Made by a program: the position numbers and the translations under genes. Positions 1 through 64,000 of a DNA stretch of 64,000 bases are shown piece by piece. Below the pieces are notes generated by a model, which made no database searches, was not told the origin of the DNA, and was given only the letters and a program-made list of their open reading frames with translations. The stretch comes from a bacterium 1xD42-67 (GTDB lineage Bacteria; Bacillota; Clostridia; Oscillospirales; Oscillospiraceae). The DNA is taken from the NCBI GenBank assembly GCA_003612335.1, contig RAYO01000004.1:1-64000 (forward strand), given 5' to 3'. The first letter of the stretch is position 1. Each line of letters begins with the position of its first letter.

Positions 1-312
1 TCGGGGGGCACGGCGGGGCGGATCTCCCTCCTGCAGGAGCTCGTTGAAATCGAAGTCCTGCTCCTGCTCTTCCTTCCAGGGAGATGCCGCCGCCTCTGAG
101 GCGGGCTCTGGCGGCGGAGCGGGACGGGCACGCGCCTGCCGCTCCCGCTGACGGGCCATACCGCTGGCCGCCTGATAGGCGGCGTGGAGGCGCTGGAAGC
201 CCTCCGGATCCTCCTCCGGGTGGGCGGTCTTCAGCCGTTCCGAATAGGCCCGGCGGACCTCAGACAAGCCGCAGGGCCCGGACAGGCCCAGCTGGCTCCA
301 GGGCCAGCTCAT
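1..312 (-). CDS. J-domain co-chaperone, 3' end cut by window edge
   Basis: Small J-domain-like protein, probably the dedicated partner of the adjacent HscC-type Hsp70. It starts at ATG 312-310 and runs off the left edge, so about 104 residues are visible. Residues 16-50 resemble helices II and III of a J domain (VRRAYSERLKTAHPEEDPEG, then FQRLHAAYQAA). The loop reads HPE at residues 31-33, not the canonical HPD, followed by an acidic, proline-rich linker. The ATG overlaps the Hsp70 stop codon by 4 bp (ATGA), so the two are translationally coupled. J proteins paired with HscC (DjlB/DjlC in E. coli) are often divergent, and the same relation is inferred here. The C-terminal part is not visible. 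Confidence 0.75.
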   Translation of the reverse strand, partial: MSWPWSQLGLSGPCGLSEVRRAYSERLKTAHPEEDPEGFQRLHAAYQAASGMARQRERQARARPAPPPEPASEAAASPWKEEQEQDFDFNELLQEGDPPRRAPR

Positions 313-2057
313 CCCTCCTCCTCCCCGCTGTCAGACAGGGGATCCAGGTCCTGGGGCGGCAGATCCCCCACCCCCAGATAGGCCTCCACCTGGTCGAAGA
401 ACGCTCCGGCCCGGCGGCTGGCCTTTGCCACCCGCATGGGCTCCTGGGCGGCGATCTCCCCTTGGAACCAGTCCAGCATCTCCCCCACCCGGTCCCGGAC
501 GCCCCCCACCGTCATGGCATAGAGACGCTGGGCCCGGGCGATGATGGCCCGAGGGCCCTCCTGGTCCCTGGGATGGAGCTTCAGCGCCTCCAGCTCCTTC
601 AGCCGGGCCTCCACCTCCTCCTCGGTCATGCCGGAGCCCTGGAGGACCAGCCGGGCGGACTGGCCGTCCTTCCCCGTCACGATCACCTCCAGCAGGCCGT
701 TGATGTCATAGGTGAAGCGGACCCGGATATACTGCTCCCCCCGGGGGGCCGGAGGGACCGCGATCTCCAGATGGCCCAGATAGGTGTTGTCCTGACAGTA
801 GCGCTGCTCTCCCTGGTATACCTTGACCTCGATGCTCCGCTGTCCGTCTCGGGCCGTGCCATAGGTCCCCTCTTTGCTGGAGGGGAGGACACTGTTGCGC
901 TCGATGATGGGGGACATCAGGTCTTTGGCCTGTTCTGCATGGTTCAGGGTGGCAATGCCCAAGGTAAAGGGGCACACATCGGTGAGGACCAGCTCCTTGA
1001 GATCCTTGGCCCGGACCTTCATGCCGGAACAGATCCCCGCTCCGATCGCGACCGCAGTGTCCGGCCGGGCCCCGGGGGCGGGCTCCCGGCCCAGGGCCTT
1101 GGCGATGTACCGCCGGACCGCCGGCATGTGGCTGGAGCCCCCCACCATCACCAGCTCGTCCAGCTCCTCCAGGCTCATCCCGGCATCCAGGAACACCTTG
1201 CGCACCGGGGCCAGCAGGCGCTGGAACAGGGCGCTGCTCTTGCGGATGACCCACTCGTGGGTCAGGGCCAGGGAGGCGGAGATCTCTCCGTCGTCCACCG
1301 CCATGATCACCGGCTCCCGAGCAGTGAGGGCCATCTTGCAGGTCTCGGCCTGGCGGACCAAGGTCTCCTGCCGCTGGCGGGACAGGGCGTCGAAGTCCAG
1401 ACCGCAGTCCTGGCAGAATCCCCGGGCGATCGTCTCATCGAAGTCCCGGCCCCCCAGATAGTTGTCTCCGCTGACGGCGGTGACGCTGACCACATCGTCG
1501 AACCGCTCCACCAGTGAGACGTCCAGAGTGCCGCCGCCAAAGTCGAAGACCAGGCACAGCTTGTCCTCCTCTCCCTCACCGATCCGGCCAGCCACCGCCG
1601 CGGCGGAGGGCTCGTTCACCAGCCGCTCCACCGTCAGCCCCGCCAGGGCCCCCGCCCGCTTGGTGGCGGCCCGCTGGGCCTCGGCGAAGTAGGCGGGGAC
1701 ACTGACCACCGCCTCATCCACCACTTCCCCCAGATAGGTCTCCGCGTCCTCCCGCAGGCGGCGCAGGATGAAGGAGGACAGATCCTCCGCCGTGAAAGAC
1801 TTCCCTCCCAGCTCATACTTCCGGGGGGTGCCCATGGCCCGCTTGAACCCTGCCGCTGTGCGCTCCGGATGGGAGATCAGCCGGTCCCTGGCCGCCGCCC
1901 CCACCAGGATGGAACCGTCCTCGTCCACACTGACCACGCTGGGGGTCAGATAGTCCCCCGACGCGTTGGGGATCAGCTCACACTTCCCATCGCGCCACAC
2001 CGCCGCCAGACTGTTGGTGGTCCCTAAGTCGATCCCGATGACAGCCATGTCCCTCAC
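309..2057 (-). CDS. hscC: HscC-like Hsp70 chaperone
   Basis: ATP-dependent cytoplasmic Hsp70 chaperone. The N-terminus carries the phosphate-1 motif GIDLGTTNS. Further actin-fold signatures are FDFGGGTLDVSLV (phosphate-2 region) and VMVGGSSHMP. The substrate-binding beta domain includes SVLPSSKEGTYGT. At about 580 residues it is shorter than DnaK (about 610-640) and close to HscC (about 556). The DnaK C-terminal lid tail is reduced, and no grpE or dnaJ flanks it. That, and the coupled J-domain gene, argue for a specialised HscC-type chaperone rather than the main DnaK. The frame opens at GTG 2057, with AAGGGG about 9 nt upstream. ATG 2048 (MAVIGIDL) is an equally plausible start, preceded by AGGTGAGG. 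Confidence 0.88.
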   Translation of the reverse strand: MRDMAVIGIDLGTTNSLAAVWRDGKCELIPNASGDYLTPSVVSVDEDGSILVGAAARDRLISHPERTAAGFKRAMGTPRKYELGGKSFTAEDLSSFILRRLREDAETYLGEVVDEAVVSVPAYFAEAQRAATKRAGALAGLTVERLVNEPSAAAVAGRIGEGEEDKLCLVFDFGGGTLDVSLVERFDDVVSVTAVSGDNYLGGRDFDETIARGFCQDCGLDFDALSRQRQETLVRQAETCKMALTAREPVIMAVDDGEISASLALTHEWVIRKSSALFQRLLAPVRKVFLDAGMSLEELDELVMVGGSSHMPAVRRYIAKALGREPAPGARPDTAVAIGAGICSGMKVRAKDLKELVLTDVCPFTLGIATLNHAEQAKDLMSPIIERNSVLPSSKEGTYGTARDGQRSIEVKVYQGEQRYCQDNTYLGHLEIAVPPAPRGEQYIRVRFTYDINGLLEVIVTGKDGQSARLVLQGSGMTEEEVEARLKELEALKLHPRDQEGPRAIIARAQRLYAMTVGGVRDRVGEMLDWFQGEIAAQEPMRVAKASRRAGAFFDQVEAYLGVGDLPPQDLDPLSDSGEEEG

Positions 2058-2092
2058 CTGCTCTTTCCCCTTAAAGGAGGTATTTGAGGTCT

Positions 2093-2121
2093 ATTATAAT
2101 GCGGTCCAGGAAAAAAATCAA
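2093..2121 (-). promoter_or_regulatory. sigma-A promoter for hscC and J-protein
   Basis: Reading leftward: -35 TTGATT (2121-2116), 17-bp spacer, -10 TATAAT (2098-2093), about 35 bp before the hscC start. Confidence 0.7.
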
Positions 2122-2235
2122 TGGGACAAGTTTGGACAGGAGGTCTTTGCGGTCCTGCTCGATATGGTCATCTCCCCATCCGGTCCCGTGCCCTTCCGAT
2201 CCTCCAGACCGATCCAGAGAAAAGATCCCCGCCCC

Positions 2236-2263
2236 GCACACTTTCCCCGAAGGGACATAGGAT
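2236..2263 (+). promoter_or_regulatory. possible sigma-E promoter for spoVM
   Basis: GCACACT (2236-2242), 13-bp spacer, CATAGGAT (2256-2263). Five of seven and six of eight positions fit the Bacillus sigma-E consensus (KMATATT / CATACAMT). The match is weak, but it lies 46 bp before a gene that is sigma-E dependent in B. subtilis. Confidence 0.3.
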
Positions 2264-2309
2264 GGTACAGCCGGGAACGGCGAGATCTAAAGGGAGGGGA
2301 GGCGTTTTC

Positions 2310-2381
2310 ATGGGTATCGTGGTGGTACGTTCCCCCCGCTGCCTGCGGGGGCTGCTGCGCAGGATCTTCAAAGTGAGATAG
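2310..2381 (+). CDS. spoVM: SpoVM, stage V sporulation amphipathic peptide
   Basis: Encodes 23 residues: MGIVVVRSPRC then LRGLLRRIFKVR. This matches the clostridial SpoVM pattern (M-x-I-V-V-x-K/R-S-P-x-x-L-x-G-L/I-L-R-x-I-F), including the conserved Pro that breaks the helix and the basic/hydrophobic amphipathic C-terminal half. SpoVM senses the positive curvature of the outer forespore membrane and anchors SpoIVA there. A very strong Shine-Dalgarno run (AGGGAGGGGAGG, 2291-2302) sits 7 nt before ATG. The position fits: the coat-basement genes sipL and spoIVA follow within 2.6 kb on the same strand. It is too short for most gene finders. The alternative, a chance ORF, is unlikely given motif, ribosome site and neighbours. 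Confidence 0.88.
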   Translation: MGIVVVRSPRCLRGLLRRIFKVR

Positions 2382-2384
2382 GCG

Positions 2385-2413
2385 GCATACCGACAGGCTC
2401 CCTGGCATATAGT
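2385..2413 (+). promoter_or_regulatory. candidate sigma-E promoter for sipL
   Basis: GCATACC (2385-2391), 14-bp spacer, CATATAGT (2406-2413). Five of seven and six of eight positions fit the sigma-E consensus, with the same spacing as the stronger spoIVA promoter. It lies about 92 bp before the sipL start. Confidence 0.45.
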
Positions 2414-2505
2414 GTCAGCAAAGTGGAAGTCCTGAACGGACTTGTGCCTCTGTCCCCCAGACCAGGGGGCAGACCGACACTATGTATGACAAGGGAGAGG
2501 ACAGC

Positions 2506-4026
2506 ATGGAATTCGAACGTGATACCATCATCAGCTACGACACTGCGGCAGAGGTCACTTTGTGCCAGGAGGAGACTTTGGAGAGCATCGTGCCCGACGC
2601 CTGCCCCGACATCCTGCGCATCGTGGACGTCTGCGGCCAGGCCACCCTCAGCGGCAAGCAGGCTCGGGAGGGGTCGGCCCAGGTCACCGGGATGGTGCGG
2701 GCCTCCATCCTATACCAGCCTGAGGGGGGCGGCGGTCTGCGGAGGATGGAGGTGGGACTGCCCTTCACCTGTCAGGCGGAGGCCCCCGGGCTCACCGAAC
2801 GGGGGACGGTCCTGGCCCGTCCCCGGCTGCGCTGCGCCGAGGCCCGGGCCCTCAACCCCCGGAAGGTACTGCTGCGGGTGGACCTGGCGGTGGACATCAC
2901 CGCCTGCCAGCCAGTGGAACGGCCCATCTGCTGCGGCGTCACCGGTCCGGAGGGAGAGGGGATCTGCCAGCGGCAGTTCCAGGGGGAGCACTACCAGCTC
3001 AGCGCCGTACAGGAGAGACCCTTTACATTTTCTGACCGGGTGCGGCTCCAGACCAGCTCCGGCGAGGCCCCCATGCTCCTGGCCGCCCGAGCCCAACCGG
3101 AGTGCAGCGAGAGCAAGCTCATCGGCACCAAGCTGATCTTCAAGGGCATGGTGGAGCTCTCCTTCCTCCTTCAGGAGCCGGGCGGGGCCCTCACATCCAG
3201 CCGGGAATCCCTCCCTTTCTCCCAGATCCTGGAGGTCGCAGGGGCCGGTGAGGAGGGAGACTGTCAGGTAGAGGTGGAGGTGGTCTCTCTCCGGTGCGAG
3301 CCGGACACCGGGGACAGCCGGGAGCTGGATGTAGAGCTGGAGCTGCTGGCCCAGGCCCAGGTGCGCTGCCGCCGGCCGGTGACCCTCCTCCAGGACCTCT
3401 ACAGCACCAGCCATCTCATGGAGGTGGAGCGGGAGGATCAGCCTCTGTGCCGCCTGTCGGAGCAGATGGTGCGGCCTCAGACCGTCCGGGAGCTGCTGGA
3501 GACTGGAGAGATGGTCCGTTCTGTGGTGGATGCCCGGCTGGCCCTGGGCCAAGTGCGCCAGAGCCGGGAAGGCAGTGAGCTTGTCCTCGCGGTGGACGCC
3601 TGGCTCACCGTCCTTTACCTGGACGAGAACGAGCTGGTCCAATGTGTCCGCCAGTCCCTCCCCGTCGCCTGCCGCTTGGACTGTCCCGAATCGGTCCGGT
3701 GCTCCTGTTTCTGCACCTGTCCCGGGGAGGTCTTCGCCGCCCCCGCCGCAGGAGGGGTCGAGGTGCGGTCCACTGTGGAGTTCCACTGTCTGGCCACCCA
3801 GACCACCGCTCTCCCCTCAGTGTCCTCCGCCCAGCTTGGGGAGGCGCGGAGCGCTGGGGAGGGCCGGCGGCCCTCTGTGGTGCTGCGGATGCCCTCCCCC
3901 GGTGAGGAGCTCTGGGATATCGCCAAAGCCCACGGCACCACTATGGAACAGATCCTCCAGGCCAATGAGCTGGAAGAGGACGTCCTGCCTGTGGGCCGGA
4001 TGCTCCTCATCCCCAGTACGAGATGA
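2506..4026 (+). CDS. sipL: SipL-like spore coat morphogenetic protein (DUF3794 + LysM)
   Basis: 506-residue protein with DUF3794-type beta-rich modules over most of its length (about residues 10-440). A C-terminal LysM domain covers about 458-506 (SPGEELWDIAKAHGTTMEQI ... LPVGRMLLIPS). This is the architecture of C. difficile SipL, whose LysM domain binds SpoIVA to encase the forespore; it is the functional counterpart of Bacillus SpoVID. Neither signal peptide nor membrane segment is seen, as expected for a mother-cell cytoplasmic protein. ATG 2506 was chosen over an in-frame ATG at 2482 because AAGGGAGAGG (2491-2500) lies 5 nt before it. It follows spoVM by 124 bp and precedes spoIVA. Identity rests on architecture plus context. 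Confidence 0.87.
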   Translation: MEFERDTIISYDTAAEVTLCQEETLESIVPDACPDILRIVDVCGQATLSGKQAREGSAQVTGMVRASILYQPEGGGGLRRMEVGLPFTCQAEAPGLTERGTVLARPRLRCAEARALNPRKVLLRVDLAVDITACQPVERPICCGVTGPEGEGICQRQFQGEHYQLSAVQERPFTFSDRVRLQTSSGEAPMLLAARAQPECSESKLIGTKLIFKGMVELSFLLQEPGGALTSSRESLPFSQILEVAGAGEEGDCQVEVEVVSLRCEPDTGDSRELDVELELLAQAQVRCRRPVTLLQDLYSTSHLMEVEREDQPLCRLSEQMVRPQTVRELLETGEMVRSVVDARLALGQVRQSREGSELVLAVDAWLTVLYLDENELVQCVRQSLPVACRLDCPESVRCSCFCTCPGEVFAAPAAGGVEVRSTVEFHCLATQTTALPSVSSAQLGEARSAGEGRRPSVVLRMPSPGEELWDIAKAHGTTMEQILQANELEEDVLPVGRMLLIPSTR

Positions 4027-4030
4027 GACC

Positions 4031-4063
4031 AAGAGGCAGGCCCGGCCGGGCCTGCCTCTTTTT
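4031..4063 (+). terminator. intrinsic terminator after sipL
   Basis: Perfect 15-bp self-complementary arms (4031-4045 / 4046-4060) followed by a T run through 4063. Confidence 0.88.
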
Positions 4064-4074
4064 GCTGTCAGATA

Positions 4075-4224
4075 TCAGGTTTCCTGATCCTTTGCCTCTG
4101 CAATGGTGTCGATCAGATCGCACAATTCCTGGTTTGTGTAATCCTTTCCGCTCTTTTTGATCAGCCGGCGCAGTTCATAAAGAACAGCTTGTTGTGTGTC
4201 CTTGCGGTCCTTTTCGGTCCCCAT
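4075..4224 (-). CDS. small hypothetical protein, 49 residues
   Basis: Encodes 49 residues, starting MGTEKDRKDTQQAVLYELRR. It is hydrophilic and charged, probably helical (LYELRRLIKKSG, then NQELCDLIDTIAEA), with no signal peptide or membrane span. A good ribosome site (GCGGAGGTG, 8 nt before ATG) and its own consensus promoter (4273-4301) support expression. It is convergent with sipL, its stop lying just beyond the sipL terminator. I do not recognise the family. Its base composition is lower in GC than its neighbours. Confidence 0.65.
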   Translation of the reverse strand: MGTEKDRKDTQQAVLYELRRLIKKSGKDYTNQELCDLIDTIAEAKDQET

Positions 4225-4265
4225 GAATTTCACCTCCGCTGTTGTTCAGCTCCATTTACCTGTCT

Positions 4266-4721
4266 CTATATTATTATAGCATGGTTTTTACAGTGGCGCA
4301 AGGGGGAAATGAAAAGCGGCGGGGCGCCTTGCCACGGACCGTCATGTTCGATCTCGGCGCCGTGGACGAGGCCGTTGACAGGGGCGTAATAGCAGAACAC
4401 AGCGCCCCCATTGATCTGGTACTCCTTGACCATTGTCTGTCCGTTCTGGACCACCACCTCCTCAGTCAGTCTGAACATGGGGTGTATGACAAAAAAGCCG
4501 GCGAGCGGAGCAAGGAACATCACAGCCGTTAAAAGGAGCGCCGCACACATCCATAGGGGCGAATGTTCTTTGTCAAAGGAAATGCGGGTAAGACGGACAG
4601 CCGTCACCAGCATCAGCCCCATCAGGAGAAAGTCCATGGCGTACCGGGGCCCGCAGCGCCAGCACGGCCCCGCCGCCGGGGGAATGAGAGTAAGAATCAG
4701 CCGTTTGCGTTCGATACTCAT
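4266..4721 (-). CDS. small membrane protein, unknown function
   Basis: 151 residues from ATG 4721, with GGAGG (4734-4730) 8 nt upstream. Two hydrophobic stretches, about residues 30-46 (AMDFLLMGLMLVTAVRL) and 57-78 (PLWMCAALLLTAVMFLAPLA), suggest two membrane helices. They are followed by a roughly 70-residue soluble tail (MFRLTEEVVVQNGQTMVKEY...). The layout resembles many short two-helix DUF proteins of clostridia, but I cannot name a family. Its 3' end contains the promoter of the downstream 49-codon gene. It lies between sipL and spoIVA on the opposite strand. A role in sporulation is possible but rests only on position. Confidence 0.65.
   Translation of the reverse strand: MSIERKRLILTLIPPAAGPCWRCGPRYAMDFLLMGLMLVTAVRLTRISFDKEHSPLWMCAALLLTAVMFLAPLAGFFVIHPMFRLTEEVVVQNGQTMVKEYQINGGAVFCYYAPVNGLVHGAEIEHDGPWQGAPPLFISPLRHCKNHAIII
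4273..4301 (-). promoter_or_regulatory. sigma-A promoter for the 49-codon gene
   Basis: Leftward: -35 TTGCGC (4301-4296), 17-bp spacer, -10 TATAAT (4278-4273), about 50 bp before ATG 4224. It lies inside the 3' end of the membrane-protein gene. Confidence 0.65.
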
Positions 4722-4755
4722 AAAGTAAACCTCCATATCTCAATTATGTACCGTT

Positions 4756-4784
4756 ATTATACAGGAAAGCGCCCATAATCGAAA
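4756..4784 (-). promoter_or_regulatory. probable promoter of small membrane protein
   Basis: Leftward -10 TATAAT (4761-4756) with a poor -35 TTTCGA (4784-4779) at 17-bp spacing. It lies in an AT-rich intergenic stretch 35 bp before the start. Confidence 0.5.
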
Positions 4785-4820
4785 CTGTTTTTTGATTTTT
4801 GGATACTTTTTTAACTTTTG

Positions 4821-4849
4821 TTATATTGCATAGCTTATCCTCATAGATT
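4821..4849 (+). promoter_or_regulatory. sigma-E-type promoter of spoIVA
   Basis: TTATATT (4821-4827), 14-bp spacer, CATAGATT (4842-4849). Six of seven and seven of eight positions agree with the sigma-E consensus KMATATT / CATACAMT at the usual spacing. In B. subtilis spoIVA is transcribed by sigma-E in the mother cell, so the match is functionally consistent. Confidence 0.75.
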
Positions 4850-4890
4850 GTAAGGAAATACCGGCTCAAACAGCCGAAGGAGGAATCGCA

Positions 4891-6369
4891 GTGGAAGACC
4901 GCAAGATCTATGAGGATATCGCGCTCCGCACCGAGGGCGACATCTACATCGGCGTCGTGGGGCCGGTCCGGACAGGAAAATCCACCTTTATCAAGCGCTT
5001 CATGGAGACGCTGGTGATCCCCAACATCGACAACGTCTACCGCCGGGAGCGGGCCCGGGACGAGCTGCCCCAGAGCGGATCCGGCCGGACCATCATGACG
5101 GCAGAGCCCAAGTTCGTCCCTGAGGAGGCGGTGGCGGTGGCCGTAGAAGGCGGCGCCGCCTTCCAGATGCGGATGATCGACTGCGTGGGCTATATGGTGG
5201 ACGGGGCCATGGGCCAGCTGGAGGGGGAGACGGAACGGATGGTCACCACCCCCTGGTTCGACCATGAGATCCCCATGGCGGAAGCGGCGGAGATCGGCAC
5301 CCGGAAGGTGATCTCAGAGCACTCCACCATCGGCGTGGTGGTCACCACCGACGGCACCATCACCGACATCCCCCGGGAGGACTACTTAGAGGCGGAGGAG
5401 CGGGTGGTCTCTGAACTGAAGGAGCTGGGCAAACCCTTCGTGGTCCTCCTCAACTCCGCCAGCCCCAACTCCGACCGGGCCCGGGCCATCCGGGCCGACA
5501 TCGCCCAGCGGTATGACGTGACCTGTGTGGCGGCCAACTGCCTGGAGCTGGACCAGGAGGAGATCGATCACATCCTGAAGAGCGTCCTCTATGAGTTCCC
5601 GGTGAAGGAGCTGGACCTGTTCCTCCCCCCTTGGGTGGACGCCCTGCCCCAGGAGCACCCCATCCGCTCCGCCCTGTACACCGCCATCCGGGAGGGCACC
5701 GCCCAGCTCCACCGGGTCCGGGACGTGGACAGCGCCGTGTCTTCCTTCCGGGACTGCGAGGTGGTCAGCGACGCCCGGATCTCCGCCATCGATCTGGGCA
5801 CTGGGGTCTCCTCCGCCGCCCTGGAGCTGCCCAGGACCCTGTTCTACAACACGCTGTCCCAGCGATCCGGTTTCGATATCGAAGATGACGGAGATCTGAT
5901 GGCCCTGCTCACCGAGCTGGCCGGTGTGAAGAAAGCCTACGACAAGGTGTCCGACGCCCTCCAGCAGGTGGAGGAGACGGGCTACGGCATCGTGGTCCCC
6001 CCCATCGATTCCCTGGTGCTGGAGGAGCCGGAGATCATGAAGCAGGGAGGGCGGTACGGCGTGCGCCTCAAGGCCAGCGCCCCCTCCATCCACATGATTC
6101 GCGCCGATATCGAGACAGAGGTCTCCCCCATCGTAGGGGGAGAGAAGCAGAGCGAGGACATGATCCACTATCTCCTCCAGGAGTACGAGGGGGACTCCAG
6201 CCGGATCTGGGAGGCCAACATCTTTGGAAAATCCCTCCACGAGCTGGTGAACGAGGATCTGAACGCCAAGATCAAACGAATGCCTGACGACGCCCGGGCA
6301 AAGCTCCGGGAGACCCTCCAGCGCATCATCAACGAGGGCTCCGGCGGACTGATCTGCATCATCCTATAA
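4891..6369 (+). CDS. spoIVA: SpoIVA, spore coat basement ATPase
   Basis: 492 residues, the usual SpoIVA length. It is a cytoskeletal ATPase that polymerises irreversibly on the forespore surface and is the platform for coat assembly. The Walker A motif GPVRTGKST (residues 24-32) sits in the N-terminal GTPase-like domain. The long middle domain and the conserved C-terminal end (NEGSGGLICIIL) that contacts SpoVM are present. Translation starts at GTG 4891, with AAGGAGG 7 nt upstream. It carries its own sigma-E-like promoter. Its partners SpoVM (membrane anchor) and SipL (encasement) are encoded just upstream, so the basement-layer machinery is clustered here. Confidence 0.96.
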   Translation: MEDRKIYEDIALRTEGDIYIGVVGPVRTGKSTFIKRFMETLVIPNIDNVYRRERARDELPQSGSGRTIMTAEPKFVPEEAVAVAVEGGAAFQMRMIDCVGYMVDGAMGQLEGETERMVTTPWFDHEIPMAEAAEIGTRKVISEHSTIGVVVTTDGTITDIPREDYLEAEERVVSELKELGKPFVVLLNSASPNSDRARAIRADIAQRYDVTCVAANCLELDQEEIDHILKSVLYEFPVKELDLFLPPWVDALPQEHPIRSALYTAIREGTAQLHRVRDVDSAVSSFRDCEVVSDARISAIDLGTGVSSAALELPRTLFYNTLSQRSGFDIEDDGDLMALLTELAGVKKAYDKVSDALQQVEETGYGIVVPPIDSLVLEEPEIMKQGGRYGVRLKASAPSIHMIRADIETEVSPIVGGEKQSEDMIHYLLQEYEGDSSRIWEANIFGKSLHELVNEDLNAKIKRMPDDARAKLRETLQRIINEGSGGLICIIL

Positions 6370-6382
6370 CGCACAAAAACAA

Positions 6383-6409
6383 CGGCCCCCGCCTAAAAGG
6401 CGGGGGCCG
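6383..6409 (-). terminator. hairpin between convergent spoIVA and 6544 gene
   Basis: Perfect 11-bp stem with a TAAAA loop. The T-rich run (TTGTTTTTGTG) follows the stem in the reverse direction, so it best serves the reverse-strand pair; it may also stop spoIVA transcripts. Confidence 0.65.
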
Positions 6410-6543
6410 CCGATCGTCAAGGGAGGGGATGGGACCGCTCCCAGCTCAGGGAGGCCACCCAGAGGTCGCATCCTGTCCCAGAGGGCCCAAAGGGAGACGC
6501 CTCTTCCGGACGAATCCCCCCGGCCCCATCGGGCCAGACCCTT

Positions 6544-6861
6544 TCACATCAGCTGGAACAGACAGCCCCACAGGAAGTCCAGATCCTCGAACCGGCCTTC
6601 CGGATCCATCCAGAACTGGAACTGTTCCTCCACCAGGACGGCCCGGATCCCAAATCCCTCCAGGTCCTTCAGGAGCTGTTGGGCCTCCCGGCCCGGAAAG
6701 CGGGCGGTCACCAGGCCCAGATCCTGGTCCATGCGGACCACCGGGCCGTTCTCCCCCAGATCCTGGAATCGGGCGAACAGATGCCGTGTCATCCGGGCCA
6801 GCCGGGGGGACGGCCCGGGCGCGGGACTGTCCCATACGGTCTTCCTCTCGATCCTGCTCAT
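6544..6861 (-). CDS. hypothetical protein, 105 residues
   Basis: Soluble 105-residue protein, 25 nt downstream of the exported-protein gene at 6887-8032, so probably the second gene of one transcript. The start ATG 6861 has GGAGGTGAG about 5 nt upstream. Visible content: a basic N-terminus (MSRIERKTVWDS), a helix rich in Arg, and a C-terminal alpha/beta stretch (VTARFPGREAQQLLKDLEGF, then GIRAVLVEEQFQFWMDPEGR). No family is recognised. No cysteine-based metal site or membrane span is present. Confidence 0.7.
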   Translation of the reverse strand: MSRIERKTVWDSPAPGPSPRLARMTRHLFARFQDLGENGPVVRMDQDLGLVTARFPGREAQQLLKDLEGFGIRAVLVEEQFQFWMDPEGRFEDLDFLWGCLFQLM

Positions 6862-6886
6862 GCTCTCACCTCCATGCTCCCGGACA

Positions 6887-8032
6887 TCAAAGCCTTGTCT
6901 CCATGGGGACCGCGATGCTGTAGCGGCTGTCGCCCAGCCGGCGAAGCAGGGTGGACAGCACCCGAGCGGTGTCCGTCCCCCCCTCCAGGGTCAGATAGAC
7001 GGTGCGGCGGCGGTCCCCCAGACGGTCCAGCACACTGTTGGCGAAGGTATTGGGGCCCACCGTGCCGCTGGGGGCCAGAGACAGGGTCTCTCCCCAGCAC
7101 ACCCAGCCCTCCTGCTCCAGGGCGGCGCGCTGTCCCGCCGGCACATAGGCCAGCGTGGTCCTGGTCTGGGCCGCCCGTTCTAGAGCCAAGCTCCCCTGCT
7201 CCAACAGGGGCCGGACCTCCTCCCCCTCCGCCAGGATCCCCACACTGTGACCGGTGCCCAGGATCCTGCGGACCAGGTCCCCCTCCTCCTCCAACACCTG
7301 TGGGGAGAGGAAGAACGCTCCATAGTGCCCGGCGCGGTCCAGCGCGTCCAAGATCCCGGACAAGCCCTGACCGCTCTCGCAGCGGAAGGCCAGGTAGGTG
7401 GCGGTACTGGAACCGTCCACCTCCGGCGGCGGGGAGGGCTGGACGGGAGCGGGATCCGTGGTCTCGGCAGAGCTGAGGCTCTGGGTGTAGTCCCGCAGGC
7501 GGTTGTTGATCAGGTCCCGGGCGTTCTCGATGAAGCTGCCGTCGTCCAGCACCACGTCGGCGTTCTTGATCCGCACCAGATAGCCCTGGGGGATATAGGG
7601 CAGCTGATGGTAGCTCCACTCCAGGCCGAAGAAGGAGCACACCATGTTCAGCGCCACATAGGGTTTGTTGTTGCGCATGATGGCCCGAGAGGAGTATACC
7701 GCTCCCCCCAGCTCGTCCCGGCAGTTGCCGGTGTTCAGGTCGAAGGTGAGGATCTGCCGCAGATTGTAGAAGGTGACGGTCCGGTTGGTGCGGTTGTAGC
7801 TGGTGACCAGTCCCAGACTGATCCCCACCTCGTTCCGGCTGGAATCGAAGACCGTATAGGGCACATAGAGGGTCCCCCCAGACCAGAAGGGCATACTGTC
7901 TGAAGTGAGGGGGGCCACGGTGTCGTTGAGGCCGGTGAAATAGAGGTTGGCAGCTGACGCAGGTGCAGACGTCGCCAGGAAGAGCGCCAGCACCGCCAGG
8001 AACGAGCAGATCTTGATCTTCCAGCGCCCCAT
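6887..8032 (-). CDS. exported protein: copper-amine-oxidase-N-like plus degenerate deacetylase-like domain
   Basis: 381 residues. Signal peptide at about 1-27 (KIKICSFLAVLALFLATSAPASA, cut after ASA). Residues 30-180 have the beta-rich 'copper amine oxidase N-terminal' pattern common in clostridial cell-wall proteins (GTLYVPYTVFDSS ... YVALNMVCSFFGLEWSY). A Pro/Ser-rich linker at about 195-210 precedes a C-terminal domain laid out like a NodB polysaccharide deacetylase (GILDALDRAGHYGAFFLSPQ ... RRILGTGHSVGILAEG). The catalytic Asp-Asp pair and the His-x3-His metal site of NodB are absent, so catalysis is unlikely. A cell-wall binding or regulatory role is an inference. Its promoter is at 8083-8111. 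Confidence 0.8.
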   Translation of the reverse strand: MGRWKIKICSFLAVLALFLATSAPASAANLYFTGLNDTVAPLTSDSMPFWSGGTLYVPYTVFDSSRNEVGISLGLVTSYNRTNRTVTFYNLRQILTFDLNTGNCRDELGGAVYSSRAIMRNNKPYVALNMVCSFFGLEWSYHQLPYIPQGYLVRIKNADVVLDDGSFIENARDLINNRLRDYTQSLSSAETTDPAPVQPSPPPEVDGSSTATYLAFRCESGQGLSGILDALDRAGHYGAFFLSPQVLEEEGDLVRRILGTGHSVGILAEGEEVRPLLEQGSLALERAAQTRTTLAYVPAGQRAALEQEGWVCWGETLSLAPSGTVGPNTFANSVLDRLGDRRRTVYLTLEGGTDTARVLSTLLRRLGDSRYSIAVPMETRL

Positions 8033-8082
8033 GGATCTTCCTCCTTCTTCACAGTTGCGTTCTTGGCCCTGTCTATAGTATA

Positions 8083-8111
8083 ATCATACCACAGGATAGA
8101 GGAATGGGCAA
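8083..8111 (-). promoter_or_regulatory. sigma-A promoter of exported protein gene
   Basis: Leftward: -35 TTGCCC (8111-8106), 17-bp spacer, -10 TATGAT (8088-8083), about 50 bp before ATG 8032. Confidence 0.6.
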
Positions 8112-8298
8112 GCAGACAAATTTTTTCGCTGGGATCCGCGTCCCCGCCCCCATCCTGTCCTCAGGCCAGGCCGCCCGAGTCCTGGCAGGGAGGGATTTTA
8201 AATTAGATCTTAATGTAACCTAAACGATCTTTTGACCTGATCGTGGTATACTGCTCTCCAAGAAAGGCAGATATGGCCCGAAGAAAGGAGCCGCAGAC

Positions 8299-8895
8299 AT
8301 GGAGATCACACTGGAGATGGTGGAGCGCCTGAAGGAGAAGGCCGACGTCAGCTATGCCCAGGCCAAGGAGGCTCTGACATACAGCGGCGGCAATCTGCTG
8401 GATGCGCTGATCTATCTGGAGGAGCAGGGGGCCATCCCCCGGGCGGAGGGCGCTTATTACTCCACTCGGAGCGAGTCGCCCCCTCCCCCGCCCCCGGCAG
8501 AGCCCCCCTCCCCCCATCTGCTCATCCAGGTGAAAAAGCAGAAGGCCCCCAGGGGCCCAAGGCCCCCCCGAGCCAGAGGGGAGGGCGGCCGGCGCTTCTT
8601 CCACGCCCTGCGCCGCTGGCTGGTGGACAACGAGCTGGAGATCTGGCGCCGGGACCAGCCCATCACCGCACTGCCGGTGCTGATCCTGGTGCTGCTGCTG
8701 TTCTGCGCCTTTTGGATCACCCTGCCGGTGCTGGTGCTGCTGCTGTTTTTTGGATTCCGTTACCGGTTCTCCGGTCCCGACCTGGAGCGGGACGGGCTGA
8801 ACAACGTCATGGGCTCGATGGCGGACACTGCCGCCGACCTGGGCCGTCATGTCATGGAGGAGCTGAAGCACGACTGGCACTCCGACGAAAAATAG
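8299..8895 (+). CDS. DUF4342 membrane protein with UBA-like N-terminus
   Basis: 198 residues. Residues 1-45 form a three-helix UBA/TS-N-like fold (MVERLKEKADVSYAQAKEAL, then GGNLLDALIYLEEQG). A Pro-rich linker (SPPPPPPAEPPSP) follows. Then comes a DUF4342-type region with hydrophobic spans at about 122-142 (ALPVLILVLLLFCAFWI) and 143-155 (LPVLVLLLFFGFRY). The ribosome site is GAAAGGAG, 8 nt before ATG. The gene opens a run with the two-component genes that follow (gap 22 bp to the response regulator), suggesting joint transcription. The function of DUF4342 proteins is not established. Confidence 0.85.
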   Translation: MEITLEMVERLKEKADVSYAQAKEALTYSGGNLLDALIYLEEQGAIPRAEGAYYSTRSESPPPPPPAEPPSPHLLIQVKKQKAPRGPRPPRARGEGGRRFFHALRRWLVDNELEIWRRDQPITALPVLILVLLLFCAFWITLPVLVLLLFFGFRYRFSGPDLERDGLNNVMGSMADTAADLGRHVMEELKHDWHSDEK

Positions 8896-8917
8896 ATCAG
8901 ATGATGAGGTGGAAGGG

Positions 8918-9598
8918 ATGGCAGAACGTATCCTGCTGGTGGAAGATGAGGAGAAGCTGGCCCGGATGGTAGAGATGGAGCTGCGGTATGAGGGCTATCA
9001 GGTGGAAAAAGCGCCGGATGGCCGCAGCGGCCTGGACCTGGTCCTGGGCGGAGGCTTCGACCTGGTGCTGCTGGACATCATGCTGCCCCAGCTGTCCGGG
9101 ATGGAGGTGCTGCGCCGGCTCCGCCGGGAGAGCCAGGTCCCGGTGATCATGCTCACCGCCCGGGACAGCGTGGTGGACAAGGTGGCCGGTCTGGACTCCG
9201 GGGCGGATGACTATATCACCAAGCCCTTCGCCATCGAGGAGCTGCTGGCCCGGATCCGGGCCGCCCTGCGCAGCAAGGGGGGCTCAGTCAGCCAGGAGCT
9301 CCCCCTGTCGGCGGGACCTCTGGTGCTGGACGTGGAGCGCCACCAGGTCACCGTCCGGGGCCGGAACGTGGAGCTGACCAAGAAGGAGTTCGACCTGCTC
9401 CGCTGTCTGCTGGAGAACAAGGGCCGGGTGCTGTCCCGGGAAGTGCTGCTGGACGCGGTGTGGGGCTTCGATTTCGTGGGAGAGACCAATTCCGTGGACG
9501 TCTACATCCGATTCCTGCGCTCCAAGCTGGACGACGCCTTCGGGCTGAAGCTGATCCACACCGTCCGGGGCGTGGGCTACGTCATCAAGGAGGAGTGA
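8918..9598 (+). CDS. OmpR/PhoB-family response regulator
   Basis: 226 residues. Receiver domain at 1-115, with acidic pocket at 10-12 (VEDEE), phospho-acceptor Asp53 (LLDIMLP), switch Thr in IMLTARD and Lys in ITKPF. The C-terminal winged helix (about 130-226) is of the OmpR type (LTKKEFDLLRCLLENKGRVL ... VDVYIRFLRSKLD ... RGVGYVI). ATG 8918 was preferred to an in-frame GTG at 8909 because GAGGTGG (8906-8912) is correctly spaced for it. It is the transcription factor of the kinase at 10191-11627, with a flavodoxin gene between them. Target genes are unknown. Confidence 0.94.
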   Translation: MAERILLVEDEEKLARMVEMELRYEGYQVEKAPDGRSGLDLVLGGGFDLVLLDIMLPQLSGMEVLRRLRRESQVPVIMLTARDSVVDKVAGLDSGADDYITKPFAIEELLARIRAALRSKGGSVSQELPLSAGPLVLDVERHQVTVRGRNVELTKKEFDLLRCLLENKGRVLSREVLLDAVWGFDFVGETNSVDVYIRFLRSKLDDAFGLKLIHTVRGVGYVIKEE

Positions 9599-9600
9599 CT

Positions 9601-10110
9601 ATGGTCATCATCTATCGTTCCAACACCGGCTTCACCAAGGAGTATGCCGGGATGCTGGGCAAGGCAGAGAAGCTGAAGGTCTGCAGCATCGCTGAGGCGG
9701 AGGGCAAGATCGGTCCTCAGGAGCCTGTCTTCTTCATGGGCCCTCTCATGGCCGGGCACATCTCCGGCATCGACCAGGCCGTGAAACGATACGCCGTCAA
9801 GGGCGTGTGCGGCGTGGGCATGTCCCCTCCCTCCCCGCAGATCTTGGAGGTCCTCTCCAAGGCCAACTATGCCCCCGGCGTTCCACTCTTCTATCTTCAG
9901 GGAGGCTGGGCCCCTAAGAAGGTGAGCTGGATCAAGCGCCGGATGGTGGGCATGGCCACCAAGTCTATCCGGGAGGCCCTGCGGGACAAGGGGAGCCGCC
10001 GTACCCCCGAAGAGGACCGGTATCTGGATCTCCTCCTCCACGGCGGCAGCTATGTGACCTTCGAGTCTCTGGAGCCCATCCGGACATGGATGGGCGGGCT
10101 CGCCCTGTAG
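9601..10110 (+). CDS. flavodoxin-domain protein
   Basis: 169 residues starting MVIIYRSNTGFTKEYAGMLG. The beta-strand followed by S/T-x-T-G-x-T/S-x3-A is the FMN phosphate-binding loop of flavodoxin-like proteins. Later segments (EPVFFMGPLMAG, GVCGVGMSPPS, GVPLFYLQGGWAP) fit strands 3-5 of the fold. It resembles the protoporphyrinogen oxidase/HemG-like 'flavodoxin_5' group more than electron-carrier flavodoxins. It begins 2 nt after the response-regulator stop, whose last codons supply its ribosome site (AAGGAGGAG), so translation is coupled. Redox sensing for the adjacent kinase is possible but unproven. Confidence 0.85.
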   Translation: MVIIYRSNTGFTKEYAGMLGKAEKLKVCSIAEAEGKIGPQEPVFFMGPLMAGHISGIDQAVKRYAVKGVCGVGMSPPSPQILEVLSKANYAPGVPLFYLQGGWAPKKVSWIKRRMVGMATKSIREALRDKGSRRTPEEDRYLDLLLHGGSYVTFESLEPIRTWMGGLAL

Positions 10111-10190
10111 AGCCGCATGCCGTGCGTCTGCCCGACCACGGACCTATCACGGCGGACGAAGTCCGCCTTCACGATCGAGAGGTGAGCCCC

Positions 10191-11627
10191 ATGCCCCGCA
10201 AACGCCATCGCTTCCGATCCCCTCCGTCCGATCCCATCGCCGCCGCCCGGGATTCCTCCCTGGCCCTCCGGCTGAACATCGGCTTCTTCCTGCGGCAGCT
10301 GGGGATCTTCATCGTGATGGACCTGCTCCTGCTGTTCATGGCCGTCTTCGGGATCTTCGCCTACGCCGAGGGCCGCTGTGCCGATGTGGCGGCCCTGGTC
10401 AACGAGCGGGGCGTGCCCACCAAGGAGGCCCTGGCCTGGATGGAGGCCAGCGACTATACCATCACCATACTGGATCAGGCCCCTTATGGGGAACACACCG
10501 CCACCGGCTCTGTCCTGCTCTTCCCCGGCCGCTGGGAGACCGAGGACGGCCTGCGCTCCTGGGATCTCAGCCAGTATTACACCATCGAGCTGCCCAACGG
10601 TGGTCAGCCCTACGCCATCACGGTGAGCACCTCCGGGATCTTCACCAATCTGTACTGGGCGGGGATGGCGATCTTGATCTGTCAGGGGCTCTCTCTGGTG
10701 ACCAATCTCTTCCGCAGCCGCCGCTCCATCCGCAAGATCCTCCGGCCCATCCAGGACCTGGCCGCCACCGCTGCCCGGCTCAACTCCATGACCCACATGT
10801 CCAAGCGGGAGATCGAATCCCTGGCCGGTGAGCTGGGCAAGATCGACGCCGCCCATCTGGACAGCCGAATCGACCTCCCCGGCACCCAGAAGGAGCTGCG
10901 GGCCCTGGCTCAGGCCATCAACGAGATGATGGATCGGGTCAATCAGGCATACGGCGCCCAGATGCGCTTCGTCTCTGACGCCAGCCACGAGCTACGCACC
11001 CCCATCGCCGTGATCCAGGGCTACGCCGCCCTGCTGGACCGGTGGGGCAAGAGCGATCCGGAAGCCCTCCAGGAGTCCATCGACGCCATCCGGGGGGAGG
11101 CCGCCTCTATGGAGCGGCTGGTGGAGCAGCTGCTCTTCCTGGCCCGGGGAGACAACGACTCCCAGCCCGTGAAGAAGGAGCGGCTGGACCTCACCGGTCT
11201 GGCCGGAGAGGTGCTGCGGGAGGAGGAGATGATCCACCCCCAGCGCACCTTCTTCCCCCGATGGGGGGAGGAGCCGGTGGAGATCTTCGCCGACCCCGGC
11301 CTGATGAAGCAGGTCCTGCGGATCCTCATGGACAACAGCTTGAAATACAGCCCGGAGGAGGGCCGGATCTACCTCCGGGTGGGCCGGACGGGGGAACATG
11401 TCCGCCTCACCGTCCAGGATGAGGGGATGGGCATCCCTCCCGAGGGCATCCCCCATATCTTCGACCGCTTCTACCGCACCGACCTGTCCCGGGACCGGAA
11501 GACCGGCGGCACCGGCTTGGGCCTGTCCATCGCCAAGTGGATCGTAGAGCGCCACGGCGGCTGGTTCGAGGTGGTCTCCCGCCTCGAGGCGGGCACCCGG
11601 ATCACCGCCGTCCTGCCTGCCCTGTGA
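10191..11627 (+). CDS. membrane sensor histidine kinase
   Basis: 478 residues from ATG 10191 (GAGAGGTGAG upstream). Membrane helices lie at about 38-58 and 155-173, enclosing an extracytoplasmic domain of about 95 residues (59-154) that is the likely sensor. A HAMP linker follows (RPIQDLAATAARLN). The HisKA box has phospho-acceptor His266 (SDASHELRTPIAVIQGYA). The ATPase domain has N box DNSLKYSPEEG, G1 DEGMGIP, F box FDRFYR and G2 GGTGLGLSIAKWI. It works with the OmpR-type regulator upstream. A small inverted repeat (GGCGGAC / GTCCGCC, about 10151-10167) precedes its start. The signal sensed is unknown. Confidence 0.94.
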   Translation: MPRKRHRFRSPPSDPIAAARDSSLALRLNIGFFLRQLGIFIVMDLLLLFMAVFGIFAYAEGRCADVAALVNERGVPTKEALAWMEASDYTITILDQAPYGEHTATGSVLLFPGRWETEDGLRSWDLSQYYTIELPNGGQPYAITVSTSGIFTNLYWAGMAILICQGLSLVTNLFRSRRSIRKILRPIQDLAATAARLNSMTHMSKREIESLAGELGKIDAAHLDSRIDLPGTQKELRALAQAINEMMDRVNQAYGAQMRFVSDASHELRTPIAVIQGYAALLDRWGKSDPEALQESIDAIRGEAASMERLVEQLLFLARGDNDSQPVKKERLDLTGLAGEVLREEEMIHPQRTFFPRWGEEPVEIFADPGLMKQVLRILMDNSLKYSPEEGRIYLRVGRTGEHVRLTVQDEGMGIPPEGIPHIFDRFYRTDLSRDRKTGGTGLGLSIAKWIVERHGGWFEVVSRLEAGTRITAVLPAL

Positions 11628-11654
11628 ATCGTCCCGCTCTAAACATGTCTGCAC

Positions 11655-11679
11655 GGCCCCCCTTTCCAAAAGGGGGGCC
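11655..11679 (+). terminator. hairpin after histidine kinase
   Basis: Perfect 11-bp stem (GGCCCCCCTTT / AAAGGGGGGCC) with a 3-nt loop. No T run follows, so efficiency is uncertain. Confidence 0.55.
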
Positions 11680-11815
11680 TCCTCATGCTCCCCCTCCAAA
11701 AAGACCAACGTTCCAAAAAGTGGAGATATTTGGAGACTTTTGCAGGTTTGGGGACGGTCCTTGATCGTTTTCTCCGTTTTTGCAGATTCGGTCGTCAAAA
11801 CTCCACAAATTCTTA

Positions 11816-11844
11816 TTGCCTTTTATCGCCTGATATGGTAATAT
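11816..11844 (+). promoter_or_regulatory. extended -10 promoter of the pxp operon
   Basis: -35 TTGCCT (11816-11821), 17-bp spacer ending in TGG, -10 TAATAT (11839-11844). The 389-bp intergenic region also has two copies of TTTTGCAG (about 11738 and 11778) and Cys-codon-free, AT-richer sequence before the promoter. The 170-nt leader contains a GCTCCGCC/GGCGGAGC inverted repeat. No riboswitch class was recognised. Confidence 0.6.
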
Positions 11845-12016
11845 ATACACAGCATGATTCGCATCGTGCCGCAGGCCGTCCAACAGGAGGCCCGCGCTCC
11901 GCCAAAAAGCGCCCTAAGCTGCGGCGGAGCAGGGAAAGGAGGGAGACCGGACCAGCTCCGGCCCTGGCAGAAACGTCTGCCGATCGCACCGCAAAAAATT
12001 TTAGGAGGGATCTGTC

Positions 12017-12784
12017 ATGTATAAAGTTGACCTGAACAGCGACCTGGGCGAGAGCTTCGGTGCCTATACCATCGGTATGGACGAGGCCGTCATCGCCCAT
12101 GTGTCCTCCGCCAACGTGGCCTGCGGCTATCACGCCGGCGACCCCCTGGTGATGGACAAGACCGTGGCCGCCTGCAAAGCCGCCGGCGTGGCGGTGGGCG
12201 CCCACCCCGGCTTCCCCGATCTGATGGGCTTCGGCCGCCGGAACATGGTCTGTTCCCCCAAGGAGGCCAAGGCCTACATCCAGTATCAGATGGGCGCTCT
12301 GCTGGCCTTCACCGCCGCTAACGGCGTCAAGCTCCAGCATGTGAAGCCCCACGGGGCCCTGTATAATATGGCCGGCAAGGATATGGACCTGGCCCTGGCC
12401 ATCGCCGAGGGGATCGCCAGTGTGGACAAAGACGTGATCCTTTTGGGCCTGGCGGGCAGCAAGATGCTGGAGGCCGGGAAGCAGGCGGGCCTGAAGGTGG
12501 CCAGCGAGGTCTTCGCCGACCGGGCCTATCAGGCCGACGGCTCCCTGGTGCCCCGCTCCAAGCCCGGCGCAGTGATCCACGACAAGGACGAGGCCATCGC
12601 CCGTACCATCCGCATGGTCACCGAGGGCAAGGTCACCGCCATCACCGGCGAGGAGGTCTCCATCGACGCCCACTCCATCTGCGTCCACGGCGACAACCCC
12701 TCTGCAGTGGAGTTCGTCAAGAACATCCGCGCCAAGCTGGAGGCCGAGGGGGTCGCCATCGCCCCGATCTCTGAGATCGTGTGA
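12017..12784 (+). CDS. pxpA: 5-oxoprolinase subunit A (LamB/YcsF family)
   Basis: 255 residues, full family length. PxpA works with PxpB and PxpC to hydrolyse 5-oxo-L-proline to L-glutamate using ATP, in the cytoplasm. The N-terminal signature is [11 protein letters not shown]. Further conserved blocks are [33 protein letters not shown] and [12 protein letters not shown], which carry the conserved Asp/His residues. C-terminal [16 protein letters not shown] is also typical. The start ATG has TTAGGAGGG 6 nt upstream. It heads an operon in the order pxpA, transporter, pxpB, pxpC, ycsI-like, matching the B. subtilis ycsF-ycsG-ycsI-kipI-kipA set with a small reordering. Confidence 0.96.
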
Positions 12785-12828
12785 CACAGTCAAGCAGCAT
12801 CTGAGAGGAAAACAGGATAGGAAAAAGG

Positions 12829-12870
12829 ATCTCCTTTGTCCAAAGGAGATATCATTTGCGGAGCAAATGA
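12829..12870 (+). other. two adjacent hairpins in the pxpA-transporter gap
   Basis: ATCTCCTTT/AAAGGAGAT (12829-12850) and TCATTTGC/GCAAATGA (12852-12870), each perfect with 3-4 nt loops. Neither has a T run. mRNA processing or stability elements are likelier than termination. Confidence 0.5.
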
Positions 12871-12915
12871 CGGCCGCCTGTCCTGGAAGAGAGGAAATTC
12901 GTTTGGAGGTACTAT

Positions 12916-14139
12916 ATGAGCAATAACACCAATCAGTCTGTCGCCAAGCCAAGTATGTCCGTGCTCTTCGGCGCGGCCTTCCTGATGGCTACATCCGCCA
13001 TCGGCCCCGGCTTCCTGACCCAGACATCCAAGTTCACCGCCACATACGGCGCTCCCCTGGTCATGATCATCCTGGTCGCTATCCTGATGGACATCACCGC
13101 TCAGATGAACATCTGGTCCATCATCGGCGTGTCTGGTATGCGTGCCCAGGATATCGCCAACAAGCTCCTGCCCGGTCTGGGCGTGTTCCTGGCCATCATC
13201 GTGGCCATCGGAGGCCTGGCCTTCAACGTGGGCAATGTAGGCGGCGTGGCCCTGGGCTTCGACGCCATGATCGGTCTGGATCAGAAGGCAGGCGCTGTGA
13301 TCGCCGGCTGTTTAGGCATCATCATCTTCCTGAACAAGAACGCCAAGAGCATCATGGACAAGGTGGCCACCGTCCTGGCCGCCGTGATCCTGGTCACCGT
13401 CCTGGTGGTGGCCGTCATCTCTAAGCCCCCCATGGGCGAAGTCGCCGCCGGTCTGACCTCCTTCGGCAAATTCCCCACCATGTTCGTGGCTCTGACCACC
13501 CTGCTGGGCGGTTCCTGCGGAGGCTACATCCCCTTCTCCGGCGCCCACCGCCTGGTGGATGCCGGCGTCCAAGGCGCGGGCAACTTCCGCCGCTCCGTGA
13601 TCCAGGGCGTGTGCACCTCTGGGGTCGTCCGTATCCTGCTGTTCCTGGCCGTCTTGGGCACCTGCGGCCTGGCCGTTGGCAACGCCGAATCGATCATCGG
13701 CGCTGACAACCCCGCCGCCGAGGCCTTCCGCCTGGCTGCCGGCGATATGGGCTACCGTCTGTTCGGTCTGTGCCTGTTCTCCGCCGGTGTGTCCTCTGTG
13801 GTAGGCGCAGCCTTCACCTCTGTCTCCTTCCTGAAGACCCTGCATCCCATCATCATGAAATATGAGAAGTGGTTCGTCGTGGGCTTCATCGCTTTCTCCA
13901 CTTTGATGATGGTCATCGTGGGCAATGCCGCTCAGCTGCTGATCATCGCCGGCGCTGTCAACGGCCTGATCCTGCCCATCTCCCTGGGCTGTATGCTGGC
14001 CGCCGCCTACAGCAAGAAGATCGTAGGCGACTACAAGCACCCTGTCTGGCTGACCGGTCTGGGCGTGATCGTGATCTGCATCTCCGGCTACGTGGGGATC
14101 CAGGCCGTCCCCGGCATCATGGATCTCTTCGGCGCCTGA
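12916..14139 (+). CDS. NRAMP-superfamily transporter (YcsG-like)
   Basis: 407 residues, about 11 hydrophobic spans. It resembles B. subtilis YcsG, the NRAMP-related protein of the ycsF/kip operon. In helix 1 the sequence is AIGPGFLTQTSKF (GPGF at residues 30-33), so the DPGN motif that binds Mn/Fe in true NRAMPs is missing. In the helix-6 region it reads GAHRLVDAG with His211, not MPH. Ordinary divalent-metal transport is therefore doubtful. The setting between pxpA and pxpB suggests uptake of 5-oxoproline or a related substrate, which is inference. The ribosome site is TTTGGAGG, 7 nt before ATG. Confidence 0.88.
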   Translation: MSNNTNQSVAKPSMSVLFGAAFLMATSAIGPGFLTQTSKFTATYGAPLVMIILVAILMDITAQMNIWSIIGVSGMRAQDIANKLLPGLGVFLAIIVAIGGLAFNVGNVGGVALGFDAMIGLDQKAGAVIAGCLGIIIFLNKNAKSIMDKVATVLAAVILVTVLVVAVISKPPMGEVAAGLTSFGKFPTMFVALTTLLGGSCGGYIPFSGAHRLVDAGVQGAGNFRRSVIQGVCTSGVVRILLFLAVLGTCGLAVGNAESIIGADNPAAEAFRLAAGDMGYRLFGLCLFSAGVSSVVGAAFTSVSFLKTLHPIIMKYEKWFVVGFIAFSTLMMVIVGNAAQLLIIAGAVNGLILPISLGCMLAAAYSKKIVGDYKHPVWLTGLGVIVICISGYVGIQAVPGIMDLFGA

Positions 14140-14160
14140 TAGATATCCATCCATATCACA

Positions 14161-14189
14161 CAGGCCGGACCAAGACATGGTCCGGCCTG
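14161..14189 (+). other. intra-operon hairpin before pxpB
   Basis: Perfect 12-bp stem (CAGGCCGGACCA / TGGTCCGGCCTG), loop AGACA, no T run. Likely an mRNA processing element or partial attenuator. Confidence 0.6.
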
Positions 14190-14208
14190 CCTTGGAAAGG
14201 AGCCGCCT

Positions 14209-14946
14209 ATGGCTGACGTAAGATTCCTGCTGACGGGCGATACCTCTGTCTGTGTGGAGTTCGGCAACGAGATCAGCGAGCCGATCAACGCCCAGATCCG
14301 GGCCTTCAACATCGCTCTGAGCAACAGCAGCATCCCCGGCATCGTGGAGACGGTGCCCACCTACCGCTCCCTCATGGTCCACTACGACCCGGAGGTCATC
14401 CGCTGCGCCCCCCTGATGGACGAGCTGAAGGGCCTGCTGGGCCAGCTGGACAAGATCGTCATCCCCCCCAGCGAGGTGCTGGAGATCCCCGTCCTCTACG
14501 GCGGGGAGATGGGCCCCGACCTGCCCTTCGTGGCCGAGCACGCGGGCAAGACGGAGGAGGAGGTCATCAAGATCCACACCTCCACCGAATACCTCATCTA
14601 CATGCTGGGCTTCACCCCCGGATTCACCTATCTGGGCGGCATGAGCGACGAGATCGCCACCCCCCGGCTCAAGACCCCCCGGGTGAAGATCCCCGCCGGA
14701 GCGGTGGGCATCGCCGGCAGTCAGACCGGTGTGTACCCCATCGAATCCCCTGGCGGCTGGCAGCTCATCGGCCGCACCCCCGTCCGGATGTATGATTCCG
14801 GCCGGGAGACCCCTATCCTGCCTCAGGCGGGCCAGTACATCAAGTTCTATGCCATCGACCAGGCAGAATATGACAAGATCGCCGCCCAGGAGGCGGCGGA
14901 GGGCTACACTGTCAAGCGCCACCCCAGGAAGGAGGGCGGAAAATGA
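14209..14946 (+). CDS. pxpB: 5-oxoprolinase subunit B (KipI family)
   Basis: 245 residues, one of the two biotin-carboxylase-like partner subunits of 5-oxoprolinase. In B. subtilis the homologue KipI also inhibits the sporulation kinase KinA. Conserved blocks are TYRSLMVHYDP, IYMLGFTPGFTYLGGMSDEI, TPRLKTPRVKIPAGAVGIAG and TGVYPIESPGGWQLIGRTP. The last two are typical of the carboxyltransferase-like domain C/D fold. ATG 14209 has AAAGGAGCC upstream. The stop overlaps the pxpC start by 4 bp. No kipR-type regulator is present in this window. Confidence 0.95.
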   Translation: MADVRFLLTGDTSVCVEFGNEISEPINAQIRAFNIALSNSSIPGIVETVPTYRSLMVHYDPEVIRCAPLMDELKGLLGQLDKIVIPPSEVLEIPVLYGGEMGPDLPFVAEHAGKTEEEVIKIHTSTEYLIYMLGFTPGFTYLGGMSDEIATPRLKTPRVKIPAGAVGIAGSQTGVYPIESPGGWQLIGRTPVRMYDSGRETPILPQAGQYIKFYAIDQAEYDKIAAQEAAEGYTVKRHPRKEGGK

Positions 14947-15884
14947 GTATCACCGTATTGAATCCTGGCCTGCTCACCACCGTCCAGGACCAGGGCCGGA
15001 TCGGCTATCAGCAGTTCGGTGTGTCCGTTTCCGGGGTCATGGATCCCCGGTCCGCCGCCCTGGCCAACATCATCGCGGGCAACGACCAGGGGGAAGCGGT
15101 GCTGGAGTGCACCATGATGGGCCCTCAGCTCCAGTTCGATCAGGCCAACGTGATCGCCATCACCGGCGGCGACCTGGGCCCCACCCTGGACGGGAAAGCC
15201 ATCCCAGGGTATACAGCCGTGGCCGTCCAGGCGGGCCAGGTCCTGCGCTTCACTGCCCCAAAGGCAGGCTGCCGGGCGTTCATCGCCTTCGCCGGCGGAC
15301 TGGACGTCCCTGTGGTCATGGGGAGCCGGTCCACCTATATGAAGGCCAAGATCGGCGGCTTCCAGGGCCGTAAGCTGGAGAAAGGGGACCAGATCGGCTT
15401 CCGCGCCCCTGTAAAGTCCCTGTCCCACATGGAGGACCGCCATATCCCGCCCGAGTTCTCCCCCAGACCGGTGTATGTCCTCCGGGTGGTGCTGGGCCCC
15501 CAGGACGACGCCTTCACCAGCGCCGGGATCGACACCTTCCTCTCCGGCACCTACACCGTCACCCCTGAGTTCGACCGGATGGGCTGCCGCCTGGACGGCC
15601 CTGCCATCGCCCATAAGGACGGCGGCGACATCATCTCCGACGGGATCGCCTTCGGCGCTATCCAGGTCCCCTCCGCCGGCACCCCCATCATCATGCTGGG
15701 CGACCGTCAGACCACCGGCGGCTACACCAAGATCGCCACCGTGATCACCGCTGACTTCCGCATCCTGGCCCAGCTCAAGGCGGGGGATAAGGTGCAGTTC
15801 GTCAAAGTCCCGGTGGAACACGCTCAGAATCTGCTGCTGGCTCAGCGCCGCGCTCTGAAGGCCCTGAGCAAGATCAACGCTTAA
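14943..15884 (+). CDS. pxpC: 5-oxoprolinase subunit C (KipA family)
   Basis: 313 residues, full-length biotin-dependent-carboxyltransferase-like subunit. It starts MSITVLNPGLLTTVQDQGRI, the family N-terminus. It continues with GVSVSGVMDPRSAALANIIA, ITGGDLGPTLDGK, FIAFAGGLDVPVVMGSRSTY and DRMGCRLDGPAIAH, and ends with ILAQLKAGDKVQFVKV. With PxpA and PxpB it forms the ATP-dependent oxoprolinase complex. It is translationally coupled to pxpB through ATGA at 14943-14946. Confidence 0.95.
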   Translation: MSITVLNPGLLTTVQDQGRIGYQQFGVSVSGVMDPRSAALANIIAGNDQGEAVLECTMMGPQLQFDQANVIAITGGDLGPTLDGKAIPGYTAVAVQAGQVLRFTAPKAGCRAFIAFAGGLDVPVVMGSRSTYMKAKIGGFQGRKLEKGDQIGFRAPVKSLSHMEDRHIPPEFSPRPVYVLRVVLGPQDDAFTSAGIDTFLSGTYTVTPEFDRMGCRLDGPAIAHKDGGDIISDGIAFGAIQVPSAGTPIIMLGDRQTTGGYTKIATVITADFRILAQLKAGDKVQFVKVPVEHAQNLLLAQRRALKALSKINA

Positions 15885-15888
15885 GGCA

Positions 15889-15912
15889 ATGGCCGCCTTC
15901 GAGGGCGGCCAT
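15889..15912 (+). other. hairpin between pxpC and ycsI-like gene
   Basis: ATGGCCGCC / GGCGGCCAT with a 6-nt loop, no T run. It lies immediately before the ribosome site AAGGAGGAAG of the next gene. Confidence 0.5.
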
Positions 15913-15934
15913 CCTAAAATAAGGAGGAAGATCC

Positions 15935-16756
15935 ATGGCTTTTGACATCACCCCCTATATCGACATGAAGCCCTCCGAGGTCCGCAAGCTCATCCGCGAG
16001 GGGGTCATCGACTTCCCCACCGCCGGCATGTGCCGGGGCTACGCCCAGGCCAACCTGGTGATCCTCCCCCCGGAGTACGCCGCCGACTTTGAGGAGTACG
16101 CCAAGAAGAACCCCTTCCCCTGCCCCATCCTGGAGATCATCAAGGGCACTCCCGACACCCACGACATGGGCGAAGGGGGCAACATCTGCTCCGACATCCC
16201 CCGCTACCGGGTCTATGAGGACGGCGTGTTCACCAAGGAGCTCACCGATGCCTCCGAATATTGGAAGGAGGGCTATGTGGGCTTCCTGATCGGCTGCTCC
16301 TTCTCCTTCGAGGAGGCACTGATCCGGGAGGGGATCGAGGTCCGGCACATCGCCCAGGGCCGGAACGTCCCTATGTATAAGACCAACATCCAGACGGTGA
16401 AGGCCGGCCCCTTCGAGGGCCCGATGGTGTGTTCCATGCGGCCCATGACCCCGGAGAACGCCAAGAAGGCCTATGACATCACAGTGAAGATGCCCAACGT
16501 CCACGGCGCCCCCGTCCACATGGGCGACCCGGCAGGGGTGGGGGTAGCCAACGTGATGGAGCCCGACTACGGTGAGGCAGTGGATATCTACCCTGGCGAG
16601 ATCACCGTCTTCTGGCCCTGCGGCGTCACGCCCCAGGCCGCTGTGGAGAACGCCAAGCCCCCCATCGTCATCACCCACGCCCCCGGCCATATGTTCATCA
16701 CCGATGTGCTGAACACCGAGCTCAACGACTACCTGGAGGCTAAAAAGCAGAAATGA
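15935..16756 (+). CDS. YcsI-like putative hydro-lyase (D-glutamate cyclase family)
   Basis: 273 residues, typical for the YcsI/DUF1445 family that also forms the mitochondrial D-glutamate cyclase domain, which converts D-glutamate to 5-oxo-D-proline. Signatures are LIREGVIDFPTAGMCRGYAQ (N-terminus), FLIGCSFSFEEALI, VPMYKTNI, VVCSMRPM-like VCSMRPMTPENA, and the C-terminal CGVTPQAAVENA and ITHAPGHMFITD. It closes the 5-oxoproline operon. A role in feeding the D-enantiomer into glutamate/oxoproline metabolism fits the neighbours but has not been shown for bacterial members. The ribosome site AAGGAGGA is 8 nt upstream. Confidence 0.92.
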   Translation: MAFDITPYIDMKPSEVRKLIREGVIDFPTAGMCRGYAQANLVILPPEYAADFEEYAKKNPFPCPILEIIKGTPDTHDMGEGGNICSDIPRYRVYEDGVFTKELTDASEYWKEGYVGFLIGCSFSFEEALIREGIEVRHIAQGRNVPMYKTNIQTVKAGPFEGPMVCSMRPMTPENAKKAYDITVKMPNVHGAPVHMGDPAGVGVANVMEPDYGEAVDIYPGEITVFWPCGVTPQAAVENAKPPIVITHAPGHMFITDVLNTELNDYLEAKKQK

Positions 16757-16770
16757 GCCCCGACCATACC

Positions 16771-16800
16771 GGCCCGCCCTGTGGGATCACAGGGCGGGCC
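16771..16800 (+). terminator. terminator of the pxp operon
   Basis: Perfect 13-bp stem (GGCCCGCCCTGTG / CACAGGGCGGGCC), loop GGAT, followed by CTTTCCT. It lies between convergent genes and may act in both directions. Confidence 0.75.
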
Positions 16801-16808
16801 CTTTCCTA

Positions 16809-17276
16809 TCAGACCGAGAGGCCGGCCAGCCCCTCCGGCGGCACCCCCAGCAGGAGGAGGGCGCCTGCGGCGGCTAGGGCAGTCAGCTCACCCGCTCCCG
16901 GCGGCAGGGCCAGCGGGAACTCCTGACGCTCCACCACCTGGCCGTCCACTGTCACCAGCTCCCGCTGGAGGGCGGCCCACAGGGTATCCCCCTCCCGGCT
17001 GGAGATGGTCAGACTGTCCCTAGGCGAGACGCCATAGCTCACTGCACTGGCCGCATGGAGGGGCACGGCCCGCTCCCCCATCTCCCCGGGCAACAGCACC
17101 GTCCGGCATCGGGGCGGCAGAGGAGCCCCCTCTGCCGCCGCTCTGGGAGACACCACCAACAGGGCTGGGTGGCCCCCGTTGGCACACCGCCCCTTCAGTC
17201 CGCCCCGGGCGGACAGGCCCCTCAGAATCGCTGCTTCGATCCCCTCCCCCGCCTCCAGTACCCGAAAACATTCCAT
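16809..17276 (-). CDS. hypothetical protein, 155 residues
   Basis: Starts at ATG 17276 (MECFRVLEAGEGIEAAILRG) with AGGGGAGAGG upstream; longer in-frame extensions lack a ribosome site. Soluble, low in Lys, rich in Ala/Leu/Gly. A Rossmann-like segment (GGHPALLVVSPRAAAEG) is followed by SYGVSPRDSLTISSREGDTL, QRELVTVDGQVVERQEFPL and a small hydrophobic Ala/Leu-rich end (GELTALAAAGALLLLGV). I do not recognise the family with certainty. It diverges from the topoisomerase gene and converges on the pxp operon. Confidence 0.6.
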   Translation of the reverse strand: MECFRVLEAGEGIEAAILRGLSARGGLKGRCANGGHPALLVVSPRAAAEGAPLPPRCRTVLLPGEMGERAVPLHAASAVSYGVSPRDSLTISSREGDTLWAALQRELVTVDGQVVERQEFPLALPPGAGELTALAAAGALLLLGVPPEGLAGLSV

Positions 17277-17375
17277 TTTCCTCTCCCCTTTCCCAACAGT
17301 TTGCGCTTTTTTGCAGATCTTATGCGGTATCCTTTCGTTGCACAGGGATCGGTCCATACATTTCCACTGCATCCC

Positions 17376-17405
17376 TTGACTTTTCCCTTGTCTTTCTGGT
17401 AAGAT
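17376..17405 (+). promoter_or_regulatory. sigma-A promoter of topoisomerase operon
   Basis: -35 TTGACT (17376-17381), 18-bp spacer, -10 TAAGAT (17400-17405), 50 bp before ATG 17456. Confidence 0.65.
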
Positions 17406-17455
17406 GTAGGCTGTTATATTGGGTCGATATGCCCAGAGGAAAACGAGGTATCACA

Positions 17456-19444
17456 ATGGCACAGAAGAAGAGCTACGGCAACGACTCCATCTCCGCACTG
17501 AAAGGGGCCGACCGGGTGCGCAAGCGCCCAGGCGTCATCTTCGGCTCCGACGGGCTGGAGGGCTGTGAGCACGCCGTTTTCGAGATCATGTCCAACGCCA
17601 TCGACGAGGCCAGAGAGGGCCACGGCCAGCTGATCGTAGTCACCCGGTTCGAGGACGGCTCCATCCAGGTGGAGGATCAGGGCCGGGGCTGTCCGGTGGA
17701 TTGGAACGAGAAGGAGCAGAAGTTCAACTGGGAGCTGGTCTTCTGCGAGCTGTACGCCGGCGGGAAGTACGACAGCGGCAGCAGCGACAGCTACGAGTAC
17801 TCCCTGGGCCTCAACGGTCTGGGCTCCTGCGCCACCCAGTACGCCAGCGAGTATATGGACGTCACCGTGTGGCGGGAGGGGAAAAAGTACTCCCTTCACT
17901 TTGAAAAAGGGGAGAACATCGGGGGCCTCCAGTCTGAGCCCACCGACCGGGGCAAAAAGACCGGCACCACCATCCGCTGGAAGCCCGACCTGGAGGTGTT
18001 CACCGACATCGCCATCCCGGTGGACTACTTCCTGGACGTGATGAAGCGTCAGGCTGTGGTCAACGCCGGGGTGACCTTCCGGCTGAGGAATCAGACAGGG
18101 GGCAGATTCGAGACCACCGACTTCATGTATGAGAACGGGATCCAGGACTATGTCACCGAGCTGGCCGGCGAAGACGGCCTCACCTCCCCTGTCTTTTGGC
18201 AGACCGAGCGGAAGGGCCGGGACCGGGCGGACAAACCTGAGTACAAGATGAAGCTGTCCGTCTCCTTCTGCTTCTCCAACCGGGTGCAGGTGATCGAGCA
18301 CTACCACAACTCCTCCTGGCTGGAGTACGGCGGCTCCCCGGACAAGGCGGTCCGCTCCGCCTTCGTCTCCGCCATCGACTCCTATCTGAAACAGCAGGGC
18401 AAGTACAACAAGAACGAGTCCAAGATCTCCTTCCAGGACATCCAGGACTGTCTTGTCCTGGTGACCAACGACTTCTCCACCGCCAACGCTGTCTCCTATG
18501 AGAACCAGACCAAAAAGGCCATCAACAACAAGGGCATCCAGGAGGGGATGACCGAATTCCTCCGGGCCCAGATGGAGGTCTATTTCATCGAGACCCCAGC
18601 CGACGCCCAGCGCATCGCCGAGCAGGTGCTGATCAACAAGCGGGCCCGGGAGAACGCGGAGAAGACACGGCTCAACATCAAGAAAAAGCTCACCGGCTCT
18701 ATGGACATCTCCAACCGGGTGGCCAAGTTCGTCCCCTGCCGCACCCGAGACGTAGAGCGCAGCGAGCTGTATATCGTGGAGGGCGACTCGGCTCTGGGCA
18801 GTGTGAAGCAGGCCCGGGATGGGGAGTTCCAGGCCATCATGCCCATCCGGGGCAAGATCCTCAACTGCCTCAAGGCGGACTACGGCAAGATCTTCAAGAG
18901 CGAGATCATCACCGACCTGCTGAAGGTCCTGGGCTGCGGAGTGGAGGTCCACGACAAGCGGGCCAAGGATATGGCCGCCTTCGACCTGTCCGCCCTGCGG
19001 TGGAACAAGATCGTCATCTGCACCGACGCCGACGTGGACGGCTTCCAGATCCGCACCCTGGTGCTCACCATGCTCTACCGCCTCACCCCCACCCTGATCC
19101 AGGAGGGGTATGTCTACATCGCCGAGTCCCCCCTGTTCGAGATCACCTGCAAGGAGAAGACCTGGTTCGCCTACTCCAACAAGGAGAAGGACGACATCGT
19201 CGCCACCCTCCAGGGGAAGAAGTACGACGTCCAGCGCTCCAAGGGCCTGGGCGAGAACGAGCCCGAGATGATGTGGCTGACCACCATGTCCCCCGACACC
19301 CGGCGGCTCATCAAGGTCATGCCCGAGGATGTGGAACGCACCGCCCAGATGTTCGACCTCCTCCTGGGGGACGACCTGGCCGGACGAAAAAACCACATCG
19401 CAGATCACGGCCACGAATTTCTGGAGCTGGCGGATATCTCGTAA
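17456..19444 (+). CDS. divergent type IIA topoisomerase, GyrB/ParE-like ATPase-TOPRIM subunit
   Basis: 662 residues. The GHKL ATPase domain has RKRPGVIFGSDGLEG, NAIDEA (canonical NSIDEA) and EDQGRGCPVD (canonical DNGRGIPV). The TOPRIM domain has IVEGDSALGSVKQAR near residue 442, PIRGKILN and TDADVDGFQIRTLVL near 523. The C-terminal QRSKGLGENEPEMMW matches the RYKGLGEM block. All catalytic motifs are recognisable but deviate from housekeeping GyrB/ParE, so this is a second, divergent topoisomerase family seen in clostridia. ATG 17456 (MAQKKSYG) was preferred to the upstream in-frame ATG 17429, which lacks a ribosome site. Its probable partner is at 21245-23488. Confidence 0.9.
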   Translation: MAQKKSYGNDSISALKGADRVRKRPGVIFGSDGLEGCEHAVFEIMSNAIDEAREGHGQLIVVTRFEDGSIQVEDQGRGCPVDWNEKEQKFNWELVFCELYAGGKYDSGSSDSYEYSLGLNGLGSCATQYASEYMDVTVWREGKKYSLHFEKGENIGGLQSEPTDRGKKTGTTIRWKPDLEVFTDIAIPVDYFLDVMKRQAVVNAGVTFRLRNQTGGRFETTDFMYENGIQDYVTELAGEDGLTSPVFWQTERKGRDRADKPEYKMKLSVSFCFSNRVQVIEHYHNSSWLEYGGSPDKAVRSAFVSAIDSYLKQQGKYNKNESKISFQDIQDCLVLVTNDFSTANAVSYENQTKKAINNKGIQEGMTEFLRAQMEVYFIETPADAQRIAEQVLINKRARENAEKTRLNIKKKLTGSMDISNRVAKFVPCRTRDVERSELYIVEGDSALGSVKQARDGEFQAIMPIRGKILNCLKADYGKIFKSEIITDLLKVLGCGVEVHDKRAKDMAAFDLSALRWNKIVICTDADVDGFQIRTLVLTMLYRLTPTLIQEGYVYIAESPLFEITCKEKTWFAYSNKEKDDIVATLQGKKYDVQRSKGLGENEPEMMWLTTMSPDTRRLIKVMPEDVERTAQMFDLLLGDDLAGRKNHIADHGHEFLELADIS

Positions 19445-19484
19445 TGGTCCATTCTTTTCTTTTTAGAAAAAAAGAAAAGGACCA
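19445..19484 (+). terminator. AT-rich long hairpin after topoisomerase B gene
   Basis: TGGTCC ... GGACCA enclose a TCTTTTCTTTTT / AAAAAAAGAAAA stem. It starts right after the stop codon in a 187-bp AT-rich gap. A second hairpin (CCTTTTCCAC / GTGGAAAAGG, about 19600-19622) precedes sdaAB. Terminator or processing site; it may also be part of a dispersed AT-rich repeat. Confidence 0.5.
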
Positions 19485-19631
19485 AAAGAAAAAATTTCCC
19501 AAAAAACTTCGTTTTTTCTCTTGTAACCCTGAAAATCCCCCCACTGAGTCAGAAGCAAAAGGAAGTTTTGCGCAAAAGTTCTTTTCGGTCCCTTTTCCAC
19601 TCCGTGGAAAAGGAACAAAAGGAGGATGGTC

Positions 19632-20306
19632 ATGAACCTGTTCGACATTTTAGGCCCCGTGATGGTAGGGCCGTCCAGCTCCCACACGGCGGGGGCGGTG
19701 CGGATCGGCCGGATGGCCCGGGCCCTGCTGGGACAGGAGCCTGTCAAGGCCCAGCTGCTGCTCCATGGCTCCTTCGCCTCCACCGGAGAGGGCCACGGCA
19801 CCCATCAAGCCCTCATCGCAGGGCTGCTGGGCCTGGCCCCCGACGACAGCCGCGTCCCCGACAGCTACGCCCTGGCGAAGGAGCGGGGACTGGAATTTCA
19901 CTTCAGCACCTGTGACCTGCGGGACGTCCACCCCAACAGCGTGCTCATCACGCTGGAAGGGGATCGGGGCGGCAGGCTGGAGGTGGGGGCCTCCTCCCCC
20001 GGGGGCGGACGCATCAAGGTGTTCCGGGTGGACGGCCTGGACACCTCCTTTTCCGGCGAGCTGCCTACCTTGGTGGTCCACAACTCGGACAAGCCCGGCT
20101 GCGTCAGCCAAGTCACTGGGGCACTGGCCGCCCAGGGGCTGAACGTGGCCACCCTTCAGCTCAACCGGGGGGGCCGGGGCGGCAGCGCCGTGATGGTCAT
20201 CGAGTGCGACCAGCCGGTCAGCGAGGCCACTGCTCAGTGGCTGCGCAGTCTTCCAGGCATCCTGCGGGTCAACTGCTACACCCCTGATCAGGAGGTACTG
20301 CTATGA
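19632..20306 (+). CDS. sdaAB: L-serine dehydratase, beta subunit
   Basis: 224 residues. The two-subunit clostridial L-serine dehydratase deaminates serine to pyruvate and ammonia. The beta subunit begins MNLFDILGPVMVGPSSSHTA, its hallmark substrate-domain signature. It continues with HGSFASTGEGHGTHQALIAG and ends in an ACT domain (LVVHNSDKPGCVSQVTGALA ... NVATLQLNR). ATG 19632 has AAAGGAGG 6 nt upstream, better than an in-frame ATG at 19626. It overlaps sdaAA by 4 bp. Unusually, it lies between two topoisomerase subunit genes. Confidence 0.96.
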   Translation: MNLFDILGPVMVGPSSSHTAGAVRIGRMARALLGQEPVKAQLLLHGSFASTGEGHGTHQALIAGLLGLAPDDSRVPDSYALAKERGLEFHFSTCDLRDVHPNSVLITLEGDRGGRLEVGASSPGGGRIKVFRVDGLDTSFSGELPTLVVHNSDKPGCVSQVTGALAAQGLNVATLQLNRGGRGGSAVMVIECDQPVSEATAQWLRSLPGILRVNCYTPDQEVLL

Positions 20307-21169
20307 TCGATTTCACTTCTATCCAACAGATGTTGGAAGACAGCCGTGACGCCGGCCTCCCCCTGTGGAAAAATATCCAGCTGTCCGACTGCCATCACCA
20401 GGATATCACACCGGAGGCATCCTGGGCCAAGATGTCCGCCATGCTGGAGGCCATGACCCAGGCCGACGAGAACTACCAGGAGGGCGACCGCTCCCACAGC
20501 GGCCTGGTGGGGGGCGACGGCGGCAGGATGGCCGCCTATGGCCAGGGCGGGAATACCCTGTGCGGCCCTCTGCTCACCGACGTGATGGCCGGGGCCCTGC
20601 GCATGGGGGAGTGCAATGCCTGCATGAAGCGCATCGTTGCCGCCCCCACCGCCGGGGCCTGCGGGGTCCTGCCCGCAGTGCTCCTCCCCTGCCGGCGGCA
20701 CTTCGGCGCCAGCCAGGAGGAACTGGTCCAGGCCCTGTATGTGGCCTCCGGCTTTGGCATGGTCATCGCTGCCCGGGCCTCCATCTCCGGGGCCGAGGGG
20801 GGCTGTCAGGCGGAGATCGGCTCCGCCGCCGCCATGGCCGCCCCGGCGCTGGTCCACCTCCAAGGGGGGGCCCCGGAGCAGATGGCCAACGCCTGCGCCA
20901 TGGCTGTGAAAAACCTGCTGGGCCTGGTCTGCGACCCAGTGGGCGGGCTGGTGGAGGTGCCCTGCGTCAAGCGCAACGTCATCGGCGCGATGGATGCCAT
21001 GTCCGCCGCCCAGATGGCCCTGGCGGGGATCTCCAGCCAGGTCCCCCCGGACCAGGTGCTGGACGCTATGGCCGAAGTGGGCCGCTCCCTCCCCCACACC
21101 CTCCGGGAGACCGGCAAGGGCGGCCTGGCCGCCACCCCCTTCGGACTGGAGTACGCACCGAAGGAGTGA
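20303..21169 (+). CDS. sdaAA: L-serine dehydratase, alpha subunit
   Basis: 288 residues, catalytic iron-sulfur subunit. The family signature AAPTAGACGVLPAVL (Cys120) is present. GLVCDPVGGLVEVPCVKRN supplies two more cysteines for the oxygen-sensitive [4Fe-4S] cluster that activates the serine hydroxyl. SGLVGGDGGRMAAYG near residues 66-80 is also typical. The start ATG overlaps the sdaAB stop (ATGA). Serine degradation to pyruvate is a common energy route in gut clostridia. Confidence 0.96.
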   Translation: MIDFTSIQQMLEDSRDAGLPLWKNIQLSDCHHQDITPEASWAKMSAMLEAMTQADENYQEGDRSHSGLVGGDGGRMAAYGQGGNTLCGPLLTDVMAGALRMGECNACMKRIVAAPTAGACGVLPAVLLPCRRHFGASQEELVQALYVASGFGMVIAARASISGAEGGCQAEIGSAAAMAAPALVHLQGGAPEQMANACAMAVKNLLGLVCDPVGGLVEVPCVKRNVIGAMDAMSAAQMALAGISSQVPPDQVLDAMAEVGRSLPHTLRETGKGGLAATPFGLEYAPKE

Positions 21170-21175
21170 TCATCT

Positions 21176-21206
21176 CGGTAGGGGCGGCCTGTGGCCGCCC
21201 CTACCG
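21176..21206. repeat. REP-like palindrome GTAGGGGCGGCC
   Basis: Perfect 14-bp stem (CGGTAGGGGCGGCC / GGCCGCCCCTACCG) around TGT, just after the sdaAA stop. It has no T run. The GTAGGG(G)CGG arm recurs in the larger palindromic element at 30961-31044, pointing to a dispersed intergenic repeat rather than a plain terminator. Confidence 0.65.
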
Positions 21207-21244
21207 ATGGTCGACTGATTTTGAATGGACAAGGATTGAACCAA

Positions 21245-23488
21245 ATGGCCAAGAAGAAAACGCCAAGTGAAAATAAAAGCCGGAAGGCCGACCCCAATGT
21301 GATGGGCCTGCGGGCGGAGGTGTTGGAGCAGCCCATCACTCAGACCCTGGAGATCAACTACATGCCCTATGCCATGTCGGTGATCGTCTCCCGGGCCATC
21401 CCGGAGATCGACGGCTTCAAGCCCTCCCACCGCAAGCTGCTGTACACCATGTACCAGATGAAGCTGCTGGGGGGCGGGCGGACCAAGTCGGCCAACATCG
21501 TGGGCCAGACCATGAAGCTCAACCCCCACGGCGACGGCCCGATCTATGATACGATGGTCCGCCTCAGCCGGGGCTACGGGGCCCTGCTCCACCCCCTGGT
21601 GGACTCCAAAGGCAACTTCGGCAAGGTCTACTCCCGGGACATGGCTTACGCCGCCAGCCGGTATACCGAGGCCCGGCTGGATCCCATCTGCGCTGAGATC
21701 TTCCGGGACATCGACCAGGACACCGTGGACTTCGTGGATAACTACGACGGCAAGCTGAAGGAGCCCACCCTGCTCCCCACCACCTTCCCCAATGTGCTGG
21801 TCAGCGCCAACAAGGGCATCGCTGTGGGCATGGCCAGCGACCTGTGCGGCTTCAACCTGGGCGAGGTGTGTGACACCACCATCGCCTTTTTGAAGGACCC
21901 CGACCACGACATCATGTCAACTTTGAAGGCCCCCGACCTGCCCACTGGCGGCGAGCTGCTCTATGACGCTGCCGCCCTGGCCGACATCTACCGCACCGGC
22001 CGGGGCTCCTTCAAGGTCCGGGCCCGATGGCGCTATGTCAAGGAGGAGAACCTGATCGAGGTCTATGAGATCCCTTACTCCACTACCTCCGAGGCGATCA
22101 TCGACAAGGTGACCGAACTGCTGAAGGCGGGCAAGGTGAAGGAGATCTCCGATATGCGGGACGAGACCGATCTGTCCGGCCTGAAGCTGACCATCGACCT
22201 GAAGCGGGGCACCGACCCAGAGAAGCTGATGGCCAAGCTCTTCCGGCTCACCCCCCTGATGGACAGCCAGTCCTGCAATTTCAACATCCTGATCGCCGGC
22301 TTCCCCAAGGTGCTGGGGGTTCGGCAGATCCTGGAGGAGTGGACCGCCTGGCGGATGGAGTCGGTGCGCCGGCGGGTATACTTCTCCATGAACAAGAAGA
22401 AGGAGAAGCTCCACCTGCTCAAGGGCCTGCGGCGCATCCTCCTAGATATCGACCGGGCCATCCAGATCATCCGGGACACCGAGGAGGACGCCGAGGTCAT
22501 CCCCAACCTGATGATCGGCTTTGGCATCGACCAAGTCCAGGCGGAGTACGTGGCCGACATCCGCCTGCGGAACATCAACAAGGAGTACATCCTCAAGCGC
22601 ACCCAGGAGGTGGACGCTCTCGCCGATGAGATCGCCGATCTGGAGGATATTGTCAGCTCACCCAAGCGGATCCGGAAGATCATCGTGGACGAGCTGGCCG
22701 AGGTGAAGAAGAGATACGCCGTCCCCCGGCGGACCCAGATCGTCTACGACCACATGGACGAGCCCGTGATGACAGTGGAGGACGAGACCCCCGACTACCC
22801 CGTCCACCTGTTCTTCTCCCGGGAGGGCTATCTCAAAAAGATCACCCCCCAGTCCCTGCGGATGGCCAGTGAGCAGAAGTACAAGGAGGGGGACGGGCCT
22901 TATCTCCAGTGGGAGGCCTCCAATCGGGATGAGCTGCTGGTGTTCACCGACCGGCAGCAGTGCTACAAGACCCGCCTCAGTGACTTCGACGACACTAAGG
23001 CCAGCGCCCTGGGGGACTATCTGCCCTCCAAACTGGGGATGGACCCGGAGGAACGGGCCCTGTGGGCCTGCATCCCCGGAGACTATGGGGGACATGTGCT
23101 GTTCTTCTTCGAGAACGGCAAGGCCGCCCGGGTGGAGCTGGCCTCTTACCAGACCCAGACCCGGCGGAAGAAGCTCACCGGAGCCTACTCGGACAAGTCC
23201 CCCCTGGTCACCGCTTTCCTGCTGAAGGAGGACTTCGAGGCGGCGGCGATCTCCTCCGAGGGCCGTTGCCTGATCTTCCACACCGCCAGCCTCACCCCTA
23301 AGACCACCCGGAACACCCAGGGGGTCAACGTGATGACGCTGAAGCCCAAGTATAAGGTGGAAAAGGTCCTGCCCTTGGACCGCACCCACATCCAGAACGC
23401 CGCCCGCTACCGGGCCCGTTCCCTGCCCGTTGCCGGCGCCCTCCTCAAGGAGGAGGACCGCGGAGAGGAACAGATGACCCTTTTATAA
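21245..23488 (+). CDS. divergent type IIA topoisomerase, GyrA/ParC-like cleavage subunit
   Basis: 747 residues. The breakage-reunion domain has YMPYAMSVIVSRAIPEIDGF, the HRKLLYTMYQM helix, and catalytic Tyr140 in AASRYTEARL (GyrA: AAMRYTE). The MGFGIDQVQAEYVADIRLRN-type coiled-coil block lies around residues 420-470. A C-terminal beta-pinwheel-like region follows from about 520 (DYPVHLFFSREGYLKKI). The DNA-binding GyrA box QRRGGKG is not visible, so it is ParC-like or a separate family. ATG 21245 (MAKKKTPSENK) follows AAGGA; upstream in-frame codons run into the palindrome at 21176-21206. It partners the ATPase subunit at 17456-19444. Confidence 0.9.
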   Translation: MAKKKTPSENKSRKADPNVMGLRAEVLEQPITQTLEINYMPYAMSVIVSRAIPEIDGFKPSHRKLLYTMYQMKLLGGGRTKSANIVGQTMKLNPHGDGPIYDTMVRLSRGYGALLHPLVDSKGNFGKVYSRDMAYAASRYTEARLDPICAEIFRDIDQDTVDFVDNYDGKLKEPTLLPTTFPNVLVSANKGIAVGMASDLCGFNLGEVCDTTIAFLKDPDHDIMSTLKAPDLPTGGELLYDAAALADIYRTGRGSFKVRARWRYVKEENLIEVYEIPYSTTSEAIIDKVTELLKAGKVKEISDMRDETDLSGLKLTIDLKRGTDPEKLMAKLFRLTPLMDSQSCNFNILIAGFPKVLGVRQILEEWTAWRMESVRRRVYFSMNKKKEKLHLLKGLRRILLDIDRAIQIIRDTEEDAEVIPNLMIGFGIDQVQAEYVADIRLRNINKEYILKRTQEVDALADEIADLEDIVSSPKRIRKIIVDELAEVKKRYAVPRRTQIVYDHMDEPVMTVEDETPDYPVHLFFSREGYLKKITPQSLRMASEQKYKEGDGPYLQWEASNRDELLVFTDRQQCYKTRLSDFDDTKASALGDYLPSKLGMDPEERALWACIPGDYGGHVLFFFENGKAARVELASYQTQTRRKKLTGAYSDKSPLVTAFLLKEDFEAAAISSEGRCLIFHTASLTPKTTRNTQGVNVMTLKPKYKVEKVLPLDRTHIQNAARYRARSLPVAGALLKEEDRGEEQMTLL

Positions 23489-23512
23489 AAATAGAGAGAT
23501 GAGGATATCGGG

Positions 23513-24373
23513 ATGTTCCAAAATCTGATCAAGAAGTATCTCTTCATCATCGCCGGCTGCTCCTTCTATGCTCTGGCCTTCAACTGGTGCTATGCCCCGA
23601 ACAACATCGCTTACGGCGGCTTCACTGGAATCGCCCAGATCGTCCACACTCTATTGGGCTTCCCGCCAGTGGGCACGCTGGTGTTCTGCATGAACGTCCC
23701 CCTGTTCCTGCTGGGCTGGAAGCTGCTGGGGGGCGGCCTGCTGGTGGGCTCCCTGATCACCATGACCATCTCCTCTTTCATGATCGATCTCGTCGGCCAG
23801 CTCTGGACCTTCCAGCCCATGGAGCCTATCCTGGCCTGTATCTACGGCGGCGTGCTGCTGGGGGCATCTCTGGGGCTCATCCTGTCCCAGGGCTCCTCCA
23901 CCGGCGGCACCGACCTGCTGGCCCGGCTGCTCAAGCTCCCCTTCGCCTGGCTCCCCATCGGCAGGCTGCTGATGGCCCTGGATCTGACGGTGATCTGCTC
24001 CGCCGCTCTGGTCTTCCACAGCCTGGACAGCGCTCTGTACGGCCTGGTGGGCCTGTATATCTCCACCATGGTCCTGGACACCATGCTCTACGGCCTGGAC
24101 ACCGCCAAGGTGGCCTATATCATCACCAGCAAGACCCAGGAGGTCACCGACATCCTGCTCCACGAGCTGGACCGGGGGGTCACCGTCCTCCACGGCCAGG
24201 GGGGCTGGTCCGGCGAGGAGCGCCAGGTGCTCATGTGCGCCTTCAAGCAGAAGCAGATCGTAGCCATGAAGCAATATGTGAAGGAGTTGGACCCCGACGC
24301 CTTCCTCATCGTCTGCGATGCCCACGAGGTGCTGGGCCAGGGCTTCCGCCGCTATCAAAAACACGATATCTGA
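23513..24373 (+). CDS. YitT family membrane protein (first paralogue)
   Basis: 286 residues. Five to six N-terminal hydrophobic spans form the YitT/DUF161 domain (NWCYAPNNIAYGGFTGIAQI, then LSQGSSTGGTDLLARLLKLP). A soluble C-terminal DUF2179 domain starts near residue 215 (VAYIITSKTQEVTDILLHEL ... RGVTVLHGQGGWSGEERQVL) and ends LDPDAFLIVCDAHEVLGQGF. Members are annotated as putative transporters or exporters of unknown substrate. It lies 25 nt downstream of the topoisomerase A gene and 22 nt upstream of a paralogue, so the pair is probably cotranscribed. Confidence 0.92.
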   Translation: MFQNLIKKYLFIIAGCSFYALAFNWCYAPNNIAYGGFTGIAQIVHTLLGFPPVGTLVFCMNVPLFLLGWKLLGGGLLVGSLITMTISSFMIDLVGQLWTFQPMEPILACIYGGVLLGASLGLILSQGSSTGGTDLLARLLKLPFAWLPIGRLLMALDLTVICSAALVFHSLDSALYGLVGLYISTMVLDTMLYGLDTAKVAYIITSKTQEVTDILLHELDRGVTVLHGQGGWSGEERQVLMCAFKQKQIVAMKQYVKELDPDAFLIVCDAHEVLGQGFRRYQKHDI

Positions 24374-24394
24374 ACTTATCCCAGGAGGACCCCT

Positions 24395-25267
24395 ATGAAA
24401 AAACACGACCCCATCCGCTTGGTGCGGGACTATTTTTGGATCGCTCTGGGCTCTGTGATCTACTCCATCAGCTTCGACTGGTTCTATGTGCCCAATCAGA
24501 TCGGCTTCGGCGGTCTCACCGCCCTGGGCATGATCCTCAACCACTTCTCCCCCGCCATCCCCATCGGCATCGTAGTCCTGGTGATCAACATCCCTCTCTT
24601 CCTGCTGGGATGGAAGTATCTAGGAGGCGGGACCCTGGTCTCCTCTCTCTTCGCCATGGTGGCCACCTCGGTGCTGGTGGACCTGATCGCAGCCCTGTAC
24701 ACCTTCCCCCCCATGGACCCTATGCTGGCCGCCGTCTTCGGCGGGGTGAGCCTGGGCGTGTCCCTGGGCATGATCTTCTCCAAACGGGCCACCACCGGGG
24801 GCACCGATCTGATCGCCCGGCTGCTCAAGCTCCCCTTCGCCTGGCTCCCTATCGGCAAGCTGCTGATGGTGGTGGACCTGGCCATGCTGCTGGCAGTGTC
24901 CATCGCTTTCCGCAGCATGGAGAGCGCGATGTACGGCATCATCGCCCTGTATATCTCCACCACCGTCATGGACGGAGTGCTCTACGGGCTGGACCGGTCT
25001 AAGGTGGCCTATATCGTCACCTCTGAGCCCCAAGCCATCACCGAGGAGATCGACCGTCAGCTGGACCGCGGGGTCACCTATCTCCACGGCGAGGGCAGCT
25101 TCTCCCGAGAGGAAAAGCTGATCCTCATGTGCGCCTTCAAGCAAAAGCAGATCGTCCCCCTGAAGGAGCTGGTCCACGAGCTGGACCCCCAGGCTTTCCT
25201 CATCGTCTGCGATGCCCACGAGGTCCAGGGCCAGGGCTTCCGGCGGTATCAGAAGAACGACATCTGA
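24395..25267 (+). CDS. YitT family membrane protein (second paralogue)
   Basis: 290 residues, same architecture as the gene before it: DUF161 membrane part with FYVPNQIGFGGLTALGMILN and SKRATTGGTDLIARLLKLPF, and DUF2179 tail from SKVAYIVTSEPQAITEEIDR. Several blocks are identical in both copies (LLKLPFAWLPIG, MCAFKQKQIV, AFLIVCDAHEV), so this is a tandem duplication whose copies have diverged mainly in the membrane part. The ribosome site is CCAGGAGGA, 8 nt before ATG. Substrate unknown. Confidence 0.92.
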   Translation: MKKHDPIRLVRDYFWIALGSVIYSISFDWFYVPNQIGFGGLTALGMILNHFSPAIPIGIVVLVINIPLFLLGWKYLGGGTLVSSLFAMVATSVLVDLIAALYTFPPMDPMLAAVFGGVSLGVSLGMIFSKRATTGGTDLIARLLKLPFAWLPIGKLLMVVDLAMLLAVSIAFRSMESAMYGIIALYISTTVMDGVLYGLDRSKVAYIVTSEPQAITEEIDRQLDRGVTYLHGEGSFSREEKLILMCAFKQKQIVPLKELVHELDPQAFLIVCDAHEVQGQGFRRYQKNDI

Positions 25268-25361
25268 CCGGCCGGGAGCTCATCAGGCTCCCCAGTCCCT
25301 GTTCCCTATGTACGATCGCTGGCACCTGTCGTTATGAACATGCCAAAAGGAGTCGATATCA

Positions 25362-25514
25362 ATGATCAACTGGACCAAGCTCATCGAAGCTTTGGAGCAG
25401 CGGGGGTACGCCGACCGCCGCTACGCCGCTAAGGAGGCCGCCGACTATCTGGACAGCCAGATCGATCGGACCACCGCAGGGCTCGGCGGCTCTATGCCGG
25501 TTTTGGGCTGCTGA
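25362..25514 (+). CDS. small hypothetical protein, 50 residues
   Basis: Encodes 50 residues, starting MINWTKLIEALEQRGYADRR. Helical, charged N-terminal two-thirds (YAAKEAADYLDSQIDRTTAG) and a short uncharged tail ending in Cys. AAAAGGAG lies 9 nt before ATG. The stop TGA is separated by 1 nt from the GTG start of the lipoprotein gene, and that GTG has no Shine-Dalgarno of its own, so this small gene probably drives translation of the next one. No family recognised. Confidence 0.65.
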   Translation: MINWTKLIEALEQRGYADRRYAAKEAADYLDSQIDRTTAGLGGSMPVLGC

Positions 25515-25515
25515 C

Positions 25516-26580
25516 GTGAAAAAACGACTGTTCGCTCTCCTGGCCGCCTCCGCCCTTCTTTTGGCGGGGTGCTCCACTCTGCTGGAACGGGATCTCAGTC
25601 AGGTCGATCCCCATAACACCGCCCCCACCACCGAGGGGGATCCCTCCATCCTCCGGGCGGACAGCTATCAGGAGCTGGTCAACGCCCTGATCTACCTGGT
25701 GGGCGCCGGAGCAGAGTCTGGCACCATCCGGCTGTATACCGACGCGGAGGATGTGGAGACCTTCCTCTCCGACGCCTGCCTGGAGGTGGTCCAAGAGGAC
25801 CCTCTGGGGGCCTACTGTGTGGAGTATATCAAATACAGCGTGGACCCGGTGCTCACCTATTTCCAGGCCCAGGTCCAGATCACCTACCGCCGCACCCGGG
25901 AACAGGTCTCCTCCATCGTCCAGGCCACCGGCGTCACCGCCATCCGCAGCGAGCTGGAATCCGCCCTGTCCTCCTTCGCCTCGGAGCGGGTGCTGCGCAT
26001 CAGCTACTTCGAGGGGGACGAGGCCGTCATCCAGGATCTGGCCCGTCAGGCGTACTACGCGACCCCTGCCTCTGCCCTGGGGATGCCCCAGGTATCGGTG
26101 TCCATCTACCCGGACAGCGGACGGCAGCGGATCGTGGAGATCCTGCTGGACTACCCCCTGGAGCTCTCTGAGCTGGAGGAGCGGCAGGAGAGCCTGGACT
26201 GGGAGCTGGAGCGGCTGGCCCAGCGGCTCAGCAACCAGACGGATCCCCCCGGCCCGCTGGACGCCGCCTCGGCCCTCCTGCGGGAGGGATCTTGGGATCC
26301 TCAAGGGGGCTCCGCCCCCTACGACCTCTTCGACACAGGGGCCGCCGACAGCGAGGGCCTCTCCTTGGCCTTCTCCGCTCTGTGCCAGAGGCTGGGCCTT
26401 TCCTGCCGGGTGGCCCAGGGAGAACGGCAGGGCGAGCCCCACCTCTGGAACGTGGTCCAGACCGGGGAAGGCTGGCGGCATCTGGACCTGACTGCGGAGG
26501 AGCCCGCCCTATATACCGACCAACAGCTCCTGGAGCTGGGCTATATCTGGGAAGAGGACGCCCTGCCCCTATGCTCCTGA
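25516..26580 (+). CDS. lipoprotein with transglutaminase-like domain lacking catalytic Cys
   Basis: 354 residues starting at GTG. The lipobox LLAGC (Cys19) predicts a membrane-anchored extracytoplasmic lipoprotein. Residues 45-245 form an alpha/beta region of unknown family. Residues about 268-326 follow the transglutaminase-core pattern (DSEGLSLAFSALCQRLGL ... GEPHLWNVV ... WRHLDL). The position normally held by the catalytic Cys (CEG) is Ser279 (SEG), while His309 and Asp324 of the triad are kept. It is therefore probably a binding or scaffolding version, not a protease/transglutaminase. Translation appears coupled to the preceding 50-codon gene. Confidence 0.85.
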   Translation: MKKRLFALLAASALLLAGCSTLLERDLSQVDPHNTAPTTEGDPSILRADSYQELVNALIYLVGAGAESGTIRLYTDAEDVETFLSDACLEVVQEDPLGAYCVEYIKYSVDPVLTYFQAQVQITYRRTREQVSSIVQATGVTAIRSELESALSSFASERVLRISYFEGDEAVIQDLARQAYYATPASALGMPQVSVSIYPDSGRQRIVEILLDYPLELSELEERQESLDWELERLAQRLSNQTDPPGPLDAASALLREGSWDPQGGSAPYDLFDTGAADSEGLSLAFSALCQRLGLSCRVAQGERQGEPHLWNVVQTGEGWRHLDLTAEEPALYTDQQLLELGYIWEEDALPLCS

Positions 26581-26622
26581 CCGCCCTGTCGAAGCCAAGA
26601 TCTTCCTGTTCCGTCTTCCCTC

Positions 26623-26651
26623 TTGCAAAGTGGACGATCATCCGGTATAAT
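26623..26651 (+). promoter_or_regulatory. sigma-A promoter of SLH protein gene
   Basis: -35 TTGCAA (26623-26628), 17-bp spacer, -10 TATAAT (26646-26651). Starts about 50 bp before ATG 26704. Confidence 0.8.
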
Positions 26652-26703
26652 AGAGTCGATTCAAACGATCCTTATCCCACGCACTCAGAAAGGAGCTCTC
26701 TCC

Positions 26704-27891
26704 ATGAAACGATATAGACGCTGGCTCACCGCCGCCATCGCCGCCGCGCTCACTGCGGCCCTCTCCCTGTCCACGGCCCTGGCCTACGCCGATTCCTTCG
26801 CCGATTTCCGCATCGATGCCTCTGGGATCGACGCCCCTGAGCGGGACATCTCTGTGGACCTCTACCGCCGGGATGAGACCGGCAAGTTCCGGATGGAGGA
26901 CACGGTCAAGTACTCCTGCAAGCTCAATCGGGTGACTGGAGACGCCAGCTTCTACATCCAGCCCAAGACGGCCGGCGTGTGGGTGACGGTGGACTACCTC
27001 ACGGATCTGGACGGGAACGGCGTCTATGAGCTGCTGGACGGCGGCGCCGATCCAGTCTGGGACGTGATGGACGCTCAGGGCGGACTGGCCCTCACCACTG
27101 CGGAGGGCAGCACCACCCTGTCCAGCGGGCAGACCTATATCCTCTCTCCGGAGGTGCTGATCCTCCGCAGCCGGGAGGCCGTCCAGGCCCGCTCTGCCGG
27201 CGGCACTTACGAGCTGGATGCGGGCCAGGGCACCGTCGTCCCCCAGACCTTCCCCCTGTGCATGATCAAACTGCACTACACCGACCTTGCCGACGGCCAG
27301 GACCAGACCCAGACCTACTATCTGGAGATCTATGACAAGGTGCTCATCCCTTTCGATATCTCTCCCTCCGACTGGTACTATGAAGCAGTGAAATATGTCC
27401 TGGAACAGGGCTATTTCTCCGGCACGGACGGCGGACAGTTCGACCCCGATGGGAAGCTGACCCGTGCCCAGCTGGCCCAGGTTCTGTGGACCATGGCCGA
27501 TTCCCCGGCGGCTGAGGCGACCCAGTTCACCGATGTGGCCTCCTCCGACTGGTTCTACGCCGCCGTGTCCTGGTGCCAGCAGGAGAACCTTCTCGCCGGT
27601 TATGCCGACGGCTCCTTCTCCCCCAACGACCTGCTCTCCCGGGAGCAGATGGTCAGCGTCCTCCACCGCTACGCCAGATATACTGGCTCCAACCTCCGTG
27701 GCACCGCCGACCTGTCCCAGTTCTCTGACGGAGAACTGGTCTCCTCCTGGGCCGTAGACAGTATGCGCTGGGCGCTGACCAACGGCCTCATCACCGGCAC
27801 AGGAGACGCCCTGCGCCCCGCTGACACCGTGGCCCGGGCGGAGCTGGCCAGTGTGCTCTATGCCTACGACCTGAACCTTGGCCTTCGCTGA
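26704..27891 (+). CDS. exported S-layer-homology protein
   Basis: 395 residues. Signal peptide at about 1-30 (RWLTAAIAAALTAALSLSTA, cleavage near ALAYA). The middle 200 residues are a beta-rich domain with no recognised family. Three SLH repeats follow at about 220-270 (SDWYYEAVKYVLEQGYFSG), 280-330 (SDWFYAAVSWCQQENLLAGY) and 345-395 (SSWAVDSMRWALTNGLITGT), each with the TRAQ/SREQ/ARAE motif. SLH domains bind secondary cell-wall polymers, so the protein is probably displayed on the cell wall. It has its own promoter and terminator and is monocistronic. The start has AAAGGAGC upstream. Confidence 0.9.
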   Translation: MKRYRRWLTAAIAAALTAALSLSTALAYADSFADFRIDASGIDAPERDISVDLYRRDETGKFRMEDTVKYSCKLNRVTGDASFYIQPKTAGVWVTVDYLTDLDGNGVYELLDGGADPVWDVMDAQGGLALTTAEGSTTLSSGQTYILSPEVLILRSREAVQARSAGGTYELDAGQGTVVPQTFPLCMIKLHYTDLADGQDQTQTYYLEIYDKVLIPFDISPSDWYYEAVKYVLEQGYFSGTDGGQFDPDGKLTRAQLAQVLWTMADSPAAEATQFTDVASSDWFYAAVSWCQQENLLAGYADGSFSPNDLLSREQMVSVLHRYARYTGSNLRGTADLSQFSDGELVSSWAVDSMRWALTNGLITGTGDALRPADTVARAELASVLYAYDLNLGLR

Positions 27892-27905
27892 AACGGCTCC
27901 TCCCC

Positions 27906-27938
27906 CATCCGGCGGCAAAAATGCCGCCGGATGTTTTT
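27906..27938 (+). terminator. intrinsic terminator of SLH gene
   Basis: Perfect 11-bp stem (CATCCGGCGGC / GCCGCCGGATG), loop AAAAAT, then TTTTT. Confidence 0.92.
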
Positions 27939-27960
27939 ATCTCCCCCTGTTTGATCACTG

Positions 27961-27989
27961 GAATATTTGTCCAGACTATCTTATAGAAT
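27961..27989 (+). promoter_or_regulatory. candidate sigma-E promoter of yaaL-like/bofA
   Basis: GAATATT (27961-27967) is a perfect fit to the sigma-E -35 KMATATT. After 14 bp comes TATAGAAT (27982-27989), six of eight for CATACAMT. bofA is sigma-E controlled in B. subtilis. An overlapping sigma-A reading (TTGTCC, 16 bp, TATACC) is weaker. Confidence 0.6.
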
Positions 27990-28024
27990 ATACCAGCAGG
28001 AAACAGGAAAGGAGCCGCTCGCCT

Positions 28025-28264
28025 ATGGTCCAGCCCACCCGAAGATCTTCCTCCCGCCGGAACGATCCCCTCCAAGAGGAGGAGCGCCGGGAGCTGATGA
28101 GCTCCCTGGCCCATACCCGCACCCTCATCAACCAAGCCTATGGAGGCTTCAACTCCGCCAACGACGCCGACCTCATCGAATCCTATGTCTTCGAGATCAA
28201 CGCCCTCCAGGCCAGATATAACTATCTGCTGCGCCGGGTGAAGGAGCTGGAGGGGGCCAGATGA
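28025..28264 (+). CDS. DUF2508 (YaaL-like) protein
   Basis: 79 residues, hydrophilic and helical. The C-terminal helix contains the family pattern IESYVFEINALQARYNYLLR RVKEL (residues 51-75). B. subtilis yaaL sits directly before bofA in the same way. It overlaps the next start by 4 bp (ATGA), and AAAGGAGCC lies before its ATG. The molecular role of YaaL is unknown; conserved linkage to bofA and the sigma-E-like promoter suggest a mother-cell sporulation function. Confidence 0.88.
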   Translation: MVQPTRRSSSRRNDPLQEEERRELMSSLAHTRTLINQAYGGFNSANDADLIESYVFEINALQARYNYLLRRVKELEGAR

Positions 28265-28527
28265 GCCCTGTGCCTGGCTATGTGGCCTGGTGTCTGGCCG
28301 GACTGCTGCTGTGCGCCGCCCTGCTCCTCCTGCGCCGGCCGGCGGCCCGGCTGCTCCGGCTGGCCTTCCGATCCTCAGTCGGGCTGGCAGTGCTGGCCCT
28401 GTTCTCCCAAGTGGGCCACCTCATCGGGGTCACCTTGGGAGTCAATCTGATCAACGCCCTGATCCTGGGACTGCTGGGCGCCCCCGGATTCGCCCTGCTG
28501 CTCATGCTCCAATGGACCTTGCGGTGA
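28261..28527 (+). CDS. bofA: BofA family pro-sigma-K processing inhibitor
   Basis: 88 residues with two or three hydrophobic segments and the BofA C-terminal signature GVNLINALILGLLGAPGFAL (Asn, Pro-Gly turn) followed by LLLMLQW. In B. subtilis BofA, together with SpoIVFA, holds the SpoIVFB protease inactive in the outer forespore membrane until the forespore signal arrives. Many clostridia keep bofA even where spoIVFB is missing, so its partner here cannot be assumed. Translation is coupled to the DUF2508 gene. Confidence 0.9.
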   Translation: MSPVPGYVAWCLAGLLLCAALLLLRRPAARLLRLAFRSSVGLAVLALFSQVGHLIGVTLGVNLINALILGLLGAPGFALLLMLQWTLR

Positions 28528-28562
28528 CTGCGCCCCTCCCCTCTGAACGGGCCATATGAGAA

Positions 28563-28589
28563 AAGACCGCCTGCTGTGCAGGCGGTCTT
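28563..28589. terminator. bidirectional terminator, bofA / DUF3842
   Basis: Perfect 12-bp stem (AAGACCGCCTGC / GCAGGCGGTCTT), TGT loop, between convergent genes, with short A/T-rich edges on both sides. Confidence 0.75.
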
Positions 28590-28592
28590 CCT

Positions 28593-29012
28593 CTATCCTC
28601 TGTCCCGTTCCAGCTCCGCGGCCAGGGCCTCCACCGCCCGGGCCACATAGGCGGGCAGGGGCAGCTCCTCCACCCCGGCCACCACCACGCCGCAGCCGTT
28701 CATGGGGACCAGATACTTTTTCCCCCGGCAGCTCCCCACCGCCTCCGCCATCGCAGGAGTGACCTCCCCCAAGATAGCGTTGGCCACCACGATGCCCACG
28801 GGGCCCAGCACCCCGTCTGCATCCACCACCTCCCGGACCACCGGATTCTCTCCTGTGGCCCCCAGATCCGCTCCCGCCTTCAGCATGGCGGCCGTGGCGG
28901 CGGTGTTGGTGCCCAAGGCCAGGACCTGGGCCTGGGGCAGCCGGTCCTTGACCCGCTCCACCAGCATCTGGCCCAGACGGCCGCCCTGGCCGTCGATCAC
29001 TACGATCTTCAT
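28593..29012 (-). CDS. DUF3842 family protein
   Basis: 139 residues from ATG 29012, AAGGAG 8 nt upstream. It starts MKIVVIDGQGGRLGQMLVER, a Rossmann-like nucleotide-binding loop typical of DUF3842. It continues with VLALGTNTAATAAMLKAGAD, ATGENPVVREVVDADGVLG and CRGKKYLVPMNGCGVVVAGV. The function of this clostridial family is unknown. The longer in-frame extension to 29084 has no ribosome site and overlaps the divergent gene. Confidence 0.88.
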   Translation of the reverse strand: MKIVVIDGQGGRLGQMLVERVKDRLPQAQVLALGTNTAATAAMLKAGADLGATGENPVVREVVDADGVLGPVGIVVANAILGEVTPAMAEAVGSCRGKKYLVPMNGCGVVVAGVEELPLPAYVARAVEALAAELERDRG

Positions 29013-29077
29013 AAAAGTCTCCTTTTTCCCGTACCTCCTGGCTCGATCTCTCATAAGATGATCCAGGGGTGGTCGTT

Positions 29078-29287
29078 TTGTCATCCATCTATAACGCCAA
29101 CAGCGGAGAACTGCTCACCATGGCAGTGGCCCTCTCCGCCGCTCTGGCCCAGGGACAGAGCCAGGCACAGCTGGCCAAACTGGGGGCCTTCTTCACCATC
29201 GTGGGGGACACACTGAATCTCTATGCCCTCCAGCCCGGCCAGGCGGACCGCACCGCCACGGCCCTCAGCCTCGCAGAAGAGCTCTGA
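29078..29287 (+). CDS. small DUF6774-like protein
   Basis: 69 residues from TTG 29078 (AGGGGTGG 5 nt upstream); GTG 29069 in the same frame is an alternative. The core GELLTMAVALSAALAQGQSQ, then LAKLGAFFTIVGDTLNLYAL, resembles the short clostridial DUF6774 proteins (helix - Gly-x-S turn - helix - GDTL). It lies divergent to DUF3842. Its 3' end overlaps the 3' end of the convergent patatin gene by 23 bp. Function unknown. Confidence 0.6.
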   Translation: MSSIYNANSGELLTMAVALSAALAQGQSQAQLAKLGAFFTIVGDTLNLYALQPGQADRTATALSLAEEL

Positions 29288-30116
29288 TCTCCTCCATCCG
29301 GTCCACGGCTGACTGGTATCCCTCCGCCCACAGCAGGCGCAGCTTCTCCGTGTCCCGCTCCGTCCGGGCCACCCCCAGGGTAGACACCGGTGCGATCACC
29401 AGCAGCTTCCCCTCCCGCTCCGCCTGGAAGAGCTTCTCCCGGTCCCGGTTGTAGACCTCCGCCCGGTGCTCCATCAGCTCCACGAAGGCGGGGTACTTTC
29501 GATACCGCCTGCGGATCAGTTCCAGCATGTGGTCTGGCTTGCGCCGGTAGCTCCGGGGACGGGTGAGCACTACGATCACCCGGTCGCATCCCTTGTCCAG
29601 CGCCCGCTGCCAGGGGATCGCGTCGGCGATCCCTCCATCCAGATAGGGCCGCCCGCCGATTCGGAAGACCGGGAAGAGCAGCGGCATCGCGCAGCTGGCC
29701 CGGAGGACCGTGGCCTGCGGGTCCCGCCTGGGGACCGGGAGATAGTCCGCCTTGCCTGTGTCCAGATCGGTGACCACCGCCTCCACCTCCCCGGGGAAGG
29801 CGGCGAAGGCGTCGTAGTCGAAGGGGACCAGTTCATTGGGGATCGTGCTGAACCCGAACTCCAATCCGAAATAACTGCGGTTGTTTTTGTCCGTCAGGTT
29901 GCGCCAGCCCATATAGCGCCGGTCGGGCGCGAAACGGGTGACCACCTCCAGATTGCGCCGGGGCTGGCGGGACACATAGCTCACTCCGTAAGCGATGCCC
30001 GCCGATACCCCGACCACATAGTCGGCCATGATCTTCCCCTCCAGCAGACCGTCACACACGCCGCTGGAAAAAATAGCCCGGAGGGCTCCGCCCTCCAAAA
30101 CCAAGCCTGTTTTCAT
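29265..30116 (-). CDS. patatin-like phospholipase
   Basis: 283 residues. The oxyanion-hole motif GGALR is at residues 9-13. The nucleophile elbow GVSAG contains Ser38, and the second dyad residue is the Asp of YLDGGIAD, giving the complete Ser-Asp dyad of bacterial patatin/RssA-type lipid acyl hydrolases. No signal peptide, so it is cytoplasmic or membrane-peripheral. The start has GGGAGG 5 nt upstream and a promoter at 30156-30185. The C-terminal 70 residues are basic and helical (RRRYRKYPAFVELMEHRAEV). Substrate unknown. Confidence 0.93.
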   Translation of the reverse strand: MKTGLVLEGGALRAIFSSGVCDGLLEGKIMADYVVGVSAGIAYGVSYVSRQPRRNLEVVTRFAPDRRYMGWRNLTDKNNRSYFGLEFGFSTIPNELVPFDYDAFAAFPGEVEAVVTDLDTGKADYLPVPRRDPQATVLRASCAMPLLFPVFRIGGRPYLDGGIADAIPWQRALDKGCDRVIVVLTRPRSYRRKPDHMLELIRRRYRKYPAFVELMEHRAEVYNRDREKLFQAEREGKLLVIAPVSTLGVARTERDTEKLRLLWAEGYQSAVDRMEEIRALLRG

Positions 30117-30155
30117 AAAGACCTCCCGCGCCCGCCTGGGCGCTGTTTTCTTTAT

Positions 30156-30185
30156 ATTATACCTTTTCTTCCAGAGATTTGTAAA
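30156..30185 (-). promoter_or_regulatory. sigma-A promoter of patatin gene
   Basis: Leftward: -35 TTTACA (30185-30180), 18-bp spacer, -10 TATAAT (30161-30156), 40 bp before ATG 30116. Confidence 0.7.
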
Positions 30186-30209
30186 CCGTTTGTAAAACTA
30201 TCGATCTCC

Positions 30210-30239
30210 TTGACACCCTCCGCCTATTGGGGGTAGAAT
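30210..30239 (+). promoter_or_regulatory. sigma-A promoter of XpaC/TelA operon
   Basis: -35 TTGACA (30210-30215), 18-bp spacer, -10 TAGAAT (30234-30239), about 30 bp before ATG 30271. It is back-to-back with the patatin promoter. Confidence 0.75.
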
Positions 30240-30270
30240 GTAGAAGACTCATCCGATACGGAGGTACATC

Positions 30271-30966
30271 ATGACCACCCAAAAAAGACCATCTGTCCTG
30301 CCCATCTATCTGGTGGGCCTGGTGTGGCTGGGCTACGCCCTGCTCTTCCCCCTCCACGCCCCCCTCCATTACGGGCTGTGCACTATACTGTCTTTCGCCG
30401 CCTTCGCGGCGGGCAAGGCCATTTTCCCGGATAAGGTCTACCAGACACCCGGCGCGCCCAGGGAGAAGGCCAAGCCCTCCGAGCCTCAAAAGGAGGAGGA
30501 TCCCAAGGTCGCCGCCCTCCGGAAGGAGAAGGAGCGGGCCATCTCCGAGCTGCGCCGCCTCAACGATGCCATCCCGGACGAGAAGATCTCCGCCCAGATC
30601 GACCACCTGGAGGAGGTCACCGGCAAGATCATCGACAACGTCATCGAAAAACCATCCAAGCAGCCCCAGATCTCCCGCTTCCTGGACTACTTCCTGCCCA
30701 CCACCATCAAGCTCCTCAACTCCTATGACCGGATGGGCTCCACTGGGATCTCGGGCAGCAACATCGACTCCACCAAGAAAAAGGTGGAGACCATGCTGGA
30801 CACCCTGTGCACCGCCTTCAACAAGCAGCTGGACGCCCTCTTCAGCGACGAGGCGCTGGACGTCTCCACCGACATCACTGTGATGGAAAACCTGCTGGCC
30901 CAGGAGGGGCTGTCCGGCGGTACAAAGCCCACCGGCGGGATGGACGGCCCCACGTTGGAGCTGTAG
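30271..30966 (+). CDS. XpaC-like membrane-anchored protein
   Basis: 231 residues of the '5-bromo-4-chloroindolyl phosphate hydrolysis' (XpaC) family, which regularly pairs with TelA. Two N-terminal hydrophobic spans, about 11-28 and 31-48, are followed by a charged linker (KAKPSEPQKEEDPKVAALRK). A helical domain comes next (ELRRLNDAIPDEKISAQIDH ... ISRFLDYFLPTTIKLLNSYD). Its stop codon TAG (30964-30966) lies inside the left arm of the palindromic repeat that follows, so the repeat may have set the protein's C-terminus. Biochemical function is unknown; XpaC/TelA pairs are linked with envelope-stress and toxic-anion resistance. Confidence 0.9.
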   Translation: MTTQKRPSVLPIYLVGLVWLGYALLFPLHAPLHYGLCTILSFAAFAAGKAIFPDKVYQTPGAPREKAKPSEPQKEEDPKVAALRKEKERAISELRRLNDAIPDEKISAQIDHLEEVTGKIIDNVIEKPSKQPQISRFLDYFLPTTIKLLNSYDRMGSTGISGSNIDSTKKKVETMLDTLCTAFNKQLDALFSDEALDVSTDITVMENLLAQEGLSGGTKPTGGMDGPTLEL

Positions 30967-31044
30967 GGCGGGACGACCCGGCCCGCCGTTTCCAGCATTT
31001 GCAACGGCCTATGTGCGGCGCGCCGGGATCGTCGCGCCCTACAG
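30961..31044. repeat. 84-bp palindromic (REP/MITE-like) element
   Basis: Terminal inverted repeats: CTGTAGGGCGGGACGACCCG at 30961-30980, and at 31024-31044 the complement of CTGTAGGGCGCGACGATCCCG. They match over about 20 bp with one substitution and one indel, and smaller inner inverted repeats lie between. The element sits between the xpaC stop codon and the ribosome site of the next gene, and carries no ORF. The GTAGGG(C)GG arm is shared with 21176-21206. Likely a small non-autonomous or REP-type repeat. Confidence 0.75.
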
Positions 31045-31058
31045 GAAAGGAGCAAACC

Positions 31059-31259
31059 ATGAAGAAATGCTCCGATAAAACCCACGCCCTCGCGATGGCA
31101 ATCGTAAATACGTTCACAGCGGTACTGATCGCTTTGGTCACTTTATTCCGCTATGCAGATCCGTTTCAAATCGTGCTTACCGTACTTTGGGCGGTAACCG
31201 CGATATTCTGGTGGAGACAGTACACAAAACAACAACAGGAGGAAGAATATTATGAGTGA
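31059..31259 (+). CDS. small two-helix membrane protein, 66 residues
   Basis: Encodes 66 residues with hydrophobic segments at about 10-29 (ALAMAIVNTFTAVLIALVTL) and 37-52 (QIVLTVLWAVTAIFWW), then a charged tail QYTKQQQEEEYYE. AGGAAAGGAG precedes ATG. The stop overlaps the telA start by 8 bp, indicating coupling. Codon use is noticeably AT-richer than its neighbours, and it follows directly after a palindromic repeat, so it may be a late insertion. No family recognised. Confidence 0.75.
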   Translation: MKKCSDKTHALAMAIVNTFTAVLIALVTLFRYADPFQIVLTVLWAVTAIFWWRQYTKQQQEEEYYE

Positions 31260-32442
31260 CGAACTGAATCTGAACACTGCCCCGGAGCTGACCTTCGACC
31301 CCGCCGCCGCCCAGGCAGTGGCCGCTCCCGAGCTGACCCTCACCCCCTCTGCTCCGGCGGCCCACCAGGCGGACGAGGCGGCCCAGGCCGCCCGGGACGC
31401 CAACGCTGTCCATCTGGACGAGTCCATGCTCAGTGAGGCGGAGAAGAAGATGGTGGAGGATTTTTCCAAAAAGATCGATGTCACCGACTCCAATCTGGTG
31501 CTCAACTATGGTGCCGCCGCCCAGAAGAACATCGCCGCCTTCTCCGAGAGCGCCCTGAACAACGTGAAGACCAAGGACCTGGGCGAGGTAGGCGAGGCCC
31601 TGTCCTCCCTGGTGGTGGAGCTGAAGACCTTCGGCCAGCCGGAGAAAAAGGGCATCGGCGGCTTTTTCCAAAAGAAGAAGACCGAGCTGGAAGCCATGAA
31701 GGCCAGCTACGCTAAGGCTGAGGTCAATGTGGAGAAGATCGTCAAGGTGCTGGAGGGCCATCAGGTCACTTTGATGAAGGACGTGGCCATGTTCGACCAG
31801 ATGTATGAGCTGAACACCAAGTATTACAAGGAGCTCACCATGTATATCCTGGCCGGTAAGAAGCGGCTGGACTATCTGCGCACCCACGACCTGGCCGAGC
31901 TGAAACAGAAGGCGGAGACCACGGGGGCCCAGGAGGACGCCCAGGCCTACAACGATCTCGCCAATCTGTGCGGCCGCTTCGAGAAGAAGCTCCACGACCT
32001 GGAGCTCACCCGGATGATCTCCATCCAGATGGGCCCCCAGACCCGTCTGCTCCAGAACAACGACACCCAGATGCTGGAAAAGATCCAGTCCTCCCTGGTG
32101 AACACCATCCCCCTGTGGAAGAGCCAGATGGTACTGGCCTTGGGACTGGAGCACGGCAGGCAGGCCACTGCCGCCCAGGCCGCCGTCACCGATATGACCA
32201 ACCAGCTCCTCCAAAAGAACGCCGACATGCTGAAGATGGGCACCATCGAGACCGCCCGGGAGGCGGAGCGCTCCGTCGTCTCCATCGAGACCCTCCAGCA
32301 CACCAATCAGCAGCTCATCTCCACCTTGGACGAGGTGATGAAGATCCAGACCGAGGGGGCCCAGAAGCGCCGGGAGGCGGAGAAGGAGCTGGGCCGCATC
32401 GAGGGCGAACTGAAGCAGAAGCTGCTGGAGCTGAGGGGGTGA
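31252..32442 (+). CDS. TelA family toxic anion resistance protein
   Basis: 396 residues, full-length TelA/KlaA family. Unstructured N-terminal 55 residues are followed by an all-helical cytoplasmic body with family blocks GIGGFFQKKKTELEAMKASY, EKIVKVLEGHQVTLMKDVAM, DQMYELNTKYYKELTMYILA, LELTRMISIQMGPQTRLLQN and LVNTIPLWKSQMVLALGLE. TelA proteins are associated with tellurite and antimicrobial resistance in some bacteria, but their mechanism is unknown. Pairing with XpaC upstream is the usual arrangement. GGAGGAAGAAT precedes the ATG. Confidence 0.95.
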   Translation: MSDELNLNTAPELTFDPAAAQAVAAPELTLTPSAPAAHQADEAAQAARDANAVHLDESMLSEAEKKMVEDFSKKIDVTDSNLVLNYGAAAQKNIAAFSESALNNVKTKDLGEVGEALSSLVVELKTFGQPEKKGIGGFFQKKKTELEAMKASYAKAEVNVEKIVKVLEGHQVTLMKDVAMFDQMYELNTKYYKELTMYILAGKKRLDYLRTHDLAELKQKAETTGAQEDAQAYNDLANLCGRFEKKLHDLELTRMISIQMGPQTRLLQNNDTQMLEKIQSSLVNTIPLWKSQMVLALGLEHGRQATAAQAAVTDMTNQLLQKNADMLKMGTIETAREAERSVVSIETLQHTNQQLISTLDEVMKIQTEGAQKRREAEKELGRIEGELKQKLLELRG

Positions 32443-32448
32443 GATCCG

Positions 32449-33048
32449 ATGAAGATGCCGAACGAGCCTGTCGGGTCCCCCAGTTCCCCATTCGACCTGA
32501 CGGGATACACTTGCGTTTCTATCATCAACTGCCCTGTTGAACAGGCGGTCCAGCTCATAGAGGAATATGAGGGCATCTGCGCCATCGAACATGGACAGCA
32601 GTTCCAATTTCTGATCGCTGCCGTGCCGGAGGCTCCAGAGTGGGCCCTGATTCGCTGGCCCCGGCCGGGACGCTTTTATGACCTGATGAATCTGACCATG
32701 TGGCTGATGGGCTACCAGGCCGGCTTAGGTGGCGAGAATCCCGTTTTTGTTGCTCTCCCGCCCGCAGAGCGGGCCAGTGAAAGCCCTCTTCTGGCCCGTC
32801 CTGATTATGATGACCCCTTCGGGGACTCCATGATAGGCTATTGGCAGGGTCGGTGTTTTGAGTATTCCATGCCAGAACAAAAGCTGGGATGGATCTCCTC
32901 GAATGCTCACCCCAACTTCCTGTTCCAGGCCCGGTATCACGCCCTGATCGACTTCCGGCTGGAGTGGTTGGAAGACCTGGAGCGCATCTCCGATTGGACA
33001 GGATGCCTGACCCAGATGGAGGATCCCTCCGTCCAGAAAGGAAGCTGA
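32449..33048 (+). CDS. hypothetical protein, 199 residues
   Basis: Soluble protein starting MKMPNEPVGSPSSPFDLTGY. Tryptophan-rich (RWPRPG, MWLMGYQAG, GYWQGRC, LGWISSN, RLEWLEDL, DWTGCL). This is unusual composition for the region and suggests a compact alpha/beta fold. GAGGGGGTGAG lies just upstream of ATG. It is 6 nt after telA and 1 nt before the TPM gene, so it is part of the same operon. No family recognised; conserved motifs cannot be named from one sequence. Confidence 0.78.
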   Translation: MKMPNEPVGSPSSPFDLTGYTCVSIINCPVEQAVQLIEEYEGICAIEHGQQFQFLIAAVPEAPEWALIRWPRPGRFYDLMNLTMWLMGYQAGLGGENPVFVALPPAERASESPLLARPDYDDPFGDSMIGYWQGRCFEYSMPEQKLGWISSNAHPNFLFQARYHALIDFRLEWLEDLERISDWTGCLTQMEDPSVQKGS

Positions 33049-33049
33049 A

Positions 33050-34138
33050 ATGAAACTGTTCCAAAAGCCCCTGTCCGCCTGGGTCCTCACCGCGGTGATG
33101 ATCGTCACGGCCATCTGGATCGGACAGACCAGAGGAGCGCAGCGCGAGCCTGCGCCGCTGCCCTCCGGCGGCGCCGCTCTGGACGAGGCCCTGTCTACTG
33201 AGGACTATGCCGACTACACGCTGGATGAGACGGGGACACTGTCCTACAGGCAGGAGGAGCAGATCAGCTTGTACAACGCCAACTGGGCCCGGCGGTACGA
33301 CAGCATCGTCGCCGTGGCGGTCAAGAGATCGGTGGACGGCGATCTGGAGGACTACGCCTACGAGCTGGGCATGGATATCGGCCTGTCTGCCTCCGACGCC
33401 ATCCTGGTGATCGATGCCTCCACCCGGGACGCCTATCTGGCCACCAGCCCAGACTACCCCCTGACAGACGGCCAGATCTCCACCTATGTGAACAGCGCAC
33501 TCAAGCCGCAGGTCGACAGAGGCAGATATGGCGACGGCATCCTTGACCTGTTCCTGGAGCTGAATCAGTTCTATGCGGACAACTACGGCCTGGGCTATCT
33601 GGACGGCAGCGGCTCCTACGCTCCGGGCTCCTCCTCCGGCGGAGACACCATGCTGAGTGTCATCATGCTGGTGTTCATCCTCATCGCCATCGTGGTGGTG
33701 GTCAACGCCATCGACCAGTCCCGATATGATACCTACCGCCGGCAGTACTACGGTATTCCGAATCCCCCGGTGGTCTTCCGGCCCATCCTCTTCTGGCACG
33801 GGCCGGGCACCTCCTGGTACCGCCGGCGCTGGCGGCAGCCTCCTCCCCCTCCCCCTCCCCCGCCCCGGCCTCCCAGAGGTCCTGGCGGACCTGGTCCAGG
33901 CAGCCGTCCCGGCGGCTTCTCCGGCTTCAGTGGTCCCAGAGGGGGAGGCTTTTCCGGCAGCGCCCCCTCCCGGGGCGGCAGCTTCTCCGGCAGGCGGGGA
34001 GGCGGCTTCTCCGGGGGCGGCGTCTCCCGAGGCGGAGGCTTTTCCGGCGGACGGGGCAGCGGTCTCTCCGGCGGCTCCAGAGGCGGGGGCTTCTCCCGGG
34101 GAGGAGGTGCCCGGGGCGGCGGCTTCAGACGGCGCTGA
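33050..34138 (+). CDS. TPM-domain membrane protein with Gly/Arg/Phe-rich tail
   Basis: 362 residues. An N-terminal hydrophobic segment (about 10-26) is a signal anchor or signal peptide. The TPM (TLP18.3/Psb32/MOLO-1) domain spans about 55-190 (EEQISLYNANWARRYDSIVA ... ILVIDASTRDAYLATSPDYP ... FLELNQFYADNYGLG). A membrane helix lies at about 203-221 (MLSVIMLVFILIAIVVVVN). From about residue 262 the tail is low complexity: PPPPPPPPP, then repeated RGGGFSG-type units to an RRR end. The repeats are encoded by GC-rich imperfect DNA repeats (33900-34130). TPM proteins often work in envelope-stress or membrane-quality systems; the tail may bind nucleic acid or wall polymers, which is inference. Confidence 0.9.
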   Translation: MKLFQKPLSAWVLTAVMIVTAIWIGQTRGAQREPAPLPSGGAALDEALSTEDYADYTLDETGTLSYRQEEQISLYNANWARRYDSIVAVAVKRSVDGDLEDYAYELGMDIGLSASDAILVIDASTRDAYLATSPDYPLTDGQISTYVNSALKPQVDRGRYGDGILDLFLELNQFYADNYGLGYLDGSGSYAPGSSSGGDTMLSVIMLVFILIAIVVVVNAIDQSRYDTYRRQYYGIPNPPVVFRPILFWHGPGTSWYRRRWRQPPPPPPPPPRPPRGPGGPGPGSRPGGFSGFSGPRGGGFSGSAPSRGGSFSGRRGGGFSGGGVSRGGGFSGGRGSGLSGGSRGGGFSRGGGARGGGFRRR

Positions 34139-34150
34139 TCCTTCGATCCC

Positions 34151-34190
34151 AGCTCCCCCAGAGGAGATCTCCTCTGGGGGAGCTCTTTTT
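34151..34190 (+). terminator. terminator of XpaC/TelA/TPM operon
   Basis: 34-bp perfect palindrome (34151-34184) followed by CTTTTT. Confidence 0.92.
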
Positions 34191-34219
34191 GGACATACCC
34201 TCTCCCCCGCCTGCATAGG

Positions 34220-34267
34220 ATGGAAACAACAGAGGATATAGCTGATGATTAGGAGTGTTGTTTCCAT
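34220..34267 (+). promoter_or_regulatory. inverted repeat covering the SSB-like gene start
   Basis: ATGGAAACAAC (34220-34230) pairs perfectly with GTTGTTTCCAT (34257-34267). The right arm includes the in-frame ATG 34266, and the loop holds AGGAG and the upstream ATG 34245. As RNA it could hide the start; as DNA it could be an operator. Confidence 0.5.
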
Positions 34268-34886
34268 GCAGACCGACCACAACAAGATCTTCCTCCGGGG
34301 GCGGCTGGCCGCTCCCCCCTCCCCTTCCCACAGCAACCATGGTGTGGAATACCTCATGCTCCCTCTGGCGGTGCGCCGCCTGTCCGGAGCGGAGGACACG
34401 CTCCACATCGTGGTCTCCCAGGACCTGCTGAAGGGCCGGTCTTTAGAGACAGACAGTCCCCTCTCTGTCTGGGGGGAGGTGCGCACCTTCAACAACCGCA
34501 GCGGAGTGGGCAGCCGGCTGGTGGTCAGCGTCTTTGCCCGGGAACTGGACCAGGAGCCTGGGGAGGATGAGAACTGCCTGGAGCTGACAGGGACCTTATG
34601 TAAACCACCGATCCTCCGGGCCACCCCCTTGGGCCGCACGATCTGCGACATGATCGTCGCCTCCAACCGCCGCTACGGCCGGGCGGACTATCTGCCCTGC
34701 ATCTCCTGGGGCAGCCTGGCCTACCGCTGCGGCTCCATGACCGTGGGCAGCCGCCTTTCCCTGGCCGGCCGGCTCCAGAGCCGGACCTACACCAAGGAGG
34801 TAGACGGCCAGGTCCAGGAGCGCACCGCCTTCGAGATCTCGGTCATGTCTCTGACCGACCCGGAGGAACCATACATAGCCCCATGA
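34245..34886 (+). CDS. SSB-like single-stranded DNA-binding protein, two OB folds
   Basis: 213 residues from ATG 34245; ATG 34266 (MQTDHNKIFLRGRLAAPP) is an equally likely start. It contains two SSB-like OB domains. The first is at about 10-105 (NKIFLRGRL ... TLHIVVSQDLLKG ... SVWGEVRTFNNRSGVGSRLV). The second is at about 112-205 (NCLELTGTLCKPPILRATPL, TICDMIVASNRRYGRADYLP, CISWGSLAYRCGSMTVGSRL). The second is closer to canonical SSB. The acidic SSB C-terminal tail (DDDIPF) is absent, so this is a specialised paralogue and not the housekeeping SSB. Confidence 0.85.
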   Translation: MIRSVVSMQTDHNKIFLRGRLAAPPSPSHSNHGVEYLMLPLAVRRLSGAEDTLHIVVSQDLLKGRSLETDSPLSVWGEVRTFNNRSGVGSRLVVSVFARELDQEPGEDENCLELTGTLCKPPILRATPLGRTICDMIVASNRRYGRADYLPCISWGSLAYRCGSMTVGSRLSLAGRLQSRTYTKEVDGQVQERTAFEISVMSLTDPEEPYIAP

Positions 34887-34944
34887 GCCGGCCTGATTCC
34901 TGGCAATTTTTCTCTCCGCATAATTTTCCTGAAAGGACAAAACA

Positions 34945-34980
34945 ATAGGGATACATCCATTTACAAGGAGGTATCCCTAT
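34945..34980 (+). promoter_or_regulatory. start-codon hairpin of SLH/cadherin gene
   Basis: ATAGGGATAC (34945-34954) pairs with GTATCCCTAT (34971-34980). The loop presents AAGGAGG, and the right arm takes in the first two bases of the ATG (34979-34981). It could modulate translation initiation. Confidence 0.5.
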
Positions 34981-36298
34981 GCGTTCCCCTTCTGTCCGCC
35001 GGACGGCAGCGCCTCTGCTGGCTGCGGCTCTGGCGTTTTCCCTGATCCTTCCCGCCTCTGCCTTCTTCTGGAACAAAAAGGCTGGGGACCCCTATGTAGC
35101 CGATCTCACCAAGAACGGCCTGATCGGTTCGGTCATTTCCTTCCAACAGGAGGATTTCCGGATCCAAGGGGGCGGCAAGACCACCCTAAGCGGCATCACC
35201 ATCGATGCGCTCCCCGACCCAGGGACCGGCTCTCTGTGTATCGGCGACCAGCTGATCCAAGAGGGCGCCTTCGTAGACGTCACCGCTCTGGACGGCCTGA
35301 AGTTCCAGACCTCCAAGGACCCGGTGACCACCACCGCCTCCCTCCTCTTCACCCCCGCCCTCTCCTCGGGCCAGGAGGCTCCCCAGGCCAAGGTGACCAT
35401 CTACCTCCTCAGCGAGGAGAACGCTCCTCCGGTGGCTCGGAACATGGAACTGACCACCTATAAGAACGTCGCCGTCACCGGCTGGTTCGACGCAGTGGAC
35501 GGCGAGGGGGACGCCCTCACGTTCCAGCTCACCTCCACCCCCGCCCGGGGGGCGGTCACCCTCAGTGAGGACGGCTCCAGCCAGTTCGTCTATACCCCTT
35601 ACGAGAACAAGACTGGCTCGGATTCCTTCACTTATGTGGCCATCGACCCTGCGGGCAACGTCTCCCCGGAGGCCAAGGTCTCTCTGCGGATCCAAAAGCC
35701 GGACACCAAGGTGACCTATGCCGACCTGTCCGGCCACCCCGTCCAGAAGTCGGCCATCCGTCTGGCGGAGGAGGGGCTCTATGTGGGCCGGTACGTGGAC
35801 GGCCGCTATTTCTTCGACCCAGACCAGCCTGTGAGCCGGGCCCAGTTCCTGTCCATGTCCATGTCTGCCGCCGGCTTGGAGGAACTGGATAAGGTCACCC
35901 TCACCGGCTTCTCTGACGACGACACGATCCCCACCTGGGCCAAGGGGGCGGTCTCTGCCGCCCTGAAGGCGGGGGTCATCCGGGGCTCCCGGGATGAGAA
36001 CGGCGCCCCTGTATTCGGCGCCAGCCAGTCCATCACCCGGGCGGAGGCCACGGTGATCCTGGACAACCTGCTGGGCATCACCGACGTGCCTGTGGCTGTC
36101 TTCTCCACCGGCAGTGACGGCCACTGGGCCGCCCAATCTGCCGCCAACCTATCCGCCTCCGGGATCATCCGGGCGGACACCGCCGGGGCCGCAGCCCTGG
36201 CCGATACCCTCACCATGGCCGACGCCGCCGAGATGCTGGACGGCGCTCTGGACGTGATGGAGTCCCGTGAGGGCGGCGGCCTCTTCCCCTGGATGTGA
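34979..36298 (+). CDS. exported protein: cadherin-like repeat plus SLH domains
   Basis: 439 residues. Signal peptide at about 1-29 (APLLAAALAFSLILPASA). Residues about 145-240 form a cadherin/Big-type beta sandwich (NAPPVARNMELTTYKNVAVT, GDALTFQLTSTPARGAVTLS, TPYENKTGSDSFTYVAIDPA). Three SLH-type repeats follow at about 245-430 (DLSGHPVQKSAIRLAEEGLY, FSDDDTIPTWAKGAVSAALK, FSTGSDGHWAAQSAANLSAS), with SRAQF and TRAEA motifs. Probably a cell-wall-attached surface protein. AAGGAGG lies 7 nt before ATG, inside a hairpin loop. Monocistronic, with a terminator at 36317-36341. Confidence 0.9.
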   Translation: MRSPSVRRTAAPLLAAALAFSLILPASAFFWNKKAGDPYVADLTKNGLIGSVISFQQEDFRIQGGGKTTLSGITIDALPDPGTGSLCIGDQLIQEGAFVDVTALDGLKFQTSKDPVTTTASLLFTPALSSGQEAPQAKVTIYLLSEENAPPVARNMELTTYKNVAVTGWFDAVDGEGDALTFQLTSTPARGAVTLSEDGSSQFVYTPYENKTGSDSFTYVAIDPAGNVSPEAKVSLRIQKPDTKVTYADLSGHPVQKSAIRLAEEGLYVGRYVDGRYFFDPDQPVSRAQFLSMSMSAAGLEELDKVTLTGFSDDDTIPTWAKGAVSAALKAGVIRGSRDENGAPVFGASQSITRAEATVILDNLLGITDVPVAVFSTGSDGHWAAQSAANLSASGIIRADTAGAAALADTLTMADAAEMLDGALDVMESREGGGLFPWM

Positions 36299-36316
36299 TC
36301 CGATCGCCACGGCAAA

Positions 36317-36341
36317 GGGCGGTATCCTTAGGATGCCGCCC
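36317..36341 (+). terminator. terminator after SLH/cadherin gene
   Basis: GGGCGGTATCC / GGATGCCGCCC, 11 bp with one G-T pair, TTA loop, followed by TACATTTCTTTT. Confidence 0.7.
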
Positions 36342-36351
36342 TACATTTCTT

Positions 36352-36380
36352 TTGCCCCGCCCGCTCCTCTGTGGTATAAT
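36352..36380 (+). promoter_or_regulatory. sigma-A promoter of 36409 gene
   Basis: -35 TTGCCC (36352-36357), 17-bp spacer, -10 TATAAT (36375-36380), 29 bp before ATG 36409. The block GTGGTATAATGGCCA recurs at 37257-37271. Confidence 0.75.
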
Positions 36381-36408
36381 GGCCATAAAAAGGAACGGAG
36401 GGATCCCG

Positions 36409-37173
36409 ATGACCGGACGCGCCAAGTTCCGACTCAAAAAGAAGCAGCCCCTGTGGGCGTTGCCGATCCTGGCCGCTGTCCTGGCGGTGCTCTGCATCTC
36501 TTTCGGCCCCTCGTCCCGGTCTGCCATGAAGCAGTACCTGCGGGAGCGGTACGGCAGGGAGTTCGTGATCCTCTCCTCTGAAAAGGTGCCCCGCGACCTG
36601 TTGGGCCACCGGGTATACAGCGCCCGCACCTTCACAGCGGCCCCCAAGGACGACCCGGATCTCCGCTTCTTCGCCTCCAGCTACTGGGCCACCGACGGCT
36701 TCTGGCCCGTTATCCATCATTACTGCAACGACTCCTATGAGGAGGAGCAGATGCTGCGGATCTGGGAGGAGGAGGCCCGGACCGCGGGAGTGGACTACAG
36801 TCTGGTCCTTGAGCGCTACCCCTGCTCCCGCGAGGCGCAGACCTTCCGCTCGGGATACGGCGTGATCCTCTCCTTCGGCCCGAAGGATCTGGACCAGATC
36901 TGCCTCCTGCTGTCCCGGAGCATGGAGCGGATGCTGGCCGAGACCCCCGCCCAACAGGGCCGGATGACCGGCTCCACCCTCCGGCTGCGGTATCGGGAGG
37001 AGGACTGGCCAGAGGATAACTGCTGCACAGTGGCCCTCACTCTGTTTTACAGCCTCTTCCACACCGGAAACGGCGCCTCCGAATGGCAGAACATCGACAC
37101 GGACCCAGAGGCCATCCGGGAGTGCATCTTGGAGGCGGCGGCCCGGTATGAACGCCAGTACGATCTCCAGTGA
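36409..37173 (+). CDS. membrane-anchored hypothetical protein
   Basis: 254 residues from ATG 36409 (ACGGAGGG 6 nt upstream). A basic N-terminus (RAKFRLKKKQP) precedes one hydrophobic helix at about 15-33 (LWALPILAAVLAVLCISFG), so a single-pass protein with an extracytoplasmic domain of about 220 residues. The domain has MKQYLRERYGREFVILSSEK near its start, a pattern seen in clostridial lipoprotein-like DUFs that begin with an EKYG/RYG helix. It contains several Cys (HHYCNDSYEEE, RYPCSREAQ, DNCCTVAL). No family named. Promoter at 36352-36380. Confidence 0.78.
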   Translation: MTGRAKFRLKKKQPLWALPILAAVLAVLCISFGPSSRSAMKQYLRERYGREFVILSSEKVPRDLLGHRVYSARTFTAAPKDDPDLRFFASSYWATDGFWPVIHHYCNDSYEEEQMLRIWEEEARTAGVDYSLVLERYPCSREAQTFRSGYGVILSFGPKDLDQICLLLSRSMERMLAETPAQQGRMTGSTLRLRYREEDWPEDNCCTVALTLFYSLFHTGNGASEWQNIDTDPEAIRECILEAAARYERQYDLQ

Positions 37174-37237
37174 TAGTTCCAGGGGACCCCGACGGCGCAA
37201 ATCAGCCGATATACCAACTTGGTCGGAATTTATGCTA

Positions 37238-37266
37238 TCGATTCTCCTCCGCCAGGGTGGTATAAT
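37238..37266 (+). promoter_or_regulatory. promoter of CoA-transferase gene
   Basis: -10 TATAAT (37261-37266) in the block GTGGTATAATGGCCA, with a weak -35 TCGATT (37238-37243) at 17 bp. An 84-nt leader follows, with a CCCCCT...AGGGGG pairing before the GGAGGAG ribosome site. Confidence 0.55.
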
Positions 37267-37350
37267 GGCCACATGGTATTTTGCGGATAAAATGCCCACC
37301 GATGATATCGCCCCCTTTTTGAGGAGGGGGAACATACAGGAGGAGAGAAC

Positions 37351-38673
37351 ATGCTGAGCGACTATCAAAGCAGATTCGTGACCCCCGAGGTGGCCGCCGC
37401 CAAGGCGGTCCGGGACGGGGACTGGGTGGATTACGGCTTCGGCGGCGGCTTCCCCGAGCTGATGGACCGGGCTCTGGCCGGACGGAAGGGTGAACTGAAG
37501 GATGTGAAGATCCGGGGCGGTCTGGTGATCCGGCCCCGGATCGAGGTGGTGGAGCAGGACCCGGAACAGACCTCCTTCTCCTACTACAGCTGGCACATCG
37601 GCGACTATGAGCGCAAGCTCCAGGCCCGGGGACTGGTGAGATTCATGCCTATGATCCTCCGATTCCTGCCCGACCTCTACCGCCGCCACATCAAAGTGGA
37701 TGTGGCCTTCGTCCCCGTGTCTCAGCCCGACGACCAGGGCTATTGCGGCCTGGGCATCTCCAACTACGCCTGGCGCACCATATTCGAGAACGCCCGCACC
37801 GTGGTCTTCGAGATCAACGAACACCTGCCCAAGCTCCAGGGGGTGGACGGCTCCCACCGGGCCCACCTGTCCGAGGCCGACTTCATCGTGGAGGGGGAGC
37901 ACGAGCCCCTGCCCACCCGCAGCTATAAGGAGCCCACCGAGATCGATGTGGCCATCGCCAAGAACGTCCTCCAGGAGATCCCCGACGGGGCCACCCTGTC
38001 CCTGGGGGTGGGCGGCGTGCCCTTCACCGTGGCCAAGATGCTGGCCAGTTCCGACCTGAAGGACCTGGGCTGCCACACCGGCACCATCAGCGACGCCTTC
38101 CTCTTCCTCCACAAGGCGGGCAAGCTGACCAACGCCCGCAAAGAGCTGGACACCGGCCGCTCCACCTGGAACCTGGCCATGGGCTCTCAGGAGATGTACG
38201 ACTGGATCGCCGCAGAGCCCGAACTCTTCCGTCCCTCCGATGTGGACTATGTCCACTCTCCCGAGCGCATGGGACAGCTGTCCAACTTCATCAGCATCAA
38301 CGGCGGCGTCCAGCTGGACTTGATGGGCCAGGAGAACGCCGAATCCGCAGGCACCCGACAGCTGTCCGGAATCGGCGGCCAGCTGGACTTCCTGGAGGGG
38401 GCCTACCGCTCTCAGGGAGGCAAGGGCTTCATCTGCATCAACTCCTCCCGGGTGGACAAGACCGGCGCCCGGAGATCCAACATCGTGGCCACGATCCCCG
38501 CCGGCAGCACCATCTCCGCCCCCCGGACCATGATCCAGTATGTGGCCACCGAATACGGCGTGGTGAAGCTGTCCGGCCTCACCCTGCGGGAGCGGGCCCA
38601 GGCCATGATCTCCATCGCCCATCCCGACTTCCGGCAGGAGCTGGCCCAGTACGCTGACGAACACTTCAGGTGA
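37351..38673 (+). CDS. acetyl-CoA hydrolase/CoA-transferase family protein, catalytic Glu missing
   Basis: 440 residues, the length of butyryl-CoA/4-hydroxybutyrate CoA-transferases. The N-terminal half has DWVDYGFGGGFPELMDRALA and VDVAFVPVSQPDDQGYCGLG. The C-terminal half has SLGVGGVPFTVAKMLASS, SGIGGQLDFLEGAYRSQGG and VVKLSGLTLRERAQAMISIA. In active members the block after the Gly loop reads HTE-M-x-x-D-G, with Glu forming the glutamyl-CoA thioester. Here it reads CHTGTISDAF, so the expected Glu is Gly244 (codon 38080-38082). Normal ping-pong transfer is therefore doubtful; hydrolase activity, a different nucleophile or a regulatory role are options. GGAGGAG precedes ATG. It is an independent transcription unit. 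Confidence 0.88.
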   Translation: MLSDYQSRFVTPEVAAAKAVRDGDWVDYGFGGGFPELMDRALAGRKGELKDVKIRGGLVIRPRIEVVEQDPEQTSFSYYSWHIGDYERKLQARGLVRFMPMILRFLPDLYRRHIKVDVAFVPVSQPDDQGYCGLGISNYAWRTIFENARTVVFEINEHLPKLQGVDGSHRAHLSEADFIVEGEHEPLPTRSYKEPTEIDVAIAKNVLQEIPDGATLSLGVGGVPFTVAKMLASSDLKDLGCHTGTISDAFLFLHKAGKLTNARKELDTGRSTWNLAMGSQEMYDWIAAEPELFRPSDVDYVHSPERMGQLSNFISINGGVQLDLMGQENAESAGTRQLSGIGGQLDFLEGAYRSQGGKGFICINSSRVDKTGARRSNIVATIPAGSTISAPRTMIQYVATEYGVVKLSGLTLRERAQAMISIAHPDFRQELAQYADEHFR

Positions 38674-38832
38674 TCGGGCTCAAAATCGGCATATCCTCTC
38701 TTTTTTCAGAGCCTTTTTGGCCAAGATCACTGTTCTTTGCCAAAGGGATCGCATTTTCTCTCTGCGGCCGCTATACTACTGGATAGACGCAGTCTCACTG
38801 CTGATATCTTACAAAATAGGAGTGTATTCCAT

Positions 38833-39786
38833 ATGAAGATCGCTATCATGGGCACTGGGACCATGGCATGCCTCTTCGGCTGCCGTATGATCCAGCAGGG
38901 ACACGAGGTCTGGCTGGTCAGCGGCTGGAAGGAGCAGGTGGAGAAGATCGCCGCCAACGGTCTGGTCCTCAGCGAGAACGACAAGGAGGATGTGGTCCTC
39001 CACCCCCATGTGACCCTGGACGCCGCCGACGCTGTGGCCGACGGCGTCTATCCCGAGCTGGTCATGATCTCCAGCAAGGGCTATCAGACCGCTTATACTA
39101 TGGGACGGGCCATGCCTCTGGTTGGACCGGAGAGCCGGGTCCTCACCCTTCAGAACGGCATGGGCAACGCCGAGACCATCGCCCAGTTCATCCCCCAGGA
39201 CCGGGTGTTCTTCGGGGCCGCCAGCGTAGCCGCCGACGCCCATGAGCTGGGCCACGTGAAGGACACCACCAACCGCAACCGCACCCCCCTGATCAGCATC
39301 ACTCCCCTCTCCCGCCGGGACGACCCCTTCTGCGCCACTCTGGGCGCCCTGTTCACCTCCATGGGCTACTCCACAGACGCCTCGGTAGCCGCGGAGAAGT
39401 TCGTCTGGAAGAAGCTGTGCCTCAACTCCTGCGGCAACGCCCTGGCCGGGATCACCCAGCTCTCCAACTATATCTACTCCAATGACCAGGACGCCTTCAT
39501 CCTCCTCAACCAGATCTGCGCCGAGTGCTGCGCCGTGGCCCAGGCCAAGGGCATCCCCCTGGACTACAACGAGACTCGGGCCTATGTCCACGCCACCTAC
39601 TACAATCAGCGCCACTATGTCTCCATGTGCCAGGACATCCACAACAAGCGGAAGACCGAGATCGACACCATCAACGGCACCATCGTTCGGGAAGGCCGCG
39701 CCCTGGGCATCCCCACCCCGGTCAACGAGACCATGCTCCACCTGGTCCGCATCATCACCAACCACTACGACGACCAGTGGAAGTGA
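38833..39786 (+). CDS. ketopantoate reductase (PanE/ApbA) family oxidoreductase
   Basis: 317 residues from ATG 38833 (TAGGAGTG upstream). An N-terminal Rossmann fold, MKIAIMGTGTMACLFGCRMI, is of the PanE type with Ala in place of the third Gly. LTLQNGMGNAETIAQFIPQD is the conserved QNG block. KFVWKKLCLNSCGNALAGIT carries the catalytic Lys and the two Asn of the C-terminal helical domain. It reduces a 2-oxo acid with NADPH; true ketopantoate reductase or a paralogue for another 2-oxo acid cannot be decided here. It lies next to, and convergent with, the hydroxy-acid region. Confidence 0.88.
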   Translation: MKIAIMGTGTMACLFGCRMIQQGHEVWLVSGWKEQVEKIAANGLVLSENDKEDVVLHPHVTLDAADAVADGVYPELVMISSKGYQTAYTMGRAMPLVGPESRVLTLQNGMGNAETIAQFIPQDRVFFGAASVAADAHELGHVKDTTNRNRTPLISITPLSRRDDPFCATLGALFTSMGYSTDASVAAEKFVWKKLCLNSCGNALAGITQLSNYIYSNDQDAFILLNQICAECCAVAQAKGIPLDYNETRAYVHATYYNQRHYVSMCQDIHNKRKTEIDTINGTIVREGRALGIPTPVNETMLHLVRIITNHYDDQWK

Positions 39787-39804
39787 CGTCCCCTCTCTTT
39801 CAAC

Positions 39805-39845
39805 AGACCGGCCGGCAGGCGCTGATAGCGCCTGCCGGCCGGTCT
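39805..39845. terminator. bidirectional hairpin, PanE-like / SDR
   Basis: Perfect 19-bp stem (39805-39823 / 39827-39845) around GAT between convergent genes. No long T run. Confidence 0.75.
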
Positions 39846-39864
39846 GTCCTAAGCAGGATCTCTG

Positions 39865-40644
39865 TCAGTTCTCATAGGAGTACAGGGGATTTTGGACGCA
39901 CAGCTTGGCGCCCGCCACCTCGATCTGGGTCCCACTGATATAGCTGGCGTTGTCCGAGGCCAGGAAGACCATCAGCTTGGCACAGTCCTCCGCCTTGCCG
40001 AAGCGCTGCATAGGGATGTCCCGCATGAGGCGGGGACCATTGAGCTCGATGTTCTTCGCGGAGATCTCTGTGGCCGTCATCCCAGGGACATAGGCGATCA
40101 CCCGGATCTGGTCTTTGGCCAGCTCAGCGGCGAAGGTCCGGGTCAGGGAGGACACTCCCGCCTTGCAGGCGCTGTAGGGGGCCCGGCCGGCGTTGGGGAT
40201 CACCGCCGAGAAGGAGGATGCGTTGAGGATCACCCCTCCCCCGCCCTGCTCCCGCATGTGCTCCGCCGCGATCTTCGACCCGGAGAACACCGAGACCAGA
40301 ATCGCGTCGGTCATGGCCCGGAACTCCTCCACGTCGTAGTCCATCAGGCTCTTGATGTGGTTGGAGCCGGCGTTGTTCACCCACACGTCGATTCGGCCGT
40401 AGGCCTCCGCCACCTCGTCGGCGAAGGCGGACAGGGCGTCGTAGTCCGTCACGTCCACAGAGCGGATCATCAGCTCATAGCCCAGGGCGTCGTACTCCGC
40501 CCTGGCCTGCTCCAGCTTCTCCATGCGGCGGCCGCACACCGCCACATGACAGCCCTCTTTGAGGAACTCTAGGGCGGCGGCCTTCCCGATCCCGGTGCCG
40601 CCTCCGGTGATGACTACGGTCTTGCCCGTCAGGCCCATTTCCAT
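39865..40644 (-). CDS. short-chain dehydrogenase/reductase
   Basis: 259 residues from ATG 40644; GTG 40653 and ATG 40638 are alternative starts. A classical SDR. Cofactor loop TGGGTGIG (about 15-22) is followed by VCGRRMEKLEQ, whose Arg suggests NADP(H) preference. NNAGSN is at about 90. The catalytic Ser is in ILNASSFSAVI, and Tyr/Lys are in PYSACKAGVSSL. YISGTQIEVAGAK is at the C-terminus. Probably oxidises or reduces a hydroxyl of the sugar acid or hydroxy acid handled by this region. Last gene of the reverse-strand run, 33 nt after the UxaA-family gene. Confidence 0.93.
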   Translation of the reverse strand: MEMGLTGKTVVITGGGTGIGKAAALEFLKEGCHVAVCGRRMEKLEQARAEYDALGYELMIRSVDVTDYDALSAFADEVAEAYGRIDVWVNNAGSNHIKSLMDYDVEEFRAMTDAILVSVFSGSKIAAEHMREQGGGGVILNASSFSAVIPNAGRAPYSACKAGVSSLTRTFAAELAKDQIRVIAYVPGMTATEISAKNIELNGPRLMRDIPMQRFGKAEDCAKLMVFLASDNASYISGTQIEVAGAKLCVQNPLYSYEN

Positions 40645-40677
40645 CCTTGGCACATCCTTTCTTTGATGGTCCGCCCG

Positions 40678-42198
40678 TCAGGCAAACACGCCGATGGGCC
40701 AGGGGGTGAACTCGCTCTCCCCCACGCCCAGCTCCTCGCTCTTGGTCCGCTTGCCGGAGGCCACCGCCAGGATCTCTTCAAAGATCTGCTCCCCCAGCTG
40801 CTCCAAGTCCTGCTCCCCGTCGATGACAGTACCGCAGTTGATGTCCATATCCCCCTCCATGTGCTGGTAGAGAGGGGTGTTGCTGGCCAGCTTGATCACC
40901 GGGACCATCACAGAACCAAAGCAGGAGCCCCGGCCGGTGGTGAAGCACAGCAGATTGGCCCCGCCGGCGATCTGTCCGGTGGAGGCGATGGGGTCGTAGC
41001 CCGGAGTGTCCATGAAGCAGACGCCGGGGGTGGTGACAGGATAGCCGTACTCATAGACCTCCACCAGGGGGGTGGTGCCGCTCTTCTTGACGCCCCCCAG
41101 AGACTTCTCCAGCACGTTGGTCAGGCCGCCCTTGTTGTTGCCCGGGGACACCTTTCCGTTGATCTGACAGTCCCGGCCCGCAGTATGCTCCAGCCACCAG
41201 TCCAGACGAGCCACCAGCTTCTTCCCCACCTCTTCCGAGACGGCACGGCGGGTCAGGATATGCTCCGCCCCAAAGATCTCAGTGGTCTCAGAATGGATGC
41301 AGCCGCCGCCGTTCTTCACCAAAATGTCCATAGCCTTGCCCAGGCCGGGATTGGCGGACAGACCGGAGAAACCGTCGGAGCCGCCGCACTCCAGCGCCAC
41401 CAGCAGGTGCTCGGCGGAGCAGGGCTCCCGTTCCACGTCGTTCACCAGAGGGAGCATCTCCTCCACCATCCGAATCCCCAGGTCGATGGAGGCCTTGGTG
41501 CCCCCCACCTCCTGGATGACCATCCGCTTAAAGTGCTCGTCCTCTGTCAGGCCCTGGGCCTCCATCAGCTTGTCGATGTTGTTGCGCTCACAGCCCAGGG
41601 CCACCAGGATCGAGGCCCCCATGTTGGGGTTGCGGATATAGCCGGCCAGGGTCCGCTGGAGCAGGGCCAGGGGCTCGCCGGACTGCTCCATGCCGCAGCC
41701 CAGCTCGGTGATGAAGGGGACCACCCCGTCCACATTGGGGTAACGCTCCAGATACTTGGCGTCGAAATGCTCGCTGATCTTCCGGGCCACGGTGGCGGCA
41801 CAGTTGCTGCACACCAGGATCCCGATATAGTTGCGGGTGGCCACCCGGCCGTCCTCCCGTCTGATCCCCAGGAAGGTGCGCCTCTGCTCCGGGGGGAGCA
41901 GATCCACCGGACGGCAGTCGGCGCCGTAGGCGTAGTCCACCCCCCTGGCGTCGAACTCGTCGTTGTGATTGTGGATCATCTCTCCCTGTTTGATGTCACA
42001 GGAGGCATATCCGATCACTGTGTCATATTTGCGGATCTCCTCCCCCTTCTTCAGGTCCCTGGCCGCGATCTTATAGCCGGCAGGGATATCCTCCAACAGG
42101 GAGAAGCCCTCCTCCTCCAGGAACAGCCCCTTTTCCAGGTCGTGGCGGGCGATGACCACATTGTCCTCCTTCTCCAGACGGATCACGGATCTTTTCAT
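40678..42198 (-). CDS. UxaA-family lyase (altronate/galactarate dehydratase type)
   Basis: 506 residues from ATG 42198 (GTGAGGTGA upstream), not the longer frame to 42222. An N-terminal SAF domain (about 10-80, RHDLEKGLFLEEEGFSLLED, then IPAGYKIAARDLKKGEEI) is fused to the UxaA/GarD catalytic part. That part has GRVATRNYIGILVCSNCAAT, VVPFITELGCGMEQSGEPLA, LVALECGGSDGFSGLSANPG, FMDTPGYDPIASTGQIAGGA and FTTGRGSCFGS. Family members dehydrate D-altronate or D-galactarate; split relatives (SuyAB) cleave (2R)-sulfolactate. Substrate is undetermined. It sits between the TRAP permease and an SDR. Confidence 0.92.
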   Translation of the reverse strand: MKRSVIRLEKEDNVVIARHDLEKGLFLEEEGFSLLEDIPAGYKIAARDLKKGEEIRKYDTVIGYASCDIKQGEMIHNHNDEFDARGVDYAYGADCRPVDLLPPEQRRTFLGIRREDGRVATRNYIGILVCSNCAATVARKISEHFDAKYLERYPNVDGVVPFITELGCGMEQSGEPLALLQRTLAGYIRNPNMGASILVALGCERNNIDKLMEAQGLTEDEHFKRMVIQEVGGTKASIDLGIRMVEEMLPLVNDVEREPCSAEHLLVALECGGSDGFSGLSANPGLGKAMDILVKNGGGCIHSETTEIFGAEHILTRRAVSEEVGKKLVARLDWWLEHTAGRDCQINGKVSPGNNKGGLTNVLEKSLGGVKKSGTTPLVEVYEYGYPVTTPGVCFMDTPGYDPIASTGQIAGGANLLCFTTGRGSCFGSVMVPVIKLASNTPLYQHMEGDMDINCGTVIDGEQDLEQLGEQIFEEILAVASGKRTKSEELGVGESEFTPWPIGVFA

Positions 42199-42223
42199 AA
42201 CCTTCACCTCACAAATGATCAAG

Positions 42224-42258
42224 AGCTCCGCCGAGCACAGAGCCGGTCCGGCGGAGCT
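42224..42258 (-). other. hairpin between TRAP permease and UxaA-family genes
   Basis: AGCTCCGCC / GGCGGAGCT arms with a 17-nt loop and no T run. Probably an mRNA stability or processing site within the operon. Confidence 0.45.
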
Positions 42259-42273
42259 TGAGAGACTTATAGC

Positions 42274-44268
42274 TTACGCAGTGCTCTTCTTCATGCGCAG
42301 CCGCTCCAGGACCAGCACCCCGGCCAGCAGGACGATGCCCACCGCATCGGTGACAGTACCGGAGACGATCAGGCAGATGGCGGCCACCAGCAGAGCGATC
42401 CGTTCATAGAACTTCAGCGAGGTCTTGAGGTAGCCGATCATGGCGCCGCCCAAGCAGTAGCAGCCTACACAGGCGGTGACGAAGGCCCAGCCGATGGTGA
42501 TCGGTGTGCCCTTCAGCATCATCAGCTCCGGAGAGTAGACGAAGATGAAGGGGATCACGAAGGCCAGCAGGCCGATCCGCACCGCTGTCCAGCCCACCTT
42601 GTTGGGGCTGGCCCCTGCGATCCCCGCGCCGGCATAAGAGGCCAGAGCCACAGGGGGAGTGATGGCGGACAGAGCGGCATAGTACAGCACGAACAGATGG
42701 GCAGCGGCCTTGGGCACGTCCAGAGAGGTCATAGCCCCAGTGGCCACGGTGGCCGCCACGATATAGGCGGCGGATGTGGGCATGCCCATGCCCAGGATGA
42801 CGCAGGCGATCATGGTGAGCAGCATGGTAAGGAACAGGCTCCCGCCGGAGGCCTTGATGATGATGTTGGCCAGCTGGAGGCCGATGCCCGTCATATTGAC
42901 GATGCCCACGATCATACCGCAGACGGCGGTAGCGATGGCCACGCTCATGCCCTGCTTGGCACCGTTCTCCAGGGCCTTGACCAAGCTCTTGGGGTCCAGG
43001 CGGGTGTTCTTCTTCAGGGAGCTGACCACCACCAGGGCCACGATGCTCAGGAAGCAGGCGTAAGAGGCGCTGTAGTTCATCATCAGCAGGGCGATCAGCA
43101 GGACCACGGGGATCAGCATGTGGCCGCGCAGCTTCAGCTCCACCATGATCTTGGGCAGCTGGTCCTTGGGGTAGCCCTTCAGACCGGTGCGCTTGGCCTC
43201 CAGGTCCACGTTGATCCACAGGGCCACATAGTACAGCACCGCAGGGATGATGGCATAGATGATGATGGTACGATAGGACACGCCCAGATACTCCGCCATG
43301 ATGAAAGCCGCGGCCCCCATGACAGGCGGCATGATCTGTCCGCCGGTGGAGGCGACGGATTCCACCGCCCCAGCGAAGTGGTTCTGATAGCCCAGCTTCT
43401 TCATCAGAGGGATGGTGAAAGCGCCGGTGGTCACCACGTTGGCAGCGGCAGATCCGTTGATCATCCCCAGGAAACCGGAGGCCACGATGGACACCTTGGC
43501 AGGCCCGCCATCCCGGTCGCCGGCGATGGCCATCGCGATATTGGTGAACAGCTCGCTCAGGCCCGTCTCACTGAGGAAGGCGCCGAAGAGAACGAAGAGG
43601 AAGATCGTCGAACAGGACACGCCCAAGGGGATCCCGTAGATGCCCTCAGAGGAGGTGACCATCTGCTTCAGCAGCCGAGTGAAGCCGAAGCCCCTGTGAT
43701 GTAGGATCCCGGGCAGAGATGCGCCGAAATAGGCATACAGCAGGAACAGGATCGGCAGCGCGCACATGATCGCGCCCAAGCTGCGCCGGCCGGCCAGCAG
43801 GGTCAGCAGGACGATGATGATGCACACGATGAAGTCTGTCTGATTCAGCACGTTCCCGCTGGCCGCCAGAGGATCGATCCGGCCATAGAGATAGATGTTG
43901 CAGCCCAGGGCCAGTACTGCACACAGCAGATTCCAGGGAACGAAATTGATCAGACGGCCATCCTTGCGCTTATAGATGGGTACATTGAGGAAGATCAATG
44001 CTGTCACGAAGCCAAGGTGGATGGCCCGGGCCTTGGCAGAGGGCACCGTGCCCCAGGGACTGGCCAAGTAGAGCTGATATATCGACAGGATGAGGGCCAC
44101 CACTGTGACGATCCGGGCCATGATGCCCTTGTTCTCTGTCAGTACAGATTCCGAATCGTACTTTTTCAGGTTCTCTTCCACATCGAGCATCTCGATCTCG
44201 TTCAAGACGCCCCTATTCTCTTCAGAACTGACTTGGACCGACTCCTTTTTCTCCTTATTCTCGCTCAT
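42274..44268 (-). CDS. TAXI-type TRAP transporter fused permease
   Basis: 664 residues from ATG 44268 (MSENKEKKES; AAAGGAGA 7 nt upstream). A charged N-terminal 50 residues are followed by about 16-18 hydrophobic spans. The small DctQ-like part is fused before the large DctM part, as in TAXI systems. DctM signatures include LFVLFGAFLSETGLSELFTN, GFLGMINGSAAANVVTTGAF, ESVASTGGQIMPPVMGAAAF and LGMGMPTSAAYIVAATVATG. The C-terminus extends into a DUF3394-like region. It imports its substrate with Na+ or H+, receiving it from the binding protein encoded just upstream. Confidence 0.95.
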   Translation of the reverse strand: MSENKEKKESVQVSSEENRGVLNEIEMLDVEENLKKYDSESVLTENKGIMARIVTVVALILSIYQLYLASPWGTVPSAKARAIHLGFVTALIFLNVPIYKRKDGRLINFVPWNLLCAVLALGCNIYLYGRIDPLAASGNVLNQTDFIVCIIIVLLTLLAGRRSLGAIMCALPILFLLYAYFGASLPGILHHRGFGFTRLLKQMVTSSEGIYGIPLGVSCSTIFLFVLFGAFLSETGLSELFTNIAMAIAGDRDGGPAKVSIVASGFLGMINGSAAANVVTTGAFTIPLMKKLGYQNHFAGAVESVASTGGQIMPPVMGAAAFIMAEYLGVSYRTIIIYAIIPAVLYYVALWINVDLEAKRTGLKGYPKDQLPKIMVELKLRGHMLIPVVLLIALLMMNYSASYACFLSIVALVVVSSLKKNTRLDPKSLVKALENGAKQGMSVAIATAVCGMIVGIVNMTGIGLQLANIIIKASGGSLFLTMLLTMIACVILGMGMPTSAAYIVAATVATGAMTSLDVPKAAAHLFVLYYAALSAITPPVALASYAGAGIAGASPNKVGWTAVRIGLLAFVIPFIFVYSPELMMLKGTPITIGWAFVTACVGCYCLGGAMIGYLKTSLKFYERIALLVAAICLIVSGTVTDAVGIVLLAGVLVLERLRMKKSTA

Positions 44269-44393
44269 CAAAGGTCTCCTTTCCAGGTCGATGTAGGCAT
44301 ACAGATAGGCGGATGGATCGGACTCGTGCCCCTCCATCCGCCCATGGAAGCAAGCGTTATGCTGTTATGATACGGTCTTCGGCTCCGCCGCTG

Positions 44394-45434
44394 TCAAAGT
44401 ACGCCCTTCTCCTTGAAGTACTTCTCAGCGCCGGGATGCAGGGGGGCGGTCATACCATTGGTCACGTTCTCCAAAGCGATATTGCCCTCACAGATGCTGT
44501 GCATCTCATAGACCTTATCCAGATTCTCATAGATGCACTTGACGAACTGATAGACCACTTCCTCTTCCAGGTCGCTCCGGCAGAAGATATAGTTGGCCAC
44601 AGCAAAGGTCTTGATCTCCTCGTCCTGGTTGGCATAGGTGCCGGCAGGGATGGTGTACTTGTAATAAGCGTCGCTCAGGGCACAGATGGCATCCAGCTGC
44701 TCGTCCGTAAAGGAGATCAGGTGATAGTCGCCGGTGGAATACAGCTCGGTGACAGAGGCAGCACCGATGGCAGCGATCAGGTTGGCGCCGTCAGCCTGGT
44801 TGTTCTTCAGCAGCTCCACGGACTGGGACTCAGAGGTATACTCCATCCGAGCGTCGTCATAGGTCATCCCGCAGGCGGCGAACATGTCCCGGGTGTTCAG
44901 CTCGGTCGCGGAACCGGAAGCACCGGCACAGAAGCTCTTGCCCTTCAGATCGGTGAAATCCTTCACACCGGACTTGTTGGACACCGCGATCTGCATCACG
45001 TTGGGATATACATAGGTCACGGAGGAGATATTGTCGAAGGTCTCCCCCTCGAAGGCGCCGGTACCTTCGATAGCGGTCTTCACCACGCCCGCCTGGCCAA
45101 AGGCGAAGTCGGTCTCGCCAGACTCCATCAGGCGGATGTTCTCAGGGGTGCCGCCGGTGGACTGGGCAGAAGCCCGGAACCACTCAGGCATGGTGTCGTT
45201 CATCAGCTGGCACAGGCCATTGGCGATCAGGAAGTAGGTGCCGCCGCTGGTCGCGCCGCAGATCTGGACGGTGTAGGGGGAACTGGGAGCCCCAGATCCT
45301 CCGCCGTTGGAGCCGCCCTGAGAGCTGCCGCCGCCCTGGCTGCCCTGCTGCTGGCCGCCCTTGTCGCCGCCGCAGGCGGCCAGACCCATGACCATCGCGA
45401 TGGCCAGGGCGAGTGCCAAGATCTTCTTTTTCAT
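44394..45434 (-). CDS. TAXI-family TRAP substrate-binding lipoprotein
   Basis: 346 residues. The lipobox MGLAAC (Cys21) follows the signal MKKKILALALAIAMV. A Gly/Ser/Gln-rich tether (GGDKGGQQQGSQ...) joins the periplasmic-binding-like domain. Family blocks are VQICGATSGGTYFLIANGLC, STGGTPENIRLMESGETDFA, VYPNVMQIAVSNKSGVKDFT, GKSFCAGASGSATELNTRDM and a C-terminal LHPGAEKYFKEKGVL. It delivers substrate to the fused permease 125 bp downstream. Characterised TAXI proteins bind dicarboxylates such as glutamate or 2-oxoglutarate; the ligand here is unknown. Confidence 0.95.
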   Translation of the reverse strand: MKKKILALALAIAMVMGLAACGGDKGGQQQGSQGGGSSQGGSNGGGSGAPSSPYTVQICGATSGGTYFLIANGLCQLMNDTMPEWFRASAQSTGGTPENIRLMESGETDFAFGQAGVVKTAIEGTGAFEGETFDNISSVTYVYPNVMQIAVSNKSGVKDFTDLKGKSFCAGASGSATELNTRDMFAACGMTYDDARMEYTSESQSVELLKNNQADGANLIAAIGAASVTELYSTGDYHLISFTDEQLDAICALSDAYYKYTIPAGTYANQDEEIKTFAVANYIFCRSDLEEEVVYQFVKCIYENLDKVYEMHSICEGNIALENVTNGMTAPLHPGAEKYFKEKGVL

Positions 45435-45501
45435 GTTATCCTCGTCCTCTCTAAAAATATAAATAGCGGAGATTCCTCCGGCTATCCCGGTGGGATGGCC
45501 A

Positions 45502-45519
45502 GGCGGTCTTAGGACCGCC
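45502..45519 (-). other. small hairpin between LarA-like and TAXI genes
   Basis: GGCGGTC / GACCGCC with TTAG loop. Short; may adjust relative expression of the binding protein. Confidence 0.4.
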
Positions 45520-45535
45520 CGGACCAGGGGAAAAC

Positions 45536-46825
45536 CTACTGATTCGCCTGCTTGAACAGCAGCAGATCCCCATTCTCATCGAAAGGCATGGGCATGAAGT
45601 CGCCCTCTACCTCGATCATGCTTTTCAGGTGGTCCGGCACCAAGTCCAGCGCCGCCTGAGACATGTACACCTCCCCCATCTCGTGGGTAGAGATACCGAT
45701 GACCACACTGGCCTTTTTGCGGTCCGGCTTGCCGGAAAACTTCACCGCCGCCTGGATCACCTGTTTGTCAGTGTCCAGGATCATGGGCATCTTGCCGCTG
45801 TTGATCGCGGTGGAGGTCAGGCAGTTCACATAGCCCAGCTCCACGTTCATCTTATCGAAGAACCGGCGGGAGGCGATGTCCGCCTGTCCCATGCCGTTGG
45901 CGTTGTGGTCCGAGGCATCGGTGAGGTCCAGCACACACAGGCACCGGAAGTTGGGCCCGCCGCTGACGAAGGGGACATTGTACCGGCCGATCAGGTTGCT
46001 GTCCAGGCCGGAGCCGGACACGTCCTTGCCCATCTCCATCATCACCAGCACGTCGGACTCGTCCACTGCGAAGCGAGGCATCAGGGCATTGGCTCTCTTC
46101 AGGATCTCAGGCTCCTGCTCCATGATCTCGTCCTGCTTCAGGACGAAGACCTCGGACAGGTGGCCAAAAGCGTCCTCGATGGAGGCGATCCCACAGACGA
46201 TGTTCAGGGTGGACAGTGTGACCTTCCCCACCGAGATGATGTTCTGGGCCATGTTCTCAAAGCCCAGGATGTGGGTCATCTCCGCCCCCTTCTGCTTCGC
46301 CAGACCGATGGCGGTCATCTTGGTCAGACCGCTCTCGATGGCTCCCCGGAAGGCTGTATGACACTTCACCCGGTTGAGCAGGATGATCCCATCGCACTCA
46401 TAGGCGTTCTTGTCTACGTACACCGGCAGGCCCCGGTCGCTGGTCCCGATCTGCACCACCTCCATGGAGGAGAGGATGGGCGCGTCCATGGCCTCCTCGG
46501 TGATGCCGTTGTGGTGCAGGACCTCCCGCTGACCTTCGGCGGTGGCGCCGCCGTGGCTGCCCATAGCGGGGATCAGGACGGGCTGGCCCCCCCGGGACCT
46601 GACGAAATCACAGGCTGTGCGGATCAGCAGGGGGTATTTGTCCACCCCCCGGCTCCCGCAGGTGATCGCGATCCGCTGGCCGGGCTGGATGTCCAGTCCC
46701 CTCTCCTCCAGCTTCGCCATCAGCACCTCCCGGACGTTCTCCAGCTCCCGGTGCTCGAACTTCTGCCTGACCTTGACGATATCAGGCAGTTCTATCGGGT
46801 CTAATATCTGAGAAATCTGTGACAT
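45536..46825 (-). CDS. LarA-like hydroxy-acid racemase/epimerase family protein
   Basis: 429 residues of the DUF2088/lactate racemase superfamily. The N-terminal domain has RIAITCGSRGVDKYPLLIRT and PAMGSHGGATAEGQ with His91. VKCHTAFRGAIESGLTKMTA carries His156 and Lys169. These would correspond to LarA's first His, second His and the Lys that binds the nickel-pincer cofactor; the alignment is by eye. LarA relatives racemise or epimerise 2-hydroxy acids (lactate, malate, 2-hydroxyglutarate, gluconate C2). The cofactor genes larB, larC and larE are not in this window. It starts a transcript (promoter 46956-46983) continuing into the TRAP genes. Confidence 0.85.
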   Translation of the reverse strand: MSQISQILDPIELPDIVKVRQKFEHRELENVREVLMAKLEERGLDIQPGQRIAITCGSRGVDKYPLLIRTACDFVRSRGGQPVLIPAMGSHGGATAEGQREVLHHNGITEEAMDAPILSSMEVVQIGTSDRGLPVYVDKNAYECDGIILLNRVKCHTAFRGAIESGLTKMTAIGLAKQKGAEMTHILGFENMAQNIISVGKVTLSTLNIVCGIASIEDAFGHLSEVFVLKQDEIMEQEPEILKRANALMPRFAVDESDVLVMMEMGKDVSGSGLDSNLIGRYNVPFVSGGPNFRCLCVLDLTDASDHNANGMGQADIASRRFFDKMNVELGYVNCLTSTAINSGKMPMILDTDKQVIQAAVKFSGKPDRKKASVVIGISTHEMGEVYMSQAALDLVPDHLKSMIEVEGDFMPMPFDENGDLLLFKQANQ

Positions 46826-46955
46826 ATCTCGTTACCTCTGCTGTTCGATCTTGGAAAAGGCTCTCCTCAGGATTTTCAGAGATCCTGTCTTAGGATCGGG
46901 AATCTACCGGAGCAATGACCAATAACGGCTCCGATTCCCGCCCCATTATGGTAAT

Positions 46956-46983
46956 ATCATACCAAAAATCCCGCGGCTGTCAT
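46956..46983 (-). promoter_or_regulatory. sigma-A promoter of the larA-like/TRAP/uxaA run
   Basis: Leftward: -35 ATGACA (46983-46978), 16-bp spacer, -10 TATGAT (46961-46956), about 130 bp before ATG 46825. Confidence 0.65.
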
Positions 46984-47017
46984 CAGCCATATGGCCTGAG
47001 TTTCCTTCAAATAATAT

Positions 47018-47035
47018 GCAAATCATACGATTTGC
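47018..47035 (-). promoter_or_regulatory. candidate operator upstream of larA-like promoter
   Basis: Perfect 7-4-7 palindrome GCAAATC-ATAC-GATTTGC, 35 bp upstream of the -35 box, in an AT-rich gap between two operon segments. The spacing suits an activator such as the AraC-type regulator encoded at 49334-50143. No T run, so not an obvious terminator. Confidence 0.45.
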
Positions 47036-47095
47036 GACAAGCTCTTCCAGCCCATCCCATCCGGTCTGGAACTGCCGGAACGAGCCGCTCCTGCC

Positions 47096-48136
47096 TCAGA
47101 ACGGACAGGGCACGCCGAAGGTCTGGGACATCTCTCGGAACTCGCCCAATACCGCCTCCGACAGGTCGATCCCGTCCCGCAGAGCCTCCTCTGTCTTTCG
47201 GACCTCGATCTCGCCGGGGATCATCACCCCTGGGGAACCAGCGGCGGGACGGCAGGCCTTCAGCACAGCGAACATCCCGTCCACCCGGGCCTTGAAGTCC
47301 TCCACCGGGCAGAATCTGCTGATGTCGATGCAGCCCATGAACTGCCCGATATTGGTGAATTGGTCCCGGCACTCGAAGGGACGGGGGATCTTACCGTCCA
47401 TATCCGCACCGCTGAGGGCGAAGGACAGCAGGGAGCCGATCAGTTCCATGGCGTAGCCCTTGTGGGCACCAAAGGGCATCAGCACCCCCACGTTGGCCTC
47501 GAAGGGGTCAGTAGTGGGCCTGCCCTCCTTGTCCAAAGCCCAGCCCTCAGGGATGGACTGCCCTTCCTTCATGGCCAGATGGATCCGGCCTTTGGCCACC
47601 ACGCTGGTCGCGATGTCCATCACCAGAGGGGGATACTTGCCGGCGGGGATCGCCACCGAGATAGGGTTGGTCCCCAGACAGGGGTCCGCTCCCCCGAAGG
47701 GGGCCACCAGCGCCGGAGCGTTGGCAAAGCTGAAGGCGATCATGTCCTCCTCCAGGGCCATCATGGGGTAGTAGGCCCCCAGGCCATAGTGACAGGCGTT
47801 GTGGATCGAGGCGAAGCAGGCGCCGGAGATCTTGGCCTGCTCCATACACTTTTTCATCGCCTTGGGCGCCACCACCATTCCCACACCGTATTTCGCGTCC
47901 ACCACATAGGAGGTGGGCGAAGTCAGGTCGAACTCCGCATCCGCCCCTGGGGTGGATGTCCCCTTCACCATACGGTCGCAGTAGTCCCGCATATGGGTGA
48001 CGCCGTGGGTGCGCTGGCCCCGCAGGTCCGCCGCCAGCAGCACATCGACACACACCTTGGCGTCCTCAGGGCTCAGCCCCGCTTTGATCCACACCTCCTC
48101 ACAGTAGCTGCGGATCTGTTCTACCGGATATCTCAT
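47096..48136 (-). CDS. Ldh2 (malate/L-lactate dehydrogenase) family, copy B
   Basis: 346 residues. NAD(P)-dependent 2-hydroxy-acid dehydrogenase of the malate/L-lactate/ureidoglycolate/sulfolactate family, distinct from classical LDH/MDH. Signatures: ADLRGQRTHGVTHM (catalytic His region), SIHNACHYGLGAYYPMMA, APFGGADPCLGTNPISVAIP, PLVMDIATSVVAKGRI and GAHKGYAMELIGSLLSFALSG. It is closely similar along its whole length to the gene just upstream (48259-49302), so a tandem duplication. It ends 60 bp upstream of a palindrome and then the larA-like promoter. Substrate not determinable. Confidence 0.94.
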   Translation of the reverse strand: MRYPVEQIRSYCEEVWIKAGLSPEDAKVCVDVLLAADLRGQRTHGVTHMRDYCDRMVKGTSTPGADAEFDLTSPTSYVVDAKYGVGMVVAPKAMKKCMEQAKISGACFASIHNACHYGLGAYYPMMALEEDMIAFSFANAPALVAPFGGADPCLGTNPISVAIPAGKYPPLVMDIATSVVAKGRIHLAMKEGQSIPEGWALDKEGRPTTDPFEANVGVLMPFGAHKGYAMELIGSLLSFALSGADMDGKIPRPFECRDQFTNIGQFMGCIDISRFCPVEDFKARVDGMFAVLKACRPAAGSPGVMIPGEIEVRKTEEALRDGIDLSEAVLGEFREMSQTFGVPCPF

Positions 48137-48190
48137 GCGTCTCCACCTTTCATCGTCGTATATCCTATAAGATATTTGCCGCCCACCAAG

Positions 48191-48218
48191 GGTCCCACCC
48201 TCCGAAGAGGGTGGGACC
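48191..48218 (-). other. strong hairpin between Ldh2 copies
   Basis: GGTCCCACCCTC / GAGGGTGGGACC, 12 bp perfect with CGAA-type tetraloop, no T run in either direction. A stable mRNA element or weak terminator. Confidence 0.55.
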
Positions 48219-48258
48219 GGTGTCCAGCGGCTCTGAGGCTCCTCACAGGCCGTCTGTC

Positions 48259-49302
48259 TTAAAATGTATAGGGGACGCCGAAGGTATCGGCCATCTCTTT
48301 GAGATCCTTCAGCGTGGCCTCAGACAGGTCGATGCCCTCCTCCAAAGAGACCTTGGTGTTGTTCACCTCGATCTCACCGGGGATCATCACGCCCTTGGAA
48401 CCGGCCGCAGGACGGCAGGCCTTCAGCACGTCGAACATCCCATCCACCCGGGCTTTGAAGTCCTCCACCGGGCAGAACTTGCTGATATCGATGCAGCCCA
48501 TGAACTGACCCACATTGGTCAGCTTGTCCGGCTGCTCAAAGAACCGGGGGATATCCGTATCCATATCCGCACCGCTGAGGGCGAAGGACAGGAGAGAGCC
48601 GATCAGCTCCATCGCATAGCCCTTGTGGGCGCCGAAGGGCATCAGCGCACCCACATTGGCGGCGGCAGCATCGGTGGTGGGGTTGCCGTCCTTGTCCAAG
48701 GCCCAGTTGTCAGGGATGGAGCGCCCCTCCTTCAAAGCCAGAGAGATGGCGCCCTTGGCCACCACACTGGTCGCGATATCCATCACCAGGGGGGGATACT
48801 TGCCGGCGGGGATCGCCACCGAGATGGGATTGGTGCCCAGCAGGGGGTCCGCTCCCCCGAAGGGGGCCACCAGCGGGGGCGTGTTGGCGAAGCTCACCGC
48901 GATCATATCGTGCTCCACCGCCATCATGGGGTAGTAGGCCCCCAGACCGTAGTGGCAGCCGTTGTGGATCGAGGCGAAGCAGGCGCCGGAGACCTTGGCC
49001 TGCTGGATACACCGCTCCATCACCTTGGCAGCCACCACCATGCCCACGCCGTGCTTGGCGTCCACCACCAAAGTGGAGGGGGAGGTCTGCTGGATGTCGA
49101 TATCGGCTCCGTTGGTGGCGGTGCCCAGCTCCATGCGGGTGCAGTAGTCCTTCATATGGGTGGTGCCGTGGGTGCGCTGGCCCCGCAGGTCCGCCGCCAG
49201 CAGCACATCGACGCAGCGCTTGGCGTCCTCGGGGAGCAGTCCGGCTTTGGTCCAGACCTGCTCGCAGAACGCACGGATCTGTTCAACAGGATATTTCATC
49301 AC
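48259..49302 (-). CDS. Ldh2 (malate/L-lactate dehydrogenase) family, copy A
   Basis: 347 residues starting MMKYPVEQIRAFCEQVWTKA. Same signatures as copy B: ADLRGQRTHGTTHM, SIHNGCHYGLGAYYPMMA, APFGGADPLLGTNPISVAIP, GAHKGYAMELIGSLLSFALS. The two proteins share long identical blocks (GKYPPLVMDIATSVVAKG, QFMGCIDIS, FCPVEDFKARVDGMF, KACRPAAGS) but differ at about 90-105 and 225-255, the zones most likely to set specificity. They may use different stereoisomers or chain lengths. It is preceded by the AraC-type regulator gene on the same strand, gap 31 bp. Confidence 0.94.
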   Translation of the reverse strand: MMKYPVEQIRAFCEQVWTKAGLLPEDAKRCVDVLLAADLRGQRTHGTTHMKDYCTRMELGTATNGADIDIQQTSPSTLVVDAKHGVGMVVAAKVMERCIQQAKVSGACFASIHNGCHYGLGAYYPMMAVEHDMIAVSFANTPPLVAPFGGADPLLGTNPISVAIPAGKYPPLVMDIATSVVAKGAISLALKEGRSIPDNWALDKDGNPTTDAAAANVGALMPFGAHKGYAMELIGSLLSFALSGADMDTDIPRFFEQPDKLTNVGQFMGCIDISKFCPVEDFKARVDGMFDVLKACRPAAGSKGVMIPGEIEVNNTKVSLEEGIDLSEATLKDLKEMADTFGVPYTF

Positions 49303-49333
49303 TCAATGGTCCTTTCCTTCGACCGGTATCCGG

Positions 49334-50143
49334 TCACTTTTCTTCCTTCTCCGGATTCTTGGAGAATTTTCCAGGCGAATAACCCGTCCGCTTCTTAAAG
49401 GCGCGGATAAAATTAGTACTGGTGTGGAACCCGGTCATCTCCCCCACGTCCTGTACCCGCATCCCGCTCTTCAGCAGAGTACAGGCGGTCTTGATCCGGT
49501 AGGTCAGGATATAGTCCCCCACGGAGAAGCCTGTCGTGTCCTTGAAGATCTGGCTCAGCCTGGATTTGCTGATGAAGAACTGCTTGGACAGGGAATCCAG
49601 GGAGATGTCCTTGTTGTAGTTGGCGTGGATGAACCGCAGGATCTCACTGATCCGATCCTCGCTCTTGGTCATAGGGACATGGGAGATCTTCTCGCTGTTG
49701 ATGATCCGGGCCATCAGCAGCAGGAACTCGCTGAGCCGGATGTTCTGCTCCACGTCGTCCCCGAATCCGTCGCCGGCGGGGGTGCTGAGGGTGGACAGCT
49801 GGTCCAGCATCTTGGCCAGGGTCCTCCCCTCCACCCGGTGGATCACTGGAGCGGAGCTGAACAGCACCTCCATATCCGCCGATTTGGTGGACAGCATCTT
49901 GAGATAGTCCTCAGAAAAATGGAGCACATACCGGTCATAGGGCTGGTTCCCTTTGCAGAAACAGCGGTGGATCTCAAAGGGATTCAGGATGAATATCATC
50001 CCGAACCGCAGAGGATAACCCTCTTCCCGCACGAAAAACTTCCCCTCATTGCTCAGGGAGATGAATATCTCATAGTGTTCATGAATATGAGAGTCCGGGT
50101 GCTTGTCCTGGGTATACCGTAAGATCTCAAAATCCATATCCAT
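49334..50143 (-). CDS. AraC-family transcriptional regulator
   Basis: 269 residues from ATG 50143, with GGAGG 9 nt upstream; ATG 50152 abuts the ribosome site and is less likely. An N-terminal cupin-type sensing domain (HIHEHYEIFISLSNEGKFFV, GMIFILNPFEIHRC) precedes two helix-turn-helix motifs at about 165-265 (ISLDSLSKQFFISKSRLSQI, VQDVGEMTGFHTSTNFIRAF) and the AraC signature KKRTGYSPGKF. It lies inside the hydroxy-acid region, so it probably senses the substrate and activates these genes. The palindrome at 47018-47035 is a candidate site. Confidence 0.94.
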   Translation of the reverse strand: MDMDFEILRYTQDKHPDSHIHEHYEIFISLSNEGKFFVREEGYPLRFGMIFILNPFEIHRCFCKGNQPYDRYVLHFSEDYLKMLSTKSADMEVLFSSAPVIHRVEGRTLAKMLDQLSTLSTPAGDGFGDDVEQNIRLSEFLLLMARIINSEKISHVPMTKSEDRISEILRFIHANYNKDISLDSLSKQFFISKSRLSQIFKDTTGFSVGDYILTYRIKTACTLLKSGMRVQDVGEMTGFHTSTNFIRAFKKRTGYSPGKFSKNPEKEEK

Positions 50144-50192
50144 TCCTGTCATCCTCCTCGATCCACTTCCTGTTGCTCTCTTGCTGATATCC

Positions 50193-51875
50193 TTACTTCA
50201 GGACGGCTCCCTTCCAGACGCTGGTCACCGACCTGGAGTAGCGCTGGAGATAGGGGCTGTCACACAGCTCTCGCTTGCTCGCGGGCAGCTGGAACCGGGC
50301 CCGGCGGCGCTCCAGTTCTTCATCGGACACATCCACGCTCAGCCTGCGGCCGGGGATGTCCAGGGTGATCATATCCCCCTCCTCCACCAGACCGATGGGA
50401 CCTCCGGCAAAGGCCTCCGGCGAGACGTGGCCCACACAGGGGCCTCGAGTGGAGCCGGAGAAGCGGCCGTCGGTGATCAGGGCAGTGGTGGTGCCCAGGC
50501 CGGAGCCCACCAGCGTGGTGGTGGCGGAGAGCATCTCCCGCATCCCGGGCCCGCCCTGGGGCCCCTCATAGCGGATCACGATCACGTCGCCCTTCTGGAT
50601 CCTTCCGGCCCGGATGGCGGCGATGGCGTCCTCCTCACTGTCGAAGGGGCGGGCGGGGCCGGTGTGGACCATCATGTCCGGGTGGACGGCGCTCTGCTTG
50701 ATCACTGCCCCCTCCGGGGCCAGGTTGCCCTTCAGGATGCACAGGCTGCCCTGCTCGTGGAGGGGAGCGGCGGTGGTGGTCAGCACGTCGGTGTCCCGGC
50801 TGTGGATCCCTTGGAGCACCTCCCGCCAACTCTGGCCAGTGACGCACTCCAGGTCCAGATCCAGGTGGCTCTCCCCCAGCTCAGCCATGACGGCGGGGAC
50901 GCCGCCGGCCTGATCCAGCTCCCACAGGGTGTATTTGCCGCTGGGCCGGACGTTGGCCAGCTGCGGCGTGGCCAGGCTGGCATCCTCGAAGTCATCCTTG
51001 GTGAGCTCGATCCCGAACTCGCTGGCGATGGCGGGCAGATGGATCGCGCTGTTGGTGGAGCCGCCGATGGCCATGTCCACCTTTAAGGTGTTGAGGAAGG
51101 TCTCCCGGGTGATATAGTCCTTGGGACAGCGTCCCTTGCGGACCAGGTCCATCACCAGTTCGCCGCTCTGGTGGGCCATGCGCAGCTTCTTCGCCTCGGT
51201 AGCGTGGACGGTGCCGCAGCCAGGCAGGGCCAGGCCCAGAGGCTCCATCAGACAGGACATGGTGTTGGCCGTCCCCATCATGGGGCAGGAGCCCGGCCCG
51301 CTGCAGGCCGACTGCTCCATCTCATCGTACTCCGCTTCGCTGATCTCCCCGCTGAGCACCTTGGCAGAGGCCTCCCGGATCTGATATCCGGCGTAGTCCT
51401 TCCCCTTATAGAAGCCGGGCCGGGCGGGACCGCCGGTCACGAAGACACAGGGGATATCCAGCCGGCCCGCCGCCCGGGCCATGGCCGGCACGATCTTGTC
51501 ACAGCCAGCCAGGAAGACCAGACCGTCGAAATGGTGGGCCTGGACCATGACCTCGATGGAATCCACGATCAGCTCCCGGCTGGGCAGGACGAAGCGCATC
51601 CCGCTGTGCCCCTGGGTGATGCCGTCGCAGATGGCGATGGTGTTGAACTCGAAGGGACGGCCGCCAGCGGCCAAGACCCCCTCTGAGACGGCGGCCGCCA
51701 GCTCCCGCAGATGGACGTGCCCCGGGTGGATCCCGCTCCAGGAGTTCACGATCCCAATGAAGGGCTTCTCCAGATCCTCCGGGCCCAGGCCCAGAGCATA
51801 CAGATATCCTCGGTTCCCGGAGCGCTCCGCACCGGCCACTGTCTCGCCGCTGCGATAGGGTTTTTCCTTAATCAT
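50193..51875 (-). CDS. IlvD/Edd-family dehydratase
   Basis: 560 residues, typical of dihydroxy-acid dehydratase and sugar-acid dehydratases, which remove water from a 2,3-dihydroxy acid to give a 2-oxo-3-deoxy acid using an iron-sulfur cluster. Cluster cysteines: Cys83 (AICDGI), Cys125 (AGCDK) and Cys197 ([14 protein letters not shown]). [29 protein letters not shown] and [14 protein letters not shown] are also present. No other ilv genes are adjacent; the neighbours are an AraC regulator, dehydrogenases and a ferredoxin oxidoreductase. A sugar-acid role is at least as likely as valine/isoleucine synthesis, so I give no symbol. GAAGGAGA precedes ATG. Confidence 0.92.
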
Positions 51876-51928
51876 ATGGCAGTCTCCTTCCGCTGCATCG
51901 TATCCTTAGTATTCTCCCAGATCTGCGT

Positions 51929-51967
51929 ACAACATTCCAGAGCAGAGGACCTGCTCTGGAATGTTGT
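51929..51967 (-). terminator. hairpin after the oxidoreductase operon
   Basis: Perfect 17-bp stem (ACAACATTCCAGAGCAG / CTGCTCTGGAATGTTGT) with a 5-nt loop, between the gamma-subunit stop and the dehydratase start. No T run; partial terminator likely. Confidence 0.6.
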
Positions 51968-51982
51968 GGGATATTGGATGGC

Positions 51983-52510
51983 TCACAGGCTCAGGCCAAG
52001 ATCCAGGGCCTTGTGGTTGATGGCGATGACCTTGTCCTTGCCCTCGAAGCGGGAGGCGATGGCCTGCTTCACGGCGTCGGGCCGCAGGGCGCAGTGCTTC
52101 AGCATCACGCCCAGGGCGATGGTATTGGCGGTCCGCATGTCCCCCAGCTCGATGCTCATGGCCCGGAAATCATAGCCGATGTGCTCCCCTTTAGCCCCTT
52201 CTGCAGGCTCGACCATCTCCGTGTCGTAGAAGATCTTGGTGTTGTCGTGGAACTTGTCCACATAGCGGTCATAGGCCACCTGGGCCAGACAGAGGATCAC
52301 GTCGGGCTCGTCCACATTGGGATAGCCGATGGGCTGGTCGCTGATGATGACGTCCGTCTTGGTAAAGGTGCCCCGGGTCTCGGAGCCGTAGGCGGCGGTC
52401 ATGGTCGCGAACAGGCCCTCCTCAAAGATCGACGCCGCCTGGCCCATGATCTCACCGTTGGAGATCAGGCCCTGGCCCCCCACGCCGCTCAAAACGATCT
52501 GGATCTTCAT
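51983..52510 (-). CDS. korC: 2-oxoacid:ferredoxin oxidoreductase, gamma subunit
   Basis: 175 residues from ATG 52510 (GGGAGGAGAA upstream). Gamma-domain signature IVLSGVGGQGLISNGEIMGQ at the N-terminus, TAAYGSETRGTFTKTDVIIS in the middle. With the alpha, beta and ferredoxin-like subunits it forms the CoA-dependent enzyme that oxidatively decarboxylates a 2-oxo acid to acyl-CoA and reduces ferredoxin. The start sits 14 nt after the beta-subunit stop. Last gene of the four-gene unit. Confidence 0.94.
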   Translation of the reverse strand: MKIQIVLSGVGGQGLISNGEIMGQAASIFEEGLFATMTAAYGSETRGTFTKTDVIISDQPIGYPNVDEPDVILCLAQVAYDRYVDKFHDNTKIFYDTEMVEPAEGAKGEHIGYDFRAMSIELGDMRTANTIALGVMLKHCALRPDAVKQAIASRFEGKDKVIAINHKALDLGLSL

Positions 52511-52524
52511 GCTCTTCTCCTCCC

Positions 52525-53340
52525 TCACTTATCCATATTCTGGGCATCGATGATCTTCTTGTATTTGGTATAGTAGTCCTCCCGGTCCTTGTCCACCAGC
52601 AGGCCGGTGACGATGCGGCCCTCCAGCTCCTCCTCTGTCATGGTCCGGGCCTTCTCCACAGGGACGCTCTGCTCATTCATCAGCTTCATCATATCGGCCG
52701 CCTCGCCCTGCCTGTTGTAGCGGCCGTAGTGGGTGGGACAGGCCACCATCACTTCGATCAGGGCGAAGCCCTTGTGCTCCATACCGCCCCGGATCAGCTT
52801 ACGCATCTGGACGGGGTTGTAGGCGGTGGACCGGGCCACATAACTGGCCCCGGCGGCCTCAGCCAGCTTGCAGATATCGAAGTTCTGCTCGATGTGTCCA
52901 TAGGGAGAGGTGGAGGTGATGCTGTCGGTGGGGGTGGTGCCGGAGTACTGGCCGCCAGTCTGGCCGTAGTTGTAGTTGTTGGCGATGATGGCGGTCAGAT
53001 CGATGTTCCGGCGGGCGCAGTGGATCAGATGGTTGCCGCCGATGGTGGTGCCGTCTCCGTCTCCCATGGTGACCAGGACGTTCAGCTCCGGGTTGCCCAG
53101 AGCGACACCGGTGGCGGCAGCTAAGGCGCGGCCGTGGGTCACGTGCATACAGTTGATGTCCAGATAGTCGTCCACACGGCCGAAGCAGCCGATGCCGCTG
53201 ACCAGGGTGATGTCGTGCTTATCCAGCTCCATCTCAGCGAAGACCGCCGCGATGGACTGTAGGATGATCCCGTCGCCGCAGCCGGCGCACCAGGTGTGAG
53301 GGAGCTTGTCGAAGAGCATATAATCCTTATAAGTAGCCAT
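52525..53340 (-). CDS. korB: 2-oxoacid:ferredoxin oxidoreductase, beta (TPP) subunit
   Basis: 271 residues, thiamine-diphosphate-binding subunit. HTWCAGCGDGIILQSIA gives the N-terminal Cys pair, SGIGCFGRVDDYLD and MHVTHGRALAAATG follow. The TPP motif is GDGDGTTIGGNHLIHCARRN ... NNYNYGQTGGQYSGTTP. Length and the absence of a longer C-terminal extension match KorB (2-oxoglutarate type) rather than PorB of pyruvate enzymes. The specificity call is family-level only. Two nt separate it from the alpha-subunit stop. Confidence 0.94.
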   Translation of the reverse strand: MATYKDYMLFDKLPHTWCAGCGDGIILQSIAAVFAEMELDKHDITLVSGIGCFGRVDDYLDINCMHVTHGRALAAATGVALGNPELNVLVTMGDGDGTTIGGNHLIHCARRNIDLTAIIANNYNYGQTGGQYSGTTPTDSITSTSPYGHIEQNFDICKLAEAAGASYVARSTAYNPVQMRKLIRGGMEHKGFALIEVMVACPTHYGRYNRQGEAADMMKLMNEQSVPVEKARTMTEEELEGRIVTGLLVDKDREDYYTKYKKIIDAQNMDK

Positions 53341-53342
53341 AA

Positions 53343-54482
53343 TTACTTTTCCTCCAGTCTGTCAAGGATCTGCTTGGGAGTGATCAGCACGCCGTCGGTG
53401 CGGTTGGCCTGGATGACCTTGCAGCCGTAGTCGTTGAATTTCCGGACCTCGCCGGCCAGCTGGCCCAGGTTCATCTCGGGGACCACCACGGTCTCCACCT
53501 TGGACAGGACGGCCCGGATCGCCTTCTCCGGCATGGGCCAGATGGTGACCAGCTGGAGCATACCGGCCTTCACGCCCTTGGCCCGCAGGATGTCCACAGC
53601 GGTCATGGTGCTGCGGACCGAGCAGCCGAAGGTGATGAACGCGACCTCTGCGTCCTCCAGCTGATAGGAGCGGGTGATGGTGATATCGTCCACGTTCTTC
53701 TCGATCTTATCGGTCAGGTAGTGGGTCACCCGGTCGATGTTGGCGGGACCAGGGCCGAACTCGCCCTTCTCATCGTGGGTGGAACCGGTGGTGCGCATCA
53801 GCAGCCGGCCGCCCACGGCGGGCATGGGGGCGGGCATGTTGCTGGAGAAGCTGTAGGGCCGGAACTCCGCCTGGGTCACGTCCTCGCCGGGCTGGACCCT
53901 GTTGAAGATCTGGGAGGGATCGGGCTCCACCTCGGTGACGGTCTCACGCAGGTGGCCGATCACCTCGTCGGTCATGAACAGGACGGGGGTGCGGTATTTC
54001 TCGGCCAGGTTGAAGGCCACGATGGACAGATCGTAGCAGTCCTGGACGGAAGAGGGACTGAGAGCGATGATGCTGTGATCGCCGTGGACGCCGTAGCGGG
54101 CCTGCATGATGTCGGCCTGGGCGGGCTTGGTGGCCGCGCCGGTGGAGGGGCCGCTGCGCTGGACATCGAAGATGACGGTGGGGATCTCAGACATGATGCC
54201 CAGGCCCAGGTTCTCCTGCATCAGAGAGAAGCCCGGTCCGCTGGTAGCGGTGAAGGACTTCTTGCCCGCCAGAGACGCGCCCAGCAGGGCGGCCATGGAG
54301 CTGATCTCGTCCTCCATCTGGATGTATACGCCGCCGTGGCGGGGCAGCTCCTTGGCGGCCCCCTCCGCGATCTCAGAACTGGGGGAGATCGGATAGCCCG
54401 CATAGAACCGGGCCCCGGCGGCGATCGCGCCGTCTACGATGGCATTGTTGCCTTCGATGAATTTCTTAACACTCTTACTCAT
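53343..54482 (-). CDS. korA: 2-oxoacid:ferredoxin oxidoreductase, alpha subunit
   Basis: 379 residues from ATG 54482 (GGAGG upstream, inside the end of the ferredoxin gene). Pyrimidine-binding domain FIEGNNAIVDGAIAAGARFY, then AGYPISPSSEIAEGAA, QMEDEISSMAALLGASLAGK and TATSGPGFSLMQENLGLG. The C-terminal transketolase-like domain has VAFITFGCSVRSTMTAVDIL and VVVPEMNLGQLAGEVRK. Architecture is KorA/VorB-like, with separate gamma and delta genes. The longer frame to 54635 overlaps the ferredoxin and is rejected. Confidence 0.94.
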   Translation of the reverse strand: MSKSVKKFIEGNNAIVDGAIAAGARFYAGYPISPSSEIAEGAAKELPRHGGVYIQMEDEISSMAALLGASLAGKKSFTATSGPGFSLMQENLGLGIMSEIPTVIFDVQRSGPSTGAATKPAQADIMQARYGVHGDHSIIALSPSSVQDCYDLSIVAFNLAEKYRTPVLFMTDEVIGHLRETVTEVEPDPSQIFNRVQPGEDVTQAEFRPYSFSSNMPAPMPAVGGRLLMRTTGSTHDEKGEFGPGPANIDRVTHYLTDKIEKNVDDITITRSYQLEDAEVAFITFGCSVRSTMTAVDILRAKGVKAGMLQLVTIWPMPEKAIRAVLSKVETVVVPEMNLGQLAGEVRKFNDYGCKVIQANRTDGVLITPKQILDRLEEK

Positions 54483-54484
54483 AG

Positions 54485-54682
54485 TTATTTGACCTCCACT
54501 TCGATCGCAAAGTCCGGGCATCTCATCTCGCACAGCCTGCACCCGATGCAGTCCTCCAGCCGGGCGGCCACCGGCACACAGCCGACTTCCTGGTCCAGGA
54601 CATGCTTGGGACACAGGGCGGCACAGATACCGCACTGCTTGCAGCGCTTTTCACTGACGGAGATCTTGATCTCTTTGCTCAT
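54485..54682 (-). CDS. korD: 2x[4Fe-4S] ferredoxin, delta subunit of the oxidoreductase
   Basis: 65 residues from ATG 54682 (GTAGGAGGAAG upstream). Two classic clusters: CKQCGICAALCP and CIGCRLCEMRCP, each C-x2-C-x2-C-x3-C-P. It is the electron-transfer subunit, first in the order delta-alpha-beta-gamma. The transcript starts at the promoter 54808-54835. Confidence 0.94.
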   Translation of the reverse strand: MSKEIKISVSEKRCKQCGICAALCPKHVLDQEVGCVPVAARLEDCIGCRLCEMRCPDFAIEVEVK

Positions 54683-54807
54683 GTTCCTTCTTCCTCCTAC
54701 TGCATTTTTTAGACATTCCAACAAATACGATCGCTCAGCCGGCCCATCGATCCGGCATGTCCCCAGACCGATCCGTCTCGATGCGCCCCTCTTCTGAACT
54801 TGATATC

Positions 54808-54835
54808 ATCATACTTGCAGATCTTGAACTGTCAA
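54808..54835 (-). promoter_or_regulatory. sigma-A promoter of the oxidoreductase operon
   Basis: Leftward: consensus -35 TTGACA (54835-54830), 16-bp spacer, -10 TATGAT (54813-54808). The 310-bp gap 54683-54992 holds only this promoter, its 125-nt leader and the rpsU terminator. Confidence 0.82.
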
Positions 54836-54945
54836 TCGAATACCAGGACAGCAGGAAGATATGATAAAAAAACAAGATAAATTGCGAGATCTGCAGCAGA
54901 AGATCGGAAGAACCTTCCTGGCTCCAGATCCAGCTTCGACGAAAC

Positions 54946-54976
54946 AGAAAAAACGCCGCAGCAAAGCTGCGGCGTT
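54946..54976 (-). terminator. rpsU terminator
   Basis: AACGCCGCAGC / GCTGCGGCGTT, 11-bp stem with TTT loop reading leftward, running into a T6 tract. It ends 17 bp after the rpsU stop. Confidence 0.9.
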
Positions 54977-54992
54977 CTCTGATGCGGCATGA

Positions 54993-55175
54993 TCAATAGA
55001 ATTTCTTACGGTTCTTGCGGGCGGCCTCCGACTTTTTGCGGCGCTTGACACTGGGGCTCTCGTAGTGCTCACGCTTCCGGACCTCGGCCAGCACTCCAGA
55101 CTTGGCACAGCTGCGCTTGAAGCGCTTCAGAGCGCTCTCCAGAGACTCGTTCTCTCTCACACGGACTTCCGACAT
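54993..55175 (-). CDS. rpsU: 30S ribosomal protein S21
   Basis: 60 residues, highly basic: [20 protein letters not shown] ... [20 protein letters not shown] ... [17 protein letters not shown]. Family length (57-70). S21 is a small-subunit protein involved in initiation with structured leaders. GGGAGGG lies 8 nt before ATG. Monocistronic, with a near-consensus promoter and a clear terminator. Confidence 0.97.
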
Positions 55176-55250
55176 TTATATTTCCCTCCCTCCGCGCGCG
55201 GCGGGGATCTCCCGCTCACGTAGGGCCATATTTATGGCTTTAACGTTATC

Positions 55251-55279
55251 ATTATATTGCCTTTGGGGCGATCTGTCAA
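55251..55279 (-). promoter_or_regulatory. consensus promoter of rpsU
   Basis: Leftward: TTGACA (55279-55274), 17-bp spacer, TATAAT (55256-55251). Both hexamers perfect, as expected for a highly expressed ribosomal protein gene. Confidence 0.92.
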
Positions 55280-55393
55280 GAGTAGATTTGTAAACAGCCT
55301 GTGAAATGTCGCTCATCTGCCCTTTTTGCCGCCATCGAGCATAATGGACGCTCCGATGACCAGGACAGCAGACCTCCCCCCGGTCTCCTTACA

Positions 55394-57898
55394 TCACGCC
55401 TGGGGCTTGAAGATCAGGCTGACCAGCTTGCCCTTTACCACGATGGATTTGACCAGGTCCATCCCCTCGGCCAGCTTGGCGATCTTGGGCTCGGCCAGGG
55501 CGGCGGCCACCACCTCCTCGTCGGAGGCGTCGGCGGAGACGACGATATTGGCCTTCACCTTGCCGCCCACCTGGACAGCCATCCGGACGGTGGCTGCAAC
55601 GGTCTTGCTCTCGTCGTACTCTGGCCACTCCTGGAGGCACACCTGCCCGCCGAATCCGTTCATCTCCCACAGCTCCTCGCACAGGTGGGGGGCGAAGGGG
55701 GACAGCATGAGCAGGAGGGCCTTGTAGTCCCCCTTGGTGGCTCCCTTGGCGTAGAAGTCGTTGACCAGGGACATGAGGGCGGCGATGGCGGTGTTGAACT
55801 TCATGGCCTCGATGTCGTCAGAGACCTTTTTGATGGCCCGGTGGACCGCCATCTCATTCTCCGGAGAGCAGCCGTCGCCCTCTTTGAGCTTCTCGCTCAG
55901 ATTCCAGACCCGGTCCAGGAACTTCTTGCAGCCCCGGACAGACTCGTCCGACCAGGTGGCGGTCTTCTCGAAGTCGCCGATGAACATGATATACAGGCGC
56001 ATGGTGTCGGCGCCGTAGTCCCGGATCACGTCGTCGGGGTTGACCACGTTGCCCAGGGACTTGGACATCTTCACCGACGGCCGCAGGGCCTGACTGCCGT
56101 ATTTGTCGATGAGGGCCTGCTTCTCCGCCTCGGTCTCCACGTTGCCCACATAGTGGGGGTTCTTGCCCAGGATCATGCCGTGGCTGGTGCGCTTAGCATA
56201 GGGCTCGGCGTGGGGGATCGCTCCGATGTCGTGGAGGAAGTTGTTCCAGAACCGGGAGTAGAGCAGGTGGAGGGTGGTGTGCTCCATGCCGCCGTTGTAC
56301 CAGTCCACCTGGCCCCAGTAGTCCAGGGCCTCCTTGGAGGCCAGGGCCTTGTCGTTGTGGGGGTCCATATACCGCAGGAAATACCAGCTGGACCCGGCCC
56401 ACTGTGGCATGGTGTCGGTCTCCCGCTTGGCGGGCGCGCCGCAGCAGGGGCAGGTGGTCTCCACCCAGTCGGTCATCTTGGCGATGGGGCTCTCCCCGTT
56501 GTCGGTGGGCTCGTAGCTCTCCACCTCTGGGAGGAGCAGGGGCAGTTGGTCCTCGGGCAGGGGCACCCAGCCGCACTTGTCGCACCACACCATGGGGATG
56601 GGCTCGCCCCAGTACCGCTGTCGGGAGAACACCCAGTCCCGGAGCTTATAGTTCACCTGCTCGTGGCCGATCCCCTTCTCTTCCAGCCATTTGGTGATGG
56701 CGGGGATAGCGTCCTTGACGGTCATGCCGTCCAGGAAGTCGGAGTTGACCATGATGCCGGTGTCGTCCTTGGCGGTGAAAGCATCCTTCTGCACGTCCTC
56801 GCCGCCGGAGACCACCTCGATGATCTCACAGCCGAATTTCTTGGCAAAAGCCCAGTCGCGGGTGTCGTGGGCAGGGACGGCCATGATGGCCCCGGTACCG
56901 TAGGAGGCCAGGACATAGTCGGAGATGAAGATGGGGATCTCCCGGCCGTTCACCGGGTTGACCGCCGCCACTCCCTGGAGCATGACGCCGGTCTTCTCCT
57001 TGTCGGCGGACAGCTCGGTGCGCTCGAAGTCGGATTTCCTTCCGGCCTCCTCCACATAGGCGGCCACCTCGTTCCAGTTGGACAGTCTATCCTTCCACTC
57101 CTTGACGAAGCGGTGCTCCGGGGAGATGACCATGTAGGTGGCGCCGAAGAGGGTATCGGGCCGGGTGGTGAAGACCACGATGTCGTCCCCGGTGGTGGCC
57201 TTGAAGGTGACCTCCGCGCCAGTGGAGCGGCCGATCCAGTTGCGCTGCTGGGTCTTCACCCGGTCGATGAAATCCACGGTGTCCAGCCCGTCGATGAGCT
57301 TCTGGGCATAAGCGGTGATCTTCAGCATCCACTGGGACTTCTCCTTGCGGACCACGGGCGCGCCGCAGCGCTCGCAGACCCCCTCGACGACCTCCTCGTT
57401 GGCCAGGACGCACTTGCAGGAGGTGCACCAGTTCACCGGCATGGTGGTCTTATAGGCCAGGCCGTGCTTGTAGAGCTGGAGGAAGATCCACTGAGTCCAC
57501 TTGTAGTAGTTGGGGTCGGTGGTGTCCACACACCGGTCCCAGTCGAAGGAATAGCCCAGCATGTGGAGCTGGCGGGTGAAGTTCTCGATGTTCTGCTTGG
57601 TGACGACAGCGGGATGGATGTGGTTCTTGATGGCGAAGTTCTCGGTGGGCAGGCCGAAGGCGTCGTAGCCGATGGGCAGCAAAACGTTGTAGCCGTCCAT
57701 CCGCTTCTTCCGGGCGATGACGTCCATGGCGGTGTAGGGCCGGGGATGTCCCACATGGAGGCCCGCTCCGGAGGGATAGGGGAACTCCACGAGCCCGTAG
57801 AATTTAGGGCGGGGATCGCCGTTCTTACAGGCGAAGGTCCTCTCGTCCTTCCACCGAGCCTGCCACTTCTTCTCGATAGCGCTATGATCGTATTTCAA
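55394..57898 (-). CDS. leuS: leucyl-tRNA synthetase
   Basis: 834 residues from TTG 57898 ([20 protein letters not shown]), with AGGAG about 10 nt upstream; in-frame codons up to 57985 overlap the promoter. Charges tRNA-Leu. HIGH-type motif in [20 protein letters not shown], the CP1 editing domain in the middle third ([20 protein letters not shown] ... [18 protein letters not shown]), a zinc-type cysteine block [21 protein letters not shown], and [16 protein letters not shown] near residue 590. An anticodon-binding domain and C-terminal domain follow. Confidence 0.97.
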
Positions 57899-57956
57899 TG
57901 TAAACACTCTCCTGTATCTTCTGGCCTGAAGGCCATATCGATGACCACTCCATGAT

Positions 57957-57985
57957 ATTATAGCGGAACGCCCCTCTGATTGCAA
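57957..57985 (-). promoter_or_regulatory. sigma-A promoter of leuS
   Basis: Leftward: -35 TTGCAA (57985-57980), 17-bp spacer, -10 TATAAT (57962-57957). The roughly 50-nt leader is too short for a T-box. Confidence 0.82.
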
Positions 57986-58030
57986 GAGTTTTGCAGAAAA
58001 GTCCGCATGGAGCCGGCCGGCTCAGATCAA

Positions 58031-58058
58031 AGAGCGGTCCGGATAGCCGGACCGCTCT
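58031..58058 (-). terminator. terminator of the clp-lon-engB run
   Basis: AGAGCGGTCCGG / CCGGACCGCTCT, 12-bp perfect stem with 4-nt loop, followed leftward by TTTGATC. It lies 2 bp after the engB stop. Confidence 0.75.
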
Positions 58059-58060
58059 GT

Positions 58061-58654
58061 TCATGGCAGGATCGCTGTGAAGATCGCAGACAACAATTCC
58101 TCCCGGCCGGTGCCCTTCTCGGCGGAGAAGGGGATCAGCCGGTCCTCCTCCTCCAGCTCCAAAGTGTCCCGGATGAGCTGGAGGTTGGGCTCGATCTCCC
58201 GCTTCCTCAGCTTATCCAGCTTATTGGCCACGACGATCAGCGGACAGCCGCTGTCCTTGAACCACTGGAACATCGTGCAGTCGTCAGCGGTGGGTTTGTG
58301 CCGGGAATCCACGATCATCACCCCCAGGGTGAGCAGGTCGGGCCGGGCGAAATAGTCCTCCATCAGCCTCCCCCACCGGTCCCGTTCCGCCTTCGACACC
58401 TGAGCATAGCCGTAGCCGGGCAGATCCACCAGGTAGAAGGCCCCGTCGATGTCGAAATAATTCACATGGATGGTCTTTCCCGGCGCAGATCCCACCCGGG
58501 CAAGATTCTTCCGGTTGAGGAGCCGGTTGATCACCGAGGACTTGCCCACATTGGACCGGCCGGCGAAGGCCACCTGGGGCAGTCCATCCTGGATGAAGTT
58601 TTTGGGGGAGACAGCAGACAGCACGAACTCCGCCCGCTGCAGATCGACAGTCAT
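58061..58654 (-). CDS. engB: ribosome biogenesis GTPase EngB (YsxC/YihA)
   Basis: 197 residues. Essential small GTPase acting late in 50S subunit assembly. G1 AGRSNVGKSSVINRLLNRKN, G3 LVDLPGYGYAQV, G4 VVANKLDKL and G5 IPFSAEKGTG are all present. It begins 12 nt after the lon stop, the typical lon-engB linkage of Firmicutes. GAGGGAGAG precedes ATG. Confidence 0.96.
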   Translation of the reverse strand: MTVDLQRAEFVLSAVSPKNFIQDGLPQVAFAGRSNVGKSSVINRLLNRKNLARVGSAPGKTIHVNYFDIDGAFYLVDLPGYGYAQVSKAERDRWGRLMEDYFARPDLLTLGVMIVDSRHKPTADDCTMFQWFKDSGCPLIVVANKLDKLRKREIEPNLQLIRDTLELEEEDRLIPFSAEKGTGREELLSAIFTAILP

Positions 58655-58666
58655 AGCTCTCCCTCC

Positions 58667-61105
58667 TCACTGGCTCAGGCGCGAGCTCCCCTCCCCCTTG
58701 GGCGCGGGGGGAAGGCCGGGCAGCTCCTGCCTGTTCTTCGGCGGACGTCCCCGCCGTCGGGGAGGAGACGCCTCCACAGGCCGGCTGAGGGCATTGGTCA
58801 GCACCTGGTCCGCCCGCTCCACCAGGATGAACTGGAGCGCCTTGCGCACCGTCTGGTCGATCTCCTCCAGGTCCTTGGCGTTGTCGGCAGGGATGATCAC
58901 CGTCTTGATCCCGTTCCGGAAGGCGGCCATGGTCTTCTCCTTCAATCCGCCGATGGGCAGGACCCTTCCCCGGAGGGTCACCTCTCCGGTCATGGCGATG
59001 CAGCGCCGCACCGGACAGCCGGTGAGCGCGGACACCATAGCGGTGGTGATCGCGATCCCGGCGGACGGGCCGTCCTTGGGGACCGCCCCCTCGGGGAAAT
59101 GGACGTGGATGTCCTTCTCCTTGTAAAAATCGGCGGAGAGGTCCAGCCGGTCGGCCTGACTGCGGATGAAGCTGAGAGCGGCGTGTGCCGACTCCTTCAT
59201 CACGTCCCCCAGGTTGCCCGTGAGCTCCACCTTGCCGGAACCGGGGACGACATTGACCTCCACCTCCAGCAGCTCGCCTCCCACTGAGGTCCAGGCCAGG
59301 CCGTTGACTACCCCGACCCGCTCCTCCAGGACCTGGCGCTCCGGGTGGTAGCGGGGGACGCCCAGATACCCCTCCAGATCCCGGTCGGTGACCCGGACCG
59401 ATCCGACCTGCTCAGATACCACCTTCATGGCCGTCTTGCGGCAGACAGCGGCCAGGCGGCGCTCCAAAACACGGACCCCTGACTCCCGGGTATAGGCGGC
59501 AATGATCTCCCGCAGGGCCCCATCAGAGACCTTCAGCTGGCCTTTGGCCAGCCCATGGCGGGCCAGCTCCTTTGGCAGCAGGTGTCTCTTGGCGATCTGC
59601 ACCTTCTCTTCGTCGGTGTAGCTGGACAGCTCGATCACCTCCATCCGGTCCAGGAGGGGCCGGGGGATGGTGTCTGTGGTGTTCGCTGTAGTGATGAACA
59701 TCACCTCGGACAGGTCGAAGGGGACTTCCAGGAAGTTGTCTCGGAAGGAGGCGTTCTGCTCTCCATCCAGCACCTCCAGCAGCGCGGAGGCGGGGTCCCC
59801 CCGGTGATCCCGGCCCAGTTTGTCGATCTCGTCCAAAAGGATCAGGGGGTTGCAGCTCTGGGCCTGGTCGATGGCGCTGATGATCCGTCCAGGCATGGCC
59901 CCCACATAGGTCTTCCGGTGGCCGCGGATCTCTGCCTCATCGCTGACCCCGCCCAGAGACACCCGGGCCAGCTCCCGGCCCATGGCTCTCGCCATGGACA
60001 TGGCGATGGAGGTCTTGCCCACCCCCGGCGGACCCACCAGACAGAGCACCTGGCCCTTCAGATCCGGAGCCAGCTGCCTGACTGCCACGAACTCCAAGAT
60101 CCTCTCCTTCACCTTCTCCAGTCCAAAGTGGTCCCGGTCCAGCCGGCGGCGCACCGCAGCGACGCTCACCTTCTCCCGGGTGCGCTTCCCCCAGGGCAGG
60201 CCCAGGCAGATGTCCAGATAGCTGCGCAGGACGGCGCTCTCCGAAGAGCTGTAGGACTGTTTGGCCAGCCGGCCCAGCTCCTTCTCCAGCTTCTCCCGCA
60301 CCTGGTCCGGGAGGTCCGCCTTGGCGATACGCTCCCGATACTCCTCGATCTCGTCGGCCTCCTCCCCTAGCTCGGACTGGATGGCCTTGATCTGCTCCCG
60401 GAGGTAGTAGTCCCGCTGGTGGCTGCTCATCTGCTCCCGGGCCCGGTCTTCGATCTCGTGGTCCAGGTTGAGGATCTCCACCTCCCGCTCCAGCAGACAG
60501 TAGAGCTTTTCCAGCCGGCGGACAGGGCGCAGCTCCTCCAAAACGGTCTGTTTGTCGCTGTTGCGCATGGGGATGTTCTGGGCCACATAGTCGGCGATAT
60601 GGCCCGGGTCCTGACTGGCCAGGATGTGTACGATCAGGTCCGGAGACAGCTTGGGGGCCAACTCGGCGTACTCCTGGAACAGCTCATAGGTCGCGCGCAT
60701 CAGGGCCTCCGCCTTGGCGCTGCCCCGGGCGGAGGTCTCCGGGACGTCGATCTCCCGCACCTCCGCCTCCAGATGGGGCTGGGTGCGCAGCAGCTGGAGG
60801 AGCCGGCCCCGGGCCTGGCCCTCCACCATCACCCGCACATTGTCCCCCGGCATCCGGAGGATCTGCCGGATACTGGAGATAGTGCCCACCTGATACAGAT
60901 CGTCCAGTCCGGGCTCATCCACCGCGATGTCCTTCTGTCCCACCAGGAACACCGGGCTCCCAGCGGTCATGGCCGCCTCTAAGGCTTTCACCGACGCCTC
61001 CCGGGCCACCTCGAAGTGGATCAGCACATTGGGGAACACCGTGAGCCCCCGCAGAGCGATGACGGGCATGGTGGAGGTATCCAGGATATCGTATCCTTTC
61101 GCCAT
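58667..61105 (-). CDS. lon: ATP-dependent protease Lon
   Basis: 812 residues from ATG 61105 (AAGGAAGTGA upstream); the in-frame GTG 61114 abuts that site. LonA: N-terminal substrate domain (PVIALRGLTVFPNVLIHFEV), a coiled coil around 190-250, AAA+ domain with Walker A GPPGVGKTS and Walker B ILLDEIDKL, and the protease domain with catalytic Ser681 (PKDGPSAG) and Lys722 (GGLKEKT). After the usual end it has a Pro/Arg-rich extension of about 30 residues (SPPRRRGRPPKNRQELPGLP). That includes an AT-hook-like RGRP core, an unusual feature that could add DNA contact. Confidence 0.96.
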   Translation of the reverse strand: MAKGYDILDTSTMPVIALRGLTVFPNVLIHFEVAREASVKALEAAMTAGSPVFLVGQKDIAVDEPGLDDLYQVGTISSIRQILRMPGDNVRVMVEGQARGRLLQLLRTQPHLEAEVREIDVPETSARGSAKAEALMRATYELFQEYAELAPKLSPDLIVHILASQDPGHIADYVAQNIPMRNSDKQTVLEELRPVRRLEKLYCLLEREVEILNLDHEIEDRAREQMSSHQRDYYLREQIKAIQSELGEEADEIEEYRERIAKADLPDQVREKLEKELGRLAKQSYSSSESAVLRSYLDICLGLPWGKRTREKVSVAAVRRRLDRDHFGLEKVKERILEFVAVRQLAPDLKGQVLCLVGPPGVGKTSIAMSMARAMGRELARVSLGGVSDEAEIRGHRKTYVGAMPGRIISAIDQAQSCNPLILLDEIDKLGRDHRGDPASALLEVLDGEQNASFRDNFLEVPFDLSEVMFITTANTTDTIPRPLLDRMEVIELSSYTDEEKVQIAKRHLLPKELARHGLAKGQLKVSDGALREIIAAYTRESGVRVLERRLAAVCRKTAMKVVSEQVGSVRVTDRDLEGYLGVPRYHPERQVLEERVGVVNGLAWTSVGGELLEVEVNVVPGSGKVELTGNLGDVMKESAHAALSFIRSQADRLDLSADFYKEKDIHVHFPEGAVPKDGPSAGIAITTAMVSALTGCPVRRCIAMTGEVTLRGRVLPIGGLKEKTMAAFRNGIKTVIIPADNAKDLEEIDQTVRKALQFILVERADQVLTNALSRPVEASPPRRRGRPPKNRQELPGLPPAPKGEGSSRLSQ

Positions 61106-61218
61106 AGTTTTCACTTCCTTTCCAGGGATACAGGTCTCCTCCTTTACGGGGGAGCTGTTGAGCGGAGCGAGACTGAGGGGGCTTTCCCCCTCCGCCCCCC
61201 TTGTGGGGGCGGCAACAC

Positions 61219-61258
61219 AGGCGCCCCGCGCTCCCGCTGAGGGGGACGCGGGGCGCCT
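61219..61258 (-). terminator. hairpin after clpX
   Basis: AGGCGCCCCGCG / CGCGGGGCGCCT, 12-bp perfect stem with a 16-nt loop. A second short AGGGGG...CCCCCT pairing follows at about 61177-61192. No clean T run; partial termination before lon is possible. Confidence 0.5.
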
Positions 61259-61272
61259 CGATATCCACGATG

Positions 61273-62598
61273 TCAGCCCGCCCAGCCGTGGGGGCCGGAC
61301 CGCTCCACCTGGACGGTGGCCCTGCCCAGCTTGGGGCGCTGGGTGCGGTCCTGGTCCCGGACCAGCTCAGGGGGCTGGCCGTCTTTGACACAGGGGGCGG
61401 TGATGGTCACCTTCACGATGGTGGGGTCGGAGGGGATGTCGTACATGATCTGGTTCATGACCTCCTCCAGGATGGCCCGCAGGCCACGGGCCCCGATCTC
61501 CCGGGCCACCGCCCGGTCAGCCACCGCCTCCAGGGCCTCCTGTGTGAAGTCCAGCTCCACCTCGTCATAGGCCAGCAGGACCTGATATTGCTTCACCAGG
61601 GCGTTCTTGGGCTCGGTGAGGATCTGCACCATCTGGTCTCGATCCAGAGACTCCAAGGTGGTCACCACTGGCATACGGCCCACCAGCTCTGGGATGATCC
61701 CGAACTTCAGCAGATCCTGGGGCTGGATCTCAGCCATCAGCCCGCCCACGTTGCGCTCCTTCTTGCTCTGGACCTCAGCGCCGAAGCCCAGAGACCGCTT
61801 ATCCAGCCGGTGCTCGATGATCTTATCGATCCCGTCGAAGGCGCCGCCGCAGATGAAGAGGATGTTGCGGGTATCGATCTGGATGAACTCCTGATGGGGA
61901 TGCTTCCGCCCGCCCTGGGGCGGGACATTGGCCACGGTGCCCTCCAAGATCTTCAGCAGGGCCTGCTGCACCCCTTCGCCGGACACGTCCCGGGTGATGG
62001 AGGTGTTCTCGCTCTTCCGGGCGATCTTATCCATCTCGTCGATATAGATGATGCCCCGCTCAGCCAGCTCGATGTCATAGTCGGCGGCCTGGACCAGACG
62101 CAGCAGGATGTTCTCCACATCGTCGCCCACATAGCCCGCCTCGGTGAGGGTGGTCGCATCGGCGATGGCGAAGGGGACCTTCAGCACCCGGGCCAGGGTC
62201 TGGGCGAAGAGGGTCTTGCCGCAGCCTGTGGGGCCCAGGAGGAGGATGTTGCTCTTCTGCAGCTCCACATCCTCCGCCCCGCCAAAATAGATCCGCTTAT
62301 AGTGGTTATACACTGCTACGGACAGGGCCACCTTGGCCTTCTCCTGGCCGATGATATACTGGTCCAGGACAGAGTGGATCTCCTTCGGGGTGGGGATCGC
62401 GTCGGGGATCGTCCCCAGGAGCTGGTCCGCATGATCCAGTTCGTCCGTCAGGAGAGGCTCGCTCCCCATCGCCTCCATACACAGACTGACACACTCGTCG
62501 CAGATGTAGACACCGGGACCGGCGATCATCCGCCTCACCTGGTCCTGGTGCTTGCCGCAGAAGGAACAGCGGATCCTCCTGTCATCATTTTTTGCCAT
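61273..62598 (-). CDS. clpX: ClpX, ATPase subunit of ClpXP
   Basis: 441 residues. An N-terminal zinc-binding domain has Cys11, Cys14, Cys33 and Cys36 (CSFCGKHQ ... [10 protein letters not shown]). The AAA+ core has Walker [11 protein letters not shown], Walker [15 protein letters not shown], the [13 protein letters not shown] box and the sensor-2 region [13 protein letters not shown]. The C-terminal end ([20 protein letters not shown]) is a little longer than usual. It unfolds tagged substrates for ClpP, encoded 57 bp upstream. Confidence 0.97.
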
Positions 62599-62655
62599 GG
62601 AAACACCTCATTTGATAGGTAGTGGGGACGGATAGGGCCTCCCCCCGTCCCGGGA

Positions 62656-63237
62656 TCACCGCTTATCCAGCACCTTGTCGATCAGGCCGTACTCCATAGC
62701 CTCCTGGGCAGTCATGAAATTGTCCCGCTCACAGTCGGCGGTGACCGTCTCGATCGGCTTCCCGGTATTCTCAGACAGGATCTGGTTCATCCGCTCCTTG
62801 ATGATCTCCAGGCGGCGCAGATGGATCGCCATATCGGTGATCTGGCCCTGGGTCCCGGCGGAAGGCTGGTGGATCATGATCTCAGCATTGGGCAGAGCGA
62901 TCCGCTTGCCCTTGGCTCCGGAGGAGAGCAGAAAGGCCCCCATAGAGGCCGCCATACCGATGCAGATGGTGGACACGTCGCACTTGATATACTGCATCGT
63001 GTCGTAGATGGCCATACCGGCGGTGACAGAGCCGCCCGGGCTGTTGATATAGAACTGGATGTCCTTGTCCGGATCCTGGGCCTCCAGATACAGCAGCTGG
63101 GCCACGATCAGAGAAGCGGTGGTGTCGTTGACCTCCTCCGACAGCATGACGATCCGGTCGTTGAGCAGGCGGGAGAAGATATCATAGGACCGCTCGCCTC
63201 GGTTGGTCTGCTCTACTACATAGGGAACTAAACTCAT
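62656..63237 (-). CDS. clpP: ClpP protease, proteolytic subunit
   Basis: 193 residues. Serine peptidase forming the tetradecameric barrel of ClpXP. Catalytic triad Ser98 ([11 protein letters not shown]), His123 (IMIHQPSAG) and Asp172 (CERDNFM). [20 protein letters not shown] is the oxyanion strand. AGGAGC lies just upstream of ATG 63237. It stands between tig and clpX in the common order. Confidence 0.98.
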
Positions 63238-63351
63238 GATGATGCTCCTTTTTTCAGTTGGGATACCAGAGTATACCCATCCGGCAGAAGATCCATTCCT
63301 TGGGATATTCTTACGCCCGGGACGGCAAGAGCCGCCCCGGGACGTATCTCT

Positions 63352-64000
63352 TTACTCTGCCTTGGGCTCCTCTGCTTTTTCCTCAGTCTTCTTGGTCCGG
63401 GCGCGCTTGGGCTTCTCCTCGCCCTCCTCCGCCTTCTTGGCGGGCTTCTTTGCGGCCTTCTTCTTGGCCTTATCCACCTTGGCGCTGGCCAGGACCAGCT
63501 CGCTGGCCTTCTTCAGAGCCAGATCCCGCTTCAGATCTTCTGCGGGGACCGCCGTCTTCACCTGCTCGGCGGGCAGGCCGTACTGCTCGGCCAGCCGGGC
63601 CACCTCGGCCTCATAGTCCTCGTCGGTGACCTGGATCCCCTCCGCCTTGACCACGGCAGCGAGGGCCACCTCGGTCTGGACCTGCTTCAGAGCCGCGGGA
63701 CGGGCGGAGGCCCGCATCATCTCAGGGGTCATGCCCATCATGGACATGTACTGGTCCATAGGGATGCCCTGGCTCTGGAGGCGCATGGCGTAATCATCCA
63801 TCAGCCGGTCGGTCTGGACCTCCACCATGCCGTCAGGGATCTCGCACTCCATGTTCTCCACCAGCTGCTCGATCACGGCGTTCTCAAAGTCGTTCTGGGC
63901 CTGGGCCTCCTTGCGGGCCTGGAGCTTCTCCCCCAGATCCTTGCGGAAGTCGGCCAGGGTCTCGAACTCAGACACGTCCTTCGCGAACTCATCGTCCACC
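63352..64000 (-). CDS. tig: trigger factor, C-terminal part (gene runs off the window)
   Basis: About 215 C-terminal residues are visible. The 5' part (ribosome-binding and PPIase domains) lies beyond 64000. The visible region starts in the family block DDEFAKDVSEFETLADFRKD and continues through the substrate-binding arms (MECEIPDGMVEVQTDRLMDD, LQSQGIPMDQYMSMMGMTPE). It ends in an unusual 45-residue low-complexity tail rich in Lys, Ala and Glu (KVDKAKKKAAKKPAKKAEEG...KAEEPKAE). Trigger factor is the ribosome-associated folding chaperone. Order tig-clpP-clpX-lon is the classic one. Confidence 0.95.
   Translation of the reverse strand, partial: VDDEFAKDVSEFETLADFRKDLGEKLQARKEAQAQNDFENAVIEQLVENMECEIPDGMVEVQTDRLMDDYAMRLQSQGIPMDQYMSMMGMTPEMMRASARPAALKQVQTEVALAAVVKAEGIQVTDEDYEAEVARLAEQYGLPAEQVKTAVPAEDLKRDLALKKASELVLASAKVDKAKKKAAKKPAKKAEEGEEKPKRARTKKTEEKAEEPKAE

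Follow-up and report, generated by a model that had tools for sequence, protein, structure and literature searches.

The window, a stretch of 64,000 nt from contig RAYO01000004.1 of the Oscillospiraceae genome 1xD42-67, contains a candidate spoVM gene followed by sipL and spoIVA (Table 1). As the original prediction held, the three genes lie on one strand within 4.1 kb; all are on the + strand and together span 4.06 kb. A good ribosome site (GGGAGGGGAGG) precedes the 23-codon spoVM open reading frame (ORF) with a spacing of 7 nt to the ATG, and a geneless gap of 124 bp separates the ORF from the probable start of sipL. The listed SipL ORF begins at 2482, and we place the sipL start probably at the ATG at 2506 because a Shine-Dalgarno sequence (AAGGGAGAGG) stands before it. 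In Pfam, the SipL product scored 78.4 bits for SipL over three stretches and 38.7 bits for LysM, and the SpoIVA product matched TIGR02836 over its full length (1-492 of 492) at 714.1 bits (cut-off 459.9). The upstream neighbour of spoVM in this genome is an Hsp70-like gene, and rsgA lies on another contig.

Table 1 Features of the spoVM-sipL-spoIVA locus (positions in the window)
Feature	Position	Strand	Description
spoVM -10-like box	2256-2264	+	CATAGGATG, 54 nt before ATG; CATA[GT]nnT pattern in 57/59 genus loci
spoVM (candidate)	2310-2381	+	ATG 2310, 23 codons plus stop TAG 2379-2381; peptide MGIVVVRSPRCLRGLLRRIFKVR
Sigma-E-like promoter of sipL (putative)	2385-2414	+	GCATACC, 14 nt, CATATAGTG
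sipL	2506-4026	+	Three SPOCS stretches and C-terminal LysM; ORF open from 2482
Intrinsic terminator after sipL (predicted)	4031-4060	+	-27.7 kcal/mol, z -4.7
ORF between sipL and spoIVA	4075-4233	-	
ORF between sipL and spoIVA	4266-4736	-	
Sigma-E-like promoter of spoIVA (putative)	4821-4850	+	TTATATT, 14 nt, CATAGATTG
spoIVA	4891-6369	+	GTG start; ATPase, middle and C-terminal domains

The encoded peptide is short (23 aa, below 30 aa), cationic (net +7) and amphipathic (moment 0.64 over residues 10-23, permutation p 0.034). A Pfam scan of the peptide gave no match, and against the NCBIfam SpoVM profile NF033436 it scored 14.8 bits, where the NCBI cut-off is 31; standard annotation therefore probably overlooks the gene. 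The original suspicion to this effect fits the score. Galperin et al. 2012 (PMC3533761) describes SpoVM as rarely recognised in annotation and leaves open distant versions in clostridia where none had been found. Searched with SpoVM_broad at E≤10, the 3.56-Mb genome (a draft, 98% complete) matched at ORF 2310-2381 only (E 1.32), bringing up no spoVM elsewhere to compete with the predicted one. Six of 14 control genomes, mostly not spore formers, also gave matches in this loose search, so the genome-wide E of 1.32 alone is not significant.

Conservation within the genus is extensive. Of 64 genus genomes, 60 carry the spoVM frame immediately before sipL, and neither gene was found in the remaining four; frame and position were thus retained in all 60 genomes where sipL was found, on the same strand and with 55-165 bp between the protein matches. 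Among 59 sequences read together (the 60th was read separately), pN/pS was 0.30 in frame versus 1.12 and 3.04 in the shifted frames, differences at codon positions 1, 2 and 3 numbered 182, 95 and 386, and a GGAG/GAGG site preceded the start (57 ATG, 2 GTG) at every locus. The spoVM frame is under purifying selection in the genus. P9, R13 and L16 occur in 59/59 sequences, the window included, and Pro9 also in the 60th, followed by L12 (58), G14 (57), S8 (56), R17 (55) and L/I at position 15 (54); residue 2 is Gly in 56 of the 59, the window among these. The SP-x-x-L-x-G-[LI]-LR pattern that had been expected to be conserved with synonymous bias was indeed recovered in this set (individual positions 54-59/59), and the predicted ORF with its strong ribosome site was confirmed in frame, site and conservation. 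A frame this short (23 codons), in GC-rich sequence crowded with mechanical ORFs, could have arisen by chance, but its presence in every genus genome with sipL, the start and ribosome site at all 59 loci and the in-frame purifying selection make this reading negligible, and we reject it.

Relatives were also compared with known SpoVM. The NF033436 cut-off was exceeded by the same-place gene of another genus genome (G033; 31.1 bits, just above), by one from the same family (G204; 33.0 bits) and by one from the order (G118; 39.8 bits), that is, by three of nine valid alignment rows, of which the window peptide is one. A 15-row profile of relatives gave a single match at E≤10 among 177,635 PDB sequences, the weak match 2MVH (E 0.2), B. 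subtilis SpoVM. Genus conservation with synonymous bias, together with relatives over the cut-off, supports the proposed identity: very probably, the window peptide is a SpoVM of divergent sequence. The competing view sees in the ORF a leader peptide or a conserved regulatory sequence ahead of sipL, translated or not, that makes no coat protein; it draws on the ORF's closeness to sipL across a geneless gap and on its score below the cut-off. It is countered by conservation residing in the peptide sequence and not the DNA, by the promoter-like pattern that sipL has of its own after the ORF (a sigma-E-like pattern in 58/59 genus spoVM-sipL gaps, shuffled mean 0.7), by the same kind of peptide being encoded away from or divergent to sipL in other families and by the three rows that pass the cut-off; we reject it as very unlikely.

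Like B. subtilis SpoVM (2MVH; NCBIfam NF033436/NF011327), the window peptide is very short, and P9, L12, G14 and R17 are identical in the aligned part; it differs in length (23 vs 26 aa) and in having Gly2 for Lys2, Val6 for Ile6 and Leu15 for Ile15. Unlike B. subtilis spoVM, the window gene has sipL and spoIVA next door. SipL of Clostridioides difficile carries SPOCS stretches, as does the window SipL; the window sipL differs from its C. difficile counterpart in lying beside spoVM and near spoIVA. SpoIVA resembles its family (TIGR02836) over the full length and differs only in genomic place. Lys2 is important in B. subtilis SpoVM according to PMC5607322, which makes its replacement by Gly a point against the identity. 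The same paper gives no residue but Pro9 as fully conserved (Fig. 1 legend); in it a clostridial SpoVM acts with SpoIVA in C. difficile, as the window peptide may do, and C. difficile SipL also has a C-terminal LysM. In one family, SpoVM-like peptides lacking the ‘invariant’ Pro9 are encoded by 7 of 12 genomes.

The upstream side of the locus also recalls B. subtilis in relatives of the window genome, where an rsgA-type neighbourhood recurs: at 26 of 59 genus loci rsgA lies upstream of spoVM in the same orientation (25 within 0.6 kb), and the gene order prpC-prkC-rsgA-spoVM-sipL-spoIVA was present in both relatives checked. In B. subtilis, prpC-prkC-rsgA belongs to the spoVM region, where spoVM follows thiN; G154 has a thiN-type gene ahead of spoVM. 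Pfam assigned two of 20 ORFs neighbouring unlinked spoVM genes to RsgA and one to thiamin pyrophosphokinase, the rest being assorted or without a match, and rpmB was not seen among these 20. According to PMC6449344, B. subtilis prpC-prkC-cpgA has rpe and thiN as neighbours. The C. difficile spoVM is cotranscribed behind CD25622, near rpmB, according to PMC5607322, whereas the window spoVM precedes sipL.

Three genes on one strand could form a single operon driven from the spoVM promoter, and spoIVA does follow sipL almost without a gap in a few genus genomes (G011, G033, G039), while many others across the order have the sipL and spoIVA matches less than 50 bp apart; spoIVA is nearer than in the window in 23 of 38 genus loci having enough flank. 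In the window, however, a strong predicted terminator follows sipL, two minus-strand ORFs precede spoIVA, and putative sigma-E-like promoters stand ahead of both sipL and spoIVA. We therefore consider a single operon improbable and reject it; the three genes probably constitute one neighbourhood of separate transcription units. Of 30 regions examined upstream of spoIVA, one of them (G018) misplaced from a partial match, 23 contain the spoIVA pattern (shuffled mean 0.6). Conservation of the sipL pattern falls off across the wider order, where 9 of the 21 loci examined have it against a shuffled mean of 2.4. Upstream of the spoVM -10-like box, an ATA-type -35 box is absent in the window (CACAC at 2237-2241), and ATA-N13..15-CATA was found in 0/59 genus loci; sigma-E control of C. 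difficile spoVM is reported in PMC5607322. A scan for sigma-70-type promoters was uninformative (2 found vs 1.0 expected).

The cluster is not special to the window genome. Of 147 genomes of the order, 102 have a SpoVM hit at E≤1e-3 with a profile started from the window peptide. At the same threshold, 41 of 97 order genomes have spoVM no more than 1 kb from sipL, as against 0 of 50 from the rest of the class; this count leaves out weaker matches (44 of 106 two-gene genomes are adjacent when these are included) and takes genes on different contigs as unlinked, a few of which may be broken assemblies. Outside the order, 62 genomes had both genes at E≤0.05, and two weak ones (G256, G329) had them within 15 kb. 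The spoVM-sipL(-spoIVA) arrangement occurs in several, not all, families of the order; elsewhere the gene lies away from or divergent from sipL, yet encodes a peptide of the same kind. Near sipL in 44 named loci, some with distances measured from partial SipL matches, ten SpoVM matches scored at least 14 bits, all upstream on the sipL strand; the best background score, 10.1 bits (L097), equals that of a Scatolibacter locus (L100) accepted by eye. Lachnospiraceae-labelled loci among the 44 gave no convincing SpoVM match within the available flanks, and SpoVM there would therefore be too divergent or located elsewhere.

When the 81 rows of a quick SpoIVA tree are labelled as linked or unlinked, 12 label changes are required (shuffled mean 27); some weak SpoVM matches (for example, G109, G187 and G115) are among the labels, and three genomes at 1-15 kb are counted as linked. 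Such change counts cannot separate gain from loss, and they leave room for spoVM-sipL adjacency having arisen independently several times in different families, as would the divergent orientation in families f5 and f17 and part of f6. Against such convergent placement, spoVM is upstream of sipL in all 31 adjacent same-strand cases, a uniformity for which shared origin is the simpler explanation, and linked rows occupy deep, separate parts of the tree. We regard convergence as a real though unlikely alternative; an old linkage, broken repeatedly, best accounts for the scattered pattern.

Taken together, we put at roughly 94% the probability that ORF 2310-2381 is this genome's spoVM; it is set in a three-gene basement-layer neighbourhood of probably three transcription units, with a linkage that is likely old and repeatedly broken. 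If it works as in B. subtilis and C. difficile, SpoVM would be produced by the mother cell at an early stage of sporulation and would sit in the outer forespore membrane as a kinked, cationic amphipathic helix, marking the curved surface for SpoIVA, which would polymerise there and bind SipL, and SipL would in turn recruit the coat. At nearly half of the genus loci the gene still sits behind rsgA, its ancestral place, and in several families of the order sipL, often then spoIVA, stands directly behind it, so that the three basement-layer genes form one neighbourhood. More speculatively, and in our view doubtful, SpoVM-SpoIVA-SipL in the order may be an old selected module grown onto the prkC-rsgA-spoVM locus, with SpoVM as core coat machinery there and near-dispensable in C. 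difficile, which needs it only mildly according to PMC5607322; one subclade, having replaced Pro9, must on that reading sense the forespore another way. For annotation, the places to seek spoVM are behind rsgA and before sipL, and the order supplies natural variants, without Pro9 or with Gly2, of a model curvature-sensing peptide.

The 23-codon ORF that we read as spoVM, just upstream of sipL, is shared throughout the genus. Both sipL and the peptide were detected in the same 60 of 64 genomes, the peptide lying directly upstream on the same strand in all 60, with 55-165 bp separating the protein matches; the four genomes with neither are incomplete assemblies (58-81%). Reading 59 of these loci together and the 60th separately, we found 33 distinct peptides among the 59, with V4, V5, P9, R13, L16 and F20 invariant, ATG (57) or GTG (2) as start codon and GGAG or GAGG within 22 bases upstream in every locus; the window ATG is preceded at seven bases by the ribosome site GGGAGGGGAGG. 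Differences from the window gene numbered 182, 95 and 386 at codon positions 1, 2 and 3, and pN/pS over all pairs was 0.30 in frame versus 1.12 and 3.04 in shifted frames; shared ancestry inflates the codon-difference counts but leaves the between-frame contrast unaffected. Judged by these two measures, the ORF is a protein under purifying selection, in line with the original prediction of a frame conserved in close relatives with a synonymous bias. At residue 2 (window 2313-2315), where a Lys is important in B. subtilis, 56 of the 59 sequences, the window peptide's among them, have Gly.

Features of the window locus and SpoVM-like peptides without Pro9
Feature	Location	Strand	Remark
spoVM ORF, 23 codons	2310-2381	+	ORF reading
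sipL, 506 to 514 codons	open from 2482, likelier start ATG 2506, end 4026	+	
spoIVA	4891-6369	+	
Two ORFs, 52 and 156 codons	4075-4736, between sipL and spoIVA	-	no convincing match in family and domain model scans
DnaK/Hsp70-like gene	309-2057	-	upstream of spoVM, divergent
Predicted intrinsic terminator	4031-4060	+	3' of sipL
Pro9-less peptides, family f21	loci (genomes) L181 (G084), L292 (G141), L182 (G201), L187 (G151), L291 (G115), L290 (G173), L296 (G128)		
Further Pro9-less SpoVM-like peptide	L100:4644-4727		Scatolibacter rhodanostii

The window peptide is very probably a new, divergent member of the SpoVM family. It scored 14.8 bits (E 0.021) against NCBI's SpoVM_broad model NF033436 (cut-off 31 bits) and gave no match in a Pfam scan; a scan with nine valid rows, one of them the window peptide, had three above the NCBI cut-off, and same-place genes exceeded the cut-off in one genome of the genus (G033, 31.1) and one of the family (G204, 33.0). 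No second SpoVM turned up in the window genome (3.56 Mb, 98% complete), as had been anticipated: the window ORF was the only match to this model at E≤10 (E 1.32), a match weak by itself because 6 of 14 control genomes also gave matches in the same search, one above the cut-off. A 15-sequence profile returned one weak, in-register match among 177,635 PDB sequences, B. subtilis SpoVM (2MVH, E 0.2), which has the same P9, L12, G14 and R17 as the window peptide. The latter carries a net positive charge (+7) and is amphipathic from residue 10 onward.

Genomic position further supports this identity: 26 of 59 genus loci have a same-strand rsgA upstream, within 0.6 kb in 25 of these cases (58 loci have at least 1 kb of upstream sequence). 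Both loci checked for gene order (G005 and G012) read radical-SAM gene (rlmN in G012), prpC, prkC, rsgA, spoVM, sipL, spoIVA, and a thiamin pyrophosphokinase gene precedes spoVM in G154, from the order. In B. subtilis, spoVM presumably comes after thiN. The prpC-prkC-cpgA genes of that species, CpgA being its RsgA protein, have rpe and thiN as neighbours (PMC6449344). Proximity of spoVM to rpmB is reported as conserved (PMC5607322); rpmB was not seen among 20 Pfam-scanned ORFs neighbouring spoVM genes unlinked to sipL.

At the window locus, the DnaK/Hsp70-like gene occupies the place of rsgA, which sits on another contig of the same genome; the Hsp70-like gene had no match in the 39 other genus regions compared (upstream flanks 0.2-5.8 kb). 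The later sipL start is likelier because it carries a ribosome site. Two small minus-strand ORFs have come between sipL and spoIVA, with a partial relative (37%) of one in G009 only among the other 39 genus regions.

SpoVM, SipL and SpoIVA are known proteins, and papers in the searched literature that name all three deal mostly with C. difficile, otherwise with B. subtilis, C. sporogenes or Moorella, or with spores generally. That annotation misses SpoVM is noted in PMC3533761, where the existence of distant clostridial SpoVMs is posed as a question. Our literature search, covering non-subscription journals, found no paper on SpoVM in Oscillospiraceae or Ruminococcaceae and no report of a spoVM-sipL-spoIVA cluster; the arrangement is therefore apparently undescribed until now.

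The arrangement is spread patchily over the order. In an evenly drawn sample of 147 genomes (≥90% complete), 102 had SpoVM at E≤1e-3, 97 of these with SipL; the two genes lay within 1 kb in 41 of the 97, from nine of the 21 families having both, with 31 pairs on the same strand (spoVM upstream in all 31) and 10 divergent. For sipL and spoIVA, 62 of 125 genomes had the pair on one strand and no more than 1 kb apart, and all three genes stood together in 28 of 94, from five families. Nearly all of 40 SpoVM loci read had a clear SpoVM and ribosome site; G109, a weaker match, is doubtful. Among 122 genomes from elsewhere in the class, none of the 50 with both genes (SpoVM at E≤1e-3) had them within 15 kb. 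Across 40 genus loci with flanks, spoIVA started less than 2 kb from spoVM in 23 and at 2.6-5.1 kb in seven, window included, and was not found across at least 7 kb downstream in eight; in the other two the contig was too short. In a quick tree built from the SpoIVA of 81 order genomes, the linked/unlinked label changed at least 12 times against a shuffled mean of 27, which indicates that spoVM-sipL linkage clusters by descent; the tree gives no direction of change.

SipL and SpoIVA occurred without a clear SpoVM in G094, G146, G157 and G188 (family f1) and in most sampled f15 genomes, where SpoVM searches gave no match (G188) or elsewhere weak (E over 0.2) or none; SpoVM is either lost or too divergent there. 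SpoVM-like peptides lacked Pro9 in 7 of 12 sampled f21 genomes. In these peptides position 9 is taken by S, T, H or K, with Gly next in four, and the G128 peptide scored just 22 bits. Pro9 is retained in G163, which belongs to the same SpoIVA clade; it is described as the sole fully conserved SpoVM residue, with P9A mislocalising the B. subtilis protein (PMC5607322, PMC4307972).

Predicted promoters differ along the cluster. The sigma-E consensus underlies the pattern ATA-N13..15-CATA, which was found upstream of spoVM in 0 of 59 genus loci; 57 have a -10-like box, CATA[GT]nnT, without an ATA-type -35. The full pattern occurred in the spoVM-sipL gap in 58 of 59 loci (shuffled mean 0.7) and upstream of spoIVA in 23 of 30 regions (shuffled mean 0.6); the sipL pattern was less regular in the wider order (9 of 21 loci versus 2.4 expected, slightly looser spacing). 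Both the dependence of spoVM on SpoIIID in B. subtilis and the 50- to 100-fold higher expression of sipL and spoIVA over spoVM in C. difficile (PMC5607322) would be compatible with a spoVM promoter that is weaker or needs an activator. By analogy with those two species, SpoVM would sense membrane curvature, SpoIVA would be recruited and SipL would mediate encasement.
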